64,000 nt of DNA from Solitalea longa (GTDB lineage Bacteria; Bacteroidota; Bacteroidia; Sphingobacteriales; Sphingobacteriaceae): positions 186,001 to 250,000 of the forward strand of contig NZ_PQVF01000004.1 of assembly GCF_002920915.1 (NCBI RefSeq), read 5' to 3'. Shown here one piece after another: positions 1-64,000 of the stretch. Position 1 is the stretch's first letter; every line of letters starts with the position of its first letter. The position numbers and the translations under genes were made by a program. The notes under the pieces were generated by a model. It was given only the letters and a program-made list of their open reading frames with translations. It was not told the DNA's origin and ran no database searches.

Positions 1-1347
1 TGGCGCAACTAAACTGCAGAATGTTAACACTAAGCCAATCAACAGGTAAATCAAGTTCTTATCAACCCGCTCATTTTTATACAATACATATGCAAATACT
101 AGATTAAATACGGCTAATAATGCTGTAAACAGACCTTGATAGACTTCTGCTTGCATACTGTTAAGCACCAGTATCCCGGCAGAAAAATAAAAGAAGGTAT
201 TACTTAATAAAATACTTATTTCGGCTGCATTAAATCTAGTTTTCTCTTTGATATTGTTGATTATGTTCATTAAAAAGAAAACAAAATAGAATAGCGTAGC
301 AAATAGTAGAGCGCCGACATAAGGAACATTTTCAGCATCACTACCAACCATAATTACTTTAGTTGAGAGCCATGCCCCAAACATTATTATCGTAAAGGCA
401 TAGCAAATGATGTTCAAAATATTCCATTTTTTAAAGTAAGCCAGCACCAGCATACCGATGTTTAAAATCAGGATATAGGAGAACAGTACAACATAATTCC
501 CTTCACCGGTGCTAATCATTAATGGTGAAGTAAAGCCGCCTAAAATGGCCAGGATAGCCAACTCTTTTCTATCATAACTTATAGATAATAACACGGCAAA
601 ACCGGTTATCAATACCATTATTAAAAATGCAATTGTTTGGCTGAAAAGCTGATATTGCTGAAAGGCTATGGTAATAGTAAAATAAAGTATGGCAATGCCA
701 CCACCAACTAAAACCGAACTGAACGCAGCAAATGATTTACGCATTCGGTGAGCGATTGTAATTAACGCTCCGCCGGTTACAATACCAATAAAGGTTCTGC
801 CTATTTCGTTGATCCAGTTTTTGTCGATAGCGTATTTAAGGAAAAAGCCCATCCCTAATACCAAAATTGCAATCCCAATTTTATTAAAGAGGTTTTCTCC
901 AATGTATTTTTCCAAATCCGGATTACGTTCAAGGAATGATTTTTTAGTGGGAATTTCTTCAGATTGGTTTCTAAGAGCTGCTGATGCCTCGGCAAATGAA
1001 GGTATTGATTGTTCCGGTTCGTAAGCAGAAATTCCTGAATCAGATAATGTTAAATGATCACTTTCTTCAGGGAAAAATAATCGCTCAGCATAGATTTCAT
1101 CCTTTTCAGGTGAGGGTTCAACTTCCGGCTTAACAACTGAACTAATCACATTAGGCTGTACATCTATTGCAGTTTGGGTAGACTGTTCTCCTTTAGGTTC
1201 AACTTTAACAGATTGACTATTGATTAGCTCTGTAAGCTGATCAATTTTATAGCTTAAGTAAGTTGATTTTTGATTTAAATCGTTCTTTTGCTGTATTACC
1301 ACAACCAAAATAACCAGGAGAAGGATAAAAATTAATGCTTCAATCAT
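1..1347 (-). CDS. DUF2339 family multi-pass membrane protein (3' end cut by window)
   Basis: Open frame of 449 codons from an ATG at 1345-1347 that runs off the left edge without a stop, so the C-terminal part is missing. Residues 3-19 form one N-terminal membrane segment, followed by a charged, low-complexity cytoplasmic-type linker to about residue 150. The block around FLERNPDLEKYIGENLFNK then leads into a long series of closely packed hydrophobic helices (GIAILVLGMGFFLKYAID and onwards). That layout is diagnostic of DUF2339, a large family of predicted inner-membrane proteins with no established function. The gene reads away from argS, which lies on the same strand upstream and has its own terminator between them. 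The family call is confident; the role is unknown. Confidence 0.85.
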   Translation of the reverse strand, partial: MIEALIFILLLVILVVVIQQKNDLNQKSTYLSYKIDQLTELINSQSVKVEPKGEQSTQTAIDVQPNVISSVVKPEVEPSPEKDEIYAERLFFPEESDHLTLSDSGISAYEPEQSIPSFAEASAALRNQSEEIPTKKSFLERNPDLEKYIGENLFNKIGIAILVLGMGFFLKYAIDKNWINEIGRTFIGIVTGGALITIAHRMRKSFAAFSSVLVGGGIAILYFTITIAFQQYQLFSQTIAFLIMVLITGFAVLLSISYDRKELAILAILGGFTSPLMISTGEGNYVVLFSYILILNIGMLVLAYFKKWNILNIICYAFTIIMFGAWLSTKVIMVGSDAENVPYVGALLFATLFYFVFFLMNIINNIKEKTRFNAAEISILLSNTFFYFSAGILVLNSMQAEVYQGLFTALLAVFNLVFAYVLYKNERVDKNLIYLLIGLVLTFCSLVAP

Positions 1348-1445
1348 AAGTAGAAAAATTACAGCCAAAATTCATTTTACGCAGCAATATGTATTATTGT
1401 TTCAGGTTACTAACATAATGATTAAGATTAGTACTTAAAACAAAA

Positions 1446-1478
1446 AACACCGATCCATCTTAAAGACGAATCGGTGTT
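1446..1478 (-). terminator. Rho-independent terminator of argS
   Basis: A 9-bp perfect stem (AACACCGAT / ATCGGTGTT) is followed on the minus strand by a T-run (TTTTTTG). It lies 22 bp after the argS stop codon. Confidence 0.8.
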
Positions 1479-1499
1479 GAAGAATATCTCAATTGAAAA

Positions 1500-3266
1500 C
1501 TACATTCGTTCAGGAACCTCAATTCCTAACAAAGAAGTTCCGCGGTTAAGTACATCAGCTGTTAATGACGATAAGGCCAAACGGAATTTCTTCAGTTCCT
1601 CATCTTCATTTTTCAATATCGGATTATCGTGATAGAATTTATTATAACCTTTAGCCAGTTCATATAAATAATTAGCTACAGATGCCGGGTTATAATTCTC
1701 GGCTGCGTCAGCAATAATAGTTGGGAACTTATCTAATTGTTGAATTAGTTCGCGCTCATCTTTATTGATGGTTTCGGGAACAATTCCTGCAAAATCGGCC
1801 TGCTCACTTTTACGAATTACTGATTTAATACGAGCATAAGTGTATTGAATAAACGGACCTGTGTGTCCCTGGAAATCAATGGACTCATTCGGGTCGAACA
1901 TCAAACGTTTTTTAGGATCGACTTTTAGCAAATGATACTTTAATGCACCTAAGCCAATTTTACGGAACAGCTCTATTTTCTCTTCTTCCGTAAAATCATC
2001 CACTTTACCCAAATCTTCTGTATGCTGACGAGCAGTATCGATCATTTCATCAAGCAAATCATCAGCATCAACAACTGTTCCTTCACGCGATTTCATTTTA
2101 CCGCTTGGCAAATCAACCATTCCGTACGATAAGTGATAAAGCCCTTTTGCCCAGCTTTTTCCCAATTTATCCAGAATCAAAAACAAGACTTTAAAATGAT
2201 AATCTTGTTCATTACCTACCACATAAACCGATTTATCCATCTGGAAATCATCGTGCTTCAATTCAGCGGTTCCTAAGTCCTGGGTTATATAAACTGATGT
2301 TCCGTCTGAACGTAAAACAAGTTTCTCATCCAAACCGTCCGCAGTCAGATCGATCCAAACTGAACTATCTGGTTTACGGAAAAACACTCCCTTGGCAAGA
2401 CCTTCCTCGATAATATCTTTACCTAACAAATAGGTATTCGACTCGTAATAGTATTTATCGAAATTAACACCCAAGTTATTGTAGGTAACATTAAAACCTG
2501 CATAAACCCAGCTGTTCATCATTTTCCAAAGCTCAATAACCGCTGTATCTCCTTCCTCCCATTTCTGCAGCATTTGCTGTGATTCAATGATTAAAGGAGC
2601 TTGTTTTTTAGCTTCATCTTCAGCTAAGCCCTGAGCTTTTAATTCATCAATCTGTTTCTTGTATTCTTTGTCGAAAATCACATAATACTTCCCAACCAAA
2701 TGATCACCTTTTAACCCGCTTGACTCAGGAGTTTCTCCGTTACCAAACTTTTGCCAAGCCAGCATTGATTTACAAATATGAATACCCCTATCGTTCACCA
2801 GGTTAGTTTTAATTACCTCATAACCTGCAGCACCAATAATTTGTGCCACTGAATAACCCAAAAGATTATTACGAACATGACCAAGGTGCAAAGGTTTATT
2901 AGTATTTGGCGATGAATACTCAACCATTACTTTTTTTCCGTTTGACGGAGCAAAACCAAAGTTGGAAGTTGAGGCATTGGTTTTATATCGATTGATCCAG
3001 TAAGAATCATCAATAACAATATTTAAAAAGCCTTTTATTACATTAAAATCGGCTATTTCAGTAACATTCTGTTTTAAAAATTCACCAATTTCCTGGGCGG
3101 TAACATCAGGAGATTTTTTAGAAAAACGAGTAAAAGGAAATACAACAACAGTTACGTCGCCTTCAAATTCTTTACGTGTTTCTTGTAGAGTGATGTCAGA
3201 AGAAGTTAAGGTTTGATTGTAGAGTGTTTGAACAGCTTCTAACGTTTTTTGAATAATAAATTCCAT
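1500..3266 (-). CDS. argS: Arginyl-tRNA synthetase
   Basis: Class Ia aminoacyl-tRNA synthetase that charges tRNA-Arg with arginine in the cytosol. The 588-residue length fits bacterial ArgRS. The N-terminal tRNA-binding (Add-1) domain covers about the first 90 residues. The HIGH signature appears as HLGH at residues 127-130 within NTNKPLHLGHVRNN. The KMSKS-equivalent loop is GKMKSREGTVVDADDL, and the C-terminal anticodon-binding helical domain ends in the typical ...LLGIEVPERM. The start is the ATG at 3264-3266. The divergent neighbour is an arginine deiminase-like gene, so this locus groups arginine use with arginine breakdown, although argS is also a plain housekeeping gene. Confidence 0.97.
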   Translation of the reverse strand: MEFIIQKTLEAVQTLYNQTLTSSDITLQETRKEFEGDVTVVVFPFTRFSKKSPDVTAQEIGEFLKQNVTEIADFNVIKGFLNIVIDDSYWINRYKTNASTSNFGFAPSNGKKVMVEYSSPNTNKPLHLGHVRNNLLGYSVAQIIGAAGYEVIKTNLVNDRGIHICKSMLAWQKFGNGETPESSGLKGDHLVGKYYVIFDKEYKKQIDELKAQGLAEDEAKKQAPLIIESQQMLQKWEEGDTAVIELWKMMNSWVYAGFNVTYNNLGVNFDKYYYESNTYLLGKDIIEEGLAKGVFFRKPDSSVWIDLTADGLDEKLVLRSDGTSVYITQDLGTAELKHDDFQMDKSVYVVGNEQDYHFKVLFLILDKLGKSWAKGLYHLSYGMVDLPSGKMKSREGTVVDADDLLDEMIDTARQHTEDLGKVDDFTEEEKIELFRKIGLGALKYHLLKVDPKKRLMFDPNESIDFQGHTGPFIQYTYARIKSVIRKSEQADFAGIVPETINKDERELIQQLDKFPTIIADAAENYNPASVANYLYELAKGYNKFYHDNPILKNEDEELKKFRLALSSLTADVLNRGTSLLGIEVPERM

Positions 3267-3526
3267 GGGCCAAAAATATCAAATCTGCGCAAATTTTAGT
3301 TAGCTGATTTATAATAAACCTTGGCCTTAATTACTTGATTCTGCATCCATAATTACCCATTATAAACTTAGTACAAGATTTTTTTAACTTTTTTTGTTCA
3401 GCATTCCATTCATGAAAACAGAGTTTAAATGATTTAAACTCACAAAACAGACCAAATACACAATTAAAACAAATCAAAAATGCCCCTCACAGACTCACAA
3501 TGGCTTTTTTATGTGCTTTTTTGATT

Positions 3527-3534
3527 TAGATTTG
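3527..3534 (+). promoter_or_regulatory. Bacteroidota -7 promoter element for the arginine deiminase gene
   Basis: TAGATTTG matches the Bacteroidota sigma-ABfr -7 consensus TAnnTTTG exactly and lies 19 bp before the ATG at 3554. No clear -33 TTTG was found at the right distance. Confidence 0.5.
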
Positions 3535-3553
3535 TATTCCAAACTAAACTTTT

Positions 3554-5011
3554 ATGTCGTTTAATAATGTAGAAAACAAAGTAAATGTAACCTCTGAAAT
3601 TGGCACCCTTCGCCGTTTGTTGATCCATAGTCCGGATAGCGGACTGGGTAAAGTTGTACCATCAAAAGCACAAGATTGGTTATTCGAGGATATTGTACAC
3701 CTTGATACCATCCGCCGAAAAGAGTACGATTATTACGTTAAAATTTTGCTTTATTTCCTTGATCCAGGAAAGATCAAAGGAAAACTTGCCCATATTGATG
3801 CAGAGTCATCAAACCGTAGCTTTTTTAAACCCGACAGTGCAGACTTTCACAACTCCGACAAAGTAATTGAACTGCAGGTTCTGTTGAAAGATATTCTCAA
3901 AAACAAAGACATTAAGCTAAAAATTGTAGCTTCGGTATGTGCCATAGAAAATTGCACTTACGAGTTGCAAAATGAACTTATTGCTTTACCGGAAGACCAA
4001 TTAGCAAAAACTCTTATTTGTGGTTCAATTGACGAAGAACGCATGATCTTCGCCCCTATCCCGAACTTTATCTTTACCCGCGATATTGGAATTACTATCA
4101 ATAATTTCATCCTATTGAATAAAGCCGCCAAACAGGCCCGTGCCCGTGAATCAGTTTTATCAAAATATATCTTCTTTAATCACGAGGTCTTCGCGGATTA
4201 CCGTAATAATATCATCGAAATTCCCGAACATGTTCATCATTTCTTATTACCTGATGAAGAAAACCAGGATCGTAAAATAACATTAGAAGGTGGTGATGTG
4301 ATGGTGGTGAGCAAAGATCACTTAGTGATTGGCTGCAGCGAGCGTACTACATTATATGCTTGTAACCAGGTAGTTAAAACCCTTTTCAAAAAAGAAGTGG
4401 TTAAAAAGGTAACTGTGGTTAAAATTCCGAAGAAACGTGATTTCATGCATATCGACACAGTATTCACACAAGTTAAGAGAAACGTTTGGGTAATGCTGGG
4501 TTCACTAGGCCGAAAATCGGATGCGATCAATGTTAGAGTTACAGAGATCATTGAAGAGATGAAAGACATCCGTAAGGAAGACAAAACGCAGATCATTCAG
4601 TTTAAGATCGAAAATCCTTTAGAACCTACCTATTTCGAATACCTGGAAGACCTCCTGGATGATATCAGCCGAAATGATCTTGGAAGTACAGAAGAAACCA
4701 AATTCATTTACTCAGGTAACAATAAATTTCCATATGATGCACGCGAACAGTGGACAGATTCATGTAACTTAGTGTGTATCAAGGAAGGTGTTGTGTTAGG
4801 TTATGACCGAAACGACAAAACGGTAGAAGCCTTTAAGGAAAATGGATTTTCGGCTATTCATGCGCATGATCTGGTTCAAAAGCTGGAAAGTGGCGAGATT
4901 GATACCGAAACAATTACTGACACCATCATTTTAATGCCTTCTGCTGAACTATCTCGTGCAAGAGGAGGCTTCCACTGCATGAGTATGCCAATCTTAAGAG
5001 AAAACGTTTAA
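3554..5011 (+). CDS. Arginine deiminase-like amidinotransferase-superfamily hydrolase
   Basis: Guanidine-modifying enzyme of the arginine deiminase (ADI) branch, expected to hydrolyse arginine to citrulline and ammonia. The ADI hallmarks are all visible: FTRD with Asp177, LEGGD at 245-248, FMHIDTVFT with His299 and Asp301, and the C-terminal RGGFHCMSMP with catalytic Cys475. At 485 residues it is longer than classical ArcA (about 410), with extra length mainly in the first 170 residues. It is followed by ctlX and an arginine decarboxylase on the same strand. No ornithine carbamoyltransferase or carbamate kinase is nearby, so the classical ATP-yielding ADI pathway is not encoded here. The superfamily and catalytic residues are certain; arginine as substrate is inferred from motifs and neighbours. 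Confidence 0.85.
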   Translation: MSFNNVENKVNVTSEIGTLRRLLIHSPDSGLGKVVPSKAQDWLFEDIVHLDTIRRKEYDYYVKILLYFLDPGKIKGKLAHIDAESSNRSFFKPDSADFHNSDKVIELQVLLKDILKNKDIKLKIVASVCAIENCTYELQNELIALPEDQLAKTLICGSIDEERMIFAPIPNFIFTRDIGITINNFILLNKAAKQARARESVLSKYIFFNHEVFADYRNNIIEIPEHVHHFLLPDEENQDRKITLEGGDVMVVSKDHLVIGCSERTTLYACNQVVKTLFKKEVVKKVTVVKIPKKRDFMHIDTVFTQVKRNVWVMLGSLGRKSDAINVRVTEIIEEMKDIRKEDKTQIIQFKIENPLEPTYFEYLEDLLDDISRNDLGSTEETKFIYSGNNKFPYDAREQWTDSCNLVCIKEGVVLGYDRNDKTVEAFKENGFSAIHAHDLVQKLESGEIDTETITDTIILMPSAELSRARGGFHCMSMPILRENV

Positions 5012-5014
5012 TCA

Positions 5015-5060
5015 ATTAAGATGGGGAATTGTCGAAAGCAACTCAATTCTCCATCTTAAT
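5015..5060 (+). terminator. Intercistronic 17-bp hairpin between the deiminase gene and ctlX
   Basis: The arms 5015-5031 and 5044-5060 pair over 17 positions with a single G-T wobble; the loop is 12 nt. The U-tract behind it is weak (TTTCAATC), so it may be a leaky terminator or an mRNA-stabilising stem rather than a full stop. Confidence 0.55.
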
Positions 5061-5083
5061 TTCAATCAAAATATCATCTAAAA

Positions 5084-5998
5084 ATGCAAACCACCAATCA
5101 TATTCTAATGATTCGCCCGGTACGTTTTGGTTTTAATGCCGAAACAGCAGTGAATAATGCCTTTCAAAACCCAAATGCGCAAGCGGAAGACACCCAGGAA
5201 AAAGCGCTGCGGGAGTTCGACAACTTTGTTGATGTTTTAACTGAAAACGGAGTGGACGTTACCGTAGTTGAAGACACGGATACCCCACATACTCCCGATT
5301 CTATTTTTCCTAATAACTGGATCTCTTTTCATAACGACGGTACCATTTGTTTATACCCGATGCAGGCCGAAAACCGCCGGTTGGAACGCAGAACTGATAT
5401 TCCTGAATTATTAAAAGTAAAAGGATTTGAGGTTAGAAGAACTATAGACTTTAGTCATTATGAATCAGATCAACTGTTTTTAGAAGGAACAGGAAGCATG
5501 GTACTCGATCGCGTTGATAAGGTGGCTTACGCTTGTTTATCTCCACGGACTGAAATAAGTGTGCTGGAAGATTTCTGCAAACAACTAGGCTACGAATATG
5601 TTGCTTTTGACGCTATTGATAAATCAGGAAAAGCTATCTATCACACCAACGTAATGATGTGCATAGGAACCGGTTATGCAGTGGTTTGTTTAAACTCTAT
5701 TCCGGATGATGATGAACGTGAAATGGTGGCCAATTCATTGAATGCTTCGGGAAAAGAGATCATTGAAATAACGCTTGAACAGATGAATGAATTTGCCGGT
5801 AATATGCTCGAACTTAAAAACGAAGCCGGTGAAAGTCTCTTGGTAATGTCGGAGCAAGCTTACAAATCATTGGCTGCATCACAAATTGAAAAATTGAGCA
5901 GATACAGCAAGATTGTTTATGCTCCAATTGACACAATTGAAGCCAACGGAGGAGGCAGTGCAAGATGTATGATAGCCGAAGTTCATTTAGCTCTGTAA
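5084..5998 (+). CDS. ctlX: Citrulline utilization hydrolase CtlX
   Basis: Amidinotransferase-superfamily hydrolase of 304 residues. The family member studied in Francisella converts citrulline to ornithine, releasing ammonia and carbon dioxide. Visible motifs are PDSIFPNNW at 72-80, which carries the substrate-binding Asp region, LEGTGSMVLDR at 133-143, His187 in AIYHTNVMM and the C-terminal nucleophile Cys295 in GGGSARCMIAEVHL. It sits 72 bp downstream of the arginine deiminase-like gene on the same strand. The pair would take arginine through citrulline to ornithine without carbamoyl phosphate, which favours nitrogen release over ATP formation. The start is the only plausible ATG (5084). 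Confidence 0.9.
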   Translation: MQTTNHILMIRPVRFGFNAETAVNNAFQNPNAQAEDTQEKALREFDNFVDVLTENGVDVTVVEDTDTPHTPDSIFPNNWISFHNDGTICLYPMQAENRRLERRTDIPELLKVKGFEVRRTIDFSHYESDQLFLEGTGSMVLDRVDKVAYACLSPRTEISVLEDFCKQLGYEYVAFDAIDKSGKAIYHTNVMMCIGTGYAVVCLNSIPDDDEREMVANSLNASGKEIIEITLEQMNEFAGNMLELKNEAGESLLVMSEQAYKSLAASQIEKLSRYSKIVYAPIDTIEANGGGSARCMIAEVHLAL

Positions 5999-6100
5999 AA
6001 CCAAGCAGTTTTTGAATTCTTTTTGAGAAATTTACTTTTTCTATTTAACGCATCTAACTATACTGAATTACAGTTAAATACAAATTTTAATTTTTGATAA

Positions 6101-6151
6101 AAAAGTCAGTTTTTTTTGAAAATGTCCCGAAGTAAAAAAAAACTGACTTTT
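6101..6151 (+). terminator. Long A/T-rich hairpin between ctlX and the arginine decarboxylase gene
   Basis: The left arm at 6101-6117 (AAAAGTCAGT plus a T-run) pairs with the right arm at about 6135-6151 (A-run plus CTGACTTTT), giving a stem of about 17 bp around a loop containing GTCCCG. It is followed by TACTTAATTTTTTT. It could terminate ctlX or act in the 5' leader of the decarboxylase gene, 50 bp before its ATG. Confidence 0.55.
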
Positions 6152-6201
6152 ACTTAATTTTTTTACTTCAAAAATTACATTTTTGCAAAAAATTAAAATA
6201 G

Positions 6202-7590
6202 ATGCAAAGCTACCAGGAATTTCTTGACTTAAGTGTTGGTTTTCCCCAAGACGGATTTGACGTTATTGAGGATGAACTATTCTTCAATGATATCAACCTT
6301 ATGGAACTAATTGAAACGTATGGCACTCCCTTGCGCTTTACGTACGTTCCGTTAATTTCAAAGAAAATTCAACAAGCCAAACTATTATTTCAAAAGGCGA
6401 TCATTAACAATAATTACAGAGGTAAATATATTTATTGCTACTGTACTAAGAGTTCGCACTTCCGCCATGTGGTTGAGGAAGCCCTCAAAAATGACATTCA
6501 CCTTGAAACTTCTTCGGCATTTGACATGCCAATGATTGATTCTTTGGAAAAAAGAGGTATAGTTAGCAAAGATGTTTATGTAATCTGTAACGGCTATAAA
6601 ACATCGCAGTACAAACAATATATCTGCGATATGATCCATGATGGTTTCAAAAACATCATGCCAGTACTAGATAACAAAGAAGAGTTTTTCTTTTACGATG
6701 ATGAGTTGGAAGAAGAATGTAACCTGGGTATCCGTATTGCCACTGAGGAGCAGCCGGACTCGCAGTTTTATACTAGCCGCTTAGGTATTCGTGCCGAAGA
6801 TGTAATTGACTTTTATCACCAACGTGTAGAGAAGAACCCGAATTTTAACATTAAAATGTTGCATTTCTTCATCAACTCTGGTATTCAGGATTCTCCGTAT
6901 TACTGGAACGAATTAGAGAAGCACGTTACTTTATACTGTAAGTTCAAAAAGATAAACCCTGCCCTTACCATGTTAGATATTGGCGGTGGTTTTCCATTTA
7001 AAGATTCATTGGTATTTGATTTTGATTACGAATACATGACCAATGAGATCATTAGCCGTATTAAAGAAATTTGTGCAGAGCACGAAGTTGAAGTACCGGA
7101 TATTGTTACCGAATTTGGAAAATACACTGTTGCCGAAGCTTCTGGTATCATTTATAAAGTTTTAGGCCGTAAGCAACAAAATGACCGTGAGAAATGGCTA
7201 ATGCTCGACGGAAGCTTTATCACTAACTTACCAGACGTTTGGGCCTTAAATCAAAAGTATATCCTTCTTCCAATTAATAACTGGGATGCTGAATATGAAC
7301 GTGTGAACTTAGGGGGTATTACCTGCGACGGACAGGATTATTATAACCAGGAAGCGCATATGAACTCGGTGTATATGCCTAAAACACGTAAAGTTCAATA
7401 CCTTGGTTTCTTCCATACCGGTGCCTATCAAGAGGTATTAAGTGGTTACGGAGGTATTCACCATTGTTTAATGCCTACGCCTAAGCATATTTTAATTCGT
7501 CGCAACCGTGATGAAACGTTTAACTACGAAGTATTTGGAGAAGAACAAAACTCTAAACAGGTACTCAAGTTATTAGGATACGTCCAATAG
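6202..7590 (+). CDS. PLP-dependent arginine decarboxylase (short Bacteroidota form)
   Basis: Fold type III PLP decarboxylase (alanine racemase-like barrel), expected to convert arginine to agmatine for polyamine synthesis. Lys83 in YCYCTKSSHF is the likely Schiff-base lysine, GGGFP at 261-265 binds the PLP phosphate, and Cys375-Asp376 in GITCDGQDYY matches the active-site loop of ornithine/arginine decarboxylases. At 462 residues it lacks the long insertions of enterobacterial SpeA (about 630-660), which is normal for the short form seen in this phylum. It is the third arginine-related gene in a row on the plus strand. Its leader holds a long A/T hairpin. Decarboxylase function is confident; arginine as substrate rather than ornithine or lysine is inferred from family and context. 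Confidence 0.85.
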   Translation: MQSYQEFLDLSVGFPQDGFDVIEDELFFNDINLMELIETYGTPLRFTYVPLISKKIQQAKLLFQKAIINNNYRGKYIYCYCTKSSHFRHVVEEALKNDIHLETSSAFDMPMIDSLEKRGIVSKDVYVICNGYKTSQYKQYICDMIHDGFKNIMPVLDNKEEFFFYDDELEEECNLGIRIATEEQPDSQFYTSRLGIRAEDVIDFYHQRVEKNPNFNIKMLHFFINSGIQDSPYYWNELEKHVTLYCKFKKINPALTMLDIGGGFPFKDSLVFDFDYEYMTNEIISRIKEICAEHEVEVPDIVTEFGKYTVAEASGIIYKVLGRKQQNDREKWLMLDGSFITNLPDVWALNQKYILLPINNWDAEYERVNLGGITCDGQDYYNQEAHMNSVYMPKTRKVQYLGFFHTGAYQEVLSGYGGIHHCLMPTPKHILIRRNRDETFNYEVFGEEQNSKQVLKLLGYVQ

Positions 7591-7612
7591 ATCTCCAAGA
7601 CAAATATAGAAG

Positions 7613-7668
7613 ACCTGCAAATTTAACTTTCACTGAAACAGGAAGTTAGATTTGCAGGTTTTTTTTTA
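7613..7668 (+). terminator. Terminator of the arginine decarboxylase gene
   Basis: ACCTGCAAAT...AACTT pairs with AAGTTA..TTTGCAGGT, followed directly by a run of nine T. It begins 23 bp after the stop codon. Confidence 0.85.
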
Positions 7669-7736
7669 TCAAATTAATCATCTTCTTTTCATAATTGCTT
7701 TCTATTTTGCGCCAAAACCAAACTCAAATTCATATA

Positions 7737-8180
7737 ATGAAAAAATTCTTACTATTAGTTATTTGTTCTGTTTTTCTTTTTTCATGCACCAAAACTGTAT
7801 ATGTAGAGAAGGAATCACATCATAAAAAAGGTCCTCCTCCACATGCAAAAGCCTGGGGAGTAAAGAAAAAGCAACGTGTTTACTATTATTACTATCCTTC
7901 AACAAACGTTTATTTTGATGTAACTTTTGGCAAGTATGTATATTTTAATGCAGGTGCCTGGGTTAGGGTAAGCACATTACCTTCTACAATTATTATTACA
8001 AATCACGAGCGCGTGCGAATTGATTACACCGCGGATGATGTATATGTGTATAATTCCGATCATAAAACAAAGTATAAAAAGGTTCCTCCGGGACAGGCGA
8101 AGAAAATGAACTATGATAATGATCAGGGAGAAAATCATGACAACGGAAACAGAAGAGGCAAAGGAAAAAAGAAACATTAA
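7737..8180 (+). CDS. Small basic lipoprotein of unknown function
   Basis: The protein has 147 residues with a clear lipoprotein signal: MKKFLLLVICSVFLFSC, lipobox LFSC. The ATG at 7737 is chosen because it begins that signal; an earlier in-frame codon at 7695 would add 14 residues without one. The mature part is rich in Lys, Tyr and Val, with a YYYYYP stretch and a region (about residues 50-95) that alternates beta-prone residues. The tail is Asn/Gly/Lys/Asp-rich and ends in a basic GKGKKKH. Such proteins usually sit in the outer membrane or periplasm, but I recognise no family. It is framed by terminators on both sides and is therefore monocistronic. Confidence 0.7.
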   Translation: MKKFLLLVICSVFLFSCTKTVYVEKESHHKKGPPPHAKAWGVKKKQRVYYYYYPSTNVYFDVTFGKYVYFNAGAWVRVSTLPSTIIITNHERVRIDYTADDVYVYNSDHKTKYKKVPPGQAKKMNYDNDQGENHDNGNRRGKGKKKH

Positions 8181-8200
8181 CAACCACTATTAAAACAGAA

Positions 8201-8234
8201 AAAGCCGTTCAAGAAAAACTGAACGGCTTTTTTA
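8201..8234. terminator. Bidirectional terminator between the lipoprotein gene and rlmB
   Basis: Perfect 10-bp stem AAAGCCGTTC / GAACGGCTTT with A-rich 5' and T-rich 3' flanks, lying between convergent genes. Confidence 0.9.
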
Positions 8235-8266
8235 TATAAATCAATGTAGAAAATCTTAAATAAAGC

Positions 8267-9028
8267 TTAAGCGCCTCGCTGCCTCACCGCCTCGTACAAA
8301 ATCACACCAGCTGACACAGATACATTCAGTGAAGCAATTTCGCCAAACATTGGAATTTTGGCTCTCGAATCACAAAACTTCAAATATTCAGGCGATATAC
8401 CGTCTTCTTCGGAACCCATAATTATTGCCGTTGGCCCTGTATAATCAACATCTGCAAGCAAGTTATCTGTTTTTTCAGTACAAGCAACCAATTGAACACC
8501 CGAGTCTTTCAAGTACTCCAAAGTTTCTTTCAGTTTCATTTCCCTGCAAATAGGCACCCTGAACAAAGCACCTGCAGAGGTTTTAATAGCATCTGGATTT
8601 ACCTGAGCTGATCCCCTGGCTGGAACAATTACGGCATCAACGCCCATACACTCAGCGGTACGAACAATTGCTCCAAAATTTCGAACATCAGTTACCCTAT
8701 CTAAAATCAAAAGCAAGGGAGTTTTACCTGCCGCATAAATCTCGGGCACGATCTGATCAGTCTTATGATAACTGATCGGTGATATAAACGCCACTGCTCC
8801 CTGGTGGTTCTTGGTAGTTAGCCGATTTAACTTTTCAATAGGAACAAATTGGAATGGTGTGTCGTACTCTCCTATCACCAAACGAAGTTCAGCATATAAA
8901 TTTCCGGTTAGGCCTTTTTGTATAAAAAGACTTTCAATTTCTTTACCAGCTGTAATTGCCTCAATTACAGCGCGAATGCCAAATATCAATTCGTTACTTT
9001 CCTTTTTAGGCGTGCCAAAATCTCTCAT
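8267..9028 (-). CDS. rlmB: 23S rRNA (guanosine(2251)-2'-O)-methyltransferase RlmB / TrmH-family SPOUT methylase
   Basis: SpoU/TrmH-family 2'-O-ribose methyltransferase of 253 residues. The N-terminal substrate-binding domain begins with ELIFGIRAVIEAI, typical of RlmB. The SPOUT domain shows motif 1 at DRVTDVRNFGAIVRTAE, motif 2 at IIMGSEEDGIS and motif 3 with the trefoil knot at SLNVSVSAGVILYEAVRQR. The enzyme methylates the 23S rRNA P-loop using SAM. The ATG at 9026-9028 fits the family N-terminus. It is divergently placed from dnaB across a 349-bp gap. RlmB is the best name; another TrmH paralogue specificity is possible. Confidence 0.9.
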   Translation of the reverse strand: MRDFGTPKKESNELIFGIRAVIEAITAGKEIESLFIQKGLTGNLYAELRLVIGEYDTPFQFVPIEKLNRLTTKNHQGAVAFISPISYHKTDQIVPEIYAAGKTPLLLILDRVTDVRNFGAIVRTAECMGVDAVIVPARGSAQVNPDAIKTSAGALFRVPICREMKLKETLEYLKDSGVQLVACTEKTDNLLADVDYTGPTAIIMGSEEDGISPEYLKFCDSRAKIPMFGEIASLNVSVSAGVILYEAVRQRGA

Positions 9029-9377
9029 AGAAACGCAAAACTACAAATCAATTATTTTAATCTCTGAAAATCTGTCATTTAAATTTTAAACATTTTCATA
9101 TTGTCGCTTAGCCGCGATTTTACGTTTTCCACAAAAAAATAGTTATCAACATCGTTTTAAACTTACTTAAAAAGTTGATTTTTAATGAATAGGAAAAGAA
9201 TTTGTTAATCGATTTTACAGTTGCCAACATTTTATGTTAATAACTACCAACCCGTATATCGCTAGTTTTCAGGTAGATTTAATACACGCGATTTGTCTGT
9301 TTATAAGTTGAAACTGAGCCTAAGCTTTAAGTAAATATATTTGTCGACTAAAATAAAAACTACCTGCTAACTAACAT
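9029..9377. other. 349-bp intergenic region with two DnaA-box-like 9-mers
   Basis: The AT-rich divergent region between rlmB and dnaB contains no ORF worth calling. TTTTCCACA (9125-9133) and TTATCAACA (9143-9151) each differ from the DnaA box TTATCCACA at one position and lie 9 bp apart in the same orientation. The dnaB promoter element is near its right end. Confidence 0.4.
9336..9343 (+). promoter_or_regulatory. -7 promoter element of dnaB
   Basis: TATATTTG is a perfect match to TAnnTTTG, 34 bp before the dnaB ATG. Confidence 0.55.
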
Positions 9378-10958
9378 ATGAGTTCAGATAATTTCGAAAA
9401 TAACGGAAATTCAAGAGCCAGATCCGATAAACGCACTATTGCTCGCAAATCGCCACAATTAATTGGCGGTAAGTTGCAGCCACAGGCGGTTGAACTGGAA
9501 GAAGCTGTTTTAGGATCAATTATGATCGAAAAAAACGCTTTAACTTCCGTTATTGAGTTCCTTCGACCCGAAATTTTCTATAAAGATGCCCACCAAAAGA
9601 TATTCAAAGCCGTAATGGACCTTTACAGCGAGTCTTCACCAGTTGATATTCTTACTGTAACCAATCAATTGCGCAAAACTGGTGATCTTGAAATGGTTGG
9701 CGGTGCATTTTTCATTACCGAGCTAACAAATCGCGTAGCTTCTGCTGCAAATATTGAATTTCACGCACGTATTGTTGCCCAAAAATACCTTCAGCGCCAA
9801 TTAATTCAAATCTCAACTGAGACGGTGAATATGGCGTATGAAGATACCACTGATATTTTCGAGCTTTTAGATAAAGCTGAAAGTGGTTTATTTAAGATCA
9901 CCGAAGGAAATCTACGTCGAAACGCAGAAAACATGTCGGACTTGGTAAAAAAAGCGGTTTTGGAAATTGAAAAACTGAAGGATAAAACCGATGGTTTAAC
10001 AGGTGTTCCTTCAGGATTCACAGCCTTGGACCGTGTAACTTCAGGCTGGCAGAAATCCGATTTGGTAATTGTTGCAGCTCGTCCGGCAATGGGTAAAACC
10101 GCATTTATTTTAAGTGCTGTTAGAAATGCTGCTGTAGGCTTTAACTTTCCAGTGGCTGTTTTCTCGCTTGAGATGTCTTCGGTTCAGTTAGTGAATCGTT
10201 TGATTGCCGGAGAGGCAGAAATTGAAGCAGAGAAGCTTAAAAAGGGAAATCTGGCGCCTCATGAATGGCAACAGCTGCATTCAAAGGTTGGTAAACTTTC
10301 AGAAGCTCCAATTTATATTGATGATACCCCTGCATTAAACGTATTTGAATTGCGTGCAAAAGTGCGTCGTATGAAACAACAGTACGGCATAGAGATGATC
10401 GTTATCGATTACCTTCAGCTGATGCATGGTTCAGGTGATGCAAAAGGAAACCGTGAACAAGAGATTAGTGGAATTTCACGTGCACTAAAAGGTATAGCCA
10501 AGGAATTGAGTGTACCCGTTATAGCCCTATCGCAGTTGAGTCGTGCGGTGGAAACCCGTGGTGGTGATAAAAAACCAATGCTTTCCGATTTGCGTGAATC
10601 GGGTTCAATTGAGCAGGATGCCGACATGGTAATGTTCCTTTACCGACCTGAATATTATGGCTTTACACAAGACGAAAGTGGACGATCTACAGCCGGAGTT
10701 GCTGAGGTAATTATTGCCAAGCACCGTAACGGTTCCTTAGAAAATGTTCCGCTAAAGTTTGTGGGTAAATACATTAAATACCAGGATCTTGAACCAGACA
10801 ACTTTGACTTCAGCGGATTCGATCCATCTAATTTAAATGCAGCAGCAGGCCTTGCTCCTTCGGCAGGTTTTGATGATGAACGTCCTCAGAACTTTATCAT
10901 CCGTCCATCAAAAATGAATGAGTTTGATGAAGGCGGAGATGATTTCGCACCATTTTAA
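9378..10958 (+). CDS. dnaB: Replicative DNA helicase DnaB
   Basis: Hexameric 5'-3' replicative helicase of 526 residues that unwinds DNA at the fork. An N-terminal 30-residue basic extension precedes the DnaB N domain (about 35-140), which begins LQPQAVELEEAVLGSIM. After the linker helix the RecA-like C domain carries Walker A ARPAMGKT (234-241), Walker B IVIDYLQLM (341-349) and the H4 motif LSQLSRAVETR. An Asp/Phe-rich tail ends EGGDDFAPF, as in other Bacteroidota DnaB. No intein interrupts the P-loop or other conserved motifs. A -7 element and DnaA-box-like 9-mers lie upstream and a terminator follows, so it appears monocistronic. Confidence 0.97.
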   Translation: MSSDNFENNGNSRARSDKRTIARKSPQLIGGKLQPQAVELEEAVLGSIMIEKNALTSVIEFLRPEIFYKDAHQKIFKAVMDLYSESSPVDILTVTNQLRKTGDLEMVGGAFFITELTNRVASAANIEFHARIVAQKYLQRQLIQISTETVNMAYEDTTDIFELLDKAESGLFKITEGNLRRNAENMSDLVKKAVLEIEKLKDKTDGLTGVPSGFTALDRVTSGWQKSDLVIVAARPAMGKTAFILSAVRNAAVGFNFPVAVFSLEMSSVQLVNRLIAGEAEIEAEKLKKGNLAPHEWQQLHSKVGKLSEAPIYIDDTPALNVFELRAKVRRMKQQYGIEMIVIDYLQLMHGSGDAKGNREQEISGISRALKGIAKELSVPVIALSQLSRAVETRGGDKKPMLSDLRESGSIEQDADMVMFLYRPEYYGFTQDESGRSTAGVAEVIIAKHRNGSLENVPLKFVGKYIKYQDLEPDNFDFSGFDPSNLNAAAGLAPSAGFDDERPQNFIIRPSKMNEFDEGGDDFAPF

Positions 10959-10980
10959 TTAATCACACTTATACAAATAG

Positions 10981-11017
10981 AAACGGGCTATAACCATCAT
11001 TATAGCCCGTTTTTTAT
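10981..11017 (+). terminator. Terminator of dnaB
   Basis: Perfect stem ACGGGCTATAA / TTATAGCCCGT followed by six T, starting 22 bp after the stop. Confidence 0.9.
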
Positions 11018-11034
11018 TTATTGTTTAGGGGGAA

Positions 11035-11081
11035 TACTTCTTACTTCTTACTTCTTACTTCTTACTTCTTACTTCTTACTT
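11035..11081. repeat. Heptanucleotide tandem repeat, six perfect copies of TACTTCT
   Basis: Six exact 7-bp units occupy 11035-11076, with a further partial unit (TACTT) to 11081. The array stops one base before the chrA stop codon (11083-11085), so it lies in the 3' untranslated region of chrA and outside both reading frames. Confidence 0.95.
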
Positions 11082-11082
11082 T

Positions 11083-12315
11083 CTAAAGAAAAAAACCTAT
11101 CACCAGCCCTGTAATCATTATTAAAGCAGCCGGAATCTTAGTAAATCTCAACAAACAAAAGGTTATTACAATTACACTTACCGAAAAATAATTTACTCCA
11201 ATAGGCTTTAATAAAAGGAAGAAAGCCGCCGCCACAAAACCCACCGAAACAGCATTTACTCCAGCCATTGAATTCTTAATCCTGCTTATTTTCTTAAGAT
11301 CATTCCAAAATGGAACAATAAAAAGGATCAGGATCAATCCAGGGAGATTTATACCTAGAACTGCAGCCACACTACCGAGCAATTGCCCGCTAATACCCTG
11401 CTTTTTCATTGCCATTCCCCCTAAAAAAGAACTGAATGAAAAAACCGGTCCCGGAATAACCTGCTGTAAGGCATAACCTGAAAGAAACTCCTGGGTGGTA
11501 AGGTATTTTTTCAATTCTACAAACTCCGTATACATATACGGTATCAGCACCTGTCCCCCTCCAAAAATCAATGCCCCGTTGCGATAAAAATTCTCGAACA
11601 AACGAACCGGCAAACTAAAGAATGAAGTCCGGTTTATTACTCCTCCTAATAAGGCAAAAAGGATCAGGATACCGAAAAAGTAAGCGACTTTCTTCTTGTT
11701 TACATTTATCACCAGTTTTTCACCTAAATCTCGTTCTTCTTCATCCGCATTTATCCTTGATGTTACAAAGCCTCCTGTTAACACCAATACAGGAAACATA
11801 AATGGGAATACGTACGGATTCTTAAGCAATAAGGAGCAGGTAAAGGCTAGTAAAGCAAGAATACTTGTCACCTTGTTTTTAAGCACCTTTTGAGCAAAAA
11901 TATAAGCCGCATACGATACAAAGCCCAGTGCCATAGGCTCAATAATTTTGAGCAGTTTAGGAATTTCAATTTTAGTTTGAAGGTGCGTAAAAAGTATAGC
12001 GGCAACAGCCATAAGAATAGCTGAAGGTAACAACCAGATAAGAAAGGTGAGAATTGCAAACCATAATCCACCTATTTTATAACCAATAGCGGTAATGGTT
12101 TGCGTAGAGGCCGGTCCAGGCAAAACCTGGCATAAAGCATTTAATTCAAGTAACTCTTCTTCAGTCAGATAATTCCTTTTTTGAACGAACTCCTTGAGCA
12201 TAATAGCCACATGAGCTTGAGGTCCGCCAAAAGCCGTTAAGGTGTATTTAAACACATCTTTTAAAAAAAGAAATTGTTTTGATGTCAAACTGGTAGCAGC
12301 TAAATGAAGGGCCAA
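11083..12315 (-). CDS. chrA: Chromate transporter, ChrA family (two-domain)
   Basis: Inner-membrane CHR-family transporter of 410 residues with about 12 hydrophobic segments. Two homologous halves each start with the family signature: TAFGGPQAHVAIM near residue 30 and IFGGGQVLIPYMYTEFV in the second half. PGP motifs follow in both halves (VLPGPAST, VIPGPVFSF). Family members export chromate by proton antiport, but many chromosomal ones have unproven substrates. The longest frame uses TTG at 12313-12315; no ATG exists before residue 39, which already lies in the first CHR signature, so the TTG start is plausible. It is 5 bp downstream of a TPR gene, presumably co-transcribed. Confidence 0.88.
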   Translation of the reverse strand: MALHLAATSLTSKQFLFLKDVFKYTLTAFGGPQAHVAIMLKEFVQKRNYLTEEELLELNALCQVLPGPASTQTITAIGYKIGGLWFAILTFLIWLLPSAILMAVAAILFTHLQTKIEIPKLLKIIEPMALGFVSYAAYIFAQKVLKNKVTSILALLAFTCSLLLKNPYVFPFMFPVLVLTGGFVTSRINADEEERDLGEKLVINVNKKKVAYFFGILILFALLGGVINRTSFFSLPVRLFENFYRNGALIFGGGQVLIPYMYTEFVELKKYLTTQEFLSGYALQQVIPGPVFSFSSFLGGMAMKKQGISGQLLGSVAAVLGINLPGLILILFIVPFWNDLKKISRIKNSMAGVNAVSVGFVAAAFFLLLKPIGVNYFSVSVIVITFCLLRFTKIPAALIMITGLVIGFFL

Positions 12316-12320
12316 GTTAA

Positions 12321-12656
12321 TTAATCGTCCTCGTAATCCAAACCTAGCACAGCATTAAGTACTTGTTGCAGCTCAGAGGCAGCGTGCATGTTTCCAGCTT
12401 TTCTGGCAATTAACAATCCTTTTTTGTAGGTTGCTTCTGCATCGTCTTTTCTATCGAGTTTTTCGTAAAGCTTGCCCAAATGATAATATGTGCCTACGTA
12501 ATTTTCATCCGTAGTTACTAACTCAGTGAAATATTTAAGCGCTAGTTCGTTATTGTTTAATTTTAAATATTCGGTAGCAATAGCATATTTCAAAAATGAA
12601 TCATTGGGTTCATTCACTAAAAACTGCTGTAACTGCTCTAATCGGGAAATTTGCAT
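12321..12656 (-). CDS. Small tetratricopeptide-repeat protein
   Basis: The protein has 111 residues made almost entirely of about three TPR helix-turn-helix units (SFLKYAIATEYLKLNN.., YVGTYYHLGKLYEKLDR, DAEATYKKGLLIARKAG). It ends in an acidic LDYEDD tail and has no signal peptide, so it is a cytosolic protein-interaction scaffold. It starts at ATG 12654-12656, is divergent from etfB, and its stop is 5 bp before chrA. The partner is unknown. Confidence 0.8.
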   Translation of the reverse strand: MQISRLEQLQQFLVNEPNDSFLKYAIATEYLKLNNNELALKYFTELVTTDENYVGTYYHLGKLYEKLDRKDDAEATYKKGLLIARKAGNMHAASELQQVLNAVLGLDYEDD

Positions 12657-12728
12657 TTTGAGATATAAGGCTTTTAGGTATTTTTACAAAAACTATGCAG
12701 CAAAATTAGTAAAATACAATTTGGTTTA

Positions 12729-12736
12729 TATATTTG
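12729..12736 (+). promoter_or_regulatory. -7 promoter element of etfB
   Basis: TATATTTG matches TAnnTTTG exactly, 48 bp before the etfB ATG in the divergent region shared with the TPR gene. Confidence 0.5.
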
Positions 12737-12784
12737 TATGCATGCATAACATTTTGAATTCTATCAATTAATCAATTATATATT

Positions 12785-13522
12785 ATGAAAGTTCTAGTTT
12801 GTATAAGTAATGTTCCAGACACCACCACAAAAATAGCTTTTACCGATAACAATACCCAATTCAATGCTGTAGGAGTACAATACATCATTAATCCTTATGA
12901 TGAAATTGCCTTGGCTCGTGCCATTGAATTATGTGAAGGAGGAAAAGGGACCGTTACTGTAATAAATGTAGGTGACGCGTCTACTGAACCAACCATTCGT
13001 AAAGCGTTAGCTATTGGAGCAGATGATGCTATTCGTGTGAATGCAGCTCCACGAGATGCCTACTTTGTTGCTAAACAAATTGCCAATACAGCCAAAGACG
13101 GAGGATATGATTTTATATTAACCGGACGTGAATCGATTGATTATAACGGTTCACAGGTTGCTGCCATGGTGGGCGAATTTTTATCGATCCCATCGGTTTC
13201 GATCATTAAAAAATTAGACCTTAATGGAACATCAGCAACCCTGGAACGAGAAATTGAAGGAGGAAAAGAGGTTGTTGAAACTCCGCTTCCGTTTATTGCC
13301 AGTTGTGCCGAAGGTGTTGCAGAACCAAAAATTCCGAATATGCGCGGAATTATGTCGGCCCGTACTAAGCCTCTAGCAATTGTTGAACCTGTGGAAATTA
13401 CTAAAGTTGCCGAGGTGAAATCATATGAAACCCCTGCTCCTCGTGGTCAGGTTAAATTGATTGACGCAGGTGATGTATCTAAATTGGTGGACGCCTTACA
13501 TTCAGAAGCCAAAGTAATTTAA
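12785..13522 (+). CDS. etfB: Electron transfer flavoprotein subunit beta
   Basis: ETF beta subunit of 245 residues that binds AMP and, with EtfA, carries electrons from acyl-CoA dehydrogenases to the quinone pool. It begins MKVLVCISNVPDTTTKI and shows the nucleotide-binding block NPYDEIALARAIEL, the GRESIDYNGSQVAAMVGEFL segment and the C-terminal PNMRGIMSARTKPL. This is the short Bacteroidota type. It is 79 bp ahead of etfA and evidently in the same operon. Confidence 0.95.
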   Translation: MKVLVCISNVPDTTTKIAFTDNNTQFNAVGVQYIINPYDEIALARAIELCEGGKGTVTVINVGDASTEPTIRKALAIGADDAIRVNAAPRDAYFVAKQIANTAKDGGYDFILTGRESIDYNGSQVAAMVGEFLSIPSVSIIKKLDLNGTSATLEREIEGGKEVVETPLPFIASCAEGVAEPKIPNMRGIMSARTKPLAIVEPVEITKVAEVKSYETPAPRGQVKLIDAGDVSKLVDALHSEAKVI

Positions 13523-13601
13523 CTTTCAGTAAACGAGCCTAAAGAGAAAAGCCACCTATATTCGCCTTTCTCCAATGAAAATCTAAAACCTAATTAAAAC
13601 C

Positions 13602-14579
13602 ATGTCAGTATTAGTATATGTTGAAAATGCCGAAGGCAAATTCAAAAAATCAACCTTCGAAGTAGTATCATACGCAAAAGAAATAGCAAAGCAATTAGGC
13701 ACCTCATTAACTGCATTATCAATTGGCAATGTTGCTGATAGCGCTTTGGCCGAACTGGGTAAATATGGCGCACAAAAAGTTCTTTCAGTAAGTAACGACA
13801 AGCTTAAAAGCTTTGTTAACCAGGCTTATGCTTCAATAATTTCATCGGCTGCAAAAGCGGAAGGATCAAAAATTATTGTGTTGGCAGCAAGCTTTTCGGG
13901 AAAAGGTTTGGCTCCGCGTATTGCGGTTAAGCTGGAAGCCGGTTTAGTGGATGGCGCAGTTGAATTGCCAGAGCTTACTGGCGGTAAGTTTATCGTTAAG
14001 AAGAATGCTTTTTCAGGTAAAGCTTTTGCTCATGTTGAGTTAACTTCCGAAGTTAAAATCATCTCTTTGGTTCCTAATTCATATAAAGTGGTTGAACATC
14101 CGGAAACGGCAACTGTTACTGCATTTGAATCAACTGCTGCTGAAAGTGATTTCGGAGTAATGATCAAGGATATTGTTAGAGCATCAGACAAGATCTCTTT
14201 ACCTGATGCGGAACTTGTTGTTTCGGCTGGTCGTGGCTTAAAAGGTCCGGAAAACTGGGCTATGGTTGAAGAATTGGCTAATTTATTAGGAGCCGCTACA
14301 GCCTGCTCTAAGCCTGTGTCTGATGCCGGCTGGAGACCCCATTCAGAACACGTTGGTCAAACAGGTATTACCGTTAGCCCCAACCTTTATATTGCCATTG
14401 GCATTTCAGGAGCCATTCAACATTTAGCAGGAGTAAGCTCATCGAAAGTAATTGTGGTTATCAATAAAGACCCTGAAGCTCCGTTCTTTAAGGTAGCTGA
14501 TTATGGAATTGTTGGCGATGCTTTTGAAGTGGTTCCTCAATTGATCGAAGCCATTAAAAAATTTAAAGAAGTGGCTTAA
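13602..14579 (+). CDS. etfA: Electron transfer flavoprotein subunit alpha
   Basis: ETF alpha subunit of 325 residues that holds the redox-active FAD. The N-terminal Rossmann-like domain starts MSVLVYVENAEGKFKK. The C-terminal FAD domain shows the family signature around VSAGRGLKGPENW and the segment GISGAIQHLAGVSSSKVIVV ending NKDPEAPFFKVADYGIVGD. It pairs with etfB upstream, and a strong terminator follows after 42 bp. Confidence 0.96.
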   Translation: MSVLVYVENAEGKFKKSTFEVVSYAKEIAKQLGTSLTALSIGNVADSALAELGKYGAQKVLSVSNDKLKSFVNQAYASIISSAAKAEGSKIIVLAASFSGKGLAPRIAVKLEAGLVDGAVELPELTGGKFIVKKNAFSGKAFAHVELTSEVKIISLVPNSYKVVEHPETATVTAFESTAAESDFGVMIKDIVRASDKISLPDAELVVSAGRGLKGPENWAMVEELANLLGAATACSKPVSDAGWRPHSEHVGQTGITVSPNLYIAIGISGAIQHLAGVSSSKVIVVINKDPEAPFFKVADYGIVGDAFEVVPQLIEAIKKFKEVA

Positions 14580-14621
14580 AACAATTTATTCCCTGATTTC
14601 GATTCTAAATCCTATATTAGC

Positions 14622-14657
14622 ATGTCGTTTGGTTAACAAAGCCAAACGACATTTTTT
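14622..14657 (+). terminator. Terminator of etfBA
   Basis: Perfect 11-bp stem ATGTCGTTTGG / CCAAACGACAT with a 9-nt loop and a T-run. It ends 7 bp before the next ATG, which rules out an upstream TTG start for the following gene. Confidence 0.9.
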
Positions 14658-14664
14658 ACTAATA

Positions 14665-15267
14665 ATGAAGAAGATAAAACTTGACATAGTAGGATTATCA
14701 TACAGCCAAACTCAATCGGGTGCCTATGCATTGGTAATGGGTGAGGTAAACGGACGCCGACGACTTCCGATCATTATTGGTGGTTTCGAAGCTCAGGCAA
14801 TTGCTATTGAGATTGAGAAAATGACCCCTACCCGACCCCTTACTCATGACCTGTTCAAATCATTTGCTCAGGCTTTTAGTATTCAAATTCAGGAGGTTAT
14901 TGTTTACAATCTGGTAGATGGAATTTTCTACGCAAAACTTATTTGTTTTGATGGAAAAAAGACGCTTGAAGTAGATGCAAGAACCTCGGACGCCATAGCC
15001 TTGGCTGTTCGTTTTAATTGCCCAATTTATACCTACGAATTTATTTTATCACAGGCAGGCATCCTTATCGAAGGTAATGAATTTGTCTTCCTAGAAAATG
15101 TAGAAAACAAAGAGGAAATAGCTCCGGTTCCTTTAAGTGGCGTAAGCAGTTACGCTTCTTTATCTGACGACGATCTTAAAGTTCAACTGAAGGCAGCTCT
15201 GGAAGAAGAGGCCTATGAAAAAGCTGCAAAGATCAGAGACGAATTAAGCAGAAGAAAATCATCTTAA
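14665..15267 (+). CDS. Bifunctional nuclease family protein (DUF151) with C-terminal UVR motif
   Basis: The protein has 200 residues. The BFN/DUF151 domain (about 1-130) begins MKKIKLDIVGLSYSQTQSG and contains LPIIIGGFEAQAIAI and VDARTSDAIALAVRFNCPI, the conserved core of the family. A UVR helix (about 160-195, LKAALEEEAYEKAAKIRDEL) follows, a combination common in Bacteroidota and Chlorobi. Some members show RNase/DNase activity; the cellular role is unsettled. The ATG at 14665 is chosen because the region before it is the etfBA terminator. The nucleoside transporter gene follows 45 bp later and is probably co-transcribed. Confidence 0.88.
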   Translation: MKKIKLDIVGLSYSQTQSGAYALVMGEVNGRRRLPIIIGGFEAQAIAIEIEKMTPTRPLTHDLFKSFAQAFSIQIQEVIVYNLVDGIFYAKLICFDGKKTLEVDARTSDAIALAVRFNCPIYTYEFILSQAGILIEGNEFVFLENVENKEEIAPVPLSGVSSYASLSDDDLKVQLKAALEEEAYEKAAKIRDELSRRKSS

Positions 15268-15312
15268 TTTCTAAATACCTTATTGTAGTCGATTTGAATA
15301 CATAATCAATCT

Positions 15313-16575
15313 ATGGATAGATTTACCGGTTTTATAGGCATTGCTCTTATTTTAGGCATTGCCTTTTTAGTATCTAATAATCGACGAAAAATAAATTACC
15401 GGGTAGTTTTAAGCGGTCTTTTTCTACAAATCATCATCGCCATCTTAGTTTTCAAAGTCCCCTTTGTTCGTGAGTTTTTTGAAGTCATTGGTCATGGAAT
15501 GGGTCAAATTGAGCATTTTGCCTTTCAAGGCGCCTCCTTTGTTTATGGAGGTTTAGGTGTTGATAAAGGAGATGGAACAATTGGCAACTATGTTTCAGGC
15601 GGGTTTGTTTTTGCGTTTAATGTAACAGCCACCATAATTTTAGTTTGTGCCCTGGTTGCAGTATTCTATCATTTCGGCATTATGCAACGTATAGTTTCAA
15701 TTATTGCTCGGGCGATGAATCTTATTATGCGTGTGAGCGGAACTGAAGCGCTAAGTAATGTAGCCAGTGCATTTGTTGGTCAGGTGGAAGCACAGGTAAT
15801 GATCAGGCCTTACTTAAAATCAATGACCAAAAGTGAATTACTGGCAAGCATGAGTGGCAGTTTAGCCTGTATTGCCGGAGGAATTTTGGTAGTGTATGTC
15901 AAAATGGGTTCACAAGCAGGAATGGATTTGGCTCCTAAATTAATAACGGCCAGTTTAATGGCAGCTCCAGGTGCATTGGTTATTTCTAAGATCGTATTTC
16001 CTGAAGTAGAAGAAAGTCAAACCCTTGGCCAGGTAAAATTGGAAGTAAAAAGCAGTTATTCAAATGTGATTGATGCCATTTCCCATGGTTCGGCTGATGG
16101 TTTTAAAATTGCCATGAATGTAATTGCCATGTTAATCGGCTTTATAGCGATCATCGCTTTGTTTGATTCAATATTGCTATGGATCGGGCATTTGTACGAT
16201 CCTGCTTTAAACCTCAGCCTAAACTATATTTTTAGCCAACTATTTTATCCTTTTGCCTATGCTATGGGTGTTCCTGCCGTGGATGTGAAAAATGTGGCTA
16301 CTTTGTTAGGGCAAAAATTAACGGTAAATGAATTCGTTGCCTTTTTAAACCTAACCAACAAAAGTGTTCCTATTGTTACAGAAAAAGGATTATTGATCGT
16401 AAGTATCGCAATTTGTGGCTTTGCAAACTTCAGCAGCGTCGGAATGCAAATTGGAGGCATTGGAGCATTAGTCCCTGAAAGACGCGCAGACTTAGCCAAA
16501 CTAGGATTAAAAGCCTTGTTATGCGGAACCTTAGCATCCTATCTTTCGGCTACAATTGCAGGTATATTAATGTAA
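15313..16575 (+). CDS. Concentrative nucleoside transporter (NupC/CNT family)
   Basis: Inner-membrane Na+/H+-coupled nucleoside importer of 420 residues with about 10 hydrophobic helices. The CNT signatures are GTEALSNVASAFVGQVEAQVM in the central domain, GSLACIAGGILVVYV, and the C-terminal gate domain with CGFANFSSVGMQIGGIGALVPERRADLAKLG. It starts at ATG 15313 downstream of the bifunctional nuclease gene, so nucleic acid turnover and nucleoside uptake are encoded side by side. Substrate range within nucleosides cannot be read from the sequence. Confidence 0.93.
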   Translation: MDRFTGFIGIALILGIAFLVSNNRRKINYRVVLSGLFLQIIIAILVFKVPFVREFFEVIGHGMGQIEHFAFQGASFVYGGLGVDKGDGTIGNYVSGGFVFAFNVTATIILVCALVAVFYHFGIMQRIVSIIARAMNLIMRVSGTEALSNVASAFVGQVEAQVMIRPYLKSMTKSELLASMSGSLACIAGGILVVYVKMGSQAGMDLAPKLITASLMAAPGALVISKIVFPEVEESQTLGQVKLEVKSSYSNVIDAISHGSADGFKIAMNVIAMLIGFIAIIALFDSILLWIGHLYDPALNLSLNYIFSQLFYPFAYAMGVPAVDVKNVATLLGQKLTVNEFVAFLNLTNKSVPIVTEKGLLIVSIAICGFANFSSVGMQIGGIGALVPERRADLAKLGLKALLCGTLASYLSATIAGILM

Positions 16576-16598
16576 TTAACTATTTTTAAATAATAGTT

Positions 16599-16633
16599 AA
16601 TAAAGCCGAAGCAAATTGTTTCGGCTTTATTAT
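16599..16633 (+). terminator. Terminator of the nucleoside transporter gene
   Basis: Perfect 12-bp stem AATAAAGCCGAA / TTCGGCTTTATT with an 9-nt loop and T-rich tail. Confidence 0.85.
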
Positions 16634-16667
16634 TTTTATCATAATACAGAAAGGACTCAACAACACT

Positions 16668-17654
16668 ATGAGTAAACACTATAGAAAAGAAACAGATTGC
16701 TTAAACTGTGGATCAACTATAACTGGAAAGTTTTGTTCGAATTGCGGACAGGAGAATTTAGAGACACATGAAAACTTTTGGCACTTTTTATCTCACAATC
16801 TCGGTCACTATTTCCATGTTGATTCAAAGTTTTTTAAAAGTATTGTTCCCTTGCTTACTAAACCCGGTTATTTAACCAATGAATACAGTGCCGGACGAAG
16901 GGCAAGTCATTTTCCGGCTGCCAGCATGTATCTTTTTGTAAGTTTGATCTATTTCATCTTATTCTTTAAACAACAAAGTTTTATTAGTGTGGAACCAGAT
17001 AAGGTTCAAAAAAGTAAAACTGAAGTAAGTGATACCACCAAGGTTTTGGGTATCGATATCGTCAACAAAAAAAATTCCTCAAATAAAGCTAAGGTTGACT
17101 CATCTGATATAGAAAACTACTTCCAGGGAAAGAAAAATTATACAGTTGAGAAATATGAAAAGGAGCAAATGGCTTTAAAACCTTCTGAAAAAGATAATTT
17201 TGTTGAACATTTTATTAATAAAAGATTAATCAAAGTATTTAATGGACGCGAATCACAGGAGCACTTTGTGGATACCTTTGTCCATAATATTCCTAAAATG
17301 ATGTTCCTTTTATTACCATTATTCGCAGTTGGTCTGCGTTTATTCTTTTATCAATCTAAGCAATTTTATGTTGAGCACCTGGTGCATTCTCTTCATTTAC
17401 ATACCTTCATATTTTTTCTTTTTTCAAGCTATATTCTATTAAGCTTTTTACCATTATCGCATGCAGTTACCGATTGGTTGATACTAATAGTAATGCTCAT
17501 TTCTTTATGGTATATCTATAGATCACTCCGGACAGTATACAAACAAGGACGAGCGAGAACACTCATAAAAATGTTCTTTCTATATGTTTTTTATGTGATA
17601 TCATTAACAATAAGCCTGGGTTTAATGGCGCTTATCACTTTCGCAATAGTTTAA
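16668..17654 (+). CDS. DUF3667 membrane protein with N-terminal zinc ribbon
   Basis: The protein has 328 residues. A four-cysteine zinc ribbon opens it (Cys11, Cys14, Cys23, Cys26 in CLNCGSTITGKFCSNCG). A short amphipathic part with LTKPGYLTNEYSAGRRASHFPAASMYLFVS, the DUF3667 hallmark, then runs into the first membrane helix. A soluble Lys/Ser-rich middle (about 105-200) separates this from three or four C-terminal membrane helices. The family is widespread in Bacteroidota and has no known function. It sits alone between terminators and converges on gltA. Confidence 0.82.
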   Translation: MSKHYRKETDCLNCGSTITGKFCSNCGQENLETHENFWHFLSHNLGHYFHVDSKFFKSIVPLLTKPGYLTNEYSAGRRASHFPAASMYLFVSLIYFILFFKQQSFISVEPDKVQKSKTEVSDTTKVLGIDIVNKKNSSNKAKVDSSDIENYFQGKKNYTVEKYEKEQMALKPSEKDNFVEHFINKRLIKVFNGRESQEHFVDTFVHNIPKMMFLLLPLFAVGLRLFFYQSKQFYVEHLVHSLHLHTFIFFLFSSYILLSFLPLSHAVTDWLILIVMLISLWYIYRSLRTVYKQGRARTLIKMFFLYVFYVISLTISLGLMALITFAIV

Positions 17655-17672
17655 CTTATAGCATTTAAAAGC

Positions 17673-17706
17673 AAAAGGCTCCGGAATATGTATTTCGGAG
17701 CCTTTT
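17673..17706. terminator. Bidirectional terminator between the DUF3667 gene and gltA
   Basis: AAAAGGCTCCG..AA pairs with TT..CGGAGCCTTTT around a short loop, between convergent genes. Confidence 0.88.
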
Positions 17707-17726
17707 GGTGCAAATATTTATCTTAA

Positions 17727-19013
17727 CTATCTTTTTTCAAGTGGAATATACTCACGGGTAGTACTACCAACATATACCTGGCGTGGACGACCAATTGGCT
17801 CTTTATTCTCACGCATTTCTTTCCATTGTGCCACCCATCCTGGTAAACGACCTAATGCGAACAATACGGTAAACATATCGGTAGGGAAACCTAATGCGCG
17901 GTAAATGATACCTGAGTAAAAGTCAACGTTTGGATACAACTTACGCTCAATGAAGTATTCATCATGCAAAGCAACTTCTTCCAGTTTTTTAGCAATATCT
18001 AATACCGGATCCTGGATCCCTAATTTATTTAATACATTATCACAAGCCTCTTTAATGATTTTGGCACGAGGGTCGAAGTTTTTGTAAACACGGTGACCAA
18101 AACCCATTAAACGGAATGAATCATTTTTATCTTTTGCTTTAGCAACCCATTTATCAACGTCACCACCGTCTTTCTTGATCAGTTCAAGCATTTCAATTAC
18201 AGCCTGGTTTGCACCACCATGAAGTGGACCCCATAAAGCAGCAACCCCGGCAGAAATAGAAGCAAATAAATTACAGTCAGAAGAACCTACGATACGAACA
18301 GTTGAAGTTGAACAGTTTTGCTCATGATCAGCATGAAGGATCAATAATTTGTTCATCGCATCAACAATAACCGGATCCAAATCATATTCCTCCGTACGGT
18401 GACCAAATGTCATGTACAGGTAATTTGAAACATAATCAAATTTATTTTTAGGATACATTACCGGATGACCGATCGCTTTTTTATAGATCCATGAAACAAT
18501 CGTTGGCATTTTAGCGAACATGCGAATAATGTTCAGCTCCACTTCTTCCGGAGTTTGATTTGGATGCAATGATTCTGGATAAAATGCAGAAAGACAACAT
18601 ACCAATGAAGCTAGCTGTCCCATTGGGTGAGTTTTTGACGGATAACCATCAAAAAACTTCAGCATGTCTTCGTGAACAAGTGTATGACGAGATACTCTGA
18701 ATTGAAAATCAGTTAGCTGAGTTTGAGTAGGCAGTTCACCGTAAATCAACAAATAAGCAACTTCAATAAATGATGATTTTGCGGCAAGTTCTTCGATAGG
18801 ATAACCACGATAGCGTAAAATACCTTCTTCACCGTCTAAAAATGTAATTGCACTTTTAGTTGCTCCTGTATTTTTATAACCTGAATCTAAGGTAATGAAT
18901 GTGCTAAGATCTCTTAATTTAGCAATATCAACGGCTTTTTCATTTTCCGTACCGGTAATAATCGGGAGCTGGTACGTATTGTCTCCTAATTTGAGTTCTG
19001 CTACTTCTGACAT
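17727..19013 (-). CDS. gltA: Citrate synthase
   Basis: Type II hexameric citrate synthase of 428 residues that condenses oxaloacetate with acetyl-CoA at the entry to the TCA cycle. Key blocks are HADHEQNCSTSTVRIVGSS with the active-site His, GPLHGGANQAVIEML with the second His, GFGHRVYKNFDPRA, and the catalytic Asp region in VDFYSGIIYRALGFP. The N-terminal beta domain (first about 50 residues) is typical of gram-negative type II enzymes. It is transcribed alone; about 190 bp without coding potential lies upstream. Confidence 0.97.
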   Translation of the reverse strand: MSEVAELKLGDNTYQLPIITGTENEKAVDIAKLRDLSTFITLDSGYKNTGATKSAITFLDGEEGILRYRGYPIEELAAKSSFIEVAYLLIYGELPTQTQLTDFQFRVSRHTLVHEDMLKFFDGYPSKTHPMGQLASLVCCLSAFYPESLHPNQTPEEVELNIIRMFAKMPTIVSWIYKKAIGHPVMYPKNKFDYVSNYLYMTFGHRTEEYDLDPVIVDAMNKLLILHADHEQNCSTSTVRIVGSSDCNLFASISAGVAALWGPLHGGANQAVIEMLELIKKDGGDVDKWVAKAKDKNDSFRLMGFGHRVYKNFDPRAKIIKEACDNVLNKLGIQDPVLDIAKKLEEVALHDEYFIERKLYPNVDFYSGIIYRALGFPTDMFTVLFALGRLPGWVAQWKEMRENKEPIGRPRQVYVGSTTREYIPLEKR

Positions 19014-19205
19014 AACTTTTGTGAAAATCTATTTGATAGTTAGGGGCCATAAACCACCCGATATAATAGATTTACATGATCAATTTTGAACGGGTTTTTT
19101 ATGGAAGCCCAAATTTAATTAAATAAGAGAGATTTAAAAATAAATGTACTTTTCTTTAGAATTTTTTTAAAAAAAAGCAGTATTTAAGCTAATTCTATGT
19201 CAATT

Positions 19206-20069
19206 TTAAAATGTAACCACTTTATACCCACAGGTAAACTGCTCATTTTGAAGCAACGAGCGAATTCCTTCCTTATTTTTAAACTGCTGATCACTTTCTT
19301 TATTATCAGCAATTCCCTCCCATGGTTCCAAACAAACAAAATCGGCATTAGTTTTTGCCCAAATTCCAAAGAATGGAAAATTATTGAATAAAAAATCCAA
19401 ACCATGCACCGATTTTTCACATTTAATACTAATTCTATCCGACTGTAAACCTTTAAATACTAAGGCATCTTCATTAAATAGTTCATAAGTCAGTGGCAAT
19501 TTATCTTCTTGCTCTAAAACTTTACGATAAGGCTTTCCAATTAGCCCTTCATTTACCTCCCATCTTTCGATATTCTCAGTTTTATTTAACGCCAAGTAGT
19601 AATCGTTATATTTAGTATCAGCAGTTAGTGGAATTTTAAATGCAGGATGAAACCCAATTGAAAAATAAAGGGTTTTCGTATCCAGGTTGGTTGTGCGGGT
19701 CTCAACTTCCAATACTTTTTCATTCAAACGATAGATGATATCCAATTTAAATTGAAAGGGAAATTTCTCTAAGGTAGCTGGCGAGCTTTGAAGGGTAAGA
19801 ACGCATTCATTAACTGTCGAACTCGACAATTCAAAATCCATATCCCTGGCAAAACCATGCTGGTTCATTGAGTATGATTTATCATCAATGAAACAAGTAT
19901 TGTTCTTTAGTTTACCTACAATTGGAAATAAAATCGGCGCATGCTTAGGCCAGGCTTCACCTGCCTGCCATAAATACTCTATTTGAGTCTCTTTATTGAA
20001 AATGCTACACAATTCAGCACCTTTAGTTTTTATCTTAATGGAAAGGAAATTATTCTCCAGTTGGTACAT
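19206..20069 (-). CDS. Aldose 1-epimerase family protein (LacX-like)
   Basis: Galactose mutarotase-fold protein of about 287 residues. It shows KTKGAELCSIFNKETQIEYLWQAG at the N-terminus, HAPILFPIVGKLK, a conserved QHGFARDMDF carrying the family His/Arg pair, and YFSIGFHPAFKIPL, which holds the second active-site His. The C-terminal part includes CLEPWEGIAD, close to the catalytic Glu. It probably interconverts sugar anomers, though LacX-type members have no proven substrate. The start is set at ATG 20067-20069; a TTG 19 codons upstream would run into the preceding terminator hairpin. Confidence 0.85.
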   Translation of the reverse strand: MYQLENNFLSIKIKTKGAELCSIFNKETQIEYLWQAGEAWPKHAPILFPIVGKLKNNTCFIDDKSYSMNQHGFARDMDFELSSSTVNECVLTLQSSPATLEKFPFQFKLDIIYRLNEKVLEVETRTTNLDTKTLYFSIGFHPAFKIPLTADTKYNDYYLALNKTENIERWEVNEGLIGKPYRKVLEQEDKLPLTYELFNEDALVFKGLQSDRISIKCEKSVHGLDFLFNNFPFFGIWAKTNADFVCLEPWEGIADNKESDQQFKNKEGIRSLLQNEQFTCGYKVVTF

Positions 20070-20105
20070 ATTTTTAAAATCAGAAATTAAAATAGATAGA
20101 ATAAA

Positions 20106-20132
20106 AAAGGTTTGAGTAAAGCTCAAACCTTT
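20106..20132 (-). terminator. Terminator of the AIM24-family gene
   Basis: AAAGGTTTGAG / CTCAAACCTTT perfect 11-bp stem with a T-rich tail on the minus strand (TTTTTTAT), just after the stop at 20140. Confidence 0.85.
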
Positions 20133-20139
20133 ATGTTAA

Positions 20140-20925
20140 CTAATCACCGTCCAACAAATTACCCAAGCCACCTAAAATGCTTCCCTCTTCCCTACGCGGC
20201 CCTGTTGCCAACGAAAGGATTCTGCCAGCCAAACGTGAGATTGGTAATGATTGAATCCAAACTTTTCCCGGTCCTCGTAATGTGGCAAAGAACAAACCTT
20301 CCCCTCCAAACAAAGAGTTTTTAATTCCTCCTACAAACTGAATATCATAATCAACTGAACTGGTGAAAGCAACAATACAACCTGTATCAACTTTTAATAC
20401 TTCGCCTGGATTCAATTCACGTTCAACCACCATACCTCCGGCGTGCACAAAAGCTAAACCATCACCCTCCAGTTTCTCCATAATAAAACCCTCTCCACCA
20501 AATAAACCTGTACCCAACTTCTTTTGAAATTCAATCCCTATAGAAACACCTTTTGCTGCACACAGAAAAGCATCCTTTTGGCAAATTAAACGGCCTCCCA
20601 GGCTGCTTAAATCCATTGGGATAATACGACCCGGATAAGGAGAAGCAAAGGTTACATGTTTCTTACTTTGCCCTAAATTGGTAAAGGCTGTCATAAACAA
20701 ACTTTCACCGGTTAATAAACGCTTCCCTGCTGAAAATAACTTGCCCATTAAACCGGAAGTTTGCTGGCTTCCATCACCAAAAATGGTTTCCATTTGTATT
20801 TCCTGATCCATCATCATAAAACTGCCAGCTTCGGCAACAACGGTTTCTTGTGGATCGAGTTCAATTTCTACACATTGCAGTTCTTCGCCATAAATGCGAA
20901 AATCGATTTCGTGATTGCTTTTCAT
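20140..20925 (-). CDS. TIGR00266/AIM24 family protein
   Basis: The protein has 261 residues with the AIM24 double beta-sandwich pattern: [20 protein letters not shown] near the start, repeated Gly-rich strands ([27 protein letters not shown]) and [24 protein letters not shown] near the end. The family occurs from bacteria to mitochondria, where AIM24 affects inner-membrane organisation; the bacterial role is unknown. There is no signal peptide. It is divergent from a Rieske ferredoxin gene and has its own terminator. Confidence 0.9.
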
Positions 20926-21078
20926 TAGATTATTCTTGTTAATAATGATGATTTGAATTTTAACCGATTATTGAATTAAACATGATTTGACCTTACAATT
21001 TCAATTTTTCTCTTCAAATTTACCCGATAAAAATACCATAACTTATCTGAACAGTAATTTAAAAAACGTAAAAATTTA

Positions 21079-21438
21079 ATGGCTGAAAAATGGATTAGGA
21101 TTGACTCCATTGAATGGATAAAAACCGATGTTGCGCAAAACTATTCAATTGGAATCTCAATCATTAACGGAAGAAAAGTATGTATAGTAAAAACCGGCGA
21201 GGAGTTACATGCGGTTCAAAATAGCTGTCCACATGCCGGAGGAAACCTTAGCCACGGTTGGATGGAAGAGAACATGCTTATTTGTCCTATTCATCGTCAT
21301 AAATACAATTTATTAACAGGAAGAGGTGCTGAGCAGCAGGGAGATTGCCTTAAAACTTACGAACTAAAGCAAACAGACGAAGGTGTTTTTATAAAGTTTA
21401 CCCGGTCATTTTTAAACCCATTTAACTGGTTTAAATAA
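21079..21438 (+). CDS. Rieske [2Fe-2S] ferredoxin-like protein
   Basis: Single-domain Rieske protein of 119 residues. Cluster ligands are Cys50 and His52 in CPHAGG, and Cys69 and His72 in CPIHRH, the standard spacing for oxygenase-type and NirD-like ferredoxins. It lacks a signal peptide and membrane anchor, so it is a soluble electron carrier or small reductase component. No oxygenase gene is adjacent. Its stop codon (21436-21438) abuts the stop of the convergent LpxR-like gene at 21439 with no spacer and no terminator. Confidence 0.9.
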   Translation: MAEKWIRIDSIEWIKTDVAQNYSIGISIINGRKVCIVKTGEELHAVQNSCPHAGGNLSHGWMEENMLICPIHRHKYNLLTGRGAEQQGDCLKTYELKQTDEGVFIKFTRSFLNPFNWFK

Positions 21439-22437
21439 CTAATTGAAATAATATAGCAGTTTCAGCGAACCATATTTGGTTGGAACAATGGCCTCCCGGG
21501 TTTCTTTAGTCCGATAATTATAGGAAAAATTAAGGCCCCACCGATTTTGGGAGAACATGAACCCTATTTGTTGATTAAAGACGAGCGGTGATGGTGTTTT
21601 TAAAATTTCTTCAGGATCGTTATGCGTCTCAAACAAACTACCTTCTATTGTAGCGTCATAAGCTACATAATTAAGTTTAGGTATGACATAAAATGACCAT
21701 TCACAATTTCGCTCCTTTTCATCTACCTGCGTTCCGTTTGAAACTCGGGCATCATAAACATTGCTATTAAACATTTTTTCGAGGGCACCAATTCTTATAA
21801 CGGCACTAGCCTCTGCCCCATTGAAAAAAGTACCAATTCGGGCTTCAGTACCTGCCGAAATATCAAAAAAACGCTTTCCGCTACGATTGCTTAATAACAT
21901 TTTTTGGTAAACCACCTTTAGGTTTACACCCACTGAATTTTGGATCTGGTGATTCCAACCAATTGGATGATAATAGCCAAATTTATCGTGTGTCCAGCTT
22001 TGTAATTCTTGAACATTTGTAGAAGGTCCTATGAAACCTATGGAACCCGAAAGCTTCAAAGCCGATTCATTTTTGTAATAACTATCCCAACTGCCGGTAA
22101 GCGAAATATAACCCGCATATGGGCGGTCAATAAGAGATTCGCGATAGTATTTTCTTTGAGATGTATAAGGCATGAATATTTCATGCCCAAGTTCAAATCC
22201 GTATATTTTCTTAGCCACTGAAGCTTTCGATTTATGTAAATCAGCATCTATGGCTTTTCGAAACGAAAGAAACATTCCATTCGAATAATAACGGTCTGAA
22301 TTGGTAAAAGCATAAGAATCGTTATCTGTTTGTCCACTCATCTGAAACTTAAAATCTTTCTTCAATTGAGCATACACTGATAGCGGAAATATCAGTATAA
22401 AAAGAGAAAAAACAAGCTTGCCGATTGAATTAAACAT
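21439..22437 (-). CDS. LpxR-like lipid A 3'-O-deacylase (DUF2219) outer-membrane protein
   Basis: Predicted outer-membrane beta-barrel of 332 residues with a signal peptide ending at SVYAQ. It carries the LpxR N-terminal signature DNDSYAFTNSDRYYSNG (the Asn-Asp pair and conserved Ser) and, mid-chain, GWNHQIQNS, which matches the His-containing block of the enzyme family. Known LpxR enzymes remove the 3'-acyloxyacyl chain of lipid A and modulate host recognition in pathogens. The ATG at 22435-22437 begins a proper signal peptide; an upstream in-frame start at 22515 would overlap a hairpin. A terminator-like stem lies 60 bp upstream on the same strand and may attenuate the leader. Confidence 0.85.
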   Translation of the reverse strand: MFNSIGKLVFSLFILIFPLSVYAQLKKDFKFQMSGQTDNDSYAFTNSDRYYSNGMFLSFRKAIDADLHKSKASVAKKIYGFELGHEIFMPYTSQRKYYRESLIDRPYAGYISLTGSWDSYYKNESALKLSGSIGFIGPSTNVQELQSWTHDKFGYYHPIGWNHQIQNSVGVNLKVVYQKMLLSNRSGKRFFDISAGTEARIGTFFNGAEASAVIRIGALEKMFNSNVYDARVSNGTQVDEKERNCEWSFYVIPKLNYVAYDATIEGSLFETHNDPEEILKTPSPLVFNQQIGFMFSQNRWGLNFSYNYRTKETREAIVPTKYGSLKLLYYFN

Positions 22438-22489
22438 GGTGCAAAGATGGTAGAATTTTTTTTTACCGCAATGGATTAAATCATTGAAA

Positions 22490-22620
22490 CAAAAAAAGCG
22501 TTGAATAATATTCAACGCTAATTTCTTTAAATTCAGGCAGAGAGCTATTATTTAAATCAGGCAGAAGTGGGATGTGAGATTAGAATAGTTAGTAAAAAAT
22601 TCTTAGCCTAAAATGACAAT
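22490..22620 (-). ncRNA. Candidate short noncoding transcript or leader of the LpxR-like gene
   Basis: The 326-bp gap between 22438 and 22763 has no ORF. On the minus strand a near-consensus -7 element (TAGCTTTT, about 22629-22636) lies about 110 bp before the terminator at 22497-22519. In between is a degenerate direct repeat of about 24 bp (each unit starts TCTGCCTGA). This is consistent with an RNA of about 130 nt or an attenuator leader. Evidence is limited to those signals. Confidence 0.25.
22497..22519 (-). terminator. Terminator-like hairpin with no coding gene upstream
   Basis: Perfect 10-bp stem AGCGTTGAAT / ATTCAACGCT with a 3-nt loop, followed on the minus strand by TTTTTTTG. No minus-strand ORF ends here, and the next gene to the right is on the plus strand. 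It would end a short noncoding transcript or attenuate the leader of the LpxR-like gene. Confidence 0.75.
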
Positions 22621-22763
22621 ACTTTACAGCAAAAAGCTACGTATTACTACTTATAAATTTACGTACAACTACGTATATTTAACTCGTACTTATACTGTGT
22701 AACTTATTTGAATGAATGTTTTAATTTGATAATTCTAATTACGAACACTATAAACTATTTACC

Positions 22764-23141
22764 ATGTCACCCAAAAAAAACAAAGTTACTATTGCCGAAG
22801 CAAAAGAATTGATCAAACGCTATCGCAATAATTCCCAGAAACATGTAAAAGGAGTTAAGCTTCTAAATTCTGTTGATTTTGACCTTGAGTCAGTAAAAGA
22901 TATATTAAATACCGGTGATTGTAAAGGCGTAAGAGCTTATTTTACAGAGAACGAAGAAAATCAGGTACAATTGATTTTAGTAGGATATGATGGAAATAAT
23001 GCAGATATTTTACCTTCATCAACAACCGAATCATCTACTGCGCAAACAATGAAAATAGCTTCAGCATCAGGAGGAACAACTAGCCCTATAAGAACCTGTC
23101 CTCCAACCTGCACTGGTCCGACCTCACCACTTGAACAATAG
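22764..23141 (+). CDS. Uncharacterised small protein with CPPTC C-terminal tail
   Basis: The 125-residue protein has no signal peptide. The N-terminal two thirds is a compact acidic/basic domain: a helical KVTIAEAKELIKRYRNNS, then FDLESVKDILNTGDCKGVRAYF and the strand-like VQLILVGYDGNNADILPSS. A Ser/Thr-rich linker leads to a terminal RTCPPTCTGPTSPLEQ. From general knowledge I associate this layout (DLESV..IL...C.GVR.YF, GYDGN..DIL and a final CPPxC) with uncharacterised Bacteroidota proteins, but I cannot name a Pfam family. It is followed after 14 bp by a multi-pass membrane protein gene, which suggests the two act together. Confidence 0.75.
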   Translation: MSPKKNKVTIAEAKELIKRYRNNSQKHVKGVKLLNSVDFDLESVKDILNTGDCKGVRAYFTENEENQVQLILVGYDGNNADILPSSTTESSTAQTMKIASASGGTTSPIRTCPPTCTGPTSPLEQ

Positions 23142-23155
23142 TATTTACTAATTGA

Positions 23156-23812
23156 ATGAAATTATCTGCTGATGATACTAATTCGATTTGCTTGGGAATA
23201 GCCCTAATTATGGGGTTATTTAAGTATTCAAAAGTAGAAAATTCATACAAACCATTTCTTTACTATATCGCGGTTTGCTTTTTAACCGATATGGTAAGCA
23301 TTGTTCTTATAAATCTCTATCAAAATAACTTAATTGCTGTTAACATCACTTTATTGTTGGAGTTTATTCTTATAAGCTACCAATTTAAATGCTGGGGTTT
23401 ATTTAACAGAAAACCTACATTATTTTACATACTTAACAGCATAGTTGGTTTGAGTTTTATAACGGAGGTAATTAGAAATGGCAGTTTATGGACGTTATAT
23501 TCTTATACAAGAGGAGTTTATTCTTTTTTAATTGTGATTTTAAGTATTCAACAATTAAACCAACTCTTATTTAAAGAGGGGAAAGGACTGTTTTTAGACT
23601 CTAAATTCATCATTTGCAACTCATTAATAATCAATTACACATTACTTTTATTAGTTGGAGTATTTATTAATTTTAACTTTTCAGCAAGCTTATCTTTTTA
23701 TCAAAAGATTTTATTGCTTCATACTCCAATTAATGCTTTTGTAAATGTACTTTTTGCATATGCAATCTTTAAGATGCCTGAACGTAAAAAGTTTCTTTCG
23801 ATTGATAAATAG
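23156..23812 (+). CDS. Uncharacterised 6-7 TM membrane protein
   Basis: The 218-residue protein is hydrophobic throughout, with about six or seven membrane helices, e.g. ICLGIALIMGLFKYS, PFLYYIAVCFLTDMVSIVLI, LIAVNITLLLEFILISYQF, TLFYILNSIVGLSFIT, TLLLLVGVFINFNF and TPINAFVNVLFAYAIF. No recognised catalytic motif and no signal peptide cleavage. The layout resembles the membrane sensor halves of some Bacteroidota histidine kinases, but there is no kinase domain. It starts 14 bp after the CPPTC-tail gene, so the two are co-transcribed. Confidence 0.7.
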   Translation: MKLSADDTNSICLGIALIMGLFKYSKVENSYKPFLYYIAVCFLTDMVSIVLINLYQNNLIAVNITLLLEFILISYQFKCWGLFNRKPTLFYILNSIVGLSFITEVIRNGSLWTLYSYTRGVYSFLIVILSIQQLNQLLFKEGKGLFLDSKFIICNSLIINYTLLLLVGVFINFNFSASLSFYQKILLLHTPINAFVNVLFAYAIFKMPERKKFLSIDK

Positions 23813-24295
23813 TTTATCGCCTAACAAATTGTGGTTTTGATACAAATATTTATTTTTTGGAAATTTATTTACCTATTAATTAATTGTTTTTTCATGGAAA
23901 AAGCTTTTTTTATTGCTCCTTCTTTTAACCAAAAGCAACAAAGACAAACTGTTGATTTAGCAGCTTACAACAATTGTTTCATAGAAGTTTTTAATCCGAG
24001 GAGTATTATATTTTTAAGTGAATCATTTTTTTTGTACACTTTTAACATTTTTTTTGTGAATTTTAAATGTGAAACAAGTAATAATTTTTATTTAAGCTTT
24101 ATAGACTACAAACATCTGTTTAAACGTTTATTAGTTTAGTATTTACGCTTGCAACGTGGATTTAGTTTGTAAAATGAAATTTTTATCAATTGAAAAATAA
24201 CCTGAGGTATAAAATAAGGAAAGATTAAAAAAATACTTTTAATTGTCATTTTATATCTTAGCTTTACAATCACTGTTTAACTTACAATATTATTT
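23813..24295. other. 483-bp intergenic region without a convincing gene
   Basis: Very AT-rich, with several homopolymer T-runs. A 102-codon frame at 23831-24139 from a GTG was judged spurious. Near the right end TTAGCTTTAC resembles a -7 element for the Hc1-like gene. No RNA gene or strong hairpin seen. Confidence 0.5.
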
Positions 24296-24475
24296 ATGGA
24301 AAAATTCAAACACCTAAAAGAACTAATTGCTGCGGCAGAAGAAGATGCAACAAAATTTTATGACAAAGCGAATGGTGCAGCCGGTACTCGCTTAAGAAAA
24401 GCGATGATGGATATCAAAAATGCAGCACAAGAAATTCGTAATTCTGTAACTGAATTAAAGAATAAAGAAAAATAG
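24296..24475 (+). CDS. Histone H1-like protein Hc1 (small, 59 aa)
   Basis: Short ORF (59 codons) matching the Bacteroidota family annotated as histone H1/Hc1-like: MEKFKHLKELIAAAEEDATKFYDK, then NGAAGTRLRKAMMDIKNAAQEIR and a Lys-rich end. The protein is predicted to be nearly all helical, with mixed charge and a basic surface. Chlamydial Hc1 compacts DNA; for these shorter Bacteroidota proteins DNA binding is assumed from homology and is not demonstrated. A strong terminator follows immediately after the stop, supporting a real monocistronic gene. Confidence 0.85.
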   Translation: MEKFKHLKELIAAAEEDATKFYDKANGAAGTRLRKAMMDIKNAAQEIRNSVTELKNKEK

Positions 24476-24500
24476 AAAAAGGCCCTTAGAGGGCCTTTTT
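24476..24500 (+). terminator. Terminator of the Hc1-like gene
   Basis: AAAAAGGCCC / GGGCCTTTTT with a 5-nt loop and continued T-run, starting at the base after the stop codon. It also faces the convergent DACNV gene. Confidence 0.9.
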
Positions 24501-24510
24501 TATTTAATAG

Positions 24511-25653
24511 TTATAGTAACAAAATATCAATGCGGTGGGCATGCACCATTTGTAATTCATTAGACCAGGTAAAAATGGTAAAGCGCCCATCCTGTGAGGC
24601 TACAAGCGCCAAAGCATCTTGTTGATCGTAAACAAATTGTGCGGCCGCTAAATGTCTTGTTCCTCCAATTTGTGAAGGATGTATCATTTGTGCGGTTCCA
24701 CCTATTACGGGCTCAGTGGCGATAACCTCATTAACAGGGAAACTATGTTCTGACCTGGAAACCTTAGCTCCAAAAGCCAGCAGCTCATACTTGTCATTTA
24801 AAATAGTGGCCCCGTCTACCGCAGTAAACCCTCCTACCACCTCAATCATCCTTTTTAAAGATTCCTGCCAATGCGTCTCGATTCGTACTGAGCTATCCTC
24901 CTGCATTAATTCGCTAATCCCTTTAAATGCCGGTTCAGAGGGATAATTTATTGGGTGCACAATTGATTTGCGCCAATCAATCGTTTTTTCAGGTACTACT
25001 AAAACCAGTCCTCCCCTTTTGTGTGCTCTCATGCTGGCAGCGAGCTCAATTAACACATTAACCGAATCATTTTGAAATCGCGGCAAAGGCATTACCATTA
25101 ATGAGTTTAAGATGGCTGGGCAATCATTCAAACTAAGGCTTTCTTCATCAACTAACTTAATATCGTCACCTTTCAAGACTGCTACGTTCACAAATTTCCC
25201 GAAACCATCAATTCTTTTGTGTTTAACCACCATTAAGCCTGGCTCAATTACTTCAAGAACAAAGCATAAAGTCGACAGGTTAAGAATGGTTCCCCAGATA
25301 AATAGCTCATTCTTATCAAACCAAACACCCAGGTGAATATTGGGACCAGCCAATGCCGGTGCCAGCTTGGTAATATTCTTAGGTGTTAACCTTATTGCAT
25401 GCTCAAATACTAAAGGGCTAACAACGTGATCTGGAGGAAGCAAAGCAATAGAGAATTTAGGAGGAATGCCTTCTTCATGACGCAGACTAGCCCAGAATGA
25501 TGTATCTATTACTGCTTCAACAATTTGAGCTTTAGGAAGAATGGCTGTATTGACTACTTCATTCAGATCTAAGTTTTCAATATGTGCTATAAAATGTCTT
25601 TCAATAGAGGGAGCAACAATTCGGGATGCAAGATAACTTGGTTCGGATATCAT
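24511..25653 (-). CDS. DACNV sensor-domain protein with C-terminal diadenylate-cyclase-like (DisA_N) domain
   Basis: The protein has 380 residues. The first about 220 residues form the DACNV-type sensor region (..PPKFSIALLPPD.., MRAHKRGGLVLVVPE). The C-terminal about 110 residues follow the DAC fold: GGFTAVDGATIL with the DGA motif at 280-282, GTRHLAAAQF with the RHR-equivalent motif at 333-335 reading RHL, and LALVASQDGRFTIF in place of the usual SEETG. Canonical DAC enzymes make c-di-AMP with DGA and RHR motifs; here the third residue is Leu and the SEE segment is changed, so activity is uncertain. The protein is soluble, without membrane helices. It converges on the Hc1-like gene and is divergent from the reductase gene. 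Confidence 0.82.
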   Translation of the reverse strand: MISEPSYLASRIVAPSIERHFIAHIENLDLNEVVNTAILPKAQIVEAVIDTSFWASLRHEEGIPPKFSIALLPPDHVVSPLVFEHAIRLTPKNITKLAPALAGPNIHLGVWFDKNELFIWGTILNLSTLCFVLEVIEPGLMVVKHKRIDGFGKFVNVAVLKGDDIKLVDEESLSLNDCPAILNSLMVMPLPRFQNDSVNVLIELAASMRAHKRGGLVLVVPEKTIDWRKSIVHPINYPSEPAFKGISELMQEDSSVRIETHWQESLKRMIEVVGGFTAVDGATILNDKYELLAFGAKVSRSEHSFPVNEVIATEPVIGGTAQMIHPSQIGGTRHLAAAQFVYDQQDALALVASQDGRFTIFTWSNELQMVHAHRIDILLL

Positions 25654-25773
25654 TATTGGTATAAGCTAAGGCTATTTCAATTCTAAAATACAGTATTAAT
25701 TTTATTTAATTCCGAACAAGCAAGGCGAAATAAAGTTTGAGTCACTCGATTTAATATTTGTAGTTTTAACATA

Positions 25774-26826
25774 ATGCAGAAACTTCATTTCAGGATAACT
25801 TCCATATCAAAACATCCAGGCGAGGTCGTAACATTTTCACTTGAGCCACTTTCAGAAAGAAAACCGGATTTTATTTCAGGACAATTCCTCTCAATTATTC
25901 TCCAAACAGCCAACAAAGAACTGCGAAGATCTTATTCAATATGTAGTTCGCCTTATACTAATGAACCGATTACTATTGCTGTTAAAAGAATTGAAAATGG
26001 TGAAGTTTCGAGAAAGTTATTTAATGACACGAGGGAGGGTGATGTTTTAACAACTCTTGAGCCTAATGGAATATTTACTTATGAGCCCATAAAAAATAGT
26101 AAACGAACTATTTTCTTGTTTGCTGCCGGAGTTGGCATTACTCCATTGATCTCTATGTTAAAAACGATTTTGACCGCTGAGGATCAATCGAAAGTTGTTT
26201 TGGTTTACAGTAATCGGTCGCAGGCATCAACATTATTTTTTTACGAGCTAAATAAATGGCAAAGCAATTACTCTAATCGATTTGATTTGATCTATTTATT
26301 TAGTGAATCTCAAAATCTGATAAGAGCAAGATTGAATAAAATACTAATTCAGGAAATAATTTCTGAGCATTTAATTTTTGAGAAATCTGACGCACTGTTT
26401 TATACCTGTGGCCCTATAAGTTATATGGATGTTTGCAGATTGACATTACTGGGAATGGGGTTCGGACAATGGCAAATTAAGCGGGAAACTTTTTTCATTT
26501 CAGCTGATGATGGTGATGAAGATGACGAAACGGAAAACATACCAACTGATACAAACACCTACACTGTTCGAATAATTTATCAGAATCGAAAAACCGATGT
26601 GGATATTCCCTACCACAAAAGCATACTCGATATAGCTCTCGAAAATAAAATCGATATGCCATACAGCTGCCGATCAGGTATTTGTGGCACATGTACAGCT
26701 TTTTGCAGCCAAGGTAATATTAGGATGGATTATAATGAGGTTTTAACAGAAAATGATATTGAAAAGGGAAAGATATTGACATGTGTGGGTCATCCAACTG
26801 TTAACGGAACGGAAATTTGGATTTAG
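25774..26826 (+). CDS. Ferredoxin-NAD(P) reductase with C-terminal 2Fe-2S domain (PaaE-like)
   Basis: Three-domain oxidoreductase of 350 residues. The FAD domain shows RSYSICSSP at 52-60. The NAD(P) domain has FAAGVGITPLISMLK at about 116-130 and YTCGP at 210-214. The C-terminal plant-type ferredoxin holds cluster cysteines 299, 304, 307 and 337 (YSCRSGICGTCTAFC...LTCVGH). This order matches PaaE, the reductase of phenylacetyl-CoA epoxidase, and related oxygenase reductases. No paa genes are nearby, so the partner oxygenase is unknown. An acidic linker (DDGDEDDETEN) joins the last two domains. Confidence 0.88.
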   Translation: MQKLHFRITSISKHPGEVVTFSLEPLSERKPDFISGQFLSIILQTANKELRRSYSICSSPYTNEPITIAVKRIENGEVSRKLFNDTREGDVLTTLEPNGIFTYEPIKNSKRTIFLFAAGVGITPLISMLKTILTAEDQSKVVLVYSNRSQASTLFFYELNKWQSNYSNRFDLIYLFSESQNLIRARLNKILIQEIISEHLIFEKSDALFYTCGPISYMDVCRLTLLGMGFGQWQIKRETFFISADDGDEDDETENIPTDTNTYTVRIIYQNRKTDVDIPYHKSILDIALENKIDMPYSCRSGICGTCTAFCSQGNIRMDYNEVLTENDIEKGKILTCVGHPTVNGTEIWI

Positions 26827-26902
26827 TAATAGCCATTGGATAAGAAGTTAGTCTCAAGAAATAAAAATTGCTACTATTTGAGAATGCAATTAAAACACCT
26901 GA

Positions 26903-27502
26903 TCATTTCTTCAGCCAAAAATTGAGTTTCTTGTTAAAATGTGATTCCAACAATTGATAACCTACCGGTATTTCATAGTGATCGCTTTGATAGGTGGCTA
27001 CTTTGGTACCTGATGGACGACCATTAAGCATTTTATGCAATTCATCGGTATAATGTTGATATAAACCCGAATTGGTAGCATTGTTATCGATAAGGTAATC
27101 TTCATCCTCTACCAGGTTCTCAAAAAAGGAATTATAAAAATAGAAGTGTTGATAATGATCGAAGTTAAGCTTGGTAAAATCACCATGGATAAAAGAAACA
27201 TTTTCAATTTCTAAAATCAATTTTACCTTTTCTGCCTCATTAATTAATTCTTTGCGCTGTTCAATTCCACAGAAAACATTCTTTTCAAATAAATTGGCGG
27301 CTATAAAGCAAAACTTACCAACTCCCGAACCTATATCCAGTATTTTTGATCCAGGGTCTGCGGCTAAAAATGCCGAAGCTTTCTGTGCCACGGCCATGGG
27401 GGTCCAGTGTTTACCCGATAGTTGTTGTGTTTTGAGGGAATATAAACTATCAAATAGTTTATTGGAGGAAAAGTAGTCAAATGCTGCCGATGAATTGTTC
27501 AT
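26903..27502 (-). CDS. Class I SAM-dependent methyltransferase
   Basis: The protein has 199 residues. Motif I is ILDIGSGVGKFCFIAANLF and motif II-like is FCGIEQRKELINEAEKV. The acidic post-motif reads FIHGDFTKLNFDHYQHFYFYNSFFENL; no NPPY motif is present. Substrate unknown; similar small methyltransferases act on diverse metabolites. It is transcribed alone from ATG 27500-27502 and converges on the reductase gene. Confidence 0.8.
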   Translation of the reverse strand: MNNSSAAFDYFSSNKLFDSLYSLKTQQLSGKHWTPMAVAQKASAFLAADPGSKILDIGSGVGKFCFIAANLFEKNVFCGIEQRKELINEAEKVKLILEIENVSFIHGDFTKLNFDHYQHFYFYNSFFENLVEDEDYLIDNNATNSGLYQHYTDELHKMLNGRPSGTKVATYQSDHYEIPVGYQLLESHFNKKLNFWLKK

Positions 27503-27596
27503 ACTTTTGATAGCCTTATTTATGCAACAAAAGTACTATCCTCACACCAATTATTAATTATAATCAGTAAACACCATCAATAGTCTTAATAAAACA

Positions 27597-27629
27597 AAAA
27601 TCCCCACCTTTAATTTAGGTAGGGATTTC
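27597..27629 (-). terminator. Terminator of the DUF2795 gene
   Basis: Imperfect stem AAATCCC.ACCT / AGGT.GGGATTT with a T-run on the minus strand, directly after the stop codon at 27632. Confidence 0.75.
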
Positions 27630-27631
27630 AG

Positions 27632-27853
27632 TTAATATTCGTCTTCGTTAAACAAGAAGTCGTCTTTTGTTGGATAATCAGGCCAAACTTCCTCAATGGT
27701 TTCATACGGTTCGCCGTCATCTTCCAAAGCTTGTAAGTTTTCAATCACCTCAACAGGCGCTCCCGAACGGATAGCATAGTCGATTAATTCATCTTTGGTA
27801 GCAGGCCAAGGAGCATCTTCAAGGTGCGAAGCTAATTCTAGTGTCCAGTACAT
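27632..27853 (-). CDS. DUF2795 domain protein (small, acidic)
   Basis: The 73-residue protein reads MYWTLELASHLEDAPWPATK at the start and has the conserved EEVWPDYPTKDDFLFNEDEY end. It is strongly acidic and well conserved across Bacteroidota, where it is annotated DUF2795 with no assigned role. The ATG at 27851-27853 is used; an in-frame TTG two codons earlier is less likely. It is upstream of nothing on its strand except the adenosyltransferase leader, from which it is 139 bp away. Confidence 0.88.
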   Translation of the reverse strand: MYWTLELASHLEDAPWPATKDELIDYAIRSGAPVEVIENLQALEDDGEPYETIEEVWPDYPTKDDFLFNEDEY

Positions 27854-27992
27854 AGGCAATAGATTTTAATATGGTTAAACAGAATTTTCTATATTTTTGC
27901 GAATATAAAATAAAAACGATTACTTGAATAAAAAAGTTTTTTTTATAATAATTATCTTATTATGAGAAAAAAATAATTATTCGATTTGCATT

Positions 27993-28541
27993 TTAAACCC
28001 TTGGTATCCAAATATATTCATCAGCCTTAAGATCCTGCGCAAGTTTACGACCTAAAACAAATAAATAATCGGATAATCGATTCAGGTATTTAATCACCAA
28101 GTCATTGACAGTACCCTCTTCTGCCAATTCCACCACTAAACGTTCGGCCCTACGGCAAACTGTTCGGCCTAAATGGCAAAAAGATACGGTTGTATGCCCC
28201 CCTGGTAACACGAAATGTTTTAAGGCAGGCAACTCCTCATTCATTCGATCCATTTCTTTTTCCAGCAACTCAATATCTTCTTCATGAAGATCAGGAATTA
28301 CCATTTTCGATTTCTGCGGGTCAGAAGCCAAAGAAGCTCCCACTGTAAACAATCGATCCTGAATTTCTTTCAGAATAGCCTTATGGTGCGTGTCAATTGC
28401 CTGATCACGTATTAAACCAACGTATGAATTTAGTTCATCAACCGTTCCATAGGAATCGATACGCAAATGATGTTTAGCCACCCGAGTACCTCCTATTAAT
28501 GCAGTGGTTCCTTTGTCGCCGGTTTTGGTATAAATTTTCAT
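27993..28541 (-). CDS. Cob(I)yrinic acid a,c-diamide adenosyltransferase (PduO type)
   Basis: ATP:cob(I)alamin adenosyltransferase of 182 residues that makes adenosylcobalamin. The N-terminal ATP-binding loop is KIYTKTGDKGTTALIGGTRV, followed by IDSYGTVDELNSYVGLIRD. The helical bundle includes the conserved TVCRRAERLVVELAEE and LNRLSDYLFVLGRKL. All standard PduO/MMAB landmarks are present at normal length. I saw no cobalamin riboswitch in the 96 bp upstream. No B12-dependent enzyme gene lies next to it. Confidence 0.94.
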   Translation of the reverse strand: MKIYTKTGDKGTTALIGGTRVAKHHLRIDSYGTVDELNSYVGLIRDQAIDTHHKAILKEIQDRLFTVGASLASDPQKSKMVIPDLHEEDIELLEKEMDRMNEELPALKHFVLPGGHTTVSFCHLGRTVCRRAERLVVELAEEGTVNDLVIKYLNRLSDYLFVLGRKLAQDLKADEYIWIPRV

Positions 28542-28579
28542 TTTAGCTTTCTCAGTTCTTATTAAAACCTATAAAAGAT

Positions 28580-28614
28580 AAATAGGTTTGATCTTTCAAT
28601 AATCAAACCTATTT
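28580..28614 (-). terminator. Terminator of the ABC ATPase gene
   Basis: Perfect 13-bp stem AAATAGGTTTGAT / ATCAAACCTATTT between the ABC gene stop (28638) and the adenosyltransferase start (28541). Confidence 0.8.
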
Positions 28615-28637
28615 AAAATAGTATAAATATCTTGTGG

Positions 28638-29363
28638 TTATAAAATTTCTGCAGCTTCTTTTAAAGCACTGCGAATATTGGTATTCAGGAAATCATCTTC
28701 GATTAATCCGTCGCGTAAACGAATAATACGATGTGCATGCTTAGCTATATCTTCCTCATGGGTTACCAAAATAATGGTGTTGCCTTTTTTATGAATTTCT
28801 TCCAGCAGGCCCATAATTTCAATAGAAGTTTTGGTATCGAGGTTACCAGTAGGCTCATCGGCAAGTATAATTGAAGGATTATTTACCAGAGCCCTTGCCA
28901 CGGCAACACGCTGACGCTGCCCTCCTGATAGTTCATTAGGCTTATGGGTAACGCGATTTCCCAATCCCACATCTTCAAGCGCTTTTTGAGCCCTTGCATT
29001 TCGTTCATCCTTTTTAATGCCGGCATAAACCAAGGGTAAAGCAACATTATCTAACGACGATGAGCGAGGTAATAAGTTAAATGTTTGAAAAACGAAACCG
29101 ATCTCCTTATTTCTAACTTCAGCTAACTCATCATCACTCATGCGGCTTACATCAATTCCATTTAATATATATTCACCCTTAGTTGGCGTATCTAAACAAC
29201 CCAAAATATTCATCAAGGTTGATTTACCTGAACCAGAGGGGCCCATTAATGCTACAAATTCACCCTTATTAATAGACATTGTTACCGAATTCAAAGCGTG
29301 AATTACCTCCGAACCGATAACATACTTTTTACCAATGTCTGTAATTGAAATTAAAGCCGACAT
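28638..29363 (-). CDS. ABC transporter ATP-binding protein, MacB/LolD type
   Basis: Cytoplasmic ATPase subunit of 241 residues. Walker [11 protein letters not shown]-loop VFQTFNLL, signature [15 protein letters not shown], Walker [13 protein letters not shown] and the H-loop LVTHEE are all intact. The sequence class (short loops, [20 protein letters not shown]) is that of LolD/MacB/FtsE mechanotransmission transporters that extract lipoproteins or export peptides. No permease gene is adjacent, so the partner must be elsewhere. Confidence 0.93.
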
Positions 29364-29511
29364 ATTTTTCGATTAGCTGTTAGGTATCAAATCTAAATTA
29401 AAAGTAATGTATTGAATATTTGTATAAATAAAATTACAATACGGGAAAAATTAAATTGAAAGCCAAAACATTAAGAGCTTCTAACTTTTAATTAAAGCCC
29501 TATTCTACTAC

Positions 29512-29796
29512 TTACTGTTCAATTACTTTGGCTACTTTTATGAAGTTTTCATCAGCATCAGGAGCATTTTTCAGTGCCTCCTCATGCGTAATTTCTTGCT
29601 TTACCACATCCTCACGAAAAGCATTGACCTCTTCTGTTAAATAAACCAATGGCTCTACATTGGAAGTATCAAGCTCATTTAACTTTTCCATAAAGGTTAA
29701 TATCCTACTCATGTCGGCAACACTCTCATCAACATTCTCAACGTCGAGCCGTGCTAAGTGCGCTATCTTTTCTACTACGTTTCTGTCGATCTTCAT
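29512..29796 (-). CDS. gatC: Aspartyl/glutamyl-tRNA amidotransferase subunit GatC
   Basis: Small subunit of about 94 residues of the GatCAB complex that converts misacylated Glu-tRNA-Gln or Asp-tRNA-Asn. It shows the classic VVEKIAHLARLDVENVD start, MSRILTFMEKLNELDTSNVEPL middle and the NAFREDVV...APDADENFIKVAKVIEQ end. The ATG at 29794-29796 is used; a GTG two codons upstream is also in frame. The first about 59 bp overlap the 3' end of the acyltransferase gene in another frame. gatA and gatB are not in this window. Confidence 0.93.
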   Translation of the reverse strand: MKIDRNVVEKIAHLARLDVENVDESVADMSRILTFMEKLNELDTSNVEPLVYLTEEVNAFREDVVKQEITHEEALKNAPDADENFIKVAKVIEQ

Positions 29797-30523
29797 ATTC
29801 ACTTAATTTACTGTTTATTACCTGATGAACTTTATGCTTTAAAATTTCATCATCTTCAACTGTTAACCCAACGGTTTCGATAGGTTGATGTACAAATATA
29901 TCAATTACCCCGGGACGGGAACCAAATTGTTTTCCGTCATCAAAGAAAATTTGCCAGGCATTGGCAATGGTTACCGGGACAATCGGTGTTTGCTGTTCGA
30001 TGGCTAATCGGAAAGCTCCGTTTTTAAACCGATGTAATTTAGGTGGGAAATGATCTAATATCCCTCCTTCCGGAAAGATGATCAAACTCATACCCCTGCT
30101 AATATTGGCCGCCGCTTTTTTAAATGCTCGATATGACGACAGTTTACTTTCGCGTTTAACCGCAATATCAATCGTTTCAAAAAAGATCCGCAATACAGGA
30201 TTGGTTTTCAACTCATCCTTACCGATAAAGTGATGGTTTCCCCGACCAATCAGCAATAGTATAGGAATATCGAGGAATGAGGTATGGTTCGGACAAATAA
30301 CATAAACAGCATCTTTATTCAATGGCTGTTCTGTTTTTATCCGCCAGAATATACCGCTCAACAATAAGGGTAATGCCGCATTTATCTTTCTGAAAAAATT
30401 TAATGTTTTATAGCGTTCGGGATTGCGGGAAGTGTAATAAAAAAATGGATAAAATAAATAAAACACTAAAGCCGTAAGCGCAAAATAATAGTATAGGTGT
30501 AATTTTCTCAATATTGTTGCCAC
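29738..30523 (-). CDS. Lysophospholipid (1-acyl-sn-glycerol-3-phosphate) acyltransferase, PlsC family
   Basis: Membrane-associated acyltransferase of 261 residues that adds the second acyl chain in phospholipid synthesis, or a related lipid acylation. An N-terminal membrane helix (YYYFALTALVFYLFYPFFYY) precedes motif I NHTSFLD (HX4D), motif III IIFPEGGILDHF and motif IV IVPVTIANAW. The start is a GTG at 30521-30523. The C-terminal tail after the PlsC domain (SEYEDRQKRSRKDSALSTARR) overlaps the gatC start by 59 bp. Confidence 0.88.
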   Translation of the reverse strand: MATILRKLHLYYYFALTALVFYLFYPFFYYTSRNPERYKTLNFFRKINAALPLLLSGIFWRIKTEQPLNKDAVYVICPNHTSFLDIPILLLIGRGNHHFIGKDELKTNPVLRIFFETIDIAVKRESKLSSYRAFKKAAANISRGMSLIIFPEGGILDHFPPKLHRFKNGAFRLAIEQQTPIVPVTIANAWQIFFDDGKQFGSRPGVIDIFVHQPIETVGLTVEDDEILKHKVHQVINSKLSEYEDRQKRSRKDSALSTARR

Positions 30524-30662
30524 GCTTCAAATTTATACGTTTTACCTATTAGGTTTTAGAGTTTGAACCGAAAAAATGCAGAAATCTCAAAATTCAAGCT
30601 GTTGCATTAATAATTCCATTCACTGAAAACAATTTTTCAATCTCTTTTTTTACTTTCGTGCA

Positions 30663-31658
30663 ATGGAAACAGTAGTAAGTGGTATACGTTCTACCGGAAA
30701 TTTACATTTAGGAAATTACTTTGGAGCAGTAAAAAACTTCGTTCAAATGCAGAGCGAGTACAATTGCTTCTTTTTTATAGCTGATTATCATTCGTTAACA
30801 ACACATCCGAACCCCGCTAATTTACATCAAAGTGTTCGCCAGGTTTTGGTGGAATACCTTGCTGCAGGGATCGATCCTGAAAAAAGCACGATTTATATAC
30901 AGTCGGATGTGCCTGAAGTAACAGAGCTTTATTTGCTGTTAAACATGAATGCGTACATGGGCGAATTGCAACGTGCAACATCATTTAAAGATAAAGTGCG
31001 GGCCAATCCAAACAATGTGAACGCCGGTTTATTGACCTACCCTACTTTAATGGCTGCTGATATTTTATTGCACCGTGCTACTAAAGTTCCGGTGGGTAAA
31101 GACCAGGAGCAGCATTTAGAAATGACCCGGACATTCGGAAACCGTTTCAATACTATGTACGGCAACGAATATTTCCCTGAGCCTTTTGCCTTTAATTTCG
31201 GATCGAAACTGGTAAAAGTTCCAGGTTTAGATGGAAAAGGTAAAATGGGTAAATCAGAAGGCGAAGGCAATGCTGTATTTTTAGCTGATTCGCCGGAAGT
31301 GATCCGCAAAAAAGTAATGCGTGCATTAACTGACAGCGGACCAACTGAAGCGAACTCGAAAAAACCAGATTATATTCAAAACTTATTTGATCTGATGAAG
31401 CTTGTTTCTGAAAAAGATACGATCAAGCATTTTGATGAGGCATGGAAAAACTGCAATATCCGCTACGGTGATTTGAAAAAACAATTGGCGGAGGATATGA
31501 TCACCTACCTTACACCTGTTCGTCAAAAAATTGAGGATATTGCTGCGGATGAAACCTACCTACGACAGGTAGCTCGTCATGGGGCCGCAAAAGCCCGAGA
31601 AAGCGCTCAGAAAACCGTTCAGGAGGTAAGGGAAATTATTGGTATTAAACGATTCTAA
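30663..31658 (+). CDS. trpS: Tryptophanyl-tRNA synthetase
   Basis: Class Ic synthetase of 331 residues that charges tRNA-Trp. The HIGH-equivalent is GNLHLGNYFGAVKN near residues 12-25. The specificity loop MNAYMGELQRATSFKDK and the KMSKS equivalent GKMGKSEGEGNAVFL are visible. The C-terminal anticodon-contacting helices end ARESAQKTVQEVREIIGIKRF. The start is ATG 30663, with a near-consensus promoter sequence (TACTTTCG) just upstream, so the leader would be very short. Confidence 0.97.
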   Translation: METVVSGIRSTGNLHLGNYFGAVKNFVQMQSEYNCFFFIADYHSLTTHPNPANLHQSVRQVLVEYLAAGIDPEKSTIYIQSDVPEVTELYLLLNMNAYMGELQRATSFKDKVRANPNNVNAGLLTYPTLMAADILLHRATKVPVGKDQEQHLEMTRTFGNRFNTMYGNEYFPEPFAFNFGSKLVKVPGLDGKGKMGKSEGEGNAVFLADSPEVIRKKVMRALTDSGPTEANSKKPDYIQNLFDLMKLVSEKDTIKHFDEAWKNCNIRYGDLKKQLAEDMITYLTPVRQKIEDIAADETYLRQVARHGAAKARESAQKTVQEVREIIGIKRF

Positions 31659-31741
31659 AACAGTTATAAAAACAGCTAATTTGAGAATGTGCTACAATTT
31701 TCATTTTCAAATTATCAAATTGATTAATAATCAAACCATCT

Positions 31742-32362
31742 ATGCACATAGCGATTGTTGGAAATATAGGGGCCGGTAAAACAACGTTGGCCGAACTGCT
31801 GGCCAAGCATTATAACTGTGAAGCCCTGTTTGAAACCGTTGAGGATAACCCTTATCTCGAAGATTTTTATAACGACATGAAACGATGGTCGTTTAATCTT
31901 CAGATCTATTTTTTAAATAGTCGTTTTAACCAGATACTTGATATTGAACGCAATAAACGTTCGGTGATTCAGGATCGTACCATTTATGAAGATGCTTATA
32001 TTTTTGCCGACAACCTGCATGATATGAGTCTGATGACTTCGCGTGATTACCAAAATTATATATCCATTTTTAATTCGATCAAGCAATTCATTAAACCACC
32101 AGATATTCTTATTTACCTGAGGGCATCGGTTCCTACGTTGGTAAGTAATATCCAGCAACGCGGGCGTTTATACGAAGCCGGCATTCGTCTTGATTATTTG
32201 AGCAAATTGAATGAGAAATACGAAAAATGGATAGGTGATTATAACGAAGGTAAATTATTGATCATTGATAAAGACAAGGTTGACTTTACAGGAAATCCGG
32301 AAGATCTGGGCTTGGTGATCAACAATATTGAAAAAGAATTCCACGGTTTGTTTAAATTCTAA
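31742..32362 (+). CDS. Deoxynucleoside kinase (dAK/dGK type)
   Basis: Nucleoside salvage kinase of 206 residues. P-loop GNIGAGKTTLAE at residues 7-18. The substrate region is ETVEDNPYLEDFYNDMKRWSFNLQIYFLNSRF. The catalytic ERS-equivalent motif reads QDRTIYEDAYIFA, and the LID region is QRGRLYEAGIRLDYLSKLNEKY. It phosphorylates deoxyadenosine and/or deoxyguanosine in related bacteria. It lies 83 bp after trpS and may be in the same operon; a terminator follows. Confidence 0.92.
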   Translation: MHIAIVGNIGAGKTTLAELLAKHYNCEALFETVEDNPYLEDFYNDMKRWSFNLQIYFLNSRFNQILDIERNKRSVIQDRTIYEDAYIFADNLHDMSLMTSRDYQNYISIFNSIKQFIKPPDILIYLRASVPTLVSNIQQRGRLYEAGIRLDYLSKLNEKYEKWIGDYNEGKLLIIDKDKVDFTGNPEDLGLVINNIEKEFHGLFKF

Positions 32363-32401
32363 ACAATTATATCAAAAGCTAACATCGGCTTGGCTTTCAA
32401 G

Positions 32402-32434
32402 AAAAAACTCCGTGAATTGATCGCGGAGTTTTTT
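32402..32434 (+). terminator. Terminator of the deoxynucleoside kinase gene
   Basis: AAAAAACTCCG / CGGAGTTTTTT perfect 11-bp stem, 39 bp after the stop. Confidence 0.9.
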
Positions 32435-32513
32435 GTTTACTCTTGAATAGATTCTTATTTATCATTTTTTAATGCCTTCTTAAGTAACTTTCCCAATGAT
32501 TGTGTTGCAAGCT

Positions 32514-32581
32514 ATTAAATAGGTTCAAATTTCAATTTGCTGGTCGCCAGCGCTGACGGCAAGCCTGTGTTACAAACAGTT
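32514..32581. repeat. Copy 1 of an imperfect palindromic repeat flanking single-gene modules
   Basis: Aligns without gaps to 33221-33288. By hand count 45 of 66 positions agree, including blocks TTCAATTTGC and GGCAAGC (32558-32564 here). It ends exactly at the stop codon of the 32582 gene. The left half seen in copy 2 is missing or degraded here. Confidence 0.75.
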
Positions 32582-33130
32582 TCACTCTACGCGTCTATAT
32601 ACTGGAGAGGATTCTCCACCAGAGGCAAAAAATGGAATCACGATAAATATCGCTGTTCCTCCATGTGATTCAAGTACAATTAAATCCTTGTTTTTTGTTA
32701 AGCCGATTGCTCTTTTATATGTCCCAGGACCCCATAAAAGGGGGAAACATGGTTTAAAAAAGTCCACTTGAGCTTTAGTCAGAAAATACCCGTTTTTAAA
32801 CTTTCCCTGTATTGTTTTTTTCCTAACCAGGGAGTCTTTACGATAGAATTCAACCGACATTGAACGATTTGTTGGTTGAATTAACTTAAAGATTATACTG
32901 TCATTGTGTATTTCACTGGAGTATTTCTCTTCTCCATTAACTAATAGACTAAATAAGGGTTCATTTTGTGTATGTCTGTTATGATACATGCCAATAAGTT
33001 GATGTGAATTTGTATCACTTAGAATGATGTTAGAACAGCTTGTTTGGTCGTAATTGATACTCGCACAAGATGTTAGTTCAAGTATAGATATAATAAGAAG
33101 TAATTTGAGATCTATATAATGTGATGTCAT
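32582..33130 (-). CDS. Unknown lipoprotein in repeat-bounded module
   Basis: The 182-residue protein has a lipoprotein-type signal (LLLIISILELTSC, lipobox LTSC at about residue 22). The mature part is beta-rich with no recognised domain. It contains HNRHTQNEPLFSLLVNGEEKY, KGKFKNGYFL-like strands and a Gly/Ser-rich end VIPFFASGGESSPVYRRVE. It is bounded on the 3' side by repeat copy 1 (immediately after the stop) and on the 5' side by the left half of copy 2 (18 bp before the ATG). This layout resembles a gene cassette. No function can be assigned. Confidence 0.65.
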   Translation of the reverse strand: MTSHYIDLKLLLIISILELTSCASINYDQTSCSNIILSDTNSHQLIGMYHNRHTQNEPLFSLLVNGEEKYSSEIHNDSIIFKLIQPTNRSMSVEFYRKDSLVRKKTIQGKFKNGYFLTKAQVDFFKPCFPLLWGPGTYKRAIGLTKNKDLIVLESHGGTAIFIVIPFFASGGESSPVYRRVE

Positions 33131-33148
33131 TGGGTTCGCTTTTTAAAG

Positions 33149-33290
33149 TTGCCTATAACGTTTCAGCTTGCCGAAGACGCGGTGAAAATACCTGCGTCAT
33201 TCTCCGCCGTTGCGTAATTTATTAATTAGGTTGTACGTTCAATTTGCATTTCTATAGCGCTTATGGCAAGCGTTTATTATGTGTAGTTGC
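33149..33290. repeat. Copy 2, full-length imperfect palindromic repeat (attC-like)
   Basis: The 142-bp element fills almost the whole gap between the two lipoprotein genes. GCTTGCC (33166-33172) and GGCAAGC (33265-33271) form the inner arms, and an internal GACGC / GCGTC hairpin lies between them. Seen on the minus strand, its end next to the 33130 start reads CGTTATAGGCAAC, close to the attC core GTTRRRY. Its right end TTATGTGTAGTTGC recurs at copy 3. Confidence 0.75.
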
Positions 33291-33292
33291 TA

Positions 33293-34078
33293 TCACTGAG
33301 CCAATTTATAAAAGTCCATTTCTTTTATTAAACTGTCAGCCCTAGGACTTGAAATTACTTCACTATTAAATGAATTCCCAACTCCAATGTCCGCTCCAAA
33401 TACGTTTACAACCCAATCTTCCATTTCAGGAGCGTTCTGTTTTTTCAATTGAACTGTCTTGCCACAACTATTTAGTTCTGTTCTTACTTTGTCTATGCCG
33501 AATTTGCCAATACATAGTTCAATGTATCGATCGTGAATTTTACTGTTCCAAGCCTCGACATTTGCTAAGAATGGTTGTAATATCATTATAGCATTTTCTT
33601 TGTCTTTAAGTTTTTCATAGGCATACGAACAAAGAATTGCAGAATTAACTTCATATTGGAGATATCTGTTCATGTCCGAAAATCCTTTTAACTGTTTAGG
33701 TCGTTCGTTAAGATAGAAGTCAACTATGTTTTTATAAAATTTCCCAGCCTTTTCTTTTTGTCCTAACTTGTCATACTGAATAGCTGTTTTGGAAAGGTCT
33801 ATTAAATTATGAGGAGTTGTCAATGGGTAATCATGCTGCAGAAAAGTGAAAATTCCAGTCTCAATAATTGTTGTGTCCAGTTTTGAATTTACAATCATTA
33901 AAGTATCGGCGCTTTCAATAATAGTGTCACATTGATGATATAAAGTTTCTAAAAAGTCGAAATTATCTGACTTACTATTTGTCGAAGTGTCCTCCGTTTT
34001 TCCGTGATTACAGGAAAAAAGTCCAATTGTTAATATAATAGCTATAAACTGTCTCACTGTCTTTTTGCAATTACACAT
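33293..34078 (-). CDS. Unknown lipoprotein with TPR-like helices in repeat-bounded module
   Basis: About 261 residues with a lipoprotein signal ending LTIGLFSC. The mature protein starts with a Thr/Ser/Asp-rich linker. A helical part follows (NLIDLSKTAIQYDKLGQKEKAGKFYKNIVDFYL and AILCSYAYEKLKDKENAIMIL), which looks like degenerate TPR units. No enzyme motif is visible. The ATG at 34076-34078 lies inside the repeat sequence; another in-frame ATG at 34102 would add eight residues. Its stop codon is 3 bp from repeat copy 2. Both neighbours in the island are of unknown function. Confidence 0.65.
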   Translation of the reverse strand: MCNCKKTVRQFIAIILTIGLFSCNHGKTEDTSTNSKSDNFDFLETLYHQCDTIIESADTLMIVNSKLDTTIIETGIFTFLQHDYPLTTPHNLIDLSKTAIQYDKLGQKEKAGKFYKNIVDFYLNERPKQLKGFSDMNRYLQYEVNSAILCSYAYEKLKDKENAIMILQPFLANVEAWNSKIHDRYIELCIGKFGIDKVRTELNSCGKTVQLKKQNAPEMEDWVVNVFGADIGVGNSFNSEVISSPRADSLIKEMDFYKLAQ

Positions 34079-34110
34079 AACAAGTCGCTTTACGCAACTC
34101 ATTGCGTGTA
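34067..34110. repeat. Copy 3 (partial) of the palindromic repeat
   Basis: On the minus strand TTATGTGTAATTGC (34080-34067) matches 13 of 14 positions of the right end of copy 2 (33277-33290). A GCGTAAAGCG segment precedes it, weakly like the copy 2 arm. It contains the likely start codon of the 33293 gene. Confidence 0.55.
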
Positions 34111-34238
34111 TTTAATAGTTAGTTGTGTATTTAACTGAATAACTCATCATTTTCATGGTGAAATTGTATTCAGGTATCAGTACTCTAAAATAACTATTCG
34201 TTCATCTTATCCAAATACAAAACCTACAGCAAAGCAAA

Positions 34239-34272
34239 ACGCCCAACCGAAAGATTCCGATTGGGCGTTCAG
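34239..34272 (-). terminator. Terminator of the metalloprotease gene
   Basis: AACGCCCAA.CG / CG.TTGGGCGTT stem located 18 bp after the stop codon at 34290, with a short T-run on the minus strand. Confidence 0.75.
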
Positions 34273-34289
34273 TTTTTTTATTGAATAGT

Positions 34290-36875
34290 TTATTTAACTG
34301 CCAATGCTTTCTCAATCATAAAACTGATGTAGGCACGGTGTGCTTTGGTTTGCTCATCAGGCGAAGCTGCTGTAGCTAAACTCGTTTTAATTTTCTTTAA
34401 TGCATTATAAGCTGCTGCTTTTGAAGCATTATCATAACCTGCAGCCGGCAGCGCATTTACCACATTGCTTAACCCTTTTACATACTCGGTTTGTAAGTTC
34501 TCGCGGTACAGATTTACCGATGTTTTTAAGTCAGCATCGAAAATTGCTTTGGTTAAGTCGTTAAGTACTTCGGCAACCGAATAGGTATTTCCATATAAAC
34601 CCGAATTATTGATACGAGTTAAAGTAGTAGGATGAAAGAACTGCGCCAAGATAGTTTGGTGTACCCCCAAAGCAGTGCTTTGTGGTTTATAATCTTCAGG
34701 GCTTCCAAAGAAATTAAAACCACGACGCTGCATTTGCATATAAGGGAACAAATAGCTGTCGGCAGCATAGGCATTTGGTGCAAACACATACGTACTTAAT
34801 ACCTCCATTGCTTTTTTCTGCTTTTCCTTTGGCACTACTGTAAATGGCTTGTTCGGCGAATTTTGCCCGATAAAGCTTCTATCTACATACACCCCGCCAA
34901 TATAACGGCTTACGCCATTGGCCATAATCACTCGCTGATTCACCAAAAGACCATAACGGTTGCGTAGTTCAGCGTATGATTGTCCGGGTTTACTGTACTT
35001 ATCTTTCAGCTTGCCCATCATTGTATTCACCAGTATGAAACGATCCTTAGCATAGGTGATCATATCGTTACTCATGTCGTTGATCATCACGCGTGGATCA
35101 ATACCATTTCCGGGCGAACGCATGTCGTCGGCATCATTACCAAAGGCCAGCTGAGGATCAGTGCTTCGGCTTAAAATTTTATCAATACCGTTTTTTTCTT
35201 CAGATGGCGCAAATGGTGTGTATCCAAACTGAATGGCCCAAATATCATAAGGACCTACTTTAGTGGTGTAATAATCGCCTTGTTTACTACGGTCGTTAGA
35301 CACGTTAATAGCCGGGTAATCCATTACCGAACCTTGCAACCCTATTTTATGCGTGATTTCCTTGTTGTTTACTTCGGCAGGACTTAGCATTATACTGGCT
35401 TTCATGTTGTGGTTTAAGCCCAGCGTGTGGCCCATTTCATGCAAGATCAGGTAATACAAAAACTGCTTATGCATTTCTTTAATTTCCGATGACCCCGCTC
35501 CCATCATTTCGGCCATACTCATACCGGCGGCATACTGTGCTTTTAGTTCAGTAGCCATAGAGCAGAAATGAGCTTTTCCTTTTATATCCGTTAATAGCTT
35601 TTCAGGAGCATCTGCCGAAGGAGCCGAATTGAACAGATCGTCAAACACAGGTGTTGAGCTGCCCGAGCGCCATTCAACGGTAATATCGGCACCTAAAATT
35701 TGCCCGGTACGCGGATTTACAAAGCTAGGACCAATGGCACCGTATTGAGGATATGGCGAAGAAACCCAACGAATAACATTATAGCGAATATCAGCCGGAT
35801 CCCAACTTGCGGTATCAGGCATAATTTTCATTACCACTGCATTTTTAAAACCTGCCTTTTCAAAGGCTTCGTTCCATTTCTCACCAGCCTCAACAATGGT
35901 TTGACGGTATTCAACCGGAGTACTGTTCTCCACCCACCATACGATTGGCTCCACCGGTTCACTCACAGCTGCAGACGGGTCTTTCTTTACCAAATTCCAG
36001 CGATTGATCACGTCTTTGTAATCGGCCACTTTAACGGTTGTTAAATTATCTACCTCCTGGCTGAAATAGCCCACGCGAGGATCGTCAAAACGGGGGCGGA
36101 AATCATTTTTAGGCATTTCGAGGAAACTGTGTTGCATACGAACACGGGTATAGCGTGCATCCGTAATGTCTTTACCTCCGCCGTTTAAAGGTGCTGGGTT
36201 ATCATAAGCCAGGTCAACCACCACGTCGGTATTATTTGGATAGGACCTCAAGTTAGAATACTTCGACTTACCTGCATTCAGATTACCTAAATTAAAAACT
36301 GCTCCCGGAGGAACGGTTGGTGGTAAAATGGGTTTCACCTGATCGAGCTTGTCGCTAAGGAAAAGCCCATCGACAGCTACCAAATACCCCCCGGCATCTT
36401 CAGCTACAATTTTATCGGCATAAAAAACCGATTCAGCCACATCCACATCGGCAGCTTTGCTTACGGCATTTGCCGGATCGTACCAAAAGTTGGTGTTTAC
36501 CTGCGAGAACTCCAATTTATCATAAGATTTCTTGATCTTAAATACCCAAGTGGTTCTGATCATGTTCTGATTCAAAAACAAAGAAGTGGGGCCGCCCATT
36601 GAAAAGCTCTGATAGATAAACTCCTTGCCGAGCTGGTCTTTCTTAATGTAAAGCTGCATGGTGCCTTTTGCCGTATCGAGATAAAGGGTAAACAAACCTT
36701 CAGATTTAGCACTGCCTTTGATCTTGTCAGTTATTCCTGTTTTTGCAGGTGCTTTTTTAACAGTATCTGCAACGGCATCTTTGTTCTTTTTATCGTTTTT
36801 GTTTTGAGCAGAAAGATTAAAACTGCATAATACTACTGGCAACAGTAGCCAGACAACGTTCTTAAGTGATTTCAT
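34290..36875 (-). CDS. Secreted zinc-dependent metalloprotease (metzincin-like, DUF5117/DUF4953 type)
   Basis: Large exported protein of 861 residues. The signal peptide ends near LSAQ, followed by a Lys-rich linker. The N-terminal half (about 50-310) holds the DUF5118/DUF5117-type beta domain. The catalytic domain carries HEMGHTLGLNH at 479-489, the metzincin zinc motif, and a Met-turn in GSVMDYPAIN about 30 residues later. A helical C-terminal domain with repeated YAELRNRYGLLV and QMQRRGFNFFGSPEDYKPQ follows. It is probably periplasmic or outer-membrane-associated; the physiological substrate is unknown. Monocistronic with its own terminator. Confidence 0.9.
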   Translation of the reverse strand: MKSLKNVVWLLLPVVLCSFNLSAQNKNDKKNKDAVADTVKKAPAKTGITDKIKGSAKSEGLFTLYLDTAKGTMQLYIKKDQLGKEFIYQSFSMGGPTSLFLNQNMIRTTWVFKIKKSYDKLEFSQVNTNFWYDPANAVSKAADVDVAESVFYADKIVAEDAGGYLVAVDGLFLSDKLDQVKPILPPTVPPGAVFNLGNLNAGKSKYSNLRSYPNNTDVVVDLAYDNPAPLNGGGKDITDARYTRVRMQHSFLEMPKNDFRPRFDDPRVGYFSQEVDNLTTVKVADYKDVINRWNLVKKDPSAAVSEPVEPIVWWVENSTPVEYRQTIVEAGEKWNEAFEKAGFKNAVVMKIMPDTASWDPADIRYNVIRWVSSPYPQYGAIGPSFVNPRTGQILGADITVEWRSGSSTPVFDDLFNSAPSADAPEKLLTDIKGKAHFCSMATELKAQYAAGMSMAEMMGAGSSEIKEMHKQFLYYLILHEMGHTLGLNHNMKASIMLSPAEVNNKEITHKIGLQGSVMDYPAINVSNDRSKQGDYYTTKVGPYDIWAIQFGYTPFAPSEEKNGIDKILSRSTDPQLAFGNDADDMRSPGNGIDPRVMINDMSNDMITYAKDRFILVNTMMGKLKDKYSKPGQSYAELRNRYGLLVNQRVIMANGVSRYIGGVYVDRSFIGQNSPNKPFTVVPKEKQKKAMEVLSTYVFAPNAYAADSYLFPYMQMQRRGFNFFGSPEDYKPQSTALGVHQTILAQFFHPTTLTRINNSGLYGNTYSVAEVLNDLTKAIFDADLKTSVNLYRENLQTEYVKGLSNVVNALPAAGYDNASKAAAYNALKKIKTSLATAASPDEQTKAHRAYISFMIEKALAVK

Positions 36876-37398
36876 TCGGTGATACTTTAGTAGATTGGTT
36901 GGAAGATAACTTATTTACATGAAAATTATTAACTAAAAATTTAAGGTATAGATTAAACTCAACAAAACGAAAGGATAATAGAAAGTAGATAAGGTTGTTA
37001 CAAATAATGAAATAATTAAGGAAGACTAAAATTGAGGAACTTTTAAAAAACAAATTCCATAGCTAAAGTGAGGCCGCACAGGATATCTTAATTTTTTATA
37101 TGAAGGGTGGACCTACGGCACTCAGGGTTAATCTTGTTTTTACACTTAACATCGGGTCGATGACCCTCCATTTCATGTACTTTAAAGAGATACTGCTTAT
37201 ATAAACGTACAATCACTACACTATTAACCAAATATAGAACTCACAGGAAGACCTTTTTGCTTAAACAAAACAAATTTAAGGTCAATAATCTTAACTAATA
37301 AGCAAGAGTATTGTCAATTAAATCAGATTTTTTAATTGAAATATTACAGAAAATTGTAACTTCCCCATGCCATTAGCAGATATTCTAAATGATTAAAA
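36876..37398. other. 523-bp gene-free region with a degenerate hairpin repeat
   Basis: No ORF on either strand. Around 37100-37170 lie GGACCTACGGCAC and the near-perfect small palindrome GGGTCGATGACCC (37154-37166). They look like decayed members of a short intergenic hairpin family. The rest is AT-rich spacer between divergent genes. Confidence 0.4.
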
Positions 37399-38418
37399 AT
37401 GAGAAATTTATTCCTTTTGTTATTGTTCTTGTTAGTGAATTCTAATTCAAATGCTCAAACCGTTTTTTTCGTTTCTAAAATTTCTATCTCTGAGAGGAAT
37501 CTCTTAAGTTTCTATTCTTCGCTCGAAGTCGATAATTCGCAAGTTTACTTTAATGCTAACGACTATAGGCTTTATGCTTTTGACAAAAAGACCGGCAAAG
37601 AAAATTGGCAGTTTTATTTGGCCAACAAATCCAACAGTGCCCCCATCATCTATAAACAAACAGTTATAGTAAATGAGCATGTAAGTGAGTATAATGACAA
37701 AAGTACTCAGCTTAATTCCAAAACAGGATTCGCTATCCAAACATTGAAAATTGATGAGATTCTAACAGCTCCCCTATTTAAGGATTCTATTATGTACTGC
37801 ACTGGATTGTATAAAGGCGGAGCTATATTAGCATACAACCTGAAGAAAAATGAAGTTCTCTGGAGTAGATTCATCGCACATGGGTCTACAGTACAACCCT
37901 ACTATTTAAAAGATAAAATCATTGCCAACGCTGAAGGTGACAAGTGGTTTGAATTAGACTACAATGGTAAACTTATTGATGCTTCCTTCAAATTCAAATC
38001 AGAACCTTCTAATCGATTAACTCACAATCAACAAAAAATCTCAGAAAATTACTTTAATAACGATGACAATGTTGTTATTAAATATATGAACGACAAAACG
38101 ATACTTTTGAGTGGAAGTGAATTAATATTCATTAACAATAAAAATCAAGTTTCCAGGAAATTGGATTTAAATAAAACACTGAAACTCACTAATGCTTCTA
38201 ATGGCTATAACAATTTTAAAAGCATTCTTAAAGTGGGTGACAATGTTCTATGGATCTTTTACCAAAATCGTTTGATGATTTACAGCTTGAAAAATAATGG
38301 GATTGTAAAAACGATTGATTTGACTAAATGGAAGCCTCATAGACTAGTAGCGGATAAAAACGATTTGTGGCTTATTTCCAGAAATGATGGTCAATTGTAT
38401 GGGATTCACATAAATTAA
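37399..38418 (+). CDS. PQQ-like beta-propeller protein, secreted, orphan
   Basis: The 339-residue protein has a signal peptide (MRNLFLLLLFLLVNSNSNAQ). The mature part is a series of propeller blades with the PQQ-like pattern: VYFNANDYRLYAFDKKTGKE followed by NW, YKGGAILAYNLKKNEVLWSR and the last blade KNDLWLISRNDGQLYGIHIN. It is probably a periplasmic or extracellular scaffold with no cofactor. It stands alone between long gene-free regions, divergent from the metalloprotease and convergent with the GH3 gene. No enzymatic motif is visible. Confidence 0.72.
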   Translation: MRNLFLLLLFLLVNSNSNAQTVFFVSKISISERNLLSFYSSLEVDNSQVYFNANDYRLYAFDKKTGKENWQFYLANKSNSAPIIYKQTVIVNEHVSEYNDKSTQLNSKTGFAIQTLKIDEILTAPLFKDSIMYCTGLYKGGAILAYNLKKNEVLWSRFIAHGSTVQPYYLKDKIIANAEGDKWFELDYNGKLIDASFKFKSEPSNRLTHNQQKISENYFNNDDNVVIKYMNDKTILLSGSELIFINNKNQVSRKLDLNKTLKLTNASNGYNNFKSILKVGDNVLWIFYQNRLMIYSLKNNGIVKTIDLTKWKPHRLVADKNDLWLISRNDGQLYGIHIN

Positions 38419-38651
38419 TTAAAAAAGAATAAAACTATACCCTATATAGCAGACACGCTTCTACAATTGAAATGGAAAAAGTAGGCACATTTGTGGATTT
38501 ACCTAAATAACGAAAAGGTTCCTTCCTGTGTAGAAAAGTGATTTTAATATTACACCAGAAACATTGCTTTTTTATGAACATTCACCCGGATATAACGGTT
38601 AGAAAGCAGAAAATCACGAATAGATAATAACTATTTTAAAGTTTCAATAAA

Positions 38652-38692
38652 AAAAATGAGGCTGTCTTGACTTTTGAGACAGCCTCGTTTTT
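38652..38692. terminator. Strong bidirectional terminator-like hairpin
   Basis: Perfect 10-bp stem GAGGCTGTCT / AGACAGCCTC, with an A-run before and T-run after it. It is 240 bp after the PQQ-like gene stop. Confidence 0.75.
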
Positions 38693-38797
38693 CTCTGATA
38701 GCTTTCCATCTTTAATCAACTGTTAAAAACTTAACTCCGAATCTATAAATCAATTCTCGATTCGTAAATCTTAAATAATTAAGCCTTTCCTCCAAAG

Positions 38798-38836
38798 CAA
38801 CAAAACCGCCTTTTCAGGGGCGGTCTTGTTGATTGT
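38798..38836 (-). terminator. Terminator of the polysaccharide locus (after GH3)
   Basis: CAACAA.ACCGCC / GGCGGT.TTGTTG, a 13-bp stem with one mismatch and a short loop, 30 bp after the GH3 stop at 38866. Confidence 0.7.
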
Positions 38837-38865
38837 TAAATAAACTTAGCTGTTATGTTGTTGGA

Positions 38866-41058
38866 TTATTTTCCTGCGTAAGCAATTGTTTTTTGCTGAC
38901 GGATATCTCTTGATGAACCTCCAACCAATACATCGAAGTTGCCGGCTTCAACCACCCATTTATTTTCTTTGTCGTTGAAGTAATGGAATGCTTCGTCATT
39001 CAGATCAAACACCAACTCTTTAGATTCTCCTGGTTTTAAAAACACTTTTTGGAATGCTTTCAATTCCTTTTCAGGGCGTTTTAAAGTTGATTTTTGTTGT
39101 TTAATGTATAACTGCACCACTTCAGCACCTTCCATTTTACCGGTATTGGTAAGCGTTAATTTTGCAGTGGCTTTATCACCGTTAACAGATACATTCAAAT
39201 TATCATATTTAAAGGTGGTGTATGACAATCCGCGGCCAAACTCAAACTGAGGATCTACCTTATAAGTATCAAAATAGCGGTATCCAACGAAAATATCTTC
39301 TTTATAATGGGCTACATTATTAACACCCGGAAAATCACCGAATTTATGTGCCGGAGAATCCTGAAGTTTTTTAGGGAAGGTCATAGGCAGTTTACCTGAT
39401 GGGTTAACCTGTCCGAAAATAACCTTCGCTAAAGCGTTTCCGCCTTCCATACCTGCATACCAGCCTTCGAGCACACCTTTAGCATCGCCAATCCATTGCG
39501 TTACATCAATTGGCCCGCCTCCAGTTAATACTACCACGGTTTTAGGGTTGGCTTTTAATACCGCTTTGATCAATTCATCTTGACCAAAAGGCATATCCAT
39601 GTTAGGTTTATCTACCCCTTCGGCATCGTAAGCGTTATCATCCCATTTAGCATAATCATAGCCATGGGTCCATCCTACTACCAAAATAGCCACATCTGAT
39701 TTAGCTGCCAAGGCCACTGCTTTATCGATCATTTTCTTATCAGCCTGCTGACCTCTTTCAATTTTATATCCTTGCGAATACTCTACTTTAACCGAATTCC
39801 CAACCAGGTTTTTCAACCCTTGCAAAGGAGTGATCTCGTATTTAGCTTTTACCTGTGAACTTCCGCCTCCCAAAGAGTTTGGACGATCGGCATTTTGGCC
39901 AATAACAGCAATTGATTTGATCGCATCTTTATTTAATGGAAGGATATTGCCTTCGTTCTTCAAAAGGACAATACTTTCTTCAGCCACTTTTAGTGCTGTT
40001 GCCTGGTGTTCTTTTGTATTGAAACTACCCGACTGGCGTTTACCGTCGATCATGTTTGTTTTATACATGATGCGTAAAATGCGGCGAACCTTATCGTCGA
40101 TCAACGAAACTGGAACTTTTCCTTCTTTAACAAACCTCAATAGCGAATCGGCCATGAAGAATTTATTGTAATTAGGGTTTGGCAACATACTTAAATCAGT
40201 ACCCATTTCAAGATCGGTACCGTTTTTAACCGCTTCCATGGTGTTGTGCACTGCTCCCCAATCGCTCATCACCACACCTTTAAAACCCCATTCACCTTTT
40301 AAAATTTTATTGATCAAATATTCATTGTGAGTGGCATATTGTCCTCTGAACTTATTGTATGAACCCATAATGGTGTTCACATCGCCTTCGGTTACAGCAG
40401 CTTTAAAGCCCGGAAGATAAATTTCACGTAAGGCACGTTCGCTCATATAAACATCAACAGTGTTACGATCAACTTCTTCGTTGTTTGCTGCATAATGTTT
40501 TACACAGGCCGAAATACCCTGATCTTGTACACCTTTGATATAACCAACAACCATTTTAGAGATCAGGTAAGGATCTTCGCTCATGTACTCAAAATTACGA
40601 CCGTTCAATGGAGAACGAATGATATTGATACCAGGACCTAAGATCACATCTTTACCACGATAATTAGCCTCGCTTCCGAGAACTGAACCAAAATCATAAC
40701 CTAATTGCGGGTTCCAAGTGGCAGCCAGTGAATTTCCTGTAGGAAGATAAGTTGCTGCATCATCTACGTCCTTGTCCGGTGTCCAGTCGCGGCCATGCTC
40801 AATTCTTACCCCATGCGGGCCGTCGGAGGTAACCAATTCAGGAATACCCAAACGCTCAACACCTGCCGATGTAAATGAAGAATTAGCATGAATCATCCCG
40901 ATCTTTTCTTCAAGCGTCATTTGACTGATAAGCGCACTAATTTTATCTTCTACGCCCCCGGATGGTTTTTGCTGTGCTTGCGAACAAGCCGACAAAGCTG
41001 CCGAGGCAAACATAACCGCAGCACACCAACCCTTAACTGTTTTAAAACTGTATTTCAT
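38866..41058 (-). CDS. Glycoside hydrolase family 3 beta-glucosidase (lipoprotein)
   Basis: Three-domain GH3 of about 730 residues: (beta/alpha)8 barrel, alpha/beta sandwich and C-terminal fibronectin III-like domain. The nucleophile is the Asp of GVVMSDWGA (residue 266 from this start). The substrate-binding KHYAANN and the LGPGINIIRSPLNGRNFEYMSEDP region are typical of beta-glucosidases of the BglX type. A lipobox LSAC precedes a Gln-rich linker, so it may be anchored in the outer or periplasmic membrane. An ATG six codons upstream (41076) is possible; 41058 starts a better signal peptide. Here it would release glucose from the de-branched backbone. Last gene of the locus. Confidence 0.93.
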   Translation of the reverse strand: MKYSFKTVKGWCAAVMFASAALSACSQAQQKPSGGVEDKISALISQMTLEEKIGMIHANSSFTSAGVERLGIPELVTSDGPHGVRIEHGRDWTPDKDVDDAATYLPTGNSLAATWNPQLGYDFGSVLGSEANYRGKDVILGPGINIIRSPLNGRNFEYMSEDPYLISKMVVGYIKGVQDQGISACVKHYAANNEEVDRNTVDVYMSERALREIYLPGFKAAVTEGDVNTIMGSYNKFRGQYATHNEYLINKILKGEWGFKGVVMSDWGAVHNTMEAVKNGTDLEMGTDLSMLPNPNYNKFFMADSLLRFVKEGKVPVSLIDDKVRRILRIMYKTNMIDGKRQSGSFNTKEHQATALKVAEESIVLLKNEGNILPLNKDAIKSIAVIGQNADRPNSLGGGSSQVKAKYEITPLQGLKNLVGNSVKVEYSQGYKIERGQQADKKMIDKAVALAAKSDVAILVVGWTHGYDYAKWDDNAYDAEGVDKPNMDMPFGQDELIKAVLKANPKTVVVLTGGGPIDVTQWIGDAKGVLEGWYAGMEGGNALAKVIFGQVNPSGKLPMTFPKKLQDSPAHKFGDFPGVNNVAHYKEDIFVGYRYFDTYKVDPQFEFGRGLSYTTFKYDNLNVSVNGDKATAKLTLTNTGKMEGAEVVQLYIKQQKSTLKRPEKELKAFQKVFLKPGESKELVFDLNDEAFHYFNDKENKWVVEAGNFDVLVGGSSRDIRQQKTIAYAGK

Positions 41059-41076
41059 ATTATATAACCTGATCAT

Positions 41077-43239
41077 TTATTTATTGCTGATTTCTATTGT
41101 ATTCTCTAATTTGATATCGGCCGATGAAGCGCCTATCATCAATTTAACTTCTCCTTCTTCTACCTTAAACTGATGAAGATTTTCATCCCAATAAGCCAAC
41201 AAAGAAGCATTTAAGGGCATTGTAACCGTTTTTACTTCATTTGGCTTTGTAGCCACCCGCTTAAATGCCTTAAGCTGTTTGAGAGGTCTTTTTATTACTG
41301 AATTTGGATAACTTACATATAGCTGAACCACCTCATCCCCTGCCAGCGCTCCTACGTTTTTCACATCAACACTAACGGTTATTTCTCCGTTTGCGTTCAT
41401 TTTAGTTTTACTTACTTTTAAATTGGAGTAGGTAAAATTGGTGTAGCTCATACCAAAACCAAAAGGATATAACGGTTTTCCATTGAAATACATATAGGTT
41501 CTGCCTTTAGTAATGTCATAATCCATCATTGGCGGCAATTCATCCAAGCTGTTTGGCCATGTTTGCACCAGTCTTCCTGCAGGGTTATAATCCCCAAAAA
41601 GTACATCGGCCAAGGCATTGCCTAGCTCCTGACTGTTTTGTGCCATGTGTAAAATAGCAGGCACGTTTTGTTGGGTCCAGTTAATGGCATATGGAAAACT
41701 CGAGATCAATACCACAATCGTATTCGGATTCGCCTGGTAAACCTCTTTTATTAATTCCTCTTCGGTAAGCGTAAGCGATTTACGGTCTACAGCTTCTTTA
41801 CCTTCGCCAGCATCAGGGCACTGTTCCCAGCCTGCATTACAAGTAGGATGATTGCCCACAATAACTATCGCAGTCTCCGAGTTTTTGGCCGCATTAACAG
41901 CGGCATTACCCGCATTATTTTCAGCATAATTTATTTGGATGTTACTTCCTGCTTTAGCCTTTATTCCCTGTAAGGCAGTTACCACATAAGGTAGTGTTCC
42001 GCTATACCAGTCGAGCAACACCTGATCAGCTTTACTGCCGATTATTGCCAATGATTTTACCTTAGCTTTATTTAGCGGAAGCAAATTCCGATCGTTCTTT
42101 AACAGCACGATCGATTTTTGGGTAACTTCCCTAACGGCATTTTTATGTTTTTCAGAAAGCCACGGTTCCGGTCCATCTTTAATTTTTGAGTATGGATTCA
42201 ATTCCGGAGGATCGAGCAAGCCGAGTTTTATCATCACCCTAAAGTTTCCCCTGATCACTGCTTCAATATCCTTTTCAGTAACCAGTTTTTTCTCTAAGGC
42301 ATGTCGGATGGCCGAATCATAATGATCGAGAAATTGATTGATTCCTGCTTTAACGGCTGCAGCTGCTCCAGCAGCATCATCGGAGTAGTATTTGTGTGAT
42401 TTAATCAATAGGCCTAAAGCTCCACCATCGGTACAAATTATTCCGTTCTGTTTCCATTGATTTACAGCCACGTTCTTCAATACCGGATTCACCATCATTG
42501 GAATTCCGTTCCAGGAGTTATACGATGCCATAAACGCCCTTGAACCTCCTTGCTCTACTCCCATTCTAAAAGGCACGGAATAGTATTCATGAAACAACTT
42601 TTCACTAAAGTCTGATGAGGTCCTATCTCTGCCGTTTTCGTTACTGTTGGCAAGGAAGTGCTTCATTAAAGAAGCTGCCTGCCAGTAACGCTTATCATTT
42701 CCCTGCAAACCTTTGATCATGGCAACTGCCATGGTTCCGTTGAAAAATGGATCTTCACCATAACATTCTTCGGTACGACCCCAGCGCGGGTCGCGAGCTA
42801 AATCAACATTGGGAGAACGTACAACCAAAGCTCCTCTTTCATATTTATCAGTTTGAAAAAGATAGCGAGCTTCATACCCTTCAATATCACCCACTCTTTG
42901 CAAAGCTTCAGTATCCCAGGTTTCGGCTAACCCATAAGCCTGCGGAAACTGAGTAGTGGTAATTGGATTTTCACCACCCCACTTCCCCGGTCCGCCTAGA
43001 GCTACACCATGTAAGCCTTCAATATGGTCACAGCCCTTAATGCCTAACCGAGGAATTGAGGGATTAGTACTTAAACATTTGATCTTTTCATCAAGCGTAA
43101 GCAAAGAAATTAGATTATCTATACGCTTTTCAACATCCAGTTTAGGATCCTGAAATGGGTATCGCTGCTGAGTGCATCCTAATGTGATATTAAAAACAAT
43201 AAACAGCGCACTAAGAATGAAGGCTTTTGCTACTTTCAT
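41077..43239 (-). CDS. Glycoside hydrolase family 3, beta-xylosidase/glucosidase type
   Basis: GH3 enzyme of 720 residues. It differs from the next gene by the plant-xylosidase-like block FPQAYGLAETWDTEALQRVG and RSPNVDLARDPRWGRTEECYGEDP. The nucleophile is Asp271 in GIICTDGGALG. The C-terminal Fn3 domain ends GEVKLMIGASSADIKLE. The signal peptide ends in a lipobox-like TLGC with Cys22. Its ATG overlaps the stop of the preceding GH31 (ATGA), indicating translational coupling. Specificity could be beta-xylosidase or beta-glucosidase; the locus context fits either xylose or glucose removal. Confidence 0.9.
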   Translation of the reverse strand: MKVAKAFILSALFIVFNITLGCTQQRYPFQDPKLDVEKRIDNLISLLTLDEKIKCLSTNPSIPRLGIKGCDHIEGLHGVALGGPGKWGGENPITTTQFPQAYGLAETWDTEALQRVGDIEGYEARYLFQTDKYERGALVVRSPNVDLARDPRWGRTEECYGEDPFFNGTMAVAMIKGLQGNDKRYWQAASLMKHFLANSNENGRDRTSSDFSEKLFHEYYSVPFRMGVEQGGSRAFMASYNSWNGIPMMVNPVLKNVAVNQWKQNGIICTDGGALGLLIKSHKYYSDDAAGAAAAVKAGINQFLDHYDSAIRHALEKKLVTEKDIEAVIRGNFRVMIKLGLLDPPELNPYSKIKDGPEPWLSEKHKNAVREVTQKSIVLLKNDRNLLPLNKAKVKSLAIIGSKADQVLLDWYSGTLPYVVTALQGIKAKAGSNIQINYAENNAGNAAVNAAKNSETAIVIVGNHPTCNAGWEQCPDAGEGKEAVDRKSLTLTEEELIKEVYQANPNTIVVLISSFPYAINWTQQNVPAILHMAQNSQELGNALADVLFGDYNPAGRLVQTWPNSLDELPPMMDYDITKGRTYMYFNGKPLYPFGFGMSYTNFTYSNLKVSKTKMNANGEITVSVDVKNVGALAGDEVVQLYVSYPNSVIKRPLKQLKAFKRVATKPNEVKTVTMPLNASLLAYWDENLHQFKVEEGEVKLMIGASSADIKLENTIEISNK

Positions 43240-45668
43240 TTACCTGCCGACTTATTATATTCTGTATTCGATTGAATTTCCCAACGAATGGCCCCATTTG
43301 ACCAATCTTTATTCAGTTTGAAGAAACCTCCCTGGTTATCAAGTGTTACTTCGTGCAGCACATTATCTTTAGGCAAACAAACAAAACCTTTTGCTTGCTG
43401 TGCTCCGGTTGTATAAGCCACCAGCTTCAATGTCGACCAATCCATTTTCATGGTTGATTGAGCCAATTTTATATGAGGAATTACCGCTCCATCTCTTACT
43501 AAAATCACCGCTTGAACGGCACCAGGAGCAATACTTCTCCAGCCACCTTCATAAACAGTTCCGGATTGATAATCGATCCATTTGCCAGGAGGCAGGTACA
43601 CATTACGCTCGGTTACATTTTCTAAAAGCGGTGCAACCAAAATATCTGATCCGAATAAATATTCATCATCAACCAGCCACGATCCCGGATCGTTAGGATA
43701 TTCTACGAATAAAGCCCTAACCATCGGCAAGCCTTTTTCGGTACACACTTTCGCTTGTGCATAGATATAAGGCATTAGCTGATAGCGCATATTATCGGCT
43801 AATCGGAAGTAATTATTAAAGGATTCGCCGTATTCCCAAGGTTCTTTAGGAGGCATACCATGACTACGGGTGTGTGAAGTTAGGAAGCCAAATGCCGCCC
43901 AGCGACGATATAGATCTTCAGGCGTTTTCTGCACAAATCCACCTATATCATGACTCCAAAACGCAAACCCTGATAACCCAAACGATAAACCACCTCTTAA
44001 CTCAGCAGCCATACCGGTGTTGGTATTTTCAGCATCGCCACCCCAATGTAAAGGGTAACGTTGACTGCCTGCCCAGGCACTTCGTGCCCAGATAATGTTC
44101 TCTCCATTTACCTGTTTAGTAATGTCAGCAACGGCTTTATTGTATCGAAGCGGATAGAGGTTGTGTTCGTAAAAACCTGTTTTACCCGAATAGTATAAAC
44201 CATTATCAGGAGCGGCCTCACCAAAATCAACTTTAATAGCGCCTACTCCCATTTTAAGCAAGCTTGCAATTTTCTCCTGGTACCAGGTAACTGTAGCCGG
44301 GTTAGAAAAATCGAGCGTGGCATCTTCGTATGGAATGTTTCCTTTAGCGTCTTTTACAGCCAATCCTTTTTCAATTATTTCTGGAAATAATTTGTTTTTA
44401 GGCGTGAAATATGGCAACTGCCATAAGGAAATATGGAATCCATCTGCTTTAAGATCTGTCATCATTTTAGCAGGATCTTTAAAACGATCGGGAGCAAATT
44501 TGTAATCGGTGCGCCAGTCGGTGGTAAACCAGCCGGTATCAAAATGGATAACGTCTGCAGGGATTTGATTCTCGCGAAGCTTAGCGGCAACATTTCTTCC
44601 GTCTTGTTCAGAGAAATAGGTAATACGGCTCATCCAAAAACCAAACGACCATAAAGGAGGCATAGCGGCTTTACCGGTTAAATTGGTGTATTCATCAAGA
44701 ATATCTTTAGGAGCTCCTAAAAAGACAAACAGATCAAGTTCATCATCACCGATCATTAATGAATTAGCGCCATTGAAGTATTTACCAAAATCGCAGGTGA
44801 TCGGAGAAGAAGTATGCATGAACATACCATAACCCCTATTACTCATAAAAAAAGGAATAGGCTTATACATGGTTTCATTTTGAACACCGTTGGCATCATC
44901 GGCCCAAAGCACTACTTTTTGGCCTCGTTTATTAAACTGAGTAAACGACTCTCCACAACCAAAGATCTTCTCATCAGGCCCTAGTGAAAATACCGCCGAC
45001 ATGCTTCTTGAATAATCACTGGCCCTCCGTACATAGGAGAAAGGAAGAACCGGGGTATATGAAGAATCGGCATTATCTACGTGATGCATGGTTTTGGTCA
45101 ACAGCTTTCCTTTTGCATCCCTTATTTCCACTCGCCAAGGATGCTCCATAATAGTCACCGAACCATAATCGCTGGCATAGCGATGGCCGCCAGAAATTTT
45201 GCTGTAATTCCATGATCTGGTATCAACAGGAGCCTTACCATTAACCAACATTAACGACTCGGGATTTGGCTTTACCTGAAAGCCCGAACTTGCACGAACA
45301 CGTATTGTTTTAGGCGATACAAATTGAATGGAGAACGGCAATGATGGAGAGGCTTCATATTCAGTTTCAGGGAACTCATTTGCTTTAACAGGTTTCAATA
45401 CACCCAGCATATTATCAAAAGCCTGGCGGGATGAGTACACATAGCGTTTATAAACAACTCTTCCCGTTCCGGTAGCAGCATCAAACTGTGACAAACTATC
45501 AGCTAAATAATAGGTATTAGTAAAGCTTTTGAAGTCATCACTTATATCGACAGGAACATTTAAAAGTTTCATGTTCTGTATCTGCGCTTTTAACACCTGG
45601 GGAAAAAACCATAACATAGGTAGCATAAAGGCTATTACCCCCTTAGTAAAAAATCTATTCATAAACAT
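43236..45668 (-). CDS. Glycoside hydrolase family 31 alpha-xylosidase, YicI-like
   Basis: The GH31 enzyme has 810 residues and an N-terminal signal peptide (LWFFPQVLKAQ). The nucleophile is Asp481 in AIKVDFGEAAP and the acid/base is Asp545 in HWGGDAENT, the motif pair of YicI-type alpha-xylosidases. The N-terminal beta-sandwich includes FGCGESFTQFNKRGQ. In a xyloglucan locus it would remove alpha-1,6-xylose from oligosaccharides. It begins at ATG 45666-45668; a second ATG two codons on is equally possible. It is first in the GH31-GH3-GH3 unit, with a predicted operator-controlled promoter upstream. It complements the PA14-type GH31 at the right edge. Confidence 0.92.
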   Translation of the reverse strand: MFMNRFFTKGVIAFMLPMLWFFPQVLKAQIQNMKLLNVPVDISDDFKSFTNTYYLADSLSQFDAATGTGRVVYKRYVYSSRQAFDNMLGVLKPVKANEFPETEYEASPSLPFSIQFVSPKTIRVRASSGFQVKPNPESLMLVNGKAPVDTRSWNYSKISGGHRYASDYGSVTIMEHPWRVEIRDAKGKLLTKTMHHVDNADSSYTPVLPFSYVRRASDYSRSMSAVFSLGPDEKIFGCGESFTQFNKRGQKVVLWADDANGVQNETMYKPIPFFMSNRGYGMFMHTSSPITCDFGKYFNGANSLMIGDDELDLFVFLGAPKDILDEYTNLTGKAAMPPLWSFGFWMSRITYFSEQDGRNVAAKLRENQIPADVIHFDTGWFTTDWRTDYKFAPDRFKDPAKMMTDLKADGFHISLWQLPYFTPKNKLFPEIIEKGLAVKDAKGNIPYEDATLDFSNPATVTWYQEKIASLLKMGVGAIKVDFGEAAPDNGLYYSGKTGFYEHNLYPLRYNKAVADITKQVNGENIIWARSAWAGSQRYPLHWGGDAENTNTGMAAELRGGLSFGLSGFAFWSHDIGGFVQKTPEDLYRRWAAFGFLTSHTRSHGMPPKEPWEYGESFNNYFRLADNMRYQLMPYIYAQAKVCTEKGLPMVRALFVEYPNDPGSWLVDDEYLFGSDILVAPLLENVTERNVYLPPGKWIDYQSGTVYEGGWRSIAPGAVQAVILVRDGAVIPHIKLAQSTMKMDWSTLKLVAYTTGAQQAKGFVCLPKDNVLHEVTLDNQGGFFKLNKDWSNGAIRWEIQSNTEYNKSAGK

Positions 45669-45714
45669 AAATTCTTAATAGTATAAATTGGTTACTTCTA
45701 GTTATTACTAGCTT

Positions 45715-45782
45715 CGAATTTAAGCTTAGATTTAGCTAGAAATGGGACTGTGATGTTAACGATTAGGGTGAAAGATGTTAAC
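45715..45782 (-). promoter_or_regulatory. Promoter unit A: direct-repeat operator plus -7 element for GH31-GH3-GH3
   Basis: ATGTTAAC at 45753-45760 is repeated exactly at 45775-45782 (22-bp period, two helical turns). On the minus strand 30 bp separate the repeat edge from TAAATTCG (45722-45715), which has 7 of 8 matches to TAnnTTTG. Transcription would start near 45708, about 40 nt before the GH31 ATG. Confidence 0.6.
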
Positions 45783-45893
45783 CTGATCTTTAAAACAGGC
45801 TTTAAATAGCAAATAAGACGAGATCGCTAAAAGATATTTAGTTTTTAAGCCGAAAAAAGCGGATCAGACTCAAAAGTTGTAGAATTAAGGATA

Positions 45894-45956
45894 GCGGAGT
45901 AACACAGAGTTGCACAAGGTTCATTACTTCGTGTAACGCTGTACCATTCTGTGGTT
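45894..45956. repeat. Degenerate CACAGAG-type dispersed palindromic repeat
   Basis: ACAGAGTTGCACAAGG pairs imperfectly with CTTCGTGTAACGCTGT around a short loop. Related CTCTGTGTTACTCCGTG-like intergenic elements are common in Bacteroidota. It lies between promoter unit A and the internal terminator. Confidence 0.45.
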
Positions 45957-46020
45957 TGTTTTTAACAATTCAGTAATTCAAGTTAAGAGCCGTAAAAAGT
46001 TGTTTTTTAAGGTTGATGTC

Positions 46021-46057
46021 AAAAAAAACCTGTTGGCGCATGAGAATCACCAACAGG
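46021..46057 (-). terminator. Terminator hairpin inside the regulatory region
   Basis: CCTGTTGG / CCAACAGG 8-bp perfect stem; on the minus strand it is followed by TTTTTTTT (46028-46021). No coding gene ends here; it is about 150 nt downstream of the predicted start of promoter unit B. Confidence 0.75.
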
Positions 46058-46207
46058 AATACCGATTTAATTCAACCAACCTAAATGCATGCTCTATAAT
46101 AAATCACATGGCTTCTACATGTTCATTAAATACCGATTCAAAGAGATAGATGCTAAGTATTTCTATTTTATTTTTTAGGGTCAATATGATAGAAAGACTG
46201 AATTAAT
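46021..46207 (-). ncRNA. Candidate small RNA (or attenuated leader) of the polysaccharide locus
   Basis: Promoter unit B (46214-46281) and the terminator at 46021-46057 delimit a minus-strand transcript of about 187 nt. ORFs in it are at most seven codons. AATCGGTATT occurs twice inside it. It may be an independent RNA or a 5' leader whose terminator controls read-through to GH31 at 45668. Confidence 0.45.
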
Positions 46208-46213
46208 GATGAC

Positions 46214-46281
46214 CAAAAATAAATAGTTCCAAGGTATCGAAGGGGGCTAATATGTTTACAATTGGTGGTTAATATGTTAAC
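46214..46281 (-). promoter_or_regulatory. Promoter unit B: direct-repeat operator plus perfect -7 element
   Basis: ATGTTTAC (46252-46259) and ATGTTAAC (46274-46281) are spaced 22 bp. On the minus strand 30 bp separate them from TATTTTTG (46221-46214), a perfect TAnnTTTG. Geometry is identical to unit A, and the 30-bp spacers share an AGYCCC-type block. Confidence 0.6.
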
Positions 46282-46286
46282 TTTAA

Positions 46287-46320
46287 AAAACAAAAAAGCC
46301 CACCAAAAGCATTGGCGGGC
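46287..46320 (-). terminator. Terminator of the susCD-to-esterase transcript
   Basis: GCCC.CCAA / TTGG.GGGC stem with a TTTTTTG tail on the minus strand, starting 26 bp after the esterase stop at 46347. Confidence 0.88.
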
Positions 46321-46346
46321 AATTCAATTATATCCAATCAATTTTT

Positions 46347-48290
46347 TTATTCCTTCCAGTTATCGGTCCGGAAAGGTGAAGCAGGCAAACCTTCTTTATT
46401 GTATAAATTACAATCAGGGTTATCGGCCCAGCCATATCGAACGGCTACCGGAGCAATAACCTGCTCACAACTAACTTCAATTATATCACCTTTGATCACT
46501 GCTTTTGCCCAGTAAAATTTACGATCATTTCCGGCAATAATAAATCCCTTTAAATCGGCAGCGTTTTTAGCTATCAGGCCACTGCCAATTTCTCTGAATT
46601 TAATGCATATGGCATTTCCCTCAATAGTTACCGAATCGGCAACCGGACCTGAATAAACCACCTCCTTTTTGCCATACACTTTATTTTCTGCAGCTAGGGC
46701 AAGCCTTAATCCAACTTCCTGTTTATTTTTTGGGTGAATATCATCTGCTTCCCCAATATCAATAATGGTTGCCATTGCTGTATTTGGTGTGCCTAATGTT
46801 TTGGCCTGCGCATCTCTTAATTCGGCCCATTCGCTTTTAACCAATGGATTGGTAGTGCGTTTCATGTAATTAGCCAGCTGCACATACAAAAAAGGCAAAT
46901 GCCCCTGCTTCCATCTGATGCGCCAATCGTTGATCATTAACGGAAACGTAGTTTCATACTGCGCAGCATTGGCAACGTTGGCTTCACCCTGGTACCAGAT
47001 AAATCCTTTTATTCCGTAAGGAACAATAGGTTTGATCATGGCATTGTATAAATACGAAGGTGTATATTGATAACTTATCGTCTTCGGAATACCGGTTTCG
47101 ATGCCTTTCATATAGGTCCATTCTCCGGCCAAGCTCACTTTGTCAGCACCATCACTTAAATACAAGCTATCTGCAGGATCATTCAGTCCTCCCCCGCCCC
47201 ATAAGGCCGCCATGCGCAACACCACCACATTTTTTCCCTTTTTAACCAATTTAGCGGGAATGGTATACGTATGCGTTTTGGCAGCATTCCAAACATTTTT
47301 GCAAATTTCCTGTCCATTGAAATACAACGAATAGTTCATTTCAGGTTTGTGCAGATGAAGGTTTAAGCTCTTACCTTTGGCTAATTTGGTAAGGTCAACC
47401 GTTTTGCGGAACCATAATATCCCCTCATAAGGACCTTTGCCCCATGAGCGAACAGTAGCCGGCATATTTAACACCGGCCATTTCGAATCGTTAAAGCCGG
47501 GCTCGTTAACTTTCTTTTTTAATCCGTTGTAAGAGTTATAAATAATGTCCCAATAAACTTTTACTACCTCTTCATTCTTTTTAAAGATGCTTTCATCAAT
47601 GTTTTCCTTATTATTCTTGGTTACAATTTTGGCCAATTCCGGAACCGTCATTAACATTTCCTCACTTGTCCAGGCTTCAACCGGAGTTCCTCCCCAGGTC
47701 GACTGGATAATACCAATTGTAACGTTTTCTTTTTGCTGAAGCTGACGACTAAACGAATAAGCTACTGCCGAAAAATCCGCTGCTGTACTCGAATCACATT
47801 GTTTCCATTTCGCTTCAGGAAGGATATCTGATTTTGGGTGCAAAGACACATCATGCGGAACAATTAAAAACCGAATAGTAGGATGAATGGCATTTTTTAT
47901 CTCTGCCACAGCATCTTTCGATTCGCTGATCTTCATTTCCATGTTTGATTGCCCTGAAGCCACCCAAACATCACCCAACATAATATTGCTGAATTTTATG
48001 GTTTGTTTACTATCGCCAACTACCGACACTTGCATAATGTAAGGCCCACCGGCAGGCATTGATGGCAATGAAACATTCCACTCTCCATTTTCATTCGCTA
48101 CAGCTTGGGTGTTGTTCCCGGCAAATTCAACCAATACTTTGGCATTGGGATCAGCCTTGCCCCAAATAGGAATATTTATATTTCGTTGCAACACCATGTT
48201 ATCGCCAAAAACTCTTGGCACCCATAATTGAGCCTTTGCGCTGCAAACAACTAACAGAAAGCAACAGAATAAAAGTATTTTATTTCTCAT
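46347..48290 (-). CDS. SGNH-family sialate O-acetylesterase-like carbohydrate esterase
   Basis: Secreted esterase of 647 residues with a signal peptide (FLLVVCSAKAQ). After an Ig-like N-terminal domain (about 20-100) the SGNH core begins with GDVWVASGQSNMEM, nucleophile Ser115. Block III is GFIWYQGEANVANA and block V is ADDIHPKNKQEVG with the catalytic Asp and His. A jelly-roll carbohydrate-binding insert of about 150 residues sits mid-chain (WFRKTVDLTKLAKGKSLNLH). Family members are named sialate O-acetylesterases but in plant-glycan loci act on acetylated side chains, e.g. acetyl-galactose of xyloglucan. It is 32 bp after GH95. Confidence 0.88.
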   Translation of the reverse strand: MRNKILLFCCFLLVVCSAKAQLWVPRVFGDNMVLQRNINIPIWGKADPNAKVLVEFAGNNTQAVANENGEWNVSLPSMPAGGPYIMQVSVVGDSKQTIKFSNIMLGDVWVASGQSNMEMKISESKDAVAEIKNAIHPTIRFLIVPHDVSLHPKSDILPEAKWKQCDSSTAADFSAVAYSFSRQLQQKENVTIGIIQSTWGGTPVEAWTSEEMLMTVPELAKIVTKNNKENIDESIFKKNEEVVKVYWDIIYNSYNGLKKKVNEPGFNDSKWPVLNMPATVRSWGKGPYEGILWFRKTVDLTKLAKGKSLNLHLHKPEMNYSLYFNGQEICKNVWNAAKTHTYTIPAKLVKKGKNVVVLRMAALWGGGGLNDPADSLYLSDGADKVSLAGEWTYMKGIETGIPKTISYQYTPSYLYNAMIKPIVPYGIKGFIWYQGEANVANAAQYETTFPLMINDWRIRWKQGHLPFLYVQLANYMKRTTNPLVKSEWAELRDAQAKTLGTPNTAMATIIDIGEADDIHPKNKQEVGLRLALAAENKVYGKKEVVYSGPVADSVTIEGNAICIKFREIGSGLIAKNAADLKGFIIAGNDRKFYWAKAVIKGDIIEVSCEQVIAPVAVRYGWADNPDCNLYNKEGLPASPFRTDNWKE

Positions 48291-48322
48291 TGAGTTAAAT
48301 TGAATTTCGATTCTGAAATAAA

Positions 48323-50767
48323 CTATTTCAACACTATAGCAATAGCCACTTCTTTTCCTGCAGGCAATTGCACTAAGCAGGTATTCGACTGATTATTTTG
48401 ATTTTTAACCTGACAATTAGTAGAGGTAATGGAACTGAAGTTACCCGGCAGTTTTAAGGTGATCGTTTGATCAATTGCTGATTTTAAGATCACATTCACA
48501 TTTTTACCGTCCCAACTGAGTTTTTTCACTTCTGTTTGGCCGCGTAGTAACACTCCTTCAATTTCACCTTTTGACCAATCGGGAGGTAAAACCGGCAGTA
48601 AAGACACTTTACCCGGTTCTGAATAAACCAGCATTTGCGAGATCAAATAAGGTAAACCACCACTGATATCGGTATTGAATAAAGCTCCGACATTATGGAA
48701 AGAACCCATGCCATTCGACCAATATTTACTCGACAGCCATTGAACGATCTCATTGGTTTTTTCAACCTCGCCAATATGAGCAGCTGAAAGTCCTAAAAGC
48801 ACCAATCCGAAAGCCATCTCTCCCCCATCTTCGGCAATCCTGAACTTCATCTTTTCATCAATCGTTCTGCTAACAGCTTTAACCAATTCGGGGTTGTTCA
48901 TAATGTCAGGATCTACCTGATCATACAAACTGTATAACTGAGAAGTATGCCGATGCTTATGATTTTCCTCAACACCATCCCAAAGCCATTCCCTGAACGA
49001 ACCATCAGCGGCAACCTGGTAATCGGGCATTTTGCTTATTAATGATTCCCACAACTGTACTTTCTGGCGATCAGTATTTAATACTTTGGCTGCAGCAATA
49101 CAGTTACGCAACAATTGCTTAGCGATCATTATGTCCATGGTTGCATTTAAAGTGGCTTGTGATTGATTGTTTCCCGGGTTATTCTCCGGTGAATAGGAAG
49201 GATTGAAAACGATCTTCCCGTCTTTACCCGTTGTTAAAAAATCTTCATAAAACAACGCAGCCTCTTTCATAAACGGGTAAGCGCGGTTTTTCAGAAAATT
49301 CTTATCACCTGTATACAACCAATATTCGTTAAAGAAATTGGCGGTCCAGCCGGCAGCGCCAGTCCAGAACGTAAGGCACCAGGTTTCACCGAAATCGGTA
49401 TCCCAACCGGTGTTAGTGGCCTGCGCCGGAATATGGATGCCACGGCAATTATACAAGCAAGCAGCACTTTGCCTGTAATCGTTCATTAATCGCTCGTGGA
49501 AATCAAAAAATGAATTCATTAACTCAGGCATGTTACAAGGCAATAAACCCGAAACAGCAGTCGCTAAATTACCATCATTGGTAAAACCGCCTGTCCATGG
49601 AGCGGTCCAAGTTCCCGACCATAATCCTTGTAAATTAGGCGGATTGTAGCCTGTTGAGCTGATAATATTATATCTTCCTGCATCAAAGGCCTTTTCGATT
49701 ATCGCCAGCGGAACTTTATGCTTTGCCTTCAGGATCAACTCCTCGGTATTCAAAAGACGATCACTCGCATCGCCGTTCAAATTAAGCTTCATCCTATTAA
49801 ATAGTTCGCCATGCACTTTAGCATGCCTAGCCAAAAGATCATCGTAATTAACTGATTTATTGGACAGATACGCTTTTAAATCATTAGCCAGGCTTTTACT
49901 GTAATTATAAGAGGGGTTTATTTTGATAAGCAGCAACACTTCTTTAGCATTACTGATCACCAGTTTATTTTTTTCCACCTCGGAAGTTCCGCCATTAAGC
50001 ACCAATCTGCCCACACCTTCATAACCTTCGAGGCCGCTTTTGTTCTTTACTTTAAAGTTGCTGCGATAGGTAAGCCATTGATCTTCCACTCCACCTTTCA
50101 TCTCATCAACGCCTTCTTTCACAAACTGCCATTGCTGCCATTCAACAGGCAAATGCTCGAAATTGATCGAACAATTAATAAGCTCAGTTCCTTTAATGGA
50201 AATCACCACCACACTATCCACGCGGGAAACAAACAGCTTACGCTGAAAGCTTGCATGTTCACTTTGCCAGTCGACAATGGCTTCACCGGTTTCGAAATTA
50301 ACCGAACGCTGATATTTTTTAATGTTTAATGGTTGCTGAACAATCCGTACATCAAAGGCCGGAATAAAAGGATCACGCGCATCGGTATAACCCTCTTTGG
50401 TACGCTGATCAACCGGAATAAGGCTGGCTTCGCGGTATTTCCCCTGCAGCATTAAACTGCGGATCTCATTTAATCTGCTGGCCTGGTCAATAGGTTGTTT
50501 AGATTGCTTTTGAGGCAGGTATAATTCAGAATGACTTAAAATAATGGTTTCGTCATAAGGCTGCCCCATTACCAAAGCGCCCATGGTTCCATTTCCACTC
50601 AATAAGGCATGTTCCCAATTGGCGGCAGGCTGCCAGCTGGTAATTCCACGCTTGGGTTTTGAAAACTCTGTAACAGCTTGAGAAAAAGCCATAACGCAGC
50701 TCCCAAAGGTCAAACTGCATACTACGGCGGTTTTCAGTATAATATGATGGAATTTATTCAGAGTCAT
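48323..50767 (-). CDS. Glycoside hydrolase family 95 alpha-L-fucosidase
   Basis: About 814 residues with a signal peptide ending AFSQA. The N-terminal GH95 beta domain starts with WEHALLSGNGTMGALVMGQP and IILSHSELYLPQ. The central (alpha/alpha)6 barrel shows NTGWDTDFGETWCLTFWTG and FNPSYSPENNPGN, matching the catalytic Asn and Glu blocks of the family. The C-terminal beta-sandwich follows. GH95 members remove alpha-1,2-fucose, or galactose, by inversion; with the GH2 next door this fits the Fuc-Gal side chain of xyloglucan. ATG 50767 gives a cleaner signal peptide than ATG 50788. An internal 98-bp gap precedes it. Confidence 0.88.
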   Translation of the reverse strand: MTLNKFHHIILKTAVVCSLTFGSCVMAFSQAVTEFSKPKRGITSWQPAANWEHALLSGNGTMGALVMGQPYDETIILSHSELYLPQKQSKQPIDQASRLNEIRSLMLQGKYREASLIPVDQRTKEGYTDARDPFIPAFDVRIVQQPLNIKKYQRSVNFETGEAIVDWQSEHASFQRKLFVSRVDSVVVISIKGTELINCSINFEHLPVEWQQWQFVKEGVDEMKGGVEDQWLTYRSNFKVKNKSGLEGYEGVGRLVLNGGTSEVEKNKLVISNAKEVLLLIKINPSYNYSKSLANDLKAYLSNKSVNYDDLLARHAKVHGELFNRMKLNLNGDASDRLLNTEELILKAKHKVPLAIIEKAFDAGRYNIISSTGYNPPNLQGLWSGTWTAPWTGGFTNDGNLATAVSGLLPCNMPELMNSFFDFHERLMNDYRQSAACLYNCRGIHIPAQATNTGWDTDFGETWCLTFWTGAAGWTANFFNEYWLYTGDKNFLKNRAYPFMKEAALFYEDFLTTGKDGKIVFNPSYSPENNPGNNQSQATLNATMDIMIAKQLLRNCIAAAKVLNTDRQKVQLWESLISKMPDYQVAADGSFREWLWDGVEENHKHRHTSQLYSLYDQVDPDIMNNPELVKAVSRTIDEKMKFRIAEDGGEMAFGLVLLGLSAAHIGEVEKTNEIVQWLSSKYWSNGMGSFHNVGALFNTDISGGLPYLISQMLVYSEPGKVSLLPVLPPDWSKGEIEGVLLRGQTEVKKLSWDGKNVNVILKSAIDQTITLKLPGNFSSITSTNCQVKNQNNQSNTCLVQLPAGKEVAIAIVLK

Positions 50768-50865
50768 TTTGAAGTTCAAATACAACATCAGTGCTGTTCA
50801 TGTATCTCCCAAAAGCCCTGTTCATCAAATTGCAAACAAGACTTTTGGTTCTAGATACAGTGTTT

Positions 50866-53292
50866 TTAGTTTAATTCGATTTGTAAGCTTGTCGTAGGCA
50901 GACCGTCAGCAGTTGCAGTAAAGGTCACTTTGCCTGTTTTATTTTTAGCCTGAAGGATAGCCAAAGCCAAACCGTTAAAGACTTTGCGGTGATCAGCCTT
51001 GAATGATTCCATACTGGTTGGACTACCATTGTCAACGGCAGCAATAAATGCTTCACCATCAACTTTAAAAGTCAGTTCATTATCAGCATCGGGAACCATA
51101 TTTCCATTTGCATCCACAATTTTAGCGGTAATGAATGAAAGATCCTCTCCATTGGCTTTGATCTTTGATCTATCAGCAGTAAGTATAATTTTAGCCGCTT
51201 TACCTGCAGTTGAAACTTCTTTGGTAAGCACCAATTTGCCATCTTTTCTTGAAATAGCTTTTAGTGTTCCGGCTTCAAAAGGCACGCGCCATACAACATG
51301 GAACTGATCGGTATCTTTTTTACGTACGCCCAGTGAGCGGCCATTTAACAGTAATTCAACCTCATCAGCATTATTGTAATAAGCCCAAACGTCAACAGTT
51401 TGCCCGGCTTTCCAGTTCCAATGCGGAAAAACATGTAACACAGGCTTATCTGTCCACTGACTCTGATACATGTAATACACGTCTTTAGGGAATCCGGCCA
51501 AATCAATAATTCCGAAATAAGAGCTGCGCGCCGGCCAAGGATAAGGAGTTGGTTCACCTAAATAGTCAAAACCAGTCCAAATGAACATTCCCGAAACATG
51601 ATCATATTTGGTAAACACTTTCATGGTTTCTTCATGCGTTGAGCCCCAAGGGGTACGGCAGTTATCATAAGCCGAACAGCTAAGGTCGGCGTTACCAGTA
51701 AGTAAAGGCTTATCCCAGGCAGTTGGCCAAATACGCATGCTATCCGAAGGCATATCATAATGTCCTCGAGTTTGTAAAGCCGAAACCGTTTCTGAGGCAA
51801 TTAACTTTTTACCGGGATACGTTTCATGGAACTTGTCGAATTTATCGTGGTTGTAGTTATAGCCAATTAAATCGAGGGCCCCCGACAGGATAAGATTATT
51901 TGAAGGATTGACCTCGTTATTTGCCGAAGTAATCGGGCGATCATCCAACTGACGAACAATGGAAGCCAGTTCCCGGGCTATTGCTCGTCCGCTTGTATCA
52001 GCGGCATCCTTGCTCCATTGCTCTGAAATTTCATTTCCAATGCTCCAAACAAATACACTAGGATGGTTACGGTCTCGTTTCACCTGATCTTTCAGATCCT
52101 GAACGTGCCATTTATCCCAGTCCAAACTGTAATCAAACTTGTTCTTTCCCTTTTTCCACATATCAAAAGCTTCATCCATAACAATGAAACCCATCTGATC
52201 ACACAGATCAAGCAATTGAGGAGCCGGAGGATTATGCGAAGTACGAATACCATTGCAACCCATTTCTTTCAGCAGTTCGAGCTGGCGTTGAGTCGCTCTT
52301 ACATTAAATGCCGATCCAAGTGCTCCTAAATCATGGTGATTACAAACACCTTTTATCTTTAATGGCTTTCCGTTTAATGTAAAGCCTTTGTCTTTGTCGA
52401 AATTAAAATAACGGATACCAAAATTGGAGGTATAAGCATCAAGCTCCGTTTTACCATCCACAATTTTGATCACGGCCTTGTACAGATTCGGATTTTTATC
52501 CGACCATAAGGCAGGCTTATCCACCTTAAAATTTTGCGTAAACTCAGTAGCCTGTGCCGAAAGGATAACCACCGATGATTGCTGAGCAACCACCTTTCCC
52601 TGTGCATTTACAAGGCTGGTTTTAAGGGTTACTTTTTTTCCCATGGCAAGTTTGTTGTTAATGGTGGTTTTCACCACTACTGAGGCATTGGCTTCAGTAA
52701 CCTGGGGCGTAGTGATCTGTGAACCGTACTGATCTACAAATACATTACCCGTAGTGGTTAACCAAACGCTGCGGTAAATTCCCGAACCTGAGTACCAACG
52801 TGAGTTTGGCTGTTCGGAATTATCAACTTTTACACTTAATACATTGTCTTTGCCATAATTAAGGTAATCACTGATATCGTATCTGAAAGAGATATAACCA
52901 TTTGGACGTTTGCCTAAATAATGGCCATTTATCCAAACCTCGCTGTTGCGATAAACACCATCAAAATCAATAAAAACAGTTTTTCCTTTGCTAGCAGCAG
53001 GAACCGTAAAGCTTTTGCGATACCATCCGGTACCACCGGGCAGAGCTCCTCCGCCCGGTGTTGCTGGATGGTCTTTGCTAAAACTGCCTTCAATGCTCCA
53101 ATCGTGTGGCAGGTTAAGTTTTCGCCATGAACCATCATCAAAAGCCGTTTCATTGGCGTTTTTAACATGGCCTAAATGAAAGGTCCAATTTTGATTAATG
53201 GCTTCTGTTTTTCTTGAAATATGCTGTCCAACAGCAAACTGAACGCTGGCTGCGGTTAAAACAATACAACTTAAATATTTTAGCTTATGCAT
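50866..53292 (-). CDS. Glycoside hydrolase family 2 beta-galactosidase
   Basis: The 808-residue enzyme has a signal peptide. The N-terminal jelly-roll (about 30-185) includes LPHDWSIEGSF. An Ig-like domain and the TIM barrel follow, with HNPPAPQLLDLCDQMGF, acid/base Glu421 in IGNEISEQW and nucleophile Glu501 in IASETVS. Two further beta domains, including a DUF4982-type and a bacterial Ig-like domain, end the chain. The FDYSLDWDKWHVQDL region is typical of exo-beta-galactosidases in plant-glycan loci. It would remove the galactose of xyloglucan side chains. It is 16 bp downstream of the GH-A lipoprotein gene. Confidence 0.92.
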   Translation of the reverse strand: MHKLKYLSCIVLTAASVQFAVGQHISRKTEAINQNWTFHLGHVKNANETAFDDGSWRKLNLPHDWSIEGSFSKDHPATPGGGALPGGTGWYRKSFTVPAASKGKTVFIDFDGVYRNSEVWINGHYLGKRPNGYISFRYDISDYLNYGKDNVLSVKVDNSEQPNSRWYSGSGIYRSVWLTTTGNVFVDQYGSQITTPQVTEANASVVVKTTINNKLAMGKKVTLKTSLVNAQGKVVAQQSSVVILSAQATEFTQNFKVDKPALWSDKNPNLYKAVIKIVDGKTELDAYTSNFGIRYFNFDKDKGFTLNGKPLKIKGVCNHHDLGALGSAFNVRATQRQLELLKEMGCNGIRTSHNPPAPQLLDLCDQMGFIVMDEAFDMWKKGKNKFDYSLDWDKWHVQDLKDQVKRDRNHPSVFVWSIGNEISEQWSKDAADTSGRAIARELASIVRQLDDRPITSANNEVNPSNNLILSGALDLIGYNYNHDKFDKFHETYPGKKLIASETVSALQTRGHYDMPSDSMRIWPTAWDKPLLTGNADLSCSAYDNCRTPWGSTHEETMKVFTKYDHVSGMFIWTGFDYLGEPTPYPWPARSSYFGIIDLAGFPKDVYYMYQSQWTDKPVLHVFPHWNWKAGQTVDVWAYYNNADEVELLLNGRSLGVRKKDTDQFHVVWRVPFEAGTLKAISRKDGKLVLTKEVSTAGKAAKIILTADRSKIKANGEDLSFITAKIVDANGNMVPDADNELTFKVDGEAFIAAVDNGSPTSMESFKADHRKVFNGLALAILQAKNKTGKVTFTATADGLPTTSLQIELN

Positions 53293-53308
53293 TATTGGGA
53301 TTTTATGG

Positions 53309-55060
53309 CTATTTAGCCTTTTCCATAATCAGGTAAACGACTGAACGAGCAGGCAACTCAAGTTTAACCGATGAACTGGTTAATTTTGCCGACCGGGCTT
53401 TTAGTGTTGAATAGTTTAACGGTCCACCTCCTGGAGCCGATGGCCCTTGTCCGTTTACTAATACTTTTCGAGAAAAATCGCCTCCTTCTCCGCCTTGTAA
53501 AACATAGTAGTAATAACGTGCTCCCGGCTTAAAGTTTTTCAGCTCAACGGAAGCCATTTCGCTGCTGGTGCCTTTGTTTACCAATACAAGTCCGGCATCG
53601 CCACCATTGCTAAAGCTTGAGGCATACGTTAAAATATTCGAATTTGAACCACTCACTGATGAGCTGAACATGCGGTCGCCAAAGTATTTTTGGAAATAAT
53701 ACATGTAATAGAACGATGGACGAGGACTCCACTTGGTAACTCCGTCACCATCATCGCCCATACTGAATGAGCCCATATCGTTTCCATTATTATAACCATT
53801 GGCAATATCCCAGCGAGAGGCCATACCATAATTGTTTTTCACAAGCTCTCCTAAAACAATAGCTGCATGAAGACCATTAAGGTTAGAGATCATTTGCTTA
53901 TTTCCTTCGGCACCAATGTTCCACTCGGTTAAGGCAATAGGCTTTTGAGGAACGCCGCCTTGTTGCATTGAAGCTTTCACCCTATCCATATTATCTTTAG
54001 AGATCTTTACGGCAGAATTTAAAATTTCATCAGCACCTGTATTTGCACCTAAAGGAGTATAATAATCGTGCACTATGTAATAGTCAGCATAGTCTCCAGC
54101 TGCCGCGAAGTATTCGGCATTCCAGGTTCTGTCAACAACATTCCATGAATTAGTGGCATCATATTGTACCAGCTGTGCACCAATTTTAATATTAGCACCT
54201 ACTTCAGTTGCGGCTTTGCGCATAGAATCAGCAAAAACTTTAAAGTGCTTACCGTAAATGGTACCGTTGATAATTTCAGGTTGTCCATCTTTGTTTTTAG
54301 AAACATCGATCTTAAAACCAGCTTGCCAAGGACCACTACTTTCATTACCTATCTCCCAGAATTTGGTTTTGCCTTTATCGGCACGAACCCAGTCAGCAGC
54401 TAAATGAGCTGCAGCGCGATCGGGATGGTCACTTAAACCATAACGGGCATAAGAATAATTTACTGTTATAATAGCAGTACTACCTACCTGCGCTAACATA
54501 TTGTAAAAGTTATTGACAGATAAGGTCCAACCATCATTATTATTACCATACCAATAACCAGCATCAACTGAATTATTCTCGTAAAGCAATTTATCCGGCG
54601 CATCGGCAGGTTTTGCACCTTGATTACGATTCCAGAAATAAATACTTGAAATATTACCTCCCGGGAAACGGATGATATTTGGCGATAGTTCTCTTAAATG
54701 ACCTAAAAGTGTCGGCTCTGTCACCATTTGCCCTATATAAGGATTGGTATTATTTCCGAAGATATATTTAGACACCTTATTGGTCGACTGGCTGTAATCG
54801 GCAGTAATTGTTACTGATGATTTGGTTAATGGAGCCGTAATAAAATCATATTGAGGAGCCGTAAATTTACGAGGAGCCCAATCGTCCATAAAAAAACCGG
54901 AAGTTGCCGAGGCAGGCACCTCTGTAGGAGGTGTAATATTGTCATCGCCACCACCCGGAGTTGGATTATCGTTATCCGGAGAACCCTTACTGCACGAAGA
55001 AATCGCAGCTGCAACGAAAACTGTAACTAAGCATTGCTGAAGTATAGTTTTATAGCCCAT
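53309..55060 (-). CDS. Surface lipoprotein glycosidase of clan GH-A, family not settled (GH51/GH30-like)
   Basis: The 583-residue protein has a lipobox ISSC (Cys23) followed by a Ser/Asp/Pro/Gly linker, the composition seen in surface-exported Bacteroidota lipoproteins. The catalytic domain has IIRFPGGNISSIYFWN, acid/base Glu240 in FWEIGNESSGPW and nucleophile Glu379 in IALTEWNIGAE, the two-Glu retaining pattern of clan GH-A. The C-terminal beta-sandwich ends VKLELPARSVVYLIME. RFPGGN and GNE..GPW recall GH51 arabinofuranosidases, and GH44 was considered. It could be the missing endo-xyloglucanase of the locus or an arabinofuranosidase. A stable hairpin separates it from the upstream gene. Confidence 0.7.
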   Translation of the reverse strand: MGYKTILQQCLVTVFVAAAISSCSKGSPDNDNPTPGGGDDNITPPTEVPASATSGFFMDDWAPRKFTAPQYDFITAPLTKSSVTITADYSQSTNKVSKYIFGNNTNPYIGQMVTEPTLLGHLRELSPNIIRFPGGNISSIYFWNRNQGAKPADAPDKLLYENNSVDAGYWYGNNNDGWTLSVNNFYNMLAQVGSTAIITVNYSYARYGLSDHPDRAAAHLAADWVRADKGKTKFWEIGNESSGPWQAGFKIDVSKNKDGQPEIINGTIYGKHFKVFADSMRKAATEVGANIKIGAQLVQYDATNSWNVVDRTWNAEYFAAAGDYADYYIVHDYYTPLGANTGADEILNSAVKISKDNMDRVKASMQQGGVPQKPIALTEWNIGAEGNKQMISNLNGLHAAIVLGELVKNNYGMASRWDIANGYNNGNDMGSFSMGDDGDGVTKWSPRPSFYYMYYFQKYFGDRMFSSSVSGSNSNILTYASSFSNGGDAGLVLVNKGTSSEMASVELKNFKPGARYYYYVLQGGEGGDFSRKVLVNGQGPSAPGGGPLNYSTLKARSAKLTSSSVKLELPARSVVYLIMEKAK

Positions 55061-55074
55061 AGTAGAATAAATAA

Positions 55075-55107
55075 AGAGGTTATCTCTTTAATGCTGAGAT
55101 AACCTCT
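55075..55107 (-). terminator. Intercistronic hairpin between glycan-binding and glycosidase genes
   Basis: Perfect 12-bp stem AGAGGTTATCTC / GAGATAACCTCT with a 9-nt loop and T-rich tail on the minus strand. It may be a leaky terminator that sets lower expression for the enzymes than for susCD. Confidence 0.75.
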
Positions 55108-55120
55108 GTTATATTAAAAA

Positions 55121-56506
55121 TTATTGCGTGATGTAATGGAATACAAGCCATTCATCTTTAGTTGAATCATAAGCTGTACCCAACCAGATACCTTTAGTAG
55201 CTTCTTCACCTTTAAAGGCTTTAATTACTTTAATGGTAGTTTGAGTTGGATTCATCCAATGGCCAGCATTCTGAATAAGCGTATTGCTTCCCAAATTAAT
55301 CTCGTTCGTGCTTGCGTCTACAGAGAACGTACCAGAAGTAAGTGTACCGTTTTGGCTACGAGTATACTTTAACCCAGTTTTTTCAAATTTAATCCATGAA
55401 TTGGTAGCAGCTGCAACCCAGCTATCGTTCCAACCCCAATCTCTTGAATCACCTTGACCAGCAGTCCATCCTTTACCTTTAGCAACCCAGTCAACAGGGT
55501 TACCGTTAACATCAAGACCCCAAGTGCGTGTTGAAGTTCCGGTTAACATATCCACTAGTTCATTACTGCTTAGTGCAGGATTAAAGCCTTCATCAAAGTC
55601 ATCGCCAGCTGGTGGTGCAGGTGGAACCCAGTTGTCAGAGTATTCTTTACTAATGAAGTTATAAATCAATAAACAAGGGCCTTCGCATGAAGTACGTAAT
55701 ACCGCTAACTGCATGGTATTTTCTGTTAACGACATTACTCTTATTTTACCCCATTCACCTACACATCCATCGCGGAAAGTATCGTGTAGTGGAGTAGCAC
55801 CTGTCATTGTTAATGTTTTCTTGTCTTTATCTAAATAATAAGTTCCCGACTCTTGTCCGCGACCAGAAAGCATTAAATGGTTAGTTTTCACAAAAGGACC
55901 GCCCTTTAAGCTAAAGGTCATTGTACCGTAATCGCCTGATGGAACTAACCAGCTTGGATCATTTTGAGGATTCCAGTTCCAGCAATCACTTCCTCCACAA
56001 CCAAATGACTCTGTTTCTTTAGTGTAAGGCCATTCATTGTTTGTGCCGGCAAAGAAGAGCGGGCCAGCAAAATATTTCGCTGTAACATCAAGAACCCAAC
56101 TTTTTTCATTACCAGGTCCACCTGAAAGGGCAATCCACAAAGGATCACTTACATAATTCAAATTATCGGCAGTTACTTTTACTGTAACGGGATCAGCTTC
56201 AACTATTCCTCCATCTGTAGCGAAGGATAAATTAACAGTATAATCTCCTTTGAAAGCATATCGAATAGTATCTCTATCCTTCATTGATTTACCAGTACCA
56301 TAATCCCATTTTGCAATGGTACCAGGAGTTTTGTTAATTAAAATAACAGTATTACCTCCCGGATCGGCTACCAAATCCTGAACTACTTCAAATTTTATCT
56401 CTGATTTATCGAGCAATCTGCCCAATTCATATGTTTCCTTCTGGCAGGATGTAATGAATGATATCCCGATAAGGACAACCCAGATGAATTTTTTTAAATG
56501 TTTCAT
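55121..56506 (-). CDS. Surface glycan-binding lipoprotein with PKD-like domain (SGBP)
   Basis: The 461-residue lipoprotein (lipobox ITSC, Cys21) is located right after susD, the usual place for a SusE/F-like or SGBP protein. An N-terminal PKD/Ig-like domain (about 35-110; GTIAKWDYGTGKSMKDRDTI) precedes two halves that look related: KSWVLDVTAKYFAGPLFFAG with GSDCWNWNP, and TRTWGLDVNGNPVDWVAKGK with DSRDWGWNDSW. Trp-rich clusters would suit glycan stacking. The sequence has no catalytic motif. It probably captures xyloglucan at the cell surface; specificity is inferred from the locus only. Confidence 0.82.
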   Translation of the reverse strand: MKHLKKFIWVVLIGISFITSCQKETYELGRLLDKSEIKFEVVQDLVADPGGNTVILINKTPGTIAKWDYGTGKSMKDRDTIRYAFKGDYTVNLSFATDGGIVEADPVTVKVTADNLNYVSDPLWIALSGGPGNEKSWVLDVTAKYFAGPLFFAGTNNEWPYTKETESFGCGGSDCWNWNPQNDPSWLVPSGDYGTMTFSLKGGPFVKTNHLMLSGRGQESGTYYLDKDKKTLTMTGATPLHDTFRDGCVGEWGKIRVMSLTENTMQLAVLRTSCEGPCLLIYNFISKEYSDNWVPPAPPAGDDFDEGFNPALSSNELVDMLTGTSTRTWGLDVNGNPVDWVAKGKGWTAGQGDSRDWGWNDSWVAAATNSWIKFEKTGLKYTRSQNGTLTSGTFSVDASTNEINLGSNTLIQNAGHWMNPTQTTIKVIKAFKGEEATKGIWLGTAYDSTKDEWLVFHYITQ

Positions 56507-56526
56507 ATCGAAAATTGTTAAGTATT

Positions 56527-56566
56527 GGCAATTACAATTTGTGTTATTACTCGTATTGCAATTGCC
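56527..56566 (-). terminator. Intercistronic hairpin between susD and the glycan-binding gene
   Basis: GGCAATTACAAT and ATTGCAATTGCC pair at 11 of 12 positions. There is no strong U-tract, so an mRNA-stabilising role is as likely as termination. Confidence 0.45.
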
Positions 56567-56604
56567 TTTAACGTTCGTTATTTATTTAATTATCGATTAA
56601 CTGA

Positions 56605-58200
56605 TTACCAACCAGCATTTTGTTTTAACACGCCATTTGAAAGTGTGATTTGCGTATTTGGAATTTGCTGCAAACCTTTTGTCGTGTTGAAATTAGCCGC
56701 AGAAATGGTTTTAGCAGTTGATACACCACCGTTCAACACAGTTGTAGTTTCGGCAATAGTTCCAGCTGCAACACTTACACCCTGACGAAGAAGATCCCAG
56801 TAACGTAAACCTTCACCTACGAATTCAAAGCGTCTTTCTTTCATAATATTATCCTGAGTTACACCCAATGAAGTGAAATTCGTTTTATACGCGCGTTTTC
56901 TTACATCATCGAAATATTTCTGGGCATTACCACTTCCTAACTCAGCAGCCATTAACAATACATCAGCATATCGAATTGAAACATAATCGGCAAACTGGCT
57001 GATCATAAAGCTTTTTTGACCAAACGGATCAGTTACAGAAACATTATTTTCATCTACCAATGGAATATATTTTTTCATGAAGTAACCTGTATACTCACGT
57101 TGATCAGCTTTTTTAGTCGCGTTGAAAGGAACTCCTTCACCTTCTATTGATAAAATTGAAGCGTTTCTGCGGGTATCCTTATCACTAAATGCCGACCACA
57201 GTTTAGGATTCACGGTTTCAGCACCCCAACCAGCACCATATGGAAAACTATTCACCCCACGTAATCCGGTCATTACTAACCAATGGTTACCATCAGTGTT
57301 TCCGTTATAATCACTTGTGTAGGTATACTTAATTGCAAATACTGTCTCACTATTGTCTTCACCTGCATAATTAGTACCTGCAACAGGCCATAAATTTTTA
57401 AAATCAGGAATTAGTGAGAAACCACCATTAGTAATCACATCTTCCACTGCTGCTAATGCATCTGCCTTAGATACAACTCCAGCTAAATCAGCTTTGCCAT
57501 AATAACCTGTGTAATACAAAAATACACGACCCAATAAGGCTTCTGCAGCCCATTTAGTTGCACGACCACGTTCAGTTGCCGGTTGAGCAGCATAGTTTGT
57601 AGAAATTAAATTTTCCTTTGCAAACTTTAAATCTTCAGCGATTACTTTATAAACATCATCAGGGTTAGCCTGAGGAAGGTTCTCTGTAGTAGAACTAGTT
57701 AATAATGGAATGTTTCCCCATAATCTAACCATATCAAAGTACAGGTAAGCACGTAAAAAACGAGCTTCGGCTATATAAGTATTAATTAACTCCTGGTTAG
57801 TTCCCCACTCTTTTTCCTGGGTTCTGTTAATAAGGGTATTGCAACGATTGATTGCCGTATAATAAGCTGACCAGTTTGCTCCAAACAAGTCAACGTCTGA
57901 TGGAGACCTTAGTTTATCCATCTCATCCATCATTTGATGGTTAAATCCATCAGCGTTACCGGTACCACCAAAGGCGTTGTCAGACATTACTTCTGAAGCA
58001 ACAGGTAAACTTACCCCACCGGCCCATACAGTTTGTAAGCCATCATAACATCCTACCAATGCCGAATAAACGTTTTTAGTAGTAGAATAATAGTTTTCAT
58101 CAGAAACCAAGGTAACTGATTCTGTATCTAAAAAATCATTTGTACACGCCCCAGCCGAAAGGAGTGAAAATGTGAGTATATATAATTTTATCTTTTTCAT
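56605..58200 (-). CDS. susD: RagB/SusD family glycan-binding outer-membrane lipoprotein
   Basis: SusD-like lid protein of 531 residues; lipobox SAGAC with Cys19. It has the SusD N-terminal pattern LDTESVTLVSDENYYST and AINRCNTLINR, the TPR-like helices (AEARFLRAYLYFDMVRLWGNIPLL) and the C-terminal signature YADVLLMAAELGSG...MKERRFEFVGEGLRYWDLLRQG. With the adjacent SusC it forms the importer that closes over bound oligosaccharide. It starts 17 bp after susC, so the pair is translated together. The name refers to the family; the ligand is predicted to be xyloglucan. Confidence 0.95.
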   Translation of the reverse strand: MKKIKLYILTFSLLSAGACTNDFLDTESVTLVSDENYYSTTKNVYSALVGCYDGLQTVWAGGVSLPVASEVMSDNAFGGTGNADGFNHQMMDEMDKLRSPSDVDLFGANWSAYYTAINRCNTLINRTQEKEWGTNQELINTYIAEARFLRAYLYFDMVRLWGNIPLLTSSTTENLPQANPDDVYKVIAEDLKFAKENLISTNYAAQPATERGRATKWAAEALLGRVFLYYTGYYGKADLAGVVSKADALAAVEDVITNGGFSLIPDFKNLWPVAGTNYAGEDNSETVFAIKYTYTSDYNGNTDGNHWLVMTGLRGVNSFPYGAGWGAETVNPKLWSAFSDKDTRRNASILSIEGEGVPFNATKKADQREYTGYFMKKYIPLVDENNVSVTDPFGQKSFMISQFADYVSIRYADVLLMAAELGSGNAQKYFDDVRKRAYKTNFTSLGVTQDNIMKERRFEFVGEGLRYWDLLRQGVSVAAGTIAETTTVLNGGVSTAKTISAANFNTTKGLQQIPNTQITLSNGVLKQNAGW

Positions 58201-58217
58201 AACTTAAAAAACAATGT

Positions 58218-61200
58218 TTAGAATTTGATATTCGCACCAAACATAATGGTACGTGGGCGTGGATAGTAGCCTAAATCAATACCTGAAGCGAAGCTATCAG
58301 AGTACCCAATTTCAGGATCCATACCGTTATAAGAAGTAAAGGTGTACAGATTAAGTACTGAGAAGTAGAACCTTAATTTACTTAAATAACTGTTTTTAGT
58401 CAGGTGACTGAAATCGTAACCCAACGTTACATTGTTAATTTTTAAATAATCGCCTTTATGAACATAAAGATCAGAGAAGGTTGTCCAATTTCTATTGTCT
58501 TCTGTTAAGCGAGGCAATGAATTTGAAGAACCTTCACCATGCCAACGATCTAACATAGCAGCAGAGTAGTTTCCTTTAGAACTTGACTGATCTCTCCATG
58601 ATTGTACTAAATCATTACCGGCAACACCTGATGCTTGTAATGAGAAATCAAATCCTTTGAAATCTGCACCAAGGGTAATACCAAAAGTAAAATCTGGATT
58701 TGGATTACCGATCATGGTTTTATCCTGGTCATTAATCTGTCCATCATTATTTCTGTCAACGTATTTAACATCACCCGCAACGGCATCAGGCTGAATTCTT
58801 TTACCATTATGCTGATAAGCAGTAGCTTCTTCGGCGGTTTGGAAAACACCATCAGTTTTCAAGCCCCAGAAATAACCCATTGCGTAACCATTTTGGGCGC
58901 GATAAAACTCACCTGAGTTGGCATATAATGAATTGGTACTACCGTGAACAATACCATCGGCAGTAGGAATTTGGCCCACCTCATTTTTATTGTAAGCACC
59001 ATTAACACCAATTGAGTAACCAAATTGACCAGCGCGATCTTTGTAGGTTAAAGCCAATTCAACCCCTGAGTTTTTCACGTCACCACCGTTGATCATCATG
59101 GTGCTAAAACCAGTAGATGCGATCACTGGAGCAGCAATCAACCAATCTTTGGTTTTCTTAATATAGAAATCGGCGTTAATGGTTAACTTATTGTTTAAAA
59201 CATTTGCATCGAAACCAATATTGGTTTGTTCAGAAGTTTCCCATTTTAAATTAGGATTACCTAATTGACTTGGAAACGAACCAGGTACAAGTTGACCCTC
59301 TTCAGAACCGAAAATATAGTTAGTATTTGCGAAGCTGATTGGAGATAAGTATAGATAAGGTGCAATGTTTTGGTTACCTACCTGACCCCAACTAGCTCTT
59401 AATTTAAAGAAGTTTAACCAAGAAGAGTTTTTCATGAAATCTTCATTAGAAGCTACCCAACCTGCAGAAACAGAAGGGAAAAAGCCCCAACGATGACCTT
59501 CGGCAAAACGAGAAGATCCGTCACCACGTAAAGTGGTATTAATCATATACTTTTCTTTATAGTTATAGGTTAAACGACCAAAATACGACATGCGTTTTTC
59601 AGGTGAATAGGCTGAACCACCAAAACCAATTGCAGAAGCATTGCTTCTATTAGTTGCATTTGTTAACCATGCATGGTTTAAATCATCGAAAATTAAGTCG
59701 CTATTACCAGCATTTAAACCAGAACCTGAAGATTGGAACGAAGAAGTTCCGGCCATTACTTCAAATGCATGATTATTATTTAATTTGAAATTATAGCTTA
59801 ACTGGTTATCCCAGGTTAATGATTGACCTTTATTCATACTCTGAAACACCCTTGAGGCATTGTTGAATGAATAAATGGAAAGTTTATAAATAGGATTGAA
59901 AGAACGACCTTCAAAGCTTGCATAATCTAAGCCCACGCTTGTTCTGAAACGTAATCCTTTAATAGGCTCAGCTCCCAAATAGATATTACCTAACAAACGT
60001 TGGTTGTTATTTCTATTCTGATTATTGTAATACATCTGAGCGTAAGGATTCGCCTCTCCATTATTCCAGGTAGACAAACTATTGTCATAAAATTCACCAT
60101 TCTCATCATACATTGGTACAAATGGACTGGTTGCAAAAGCTCCACGAAGCGTATTATTATATTGGCCACCTGTTCCAATACCATTATTGTTAACGTATGA
60201 AAAAGTTACGTTCTCTCCTAGGGTAATAATGTTTTTATAAAGTTTATGATCCGAATTAAGTCTGATACTATAGCGCTCATAGTTAGAAAGATCCTTTCCA
60301 CCTACAATACCTTGTTGATTGGTATAAGCTAACGACGCAGAATAGCTTGAAAACTCACTACCACCATTCGCTCCAAATGAATAATTCGAAGTTGGTGCCT
60401 GATCTACAAACATCTCTCCTAACCAGTCTGTTCCGGCTCCCATTTGAGAAATATCGCCATTAGAAAAATAAGGAGCTTTGCCAGAATTGAATGCAGCTTC
60501 ATTCATTAAAGTTGCATACTCAGAAGCATTTAACAATTGAGCTTTTTTTGCTAAACTTTGCTGACCGAAATAAGCATCAAAAGTAATTTGAGCTTTTTGT
60601 CCAACTTTACCGCTCTTAGTAGTAACCAAAACAACACCATTGGCTGATTGCGAACCATAAATAGCTGCAGAAGCGGCATCTTTCAATATATCAACCGATT
60701 CAATATCTGCTGGGTTTAAGTAAGAAATATCACCGGTTTGAACTCCATCCACCACATATAGAGGAGAAACGCTCCCAACTGTACCTTTACCACGAATAAT
60801 TACACTTAATGGATCACCAGGTTGACCAGATACCGAAGTAATTTGAACACCGGCAGCCTGACCTTGTAAAGCCTGTAATGCATTGGTAGTACTTTGTTTA
60901 TGTAAGTCATCACCTTTAACCTGCATATTAGCACCAGTTACTAACTTTTTCTTTTGTACACCGTAACCGATAACTACAACCTCTTCAAGAGATTTAGATT
61001 CATTGCTTAATTTAATATTATAGCTATTACTTGCGCCAATGGTTACACTGCGCTCATTATAACCTAAAAAGCTGATTAACAACACATCACCGTTTTTAGC
61101 TTCAATTGAGAAGTTACCCTCATTGTCAGTGGCTGTACCAGTAGTAGTGCCCTTAATTTTAACAATGGCACCCGGGATTGGCTGTAAGTCTTTTTCATCG

Positions 61201-61316
61201 ATTACCTGCCCTTTAATTGTCCGGGCTGTTTGAGCAAACGACAGACTAGCGGAGAGTGCAAAAATCATAGTCCATATAAAGACTATCATTCCTTTTCTTG
61301 TAGTTGTTCTATTCAT
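58218..61316 (-). CDS. susC: SusC/RagA family TonB-linked outer-membrane transporter
   Basis: TonB-dependent importer of 1032 residues. After the signal peptide (SASLSFAQ) comes a carboxypeptidase-D regulatory-like domain (about 32-110; KGQVIDEKDLQPIPGAIVKIKG). The TonB box/plug region follows with VVVIGYGVQKKKLVTGA, GVQITSVSGQPGDPLSVIIRG and SVSPLYVVDGVQTGDISYLN. The 22-strand barrel ends in a C-terminal aromatic residue (RPRTIMFGANIKF). It lacks an N-terminal STN signalling domain, so it does not directly signal to an anti-sigma factor. It is paired with susD and 42 bp downstream of the PA14-type GH31. Confidence 0.96.
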   Translation of the reverse strand: MNRTTTRKGMIVFIWTMIFALSASLSFAQTARTIKGQVIDEKDLQPIPGAIVKIKGTTTGTATDNEGNFSIEAKNGDVLLISFLGYNERSVTIGASNSYNIKLSNESKSLEEVVVIGYGVQKKKLVTGANMQVKGDDLHKQSTTNALQALQGQAAGVQITSVSGQPGDPLSVIIRGKGTVGSVSPLYVVDGVQTGDISYLNPADIESVDILKDAASAAIYGSQSANGVVLVTTKSGKVGQKAQITFDAYFGQQSLAKKAQLLNASEYATLMNEAAFNSGKAPYFSNGDISQMGAGTDWLGEMFVDQAPTSNYSFGANGGSEFSSYSASLAYTNQQGIVGGKDLSNYERYSIRLNSDHKLYKNIITLGENVTFSYVNNNGIGTGGQYNNTLRGAFATSPFVPMYDENGEFYDNSLSTWNNGEANPYAQMYYNNQNRNNNQRLLGNIYLGAEPIKGLRFRTSVGLDYASFEGRSFNPIYKLSIYSFNNASRVFQSMNKGQSLTWDNQLSYNFKLNNNHAFEVMAGTSSFQSSGSGLNAGNSDLIFDDLNHAWLTNATNRSNASAIGFGGSAYSPEKRMSYFGRLTYNYKEKYMINTTLRGDGSSRFAEGHRWGFFPSVSAGWVASNEDFMKNSSWLNFFKLRASWGQVGNQNIAPYLYLSPISFANTNYIFGSEEGQLVPGSFPSQLGNPNLKWETSEQTNIGFDANVLNNKLTINADFYIKKTKDWLIAAPVIASTGFSTMMINGGDVKNSGVELALTYKDRAGQFGYSIGVNGAYNKNEVGQIPTADGIVHGSTNSLYANSGEFYRAQNGYAMGYFWGLKTDGVFQTAEEATAYQHNGKRIQPDAVAGDVKYVDRNNDGQINDQDKTMIGNPNPDFTFGITLGADFKGFDFSLQASGVAGNDLVQSWRDQSSSKGNYSAAMLDRWHGEGSSNSLPRLTEDNRNWTTFSDLYVHKGDYLKINNVTLGYDFSHLTKNSYLSKLRFYFSVLNLYTFTSYNGMDPEIGYSDSFASGIDLGYYPRPRTIMFGANIKF

Positions 61317-61358
61317 ATTAATAATTGGTTTAAAAACTTAAAAATTGATTTTTTGCAT

Positions 61359-64000
61359 TTATTGAGTAATTAAAATTGGTTTTCCCTCGTACGTAACTGT
61401 TTTATCTGCTTTTTGATTCAAATCGAACGCTTTAGCCTTGTTCTTGTTCATCCAAACAATTTTGAATGTTCTCTTAGCCAGCATACCATTAAAGCTGCCT
61501 TTACGCTCACCAATACTTAGCGTTCGGTTTTGTTCATTATACTTAAAGCTGATAGTTGAAAATGCTCCTTTTTCGTAGTTGTAATTAGAGCCCTCATCTT
61601 CATATAAATTAAACTTACCGTTGCTTCCTGTGTAAACGTACAGGGTTAGCTGCTCGGCAGGTTTTTCAGAAGTGTATTGTAATTCAGGGCCGAAAGGAAT
61701 GATCGAACCTTCTTTAACATAAACCGGAATACGCTCATATGGCGCATCGGCTGTTAGCGTTTGTCCACCATTTGAATAAGCACCTGTGTAGAAATTATAC
61801 CATCCAGACCCTTTAGGTAAATACACCGAACGATTGATTGCGTGATAATTATAAACAGGGTTAATTAAAAGTGAAGGGCCAAACATGTACTCATCTGCAA
61901 TGTTGTTTACCGCCGGATCAGCAGCAAAATCCATTACCAAACCACGCATAATTGTATAATCATTGTGGTAAGCCTGACCAGCTAATGAATAGATATAAGG
62001 CATTAGGCGGTAGCGTAGTTTATTATAATACATCATGCTTTTGTAAGCTGCATGATTTTCTGGAGCAATGTTATAGATCTCGCGGAATGGGAATTGACCA
62101 TGCACACGGAAAACAGGAACGAATGCCGCAAACTGATACCAACGGGTGTTTAATTCTCTCCATTCATCTAAATCGGCACCCTGAGCGTGCTCGTAACGGC
62201 GCTCAACTGAAAAACCTCCTGCGTCCATGCTCCAGTAAGGAATACCAGAAAGAGAGAAGTTGATACCTGCAGGGATCTGCGTTTTAAAATCTTCCCAACG
62301 CGAAGCAATATCTCCACTCCAAACAATGGTAGAGAAACGTTGCTGACCGGCATGCGCCGAGCGGGTTAGAATAATTACGCGATCATTCGGATTAACTTCA
62401 CGCTGACCTTCATAAATACCCATTGCATTACCGAAAGGAAAAGCATTGAAATATTTCACACCTGAACCAATAGCTGTTGGGGTCATTACACTCTGACGAG
62501 CAGGAATATCTAAGTTCGAATGCACATCCGGTTCAGCTGCATCCATCCACCAACCATCAACACCTTTGCTATATAAATTCTTGTTCAATAAGTTCCAGAA
62601 GCCTTTTCTGGCATCAGGATTTAAGGCATCGTAAAAAGTAGAAGTGTATCCTTTTCCGATCCAGTCTCTGCGTTGATCGGCAATATTGCGTTTGTACAAC
62701 CATCCATTTTCATTCATGTAGTTGTAATTGGCAACTCCCTCGTAAAACTTAGGCCATACCGAAATCATAAAGCGTGTATGGTATTTGTCGTGCAAGGTGC
62801 TGATCATTTCAGCTGGATTGCTGAAACGTGAAGCATCAAACTCATGGCTACCCCAGTCATCTTGTTTCCAGTATGACCAGTCGAGAACGATACCATCAAT
62901 AGGAATTTTTCTGCTTCTGAATTCTTTAACTGTATTTAAGATCTCGTCCTGAGTTTTATAACGTTCGCGGCTTTGCCAAAAACCCATTGCCCATTTAGGC
63001 AAAATATTGGCTTTACCAGTAATAGTGCGGTAGCCGCTAATAACTTCATCAGCATTTTTACCGGAGATAAAGTAATAATCAATAGCATCACCTGCTTCAG
63101 ATGCAAAGGCAAACGTATTTTTTTCGGCCTCAGGAACCGGACTTAACCAGTTAACTGCCAAATATGATTCAGTTCCATCAGGCAACCATTCAATTTTAAT
63201 TGAATATTTTTTGCCTTTAACCATTTGTACATCAGCAAGGGACGATCCCGGATTCCAGGCCTGGCGCCATTTATCAGCTAATAATTTACCATCAACCCAG
63301 ATCTTCATGTATCCGGCATACTTCACCTGGAACTGATGTAATCCGGTATAAGATGATTCGATCGAACCGGTCCATTGTACCAATCCATCGGCAAGATTAT
63401 AACCTTGAGGAAACTTATGCTGATCTTTTAAGAAGGAATAATCGATCTCTGATTCGGCACGAACAATTGATTTAGTGCTGCCTGCATTGCTTTTAGAACC
63501 ATAAGTAGCAGTAAGCCATCCAACGTTACCTTTATCATCATAAAGTTTTAAAGCTGATAGAGGCTGGAAATTGCGGGTATCTCCTACTGCAGTTAAAGAG
63601 TAGTTATCCCATAAAATACCGTAGTTTTTATTTGAGACTACAAAAGGTATAGCCACTTTGGTATTGTACTGATACAAGTCAACATGGCGGTTTTTGTAGT
63701 TCATTAAATCTTCCTGGTGCTGGCCTAAACCATAGTAAGCCTCATCTGCCCCAGATTCAAAAGCTTGTCTTAGCTGATAAGTGGCCTCACCGGTATAAGT
63801 AGCAGGTGTAAAGGTTTTACCACCTTCAGCAACCTCATTTAAAATTTGCTTGCCATTTTTATCGGTAAAAGAAACTACACCGGTAGTTGCCGATACTAAA
63901 GCATTCAGCTCAGCCGTTTTAACGGTAATTACATCCCCCGACTGAACAACACTCCAATTTGCAGTGGCTGCCGGTTGGGTAATGGCCATTAAACTTTTTT
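61359..64000 (-). CDS. Glycoside hydrolase family 31 alpha-xylosidase with PA14 insert (5' end cut by window)
   Basis: An open frame continues past the right edge with no stop (codons for KSL precede the Met at 63989), so the true start and signal peptide lie outside. The Met at 63989 opens MAITQPAATANW, which is not a signal peptide, and full-length relatives are longer. Counting from that Met, a PA14 domain occupies about 183-295 (WTGSIESSYTGLHQFQVKYAG). The nucleophile is Asp483 in GWWMDAAEPD and the acid/base Asp560 in VWSGDIASRW. This GH31-PA14 arrangement is that of CjXyl31A and the xyloglucan alpha-xylosidases of Bacteroides loci, which release xylose from XyG oligosaccharides. It would be the first visible gene of the susCD transcript. 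Confidence 0.92.
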   Translation of the reverse strand, partial: KSLMAITQPAATANWSVVQSGDVITVKTAELNALVSATTGVVSFTDKNGKQILNEVAEGGKTFTPATYTGEATYQLRQAFESGADEAYYGLGQHQEDLMNYKNRHVDLYQYNTKVAIPFVVSNKNYGILWDNYSLTAVGDTRNFQPLSALKLYDDKGNVGWLTATYGSKSNAGSTKSIVRAESEIDYSFLKDQHKFPQGYNLADGLVQWTGSIESSYTGLHQFQVKYAGYMKIWVDGKLLADKWRQAWNPGSSLADVQMVKGKKYSIKIEWLPDGTESYLAVNWLSPVPEAEKNTFAFASEAGDAIDYYFISGKNADEVISGYRTITGKANILPKWAMGFWQSRERYKTQDEILNTVKEFRSRKIPIDGIVLDWSYWKQDDWGSHEFDASRFSNPAEMISTLHDKYHTRFMISVWPKFYEGVANYNYMNENGWLYKRNIADQRRDWIGKGYTSTFYDALNPDARKGFWNLLNKNLYSKGVDGWWMDAAEPDVHSNLDIPARQSVMTPTAIGSGVKYFNAFPFGNAMGIYEGQREVNPNDRVIILTRSAHAGQQRFSTIVWSGDIASRWEDFKTQIPAGINFSLSGIPYWSMDAGGFSVERRYEHAQGADLDEWRELNTRWYQFAAFVPVFRVHGQFPFREIYNIAPENHAAYKSMMYYNKLRYRLMPYIYSLAGQAYHNDYTIMRGLVMDFAADPAVNNIADEYMFGPSLLINPVYNYHAINRSVYLPKGSGWYNFYTGAYSNGGQTLTADAPYERIPVYVKEGSIIPFGPELQYTSEKPAEQLTLYVYTGSNGKFNLYEDEGSNYNYEKGAFSTISFKYNEQNRTLSIGERKGSFNGMLAKRTFKIVWMNKNKAKAFDLNQKADKTVTYEGKPILITQ

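Follow-up and report, generated by a model that had tools for sequence, protein, structure and literature searches.

A candidate HTCS-co-regulated small RNA in a Solitalea longa PUL with predicted pairing to an unlinked susC start

Analysis of the window, a 64-kb stretch of the Solitalea longa genome, pointed to a predicted stand-alone small RNA between the SASA-type esterase gene that ends the main operon of a PUL and the GH31-GH3-GH3 operon that follows it (Table 1). We consider it very likely that this is a conserved sRNA gene co-regulated with the locus. The full model, in which a trans-acting sRNA induced by the hybrid two-component sensor (HTCS) of the PUL would repress the susC gene of a competing PUL, is one for which our confidence is evenly balanced. 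The wider reading, that an HTCS-driven sRNA may form the RNA arm of glycan prioritisation outside Bacteroides and without an RbpB-type RRM protein, is offered tentatively.

The PUL lies on the minus strand of the window and is transcribed from high to low coordinates in the order HTCS, GH31, SusC, SusD, two proteins without a Pfam match, GH2, GH95 and SASA esterase, downstream of which are the RNA region and then GH31-GH3-GH3. Genes for an SSF symporter, a xylose-isomerase-like protein and an FGGY kinase were found beyond the HTCS gene, and the SASA esterase was 78% identical to its counterpart in Solitalea agri, the closest named relative. Based on this gene set (two GH31, two GH3, GH2, GH95, an acetylesterase, the xylose isomerase-like protein and the FGGY kinase), the PUL substrate would be xyloglucan of the fucogalacto-xyloglucan type; no endo-xyloglucanase was identified among the scanned proteins. 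One of the PUL proteins without a Pfam match (583 aa; 53309-55060) weakly matched GH51 arabinofuranosidases of the PDB over residues 121-254, which suggests a remote glycoside hydrolase.

Table 1. Features of the RNA region and its surroundings (window coordinates unless a contig or locus is named)
Feature	Position	Strand	Evidence or remark
Predicted stand-alone small RNA, ~187 nt	46021..46207	-	promoter, terminator, conservation
sRNA terminator, CCTGTTGG-13-CCAACAGG-TTTTTTTT	46021..46057	-	perfect 8-bp stem (10 in fold), 8 T
Invariant RNA core, 33 nt, CATGCATTTAGGTTGGTTGAATTAAATCGGTAT	46059..46091	-	identical in S. agri
7-codon ATG frame MHLGWLN, within core	46067..46090	-	longest ATG-start ORF of the RNA
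Predicted seed, 22 nt	46071..46092	-	20 pairs with susC -18..+4, G000:C23:114103-114124
Unit B (sRNA promoter) -7 box, TATTTTTG, TAnnTTTG type	46214..46221	-	six-promoter alignment
Unit B direct repeat 2, GTAAACATATTAGCCCC	46243..46259	-	six-promoter alignment, pattern search
Unit B direct repeat 1, GTTAACATATTAACCACCAATT, putative HTCS half-site	46260..46281	-	six-promoter alignment, pattern search
Esterase terminator	46291..46320	-	9-bp stem (46320-46298), then TTTTTTG
Unit A (GH31 operon promoter) -7 box, TAAATTCG	45715..45722	-	six-promoter alignment
Unit A, both direct repeats	45744..45782	-	alignment, pattern search
SASA-type carbohydrate acetylesterase gene, last of main PUL operon	46347..48290	-	Pfam PF03629, E=1.5e-19
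GH31 gene, heads GH31-GH3-GH3 operon	43236..45668	-	Pfam PF01055
Two GH3 genes, GH31-GH3-GH3 operon	38866..43239	-	Pfam PF00933/PF01915
HTCS gene, directly upstream of main promoter	L114:1869-6032		HisKA, receiver and AraC-type HTH domains

Ends of the RNA, its promoter and the predicted HTCS regulon

Both ends of the RNA are sequence predictions, and the start was placed at about 46207-46209 from the position of the -7 box. The preliminary description of this DNA had proposed a terminator with a perfect 8-bp stem and eight T's at the 3' end (46057-46021) and a preceding esterase transcript that ends at a terminator of its own; both hairpins were confirmed, the second being a 9-bp hairpin 3' of the esterase stop codon at 46347. 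An equivalent esterase hairpin with seven T's was found in S. agri (L034:7008 onward). The sRNA terminator is missed by a simple hairpin scan with a loop limit of 8 nt. The 64-kb window held seven GC-containing hairpins with a perfect 8-bp stem and six or more T's directly after it, and 20 Markov shuffles held none, indicating that the terminator-like hairpins are not due to chance.

The same description had stated that the transcript contains no ORF longer than seven codons, which was correct for ATG starts, where MHLGWLN is the longest, and failed for a TTG-start frame of 26 codons. No Rfam family was obtained for the RNA at gathering score, nothing relevant appeared in a permissive search, and the fold stability of the window RNA was not unusual (z = -1.05). 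Following PMC7366714, a stand-alone intergenic sRNA gene is marked by a start of its own, an intrinsic terminator and the lack of a gene. The RNA possesses both its own predicted promoter and a 3' intrinsic terminator, and of ATG frames its identical core holds only the one of seven codons; at the sequence level a stand-alone RNA unit is well supported.

Six promoters were aligned, those of the main operon, the sRNA and GH31 from each of S. longa and S. agri, and all six shared one register: counted from start to start, repeat 2 follows repeat 1 by 22 nt and the -7 box follows repeat 2 by 38 nt, an offset of exactly 60 nt in total. Unit B, the promoter assigned to the RNA in the preliminary description, was recovered: its direct repeats begin at 46281 and 46259, and its -7 box occupies 46221-46214. 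The -7 boxes read TATTTTTG (sRNA), TAAATTCG (GH31) and TATTTTCA (main operon) in S. longa and TACATTTG, TAAATTCG and TATTTTCA, respectively, in S. agri. GH31 has a promoter of its own (45782-45715) that lies 46-114 nt before its start codon and 3' of the RNA terminator, with a counterpart in S. agri.

A genome-wide search allowing up to three mismatches located the paired repeat at exactly three sites per genome in both species, all within the PUL locus, namely before the main operon (adjoining the HTCS gene), GH31 and the RNA, and in the same order in S. agri; a reversed control pattern gave no matches in the same search. HTCS motifs of Bacteroides have been predicted as direct repeats, for example of 16 bp + 5, 12 bp + 9 or 14 bp + 6 (PMC3878776), and the repeats of our units (17 bp + 5) fit their period. 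A paired repeat common to the promoters of a PUL and situated beside an HTCS gene is the pattern expected of an HTCS regulon, and we infer HTCS binding at the paired repeats of the main, sRNA and GH31 promoters. This promoter architecture supports the earlier suggestion of an sRNA that is turned on together with the locus: its register is exact in both species, and neither genome has it at any other place.

Conservation among Solitalea species and relatives

The corresponding RNA of S. agri is predicted at about 162 nt (L034:7152-7313) and is set in the order esterase, terminator, repeats, RNA, terminator, repeats, GH31. All 33 nt of the core were identical between the two species, in comparison to only 35% (esterase) and 51% (GH31) identity at four-fold sites; as a rough illustration that leaves the choice of block uncorrected, 0.51 to the power 33 is about 2e-10. 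The spacer from the RNA to GH31 was barely alignable and measured 352 nt in S. longa and about 200 nt in S. agri. In the S. agri terminator all 10 pairs were kept, two of them with changes on both sides. Core and terminator are therefore conserved where neutral sites are nearly saturated, and this favours the sRNA reading given in the preliminary description.

A common fold of the two RNAs comprised 36 pairs with none broken, in a comparison of two sequences only. Covariation on two RNA sequences is weak evidence here, as 129 of 500 shuffles did as well. The S. longa RNA contains two copies of a 13-nt near repeat (AATCGGTATT; 46141-46129 and 46070-46058); the upstream copy, which pairs with the core in the consensus fold, is present in a diverged form in S. 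agri. Past the sRNA terminator and before the GH31 promoter sits a diverged repeat, AAACCACAGAATGGTACAGCGTTACACGAAGTAATGAACCTTGTGCAACTCTGTGTTACTCCG (45963-45895, minus strand), with copies of 73–81% identity at two other places in the genome (L002, where it occurs twice, and L003); S. agri, whose spacer is shorter, seems to lack it at this locus.

The distribution of the RNA was narrow. Among 400 family genomes, a 27-nt part of the core (up to three mismatches) was absent from the 398 others, a 291-nt query matched only S. agri among 200 relatives, and around esterase homologues of other Bacteroidota no similar unit was detected by repeat half-sites and gene spacing. A third Solitalea species (G002) has the PUL without the RNA, the esterase being followed by 87 nt and then GH3, and the sRNA and GH31 segment was probably added or lost in a lineage-specific manner. 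The G002 PUL carries one promoter of the paired-repeat type, with two mismatches (L260:8237; G002:C1:1943237), and no second GH31 unit.

An unlinked susC start as candidate target

A search of four Solitalea genomes for the core's 5' half, one mismatch being allowed, returned a handful of matches. Among those in the two RNA-bearing species, the only correct-strand match at a translation start was the same susC gene in both. This gene encodes a protein of 1041 aa that is 94% identical between the species, and it heads a susC-susD-sulfatase operon on another contig; about 58 SusC-like matches are present in the genome. The predicted pairing of sRNA 5'-GCAUGCAUUUAGGUUGGUUGAA with mRNA 5'-UUCAACCAACAUAAAAGUAUGC comprises 20 pairs in 22 positions and covers the AUG, with the outermost pair lost in S. 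agri. When the 22-mer seed was searched with up to three mismatches in the four Solitalea genomes, only the sRNA itself and the susC site were found, in G000 (S. longa) and G001 (S. agri), with no matches in the two genomes that lack the sRNA and none for controls. A close susC orthologue was not found in the two sRNA-less genomes (best 42% and 39%), and RNA and susC orthologue thus share the same two-species distribution.

Ungapped complementarity ranked susC first of 664 start regions, with a score of 39.5 versus 30.5 for the runner-up, this background being drawn from about 0.86 Mb of genome stretches. Run against this same background, 2000 dinucleotide-shuffled cores included 21 that reached the susC complementarity, and the extrapolated genome-wide chance of such a susC match was about 0.06. 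Duplex energy also placed susC first of 664, yet 8 of 60 shuffled cores reached the same energy and this measure is therefore not discriminating; the case for the target was built on ungapped complementarity, uniqueness and conservation, and the energy ranking was set aside. The duplex was computed at about -25 kcal/mol (-21 in S. agri), or about -13 and -10 after opening costs of 6–9 kcal/mol for the RNA, whose seed is partly paired internally, and 3–5 kcal/mol for the mRNA. On these predictions susC is a plausible target of the sRNA, and weight is added by the gene class, which is the one repressed by FopS, by the conserved susC upstream region and by the matching distribution in two species.

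The region upstream of susC (L216:8840-9124; G000:C23) was 82–100% identical between the two species from -280 to -1, compared with 71% at the four-fold sites of susC, and holds a hairpin (GGGGATGC/GCATCCCC) about 100 nt before the susC AUG. It may be a regulatory leader in its own right, and its conservation could have causes other than sRNA pairing.

In the proposed mechanism the HTCS would sense its glycan, bind the paired 22-bp direct repeats and fire three promoters together, those of the main operon, the sRNA and the GH31 operon. The sRNA transcript would stop at its own intrinsic terminator, and its conserved core would pair with the susC mRNA from -18 to +4, AUG included, blocking translation, such that the use of one glycan would lead to lowered uptake of another. 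Transcription of the RNA and its pairing in vivo are predicted from sequence, and repression is the direction suggested by the position over the AUG.

Alternative readings and comparison with known systems

The RNA could be a genuine HTCS-co-regulated sRNA that acts chiefly through other mRNAs or a protein, with the susC match arising by chance, an outcome that we hold to be unlikely though not negligible. The core runs 12 nt past the part that pairs with susC, shuffled cores match the complementarity in about 1% of cases (664 start regions) and the energy in 13%, and the starts at L223:18548 and of an ABC transporter gene (L226:12260) were also high by energy. This is countered by a susC site that is unique in the genome at such quality in both RNA-bearing species, that lies over the AUG and that belongs to the gene class so controlled in Bacteroides. 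It would be very unlikely for the segment to act instead as a 5' leader with an attenuating terminator that gates the GH31-GH3-GH3 operon, as the preliminary description had also proposed. The RNA is indeed upstream of GH31 and co-directional with it, and its terminator could leak; however, a GH31 promoter of the same type stands between terminator and gene in both species, which would render a terminator-gated leader redundant, the distance to GH31 differs between species with unalignable intervening sequence, and the alternative pairing in the fold uses the core and not the terminator stem.

A functionless transcript from a duplicate HTCS promoter that has since lost its gene would agree with G002, where the PUL without the segment indicates that the region has been rearranged, but 33 identical nucleotides and a pairing-preserving terminator were retained despite four-fold-site identities of 35–51%, and we find such a remnant highly improbable. 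We give little credence to the RNA being an mRNA for a very short peptide, whether MHLGWLN or the product of the TTG-started frame: the seven-codon frame does lie inside the invariant core, but conservation spans both sides of it, non-coding sequence included, and the 26-codon frame is by eye not maintained in S. agri. An antisense RNA of the DonS kind was rejected on orientation, as the RNA is intergenic, co-directional and about 12 kb from the susC of its own PUL.

Of the known systems, the predicted Solitalea sRNA is close in kind to FopS and GibS, which are trans-acting intergenic sRNAs with an intrinsic terminator (PMC11697453, PMC7366714). The FopS sRNAs of B. thetaiotaomicron, a family stated to be deposited in Rfam, bind susC-like mRNAs close to their start codons and so repress the translation of glycan transporters (PMC11697453), and pairing with a susC translation start is found by prediction in Solitalea as well. 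The promoters differ, being of the general sigma-ABfr or PM2 type for FopS and GibS and of the type of one PUL's own HTCS for the Solitalea sRNA, and the Solitalea seed falls within the 3' half of its RNA, in contrast to the 5' end in FopS and GibS. FopS was not among the weak permissive Rfam matches on the stretch, in a search of a release that may lack the FopS model, and no RRM protein (PF00076, RbpB-like) was detected in the S. longa genome by a search in which the Bacteroides control was positive. Given the lack of an Rfam match, the different promoter class and the lack of an RRM protein in the genome, the Solitalea sRNA is not filed as a FopS/GibS member.

RNAs of the DonS type are likewise non-coding and PUL-linked, but each is a cis-antisense RNA to its own PUL's susC, with which it is often anti-correlated (PMC7366714, PMC10994844). 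The Solitalea RNA, in contrast, is intergenic and co-directional with its PUL, shares its regulation and has its predicted target at a different locus. The HTCS BT0366 both activates its own PUL and represses distal ones (PMC3404733), which is a likeness in logic, as in both cases HTCS activation of one PUL would be coupled to repression of others. Repression by BT0366 was attributed to direct DNA binding (PMC3404733), whereas the arm proposed here is an HTCS-induced RNA and no such HTCS site was found elsewhere in the Solitalea genome. The way in which Bacteroidota rank glycans, and above all how the activation of one PUL silences another, has been called a large gap (PMC3404733), and the literature compared here describes susC-repressing sRNAs and PUL antisense RNAs and no sRNA under a PUL's own HTCS. 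If the proposed mechanism is true, one sensor would act through three promoters and one RNA covering the susC start codon of another PUL, and trans-sRNA control of PULs would extend to soil Sphingobacteriaceae.
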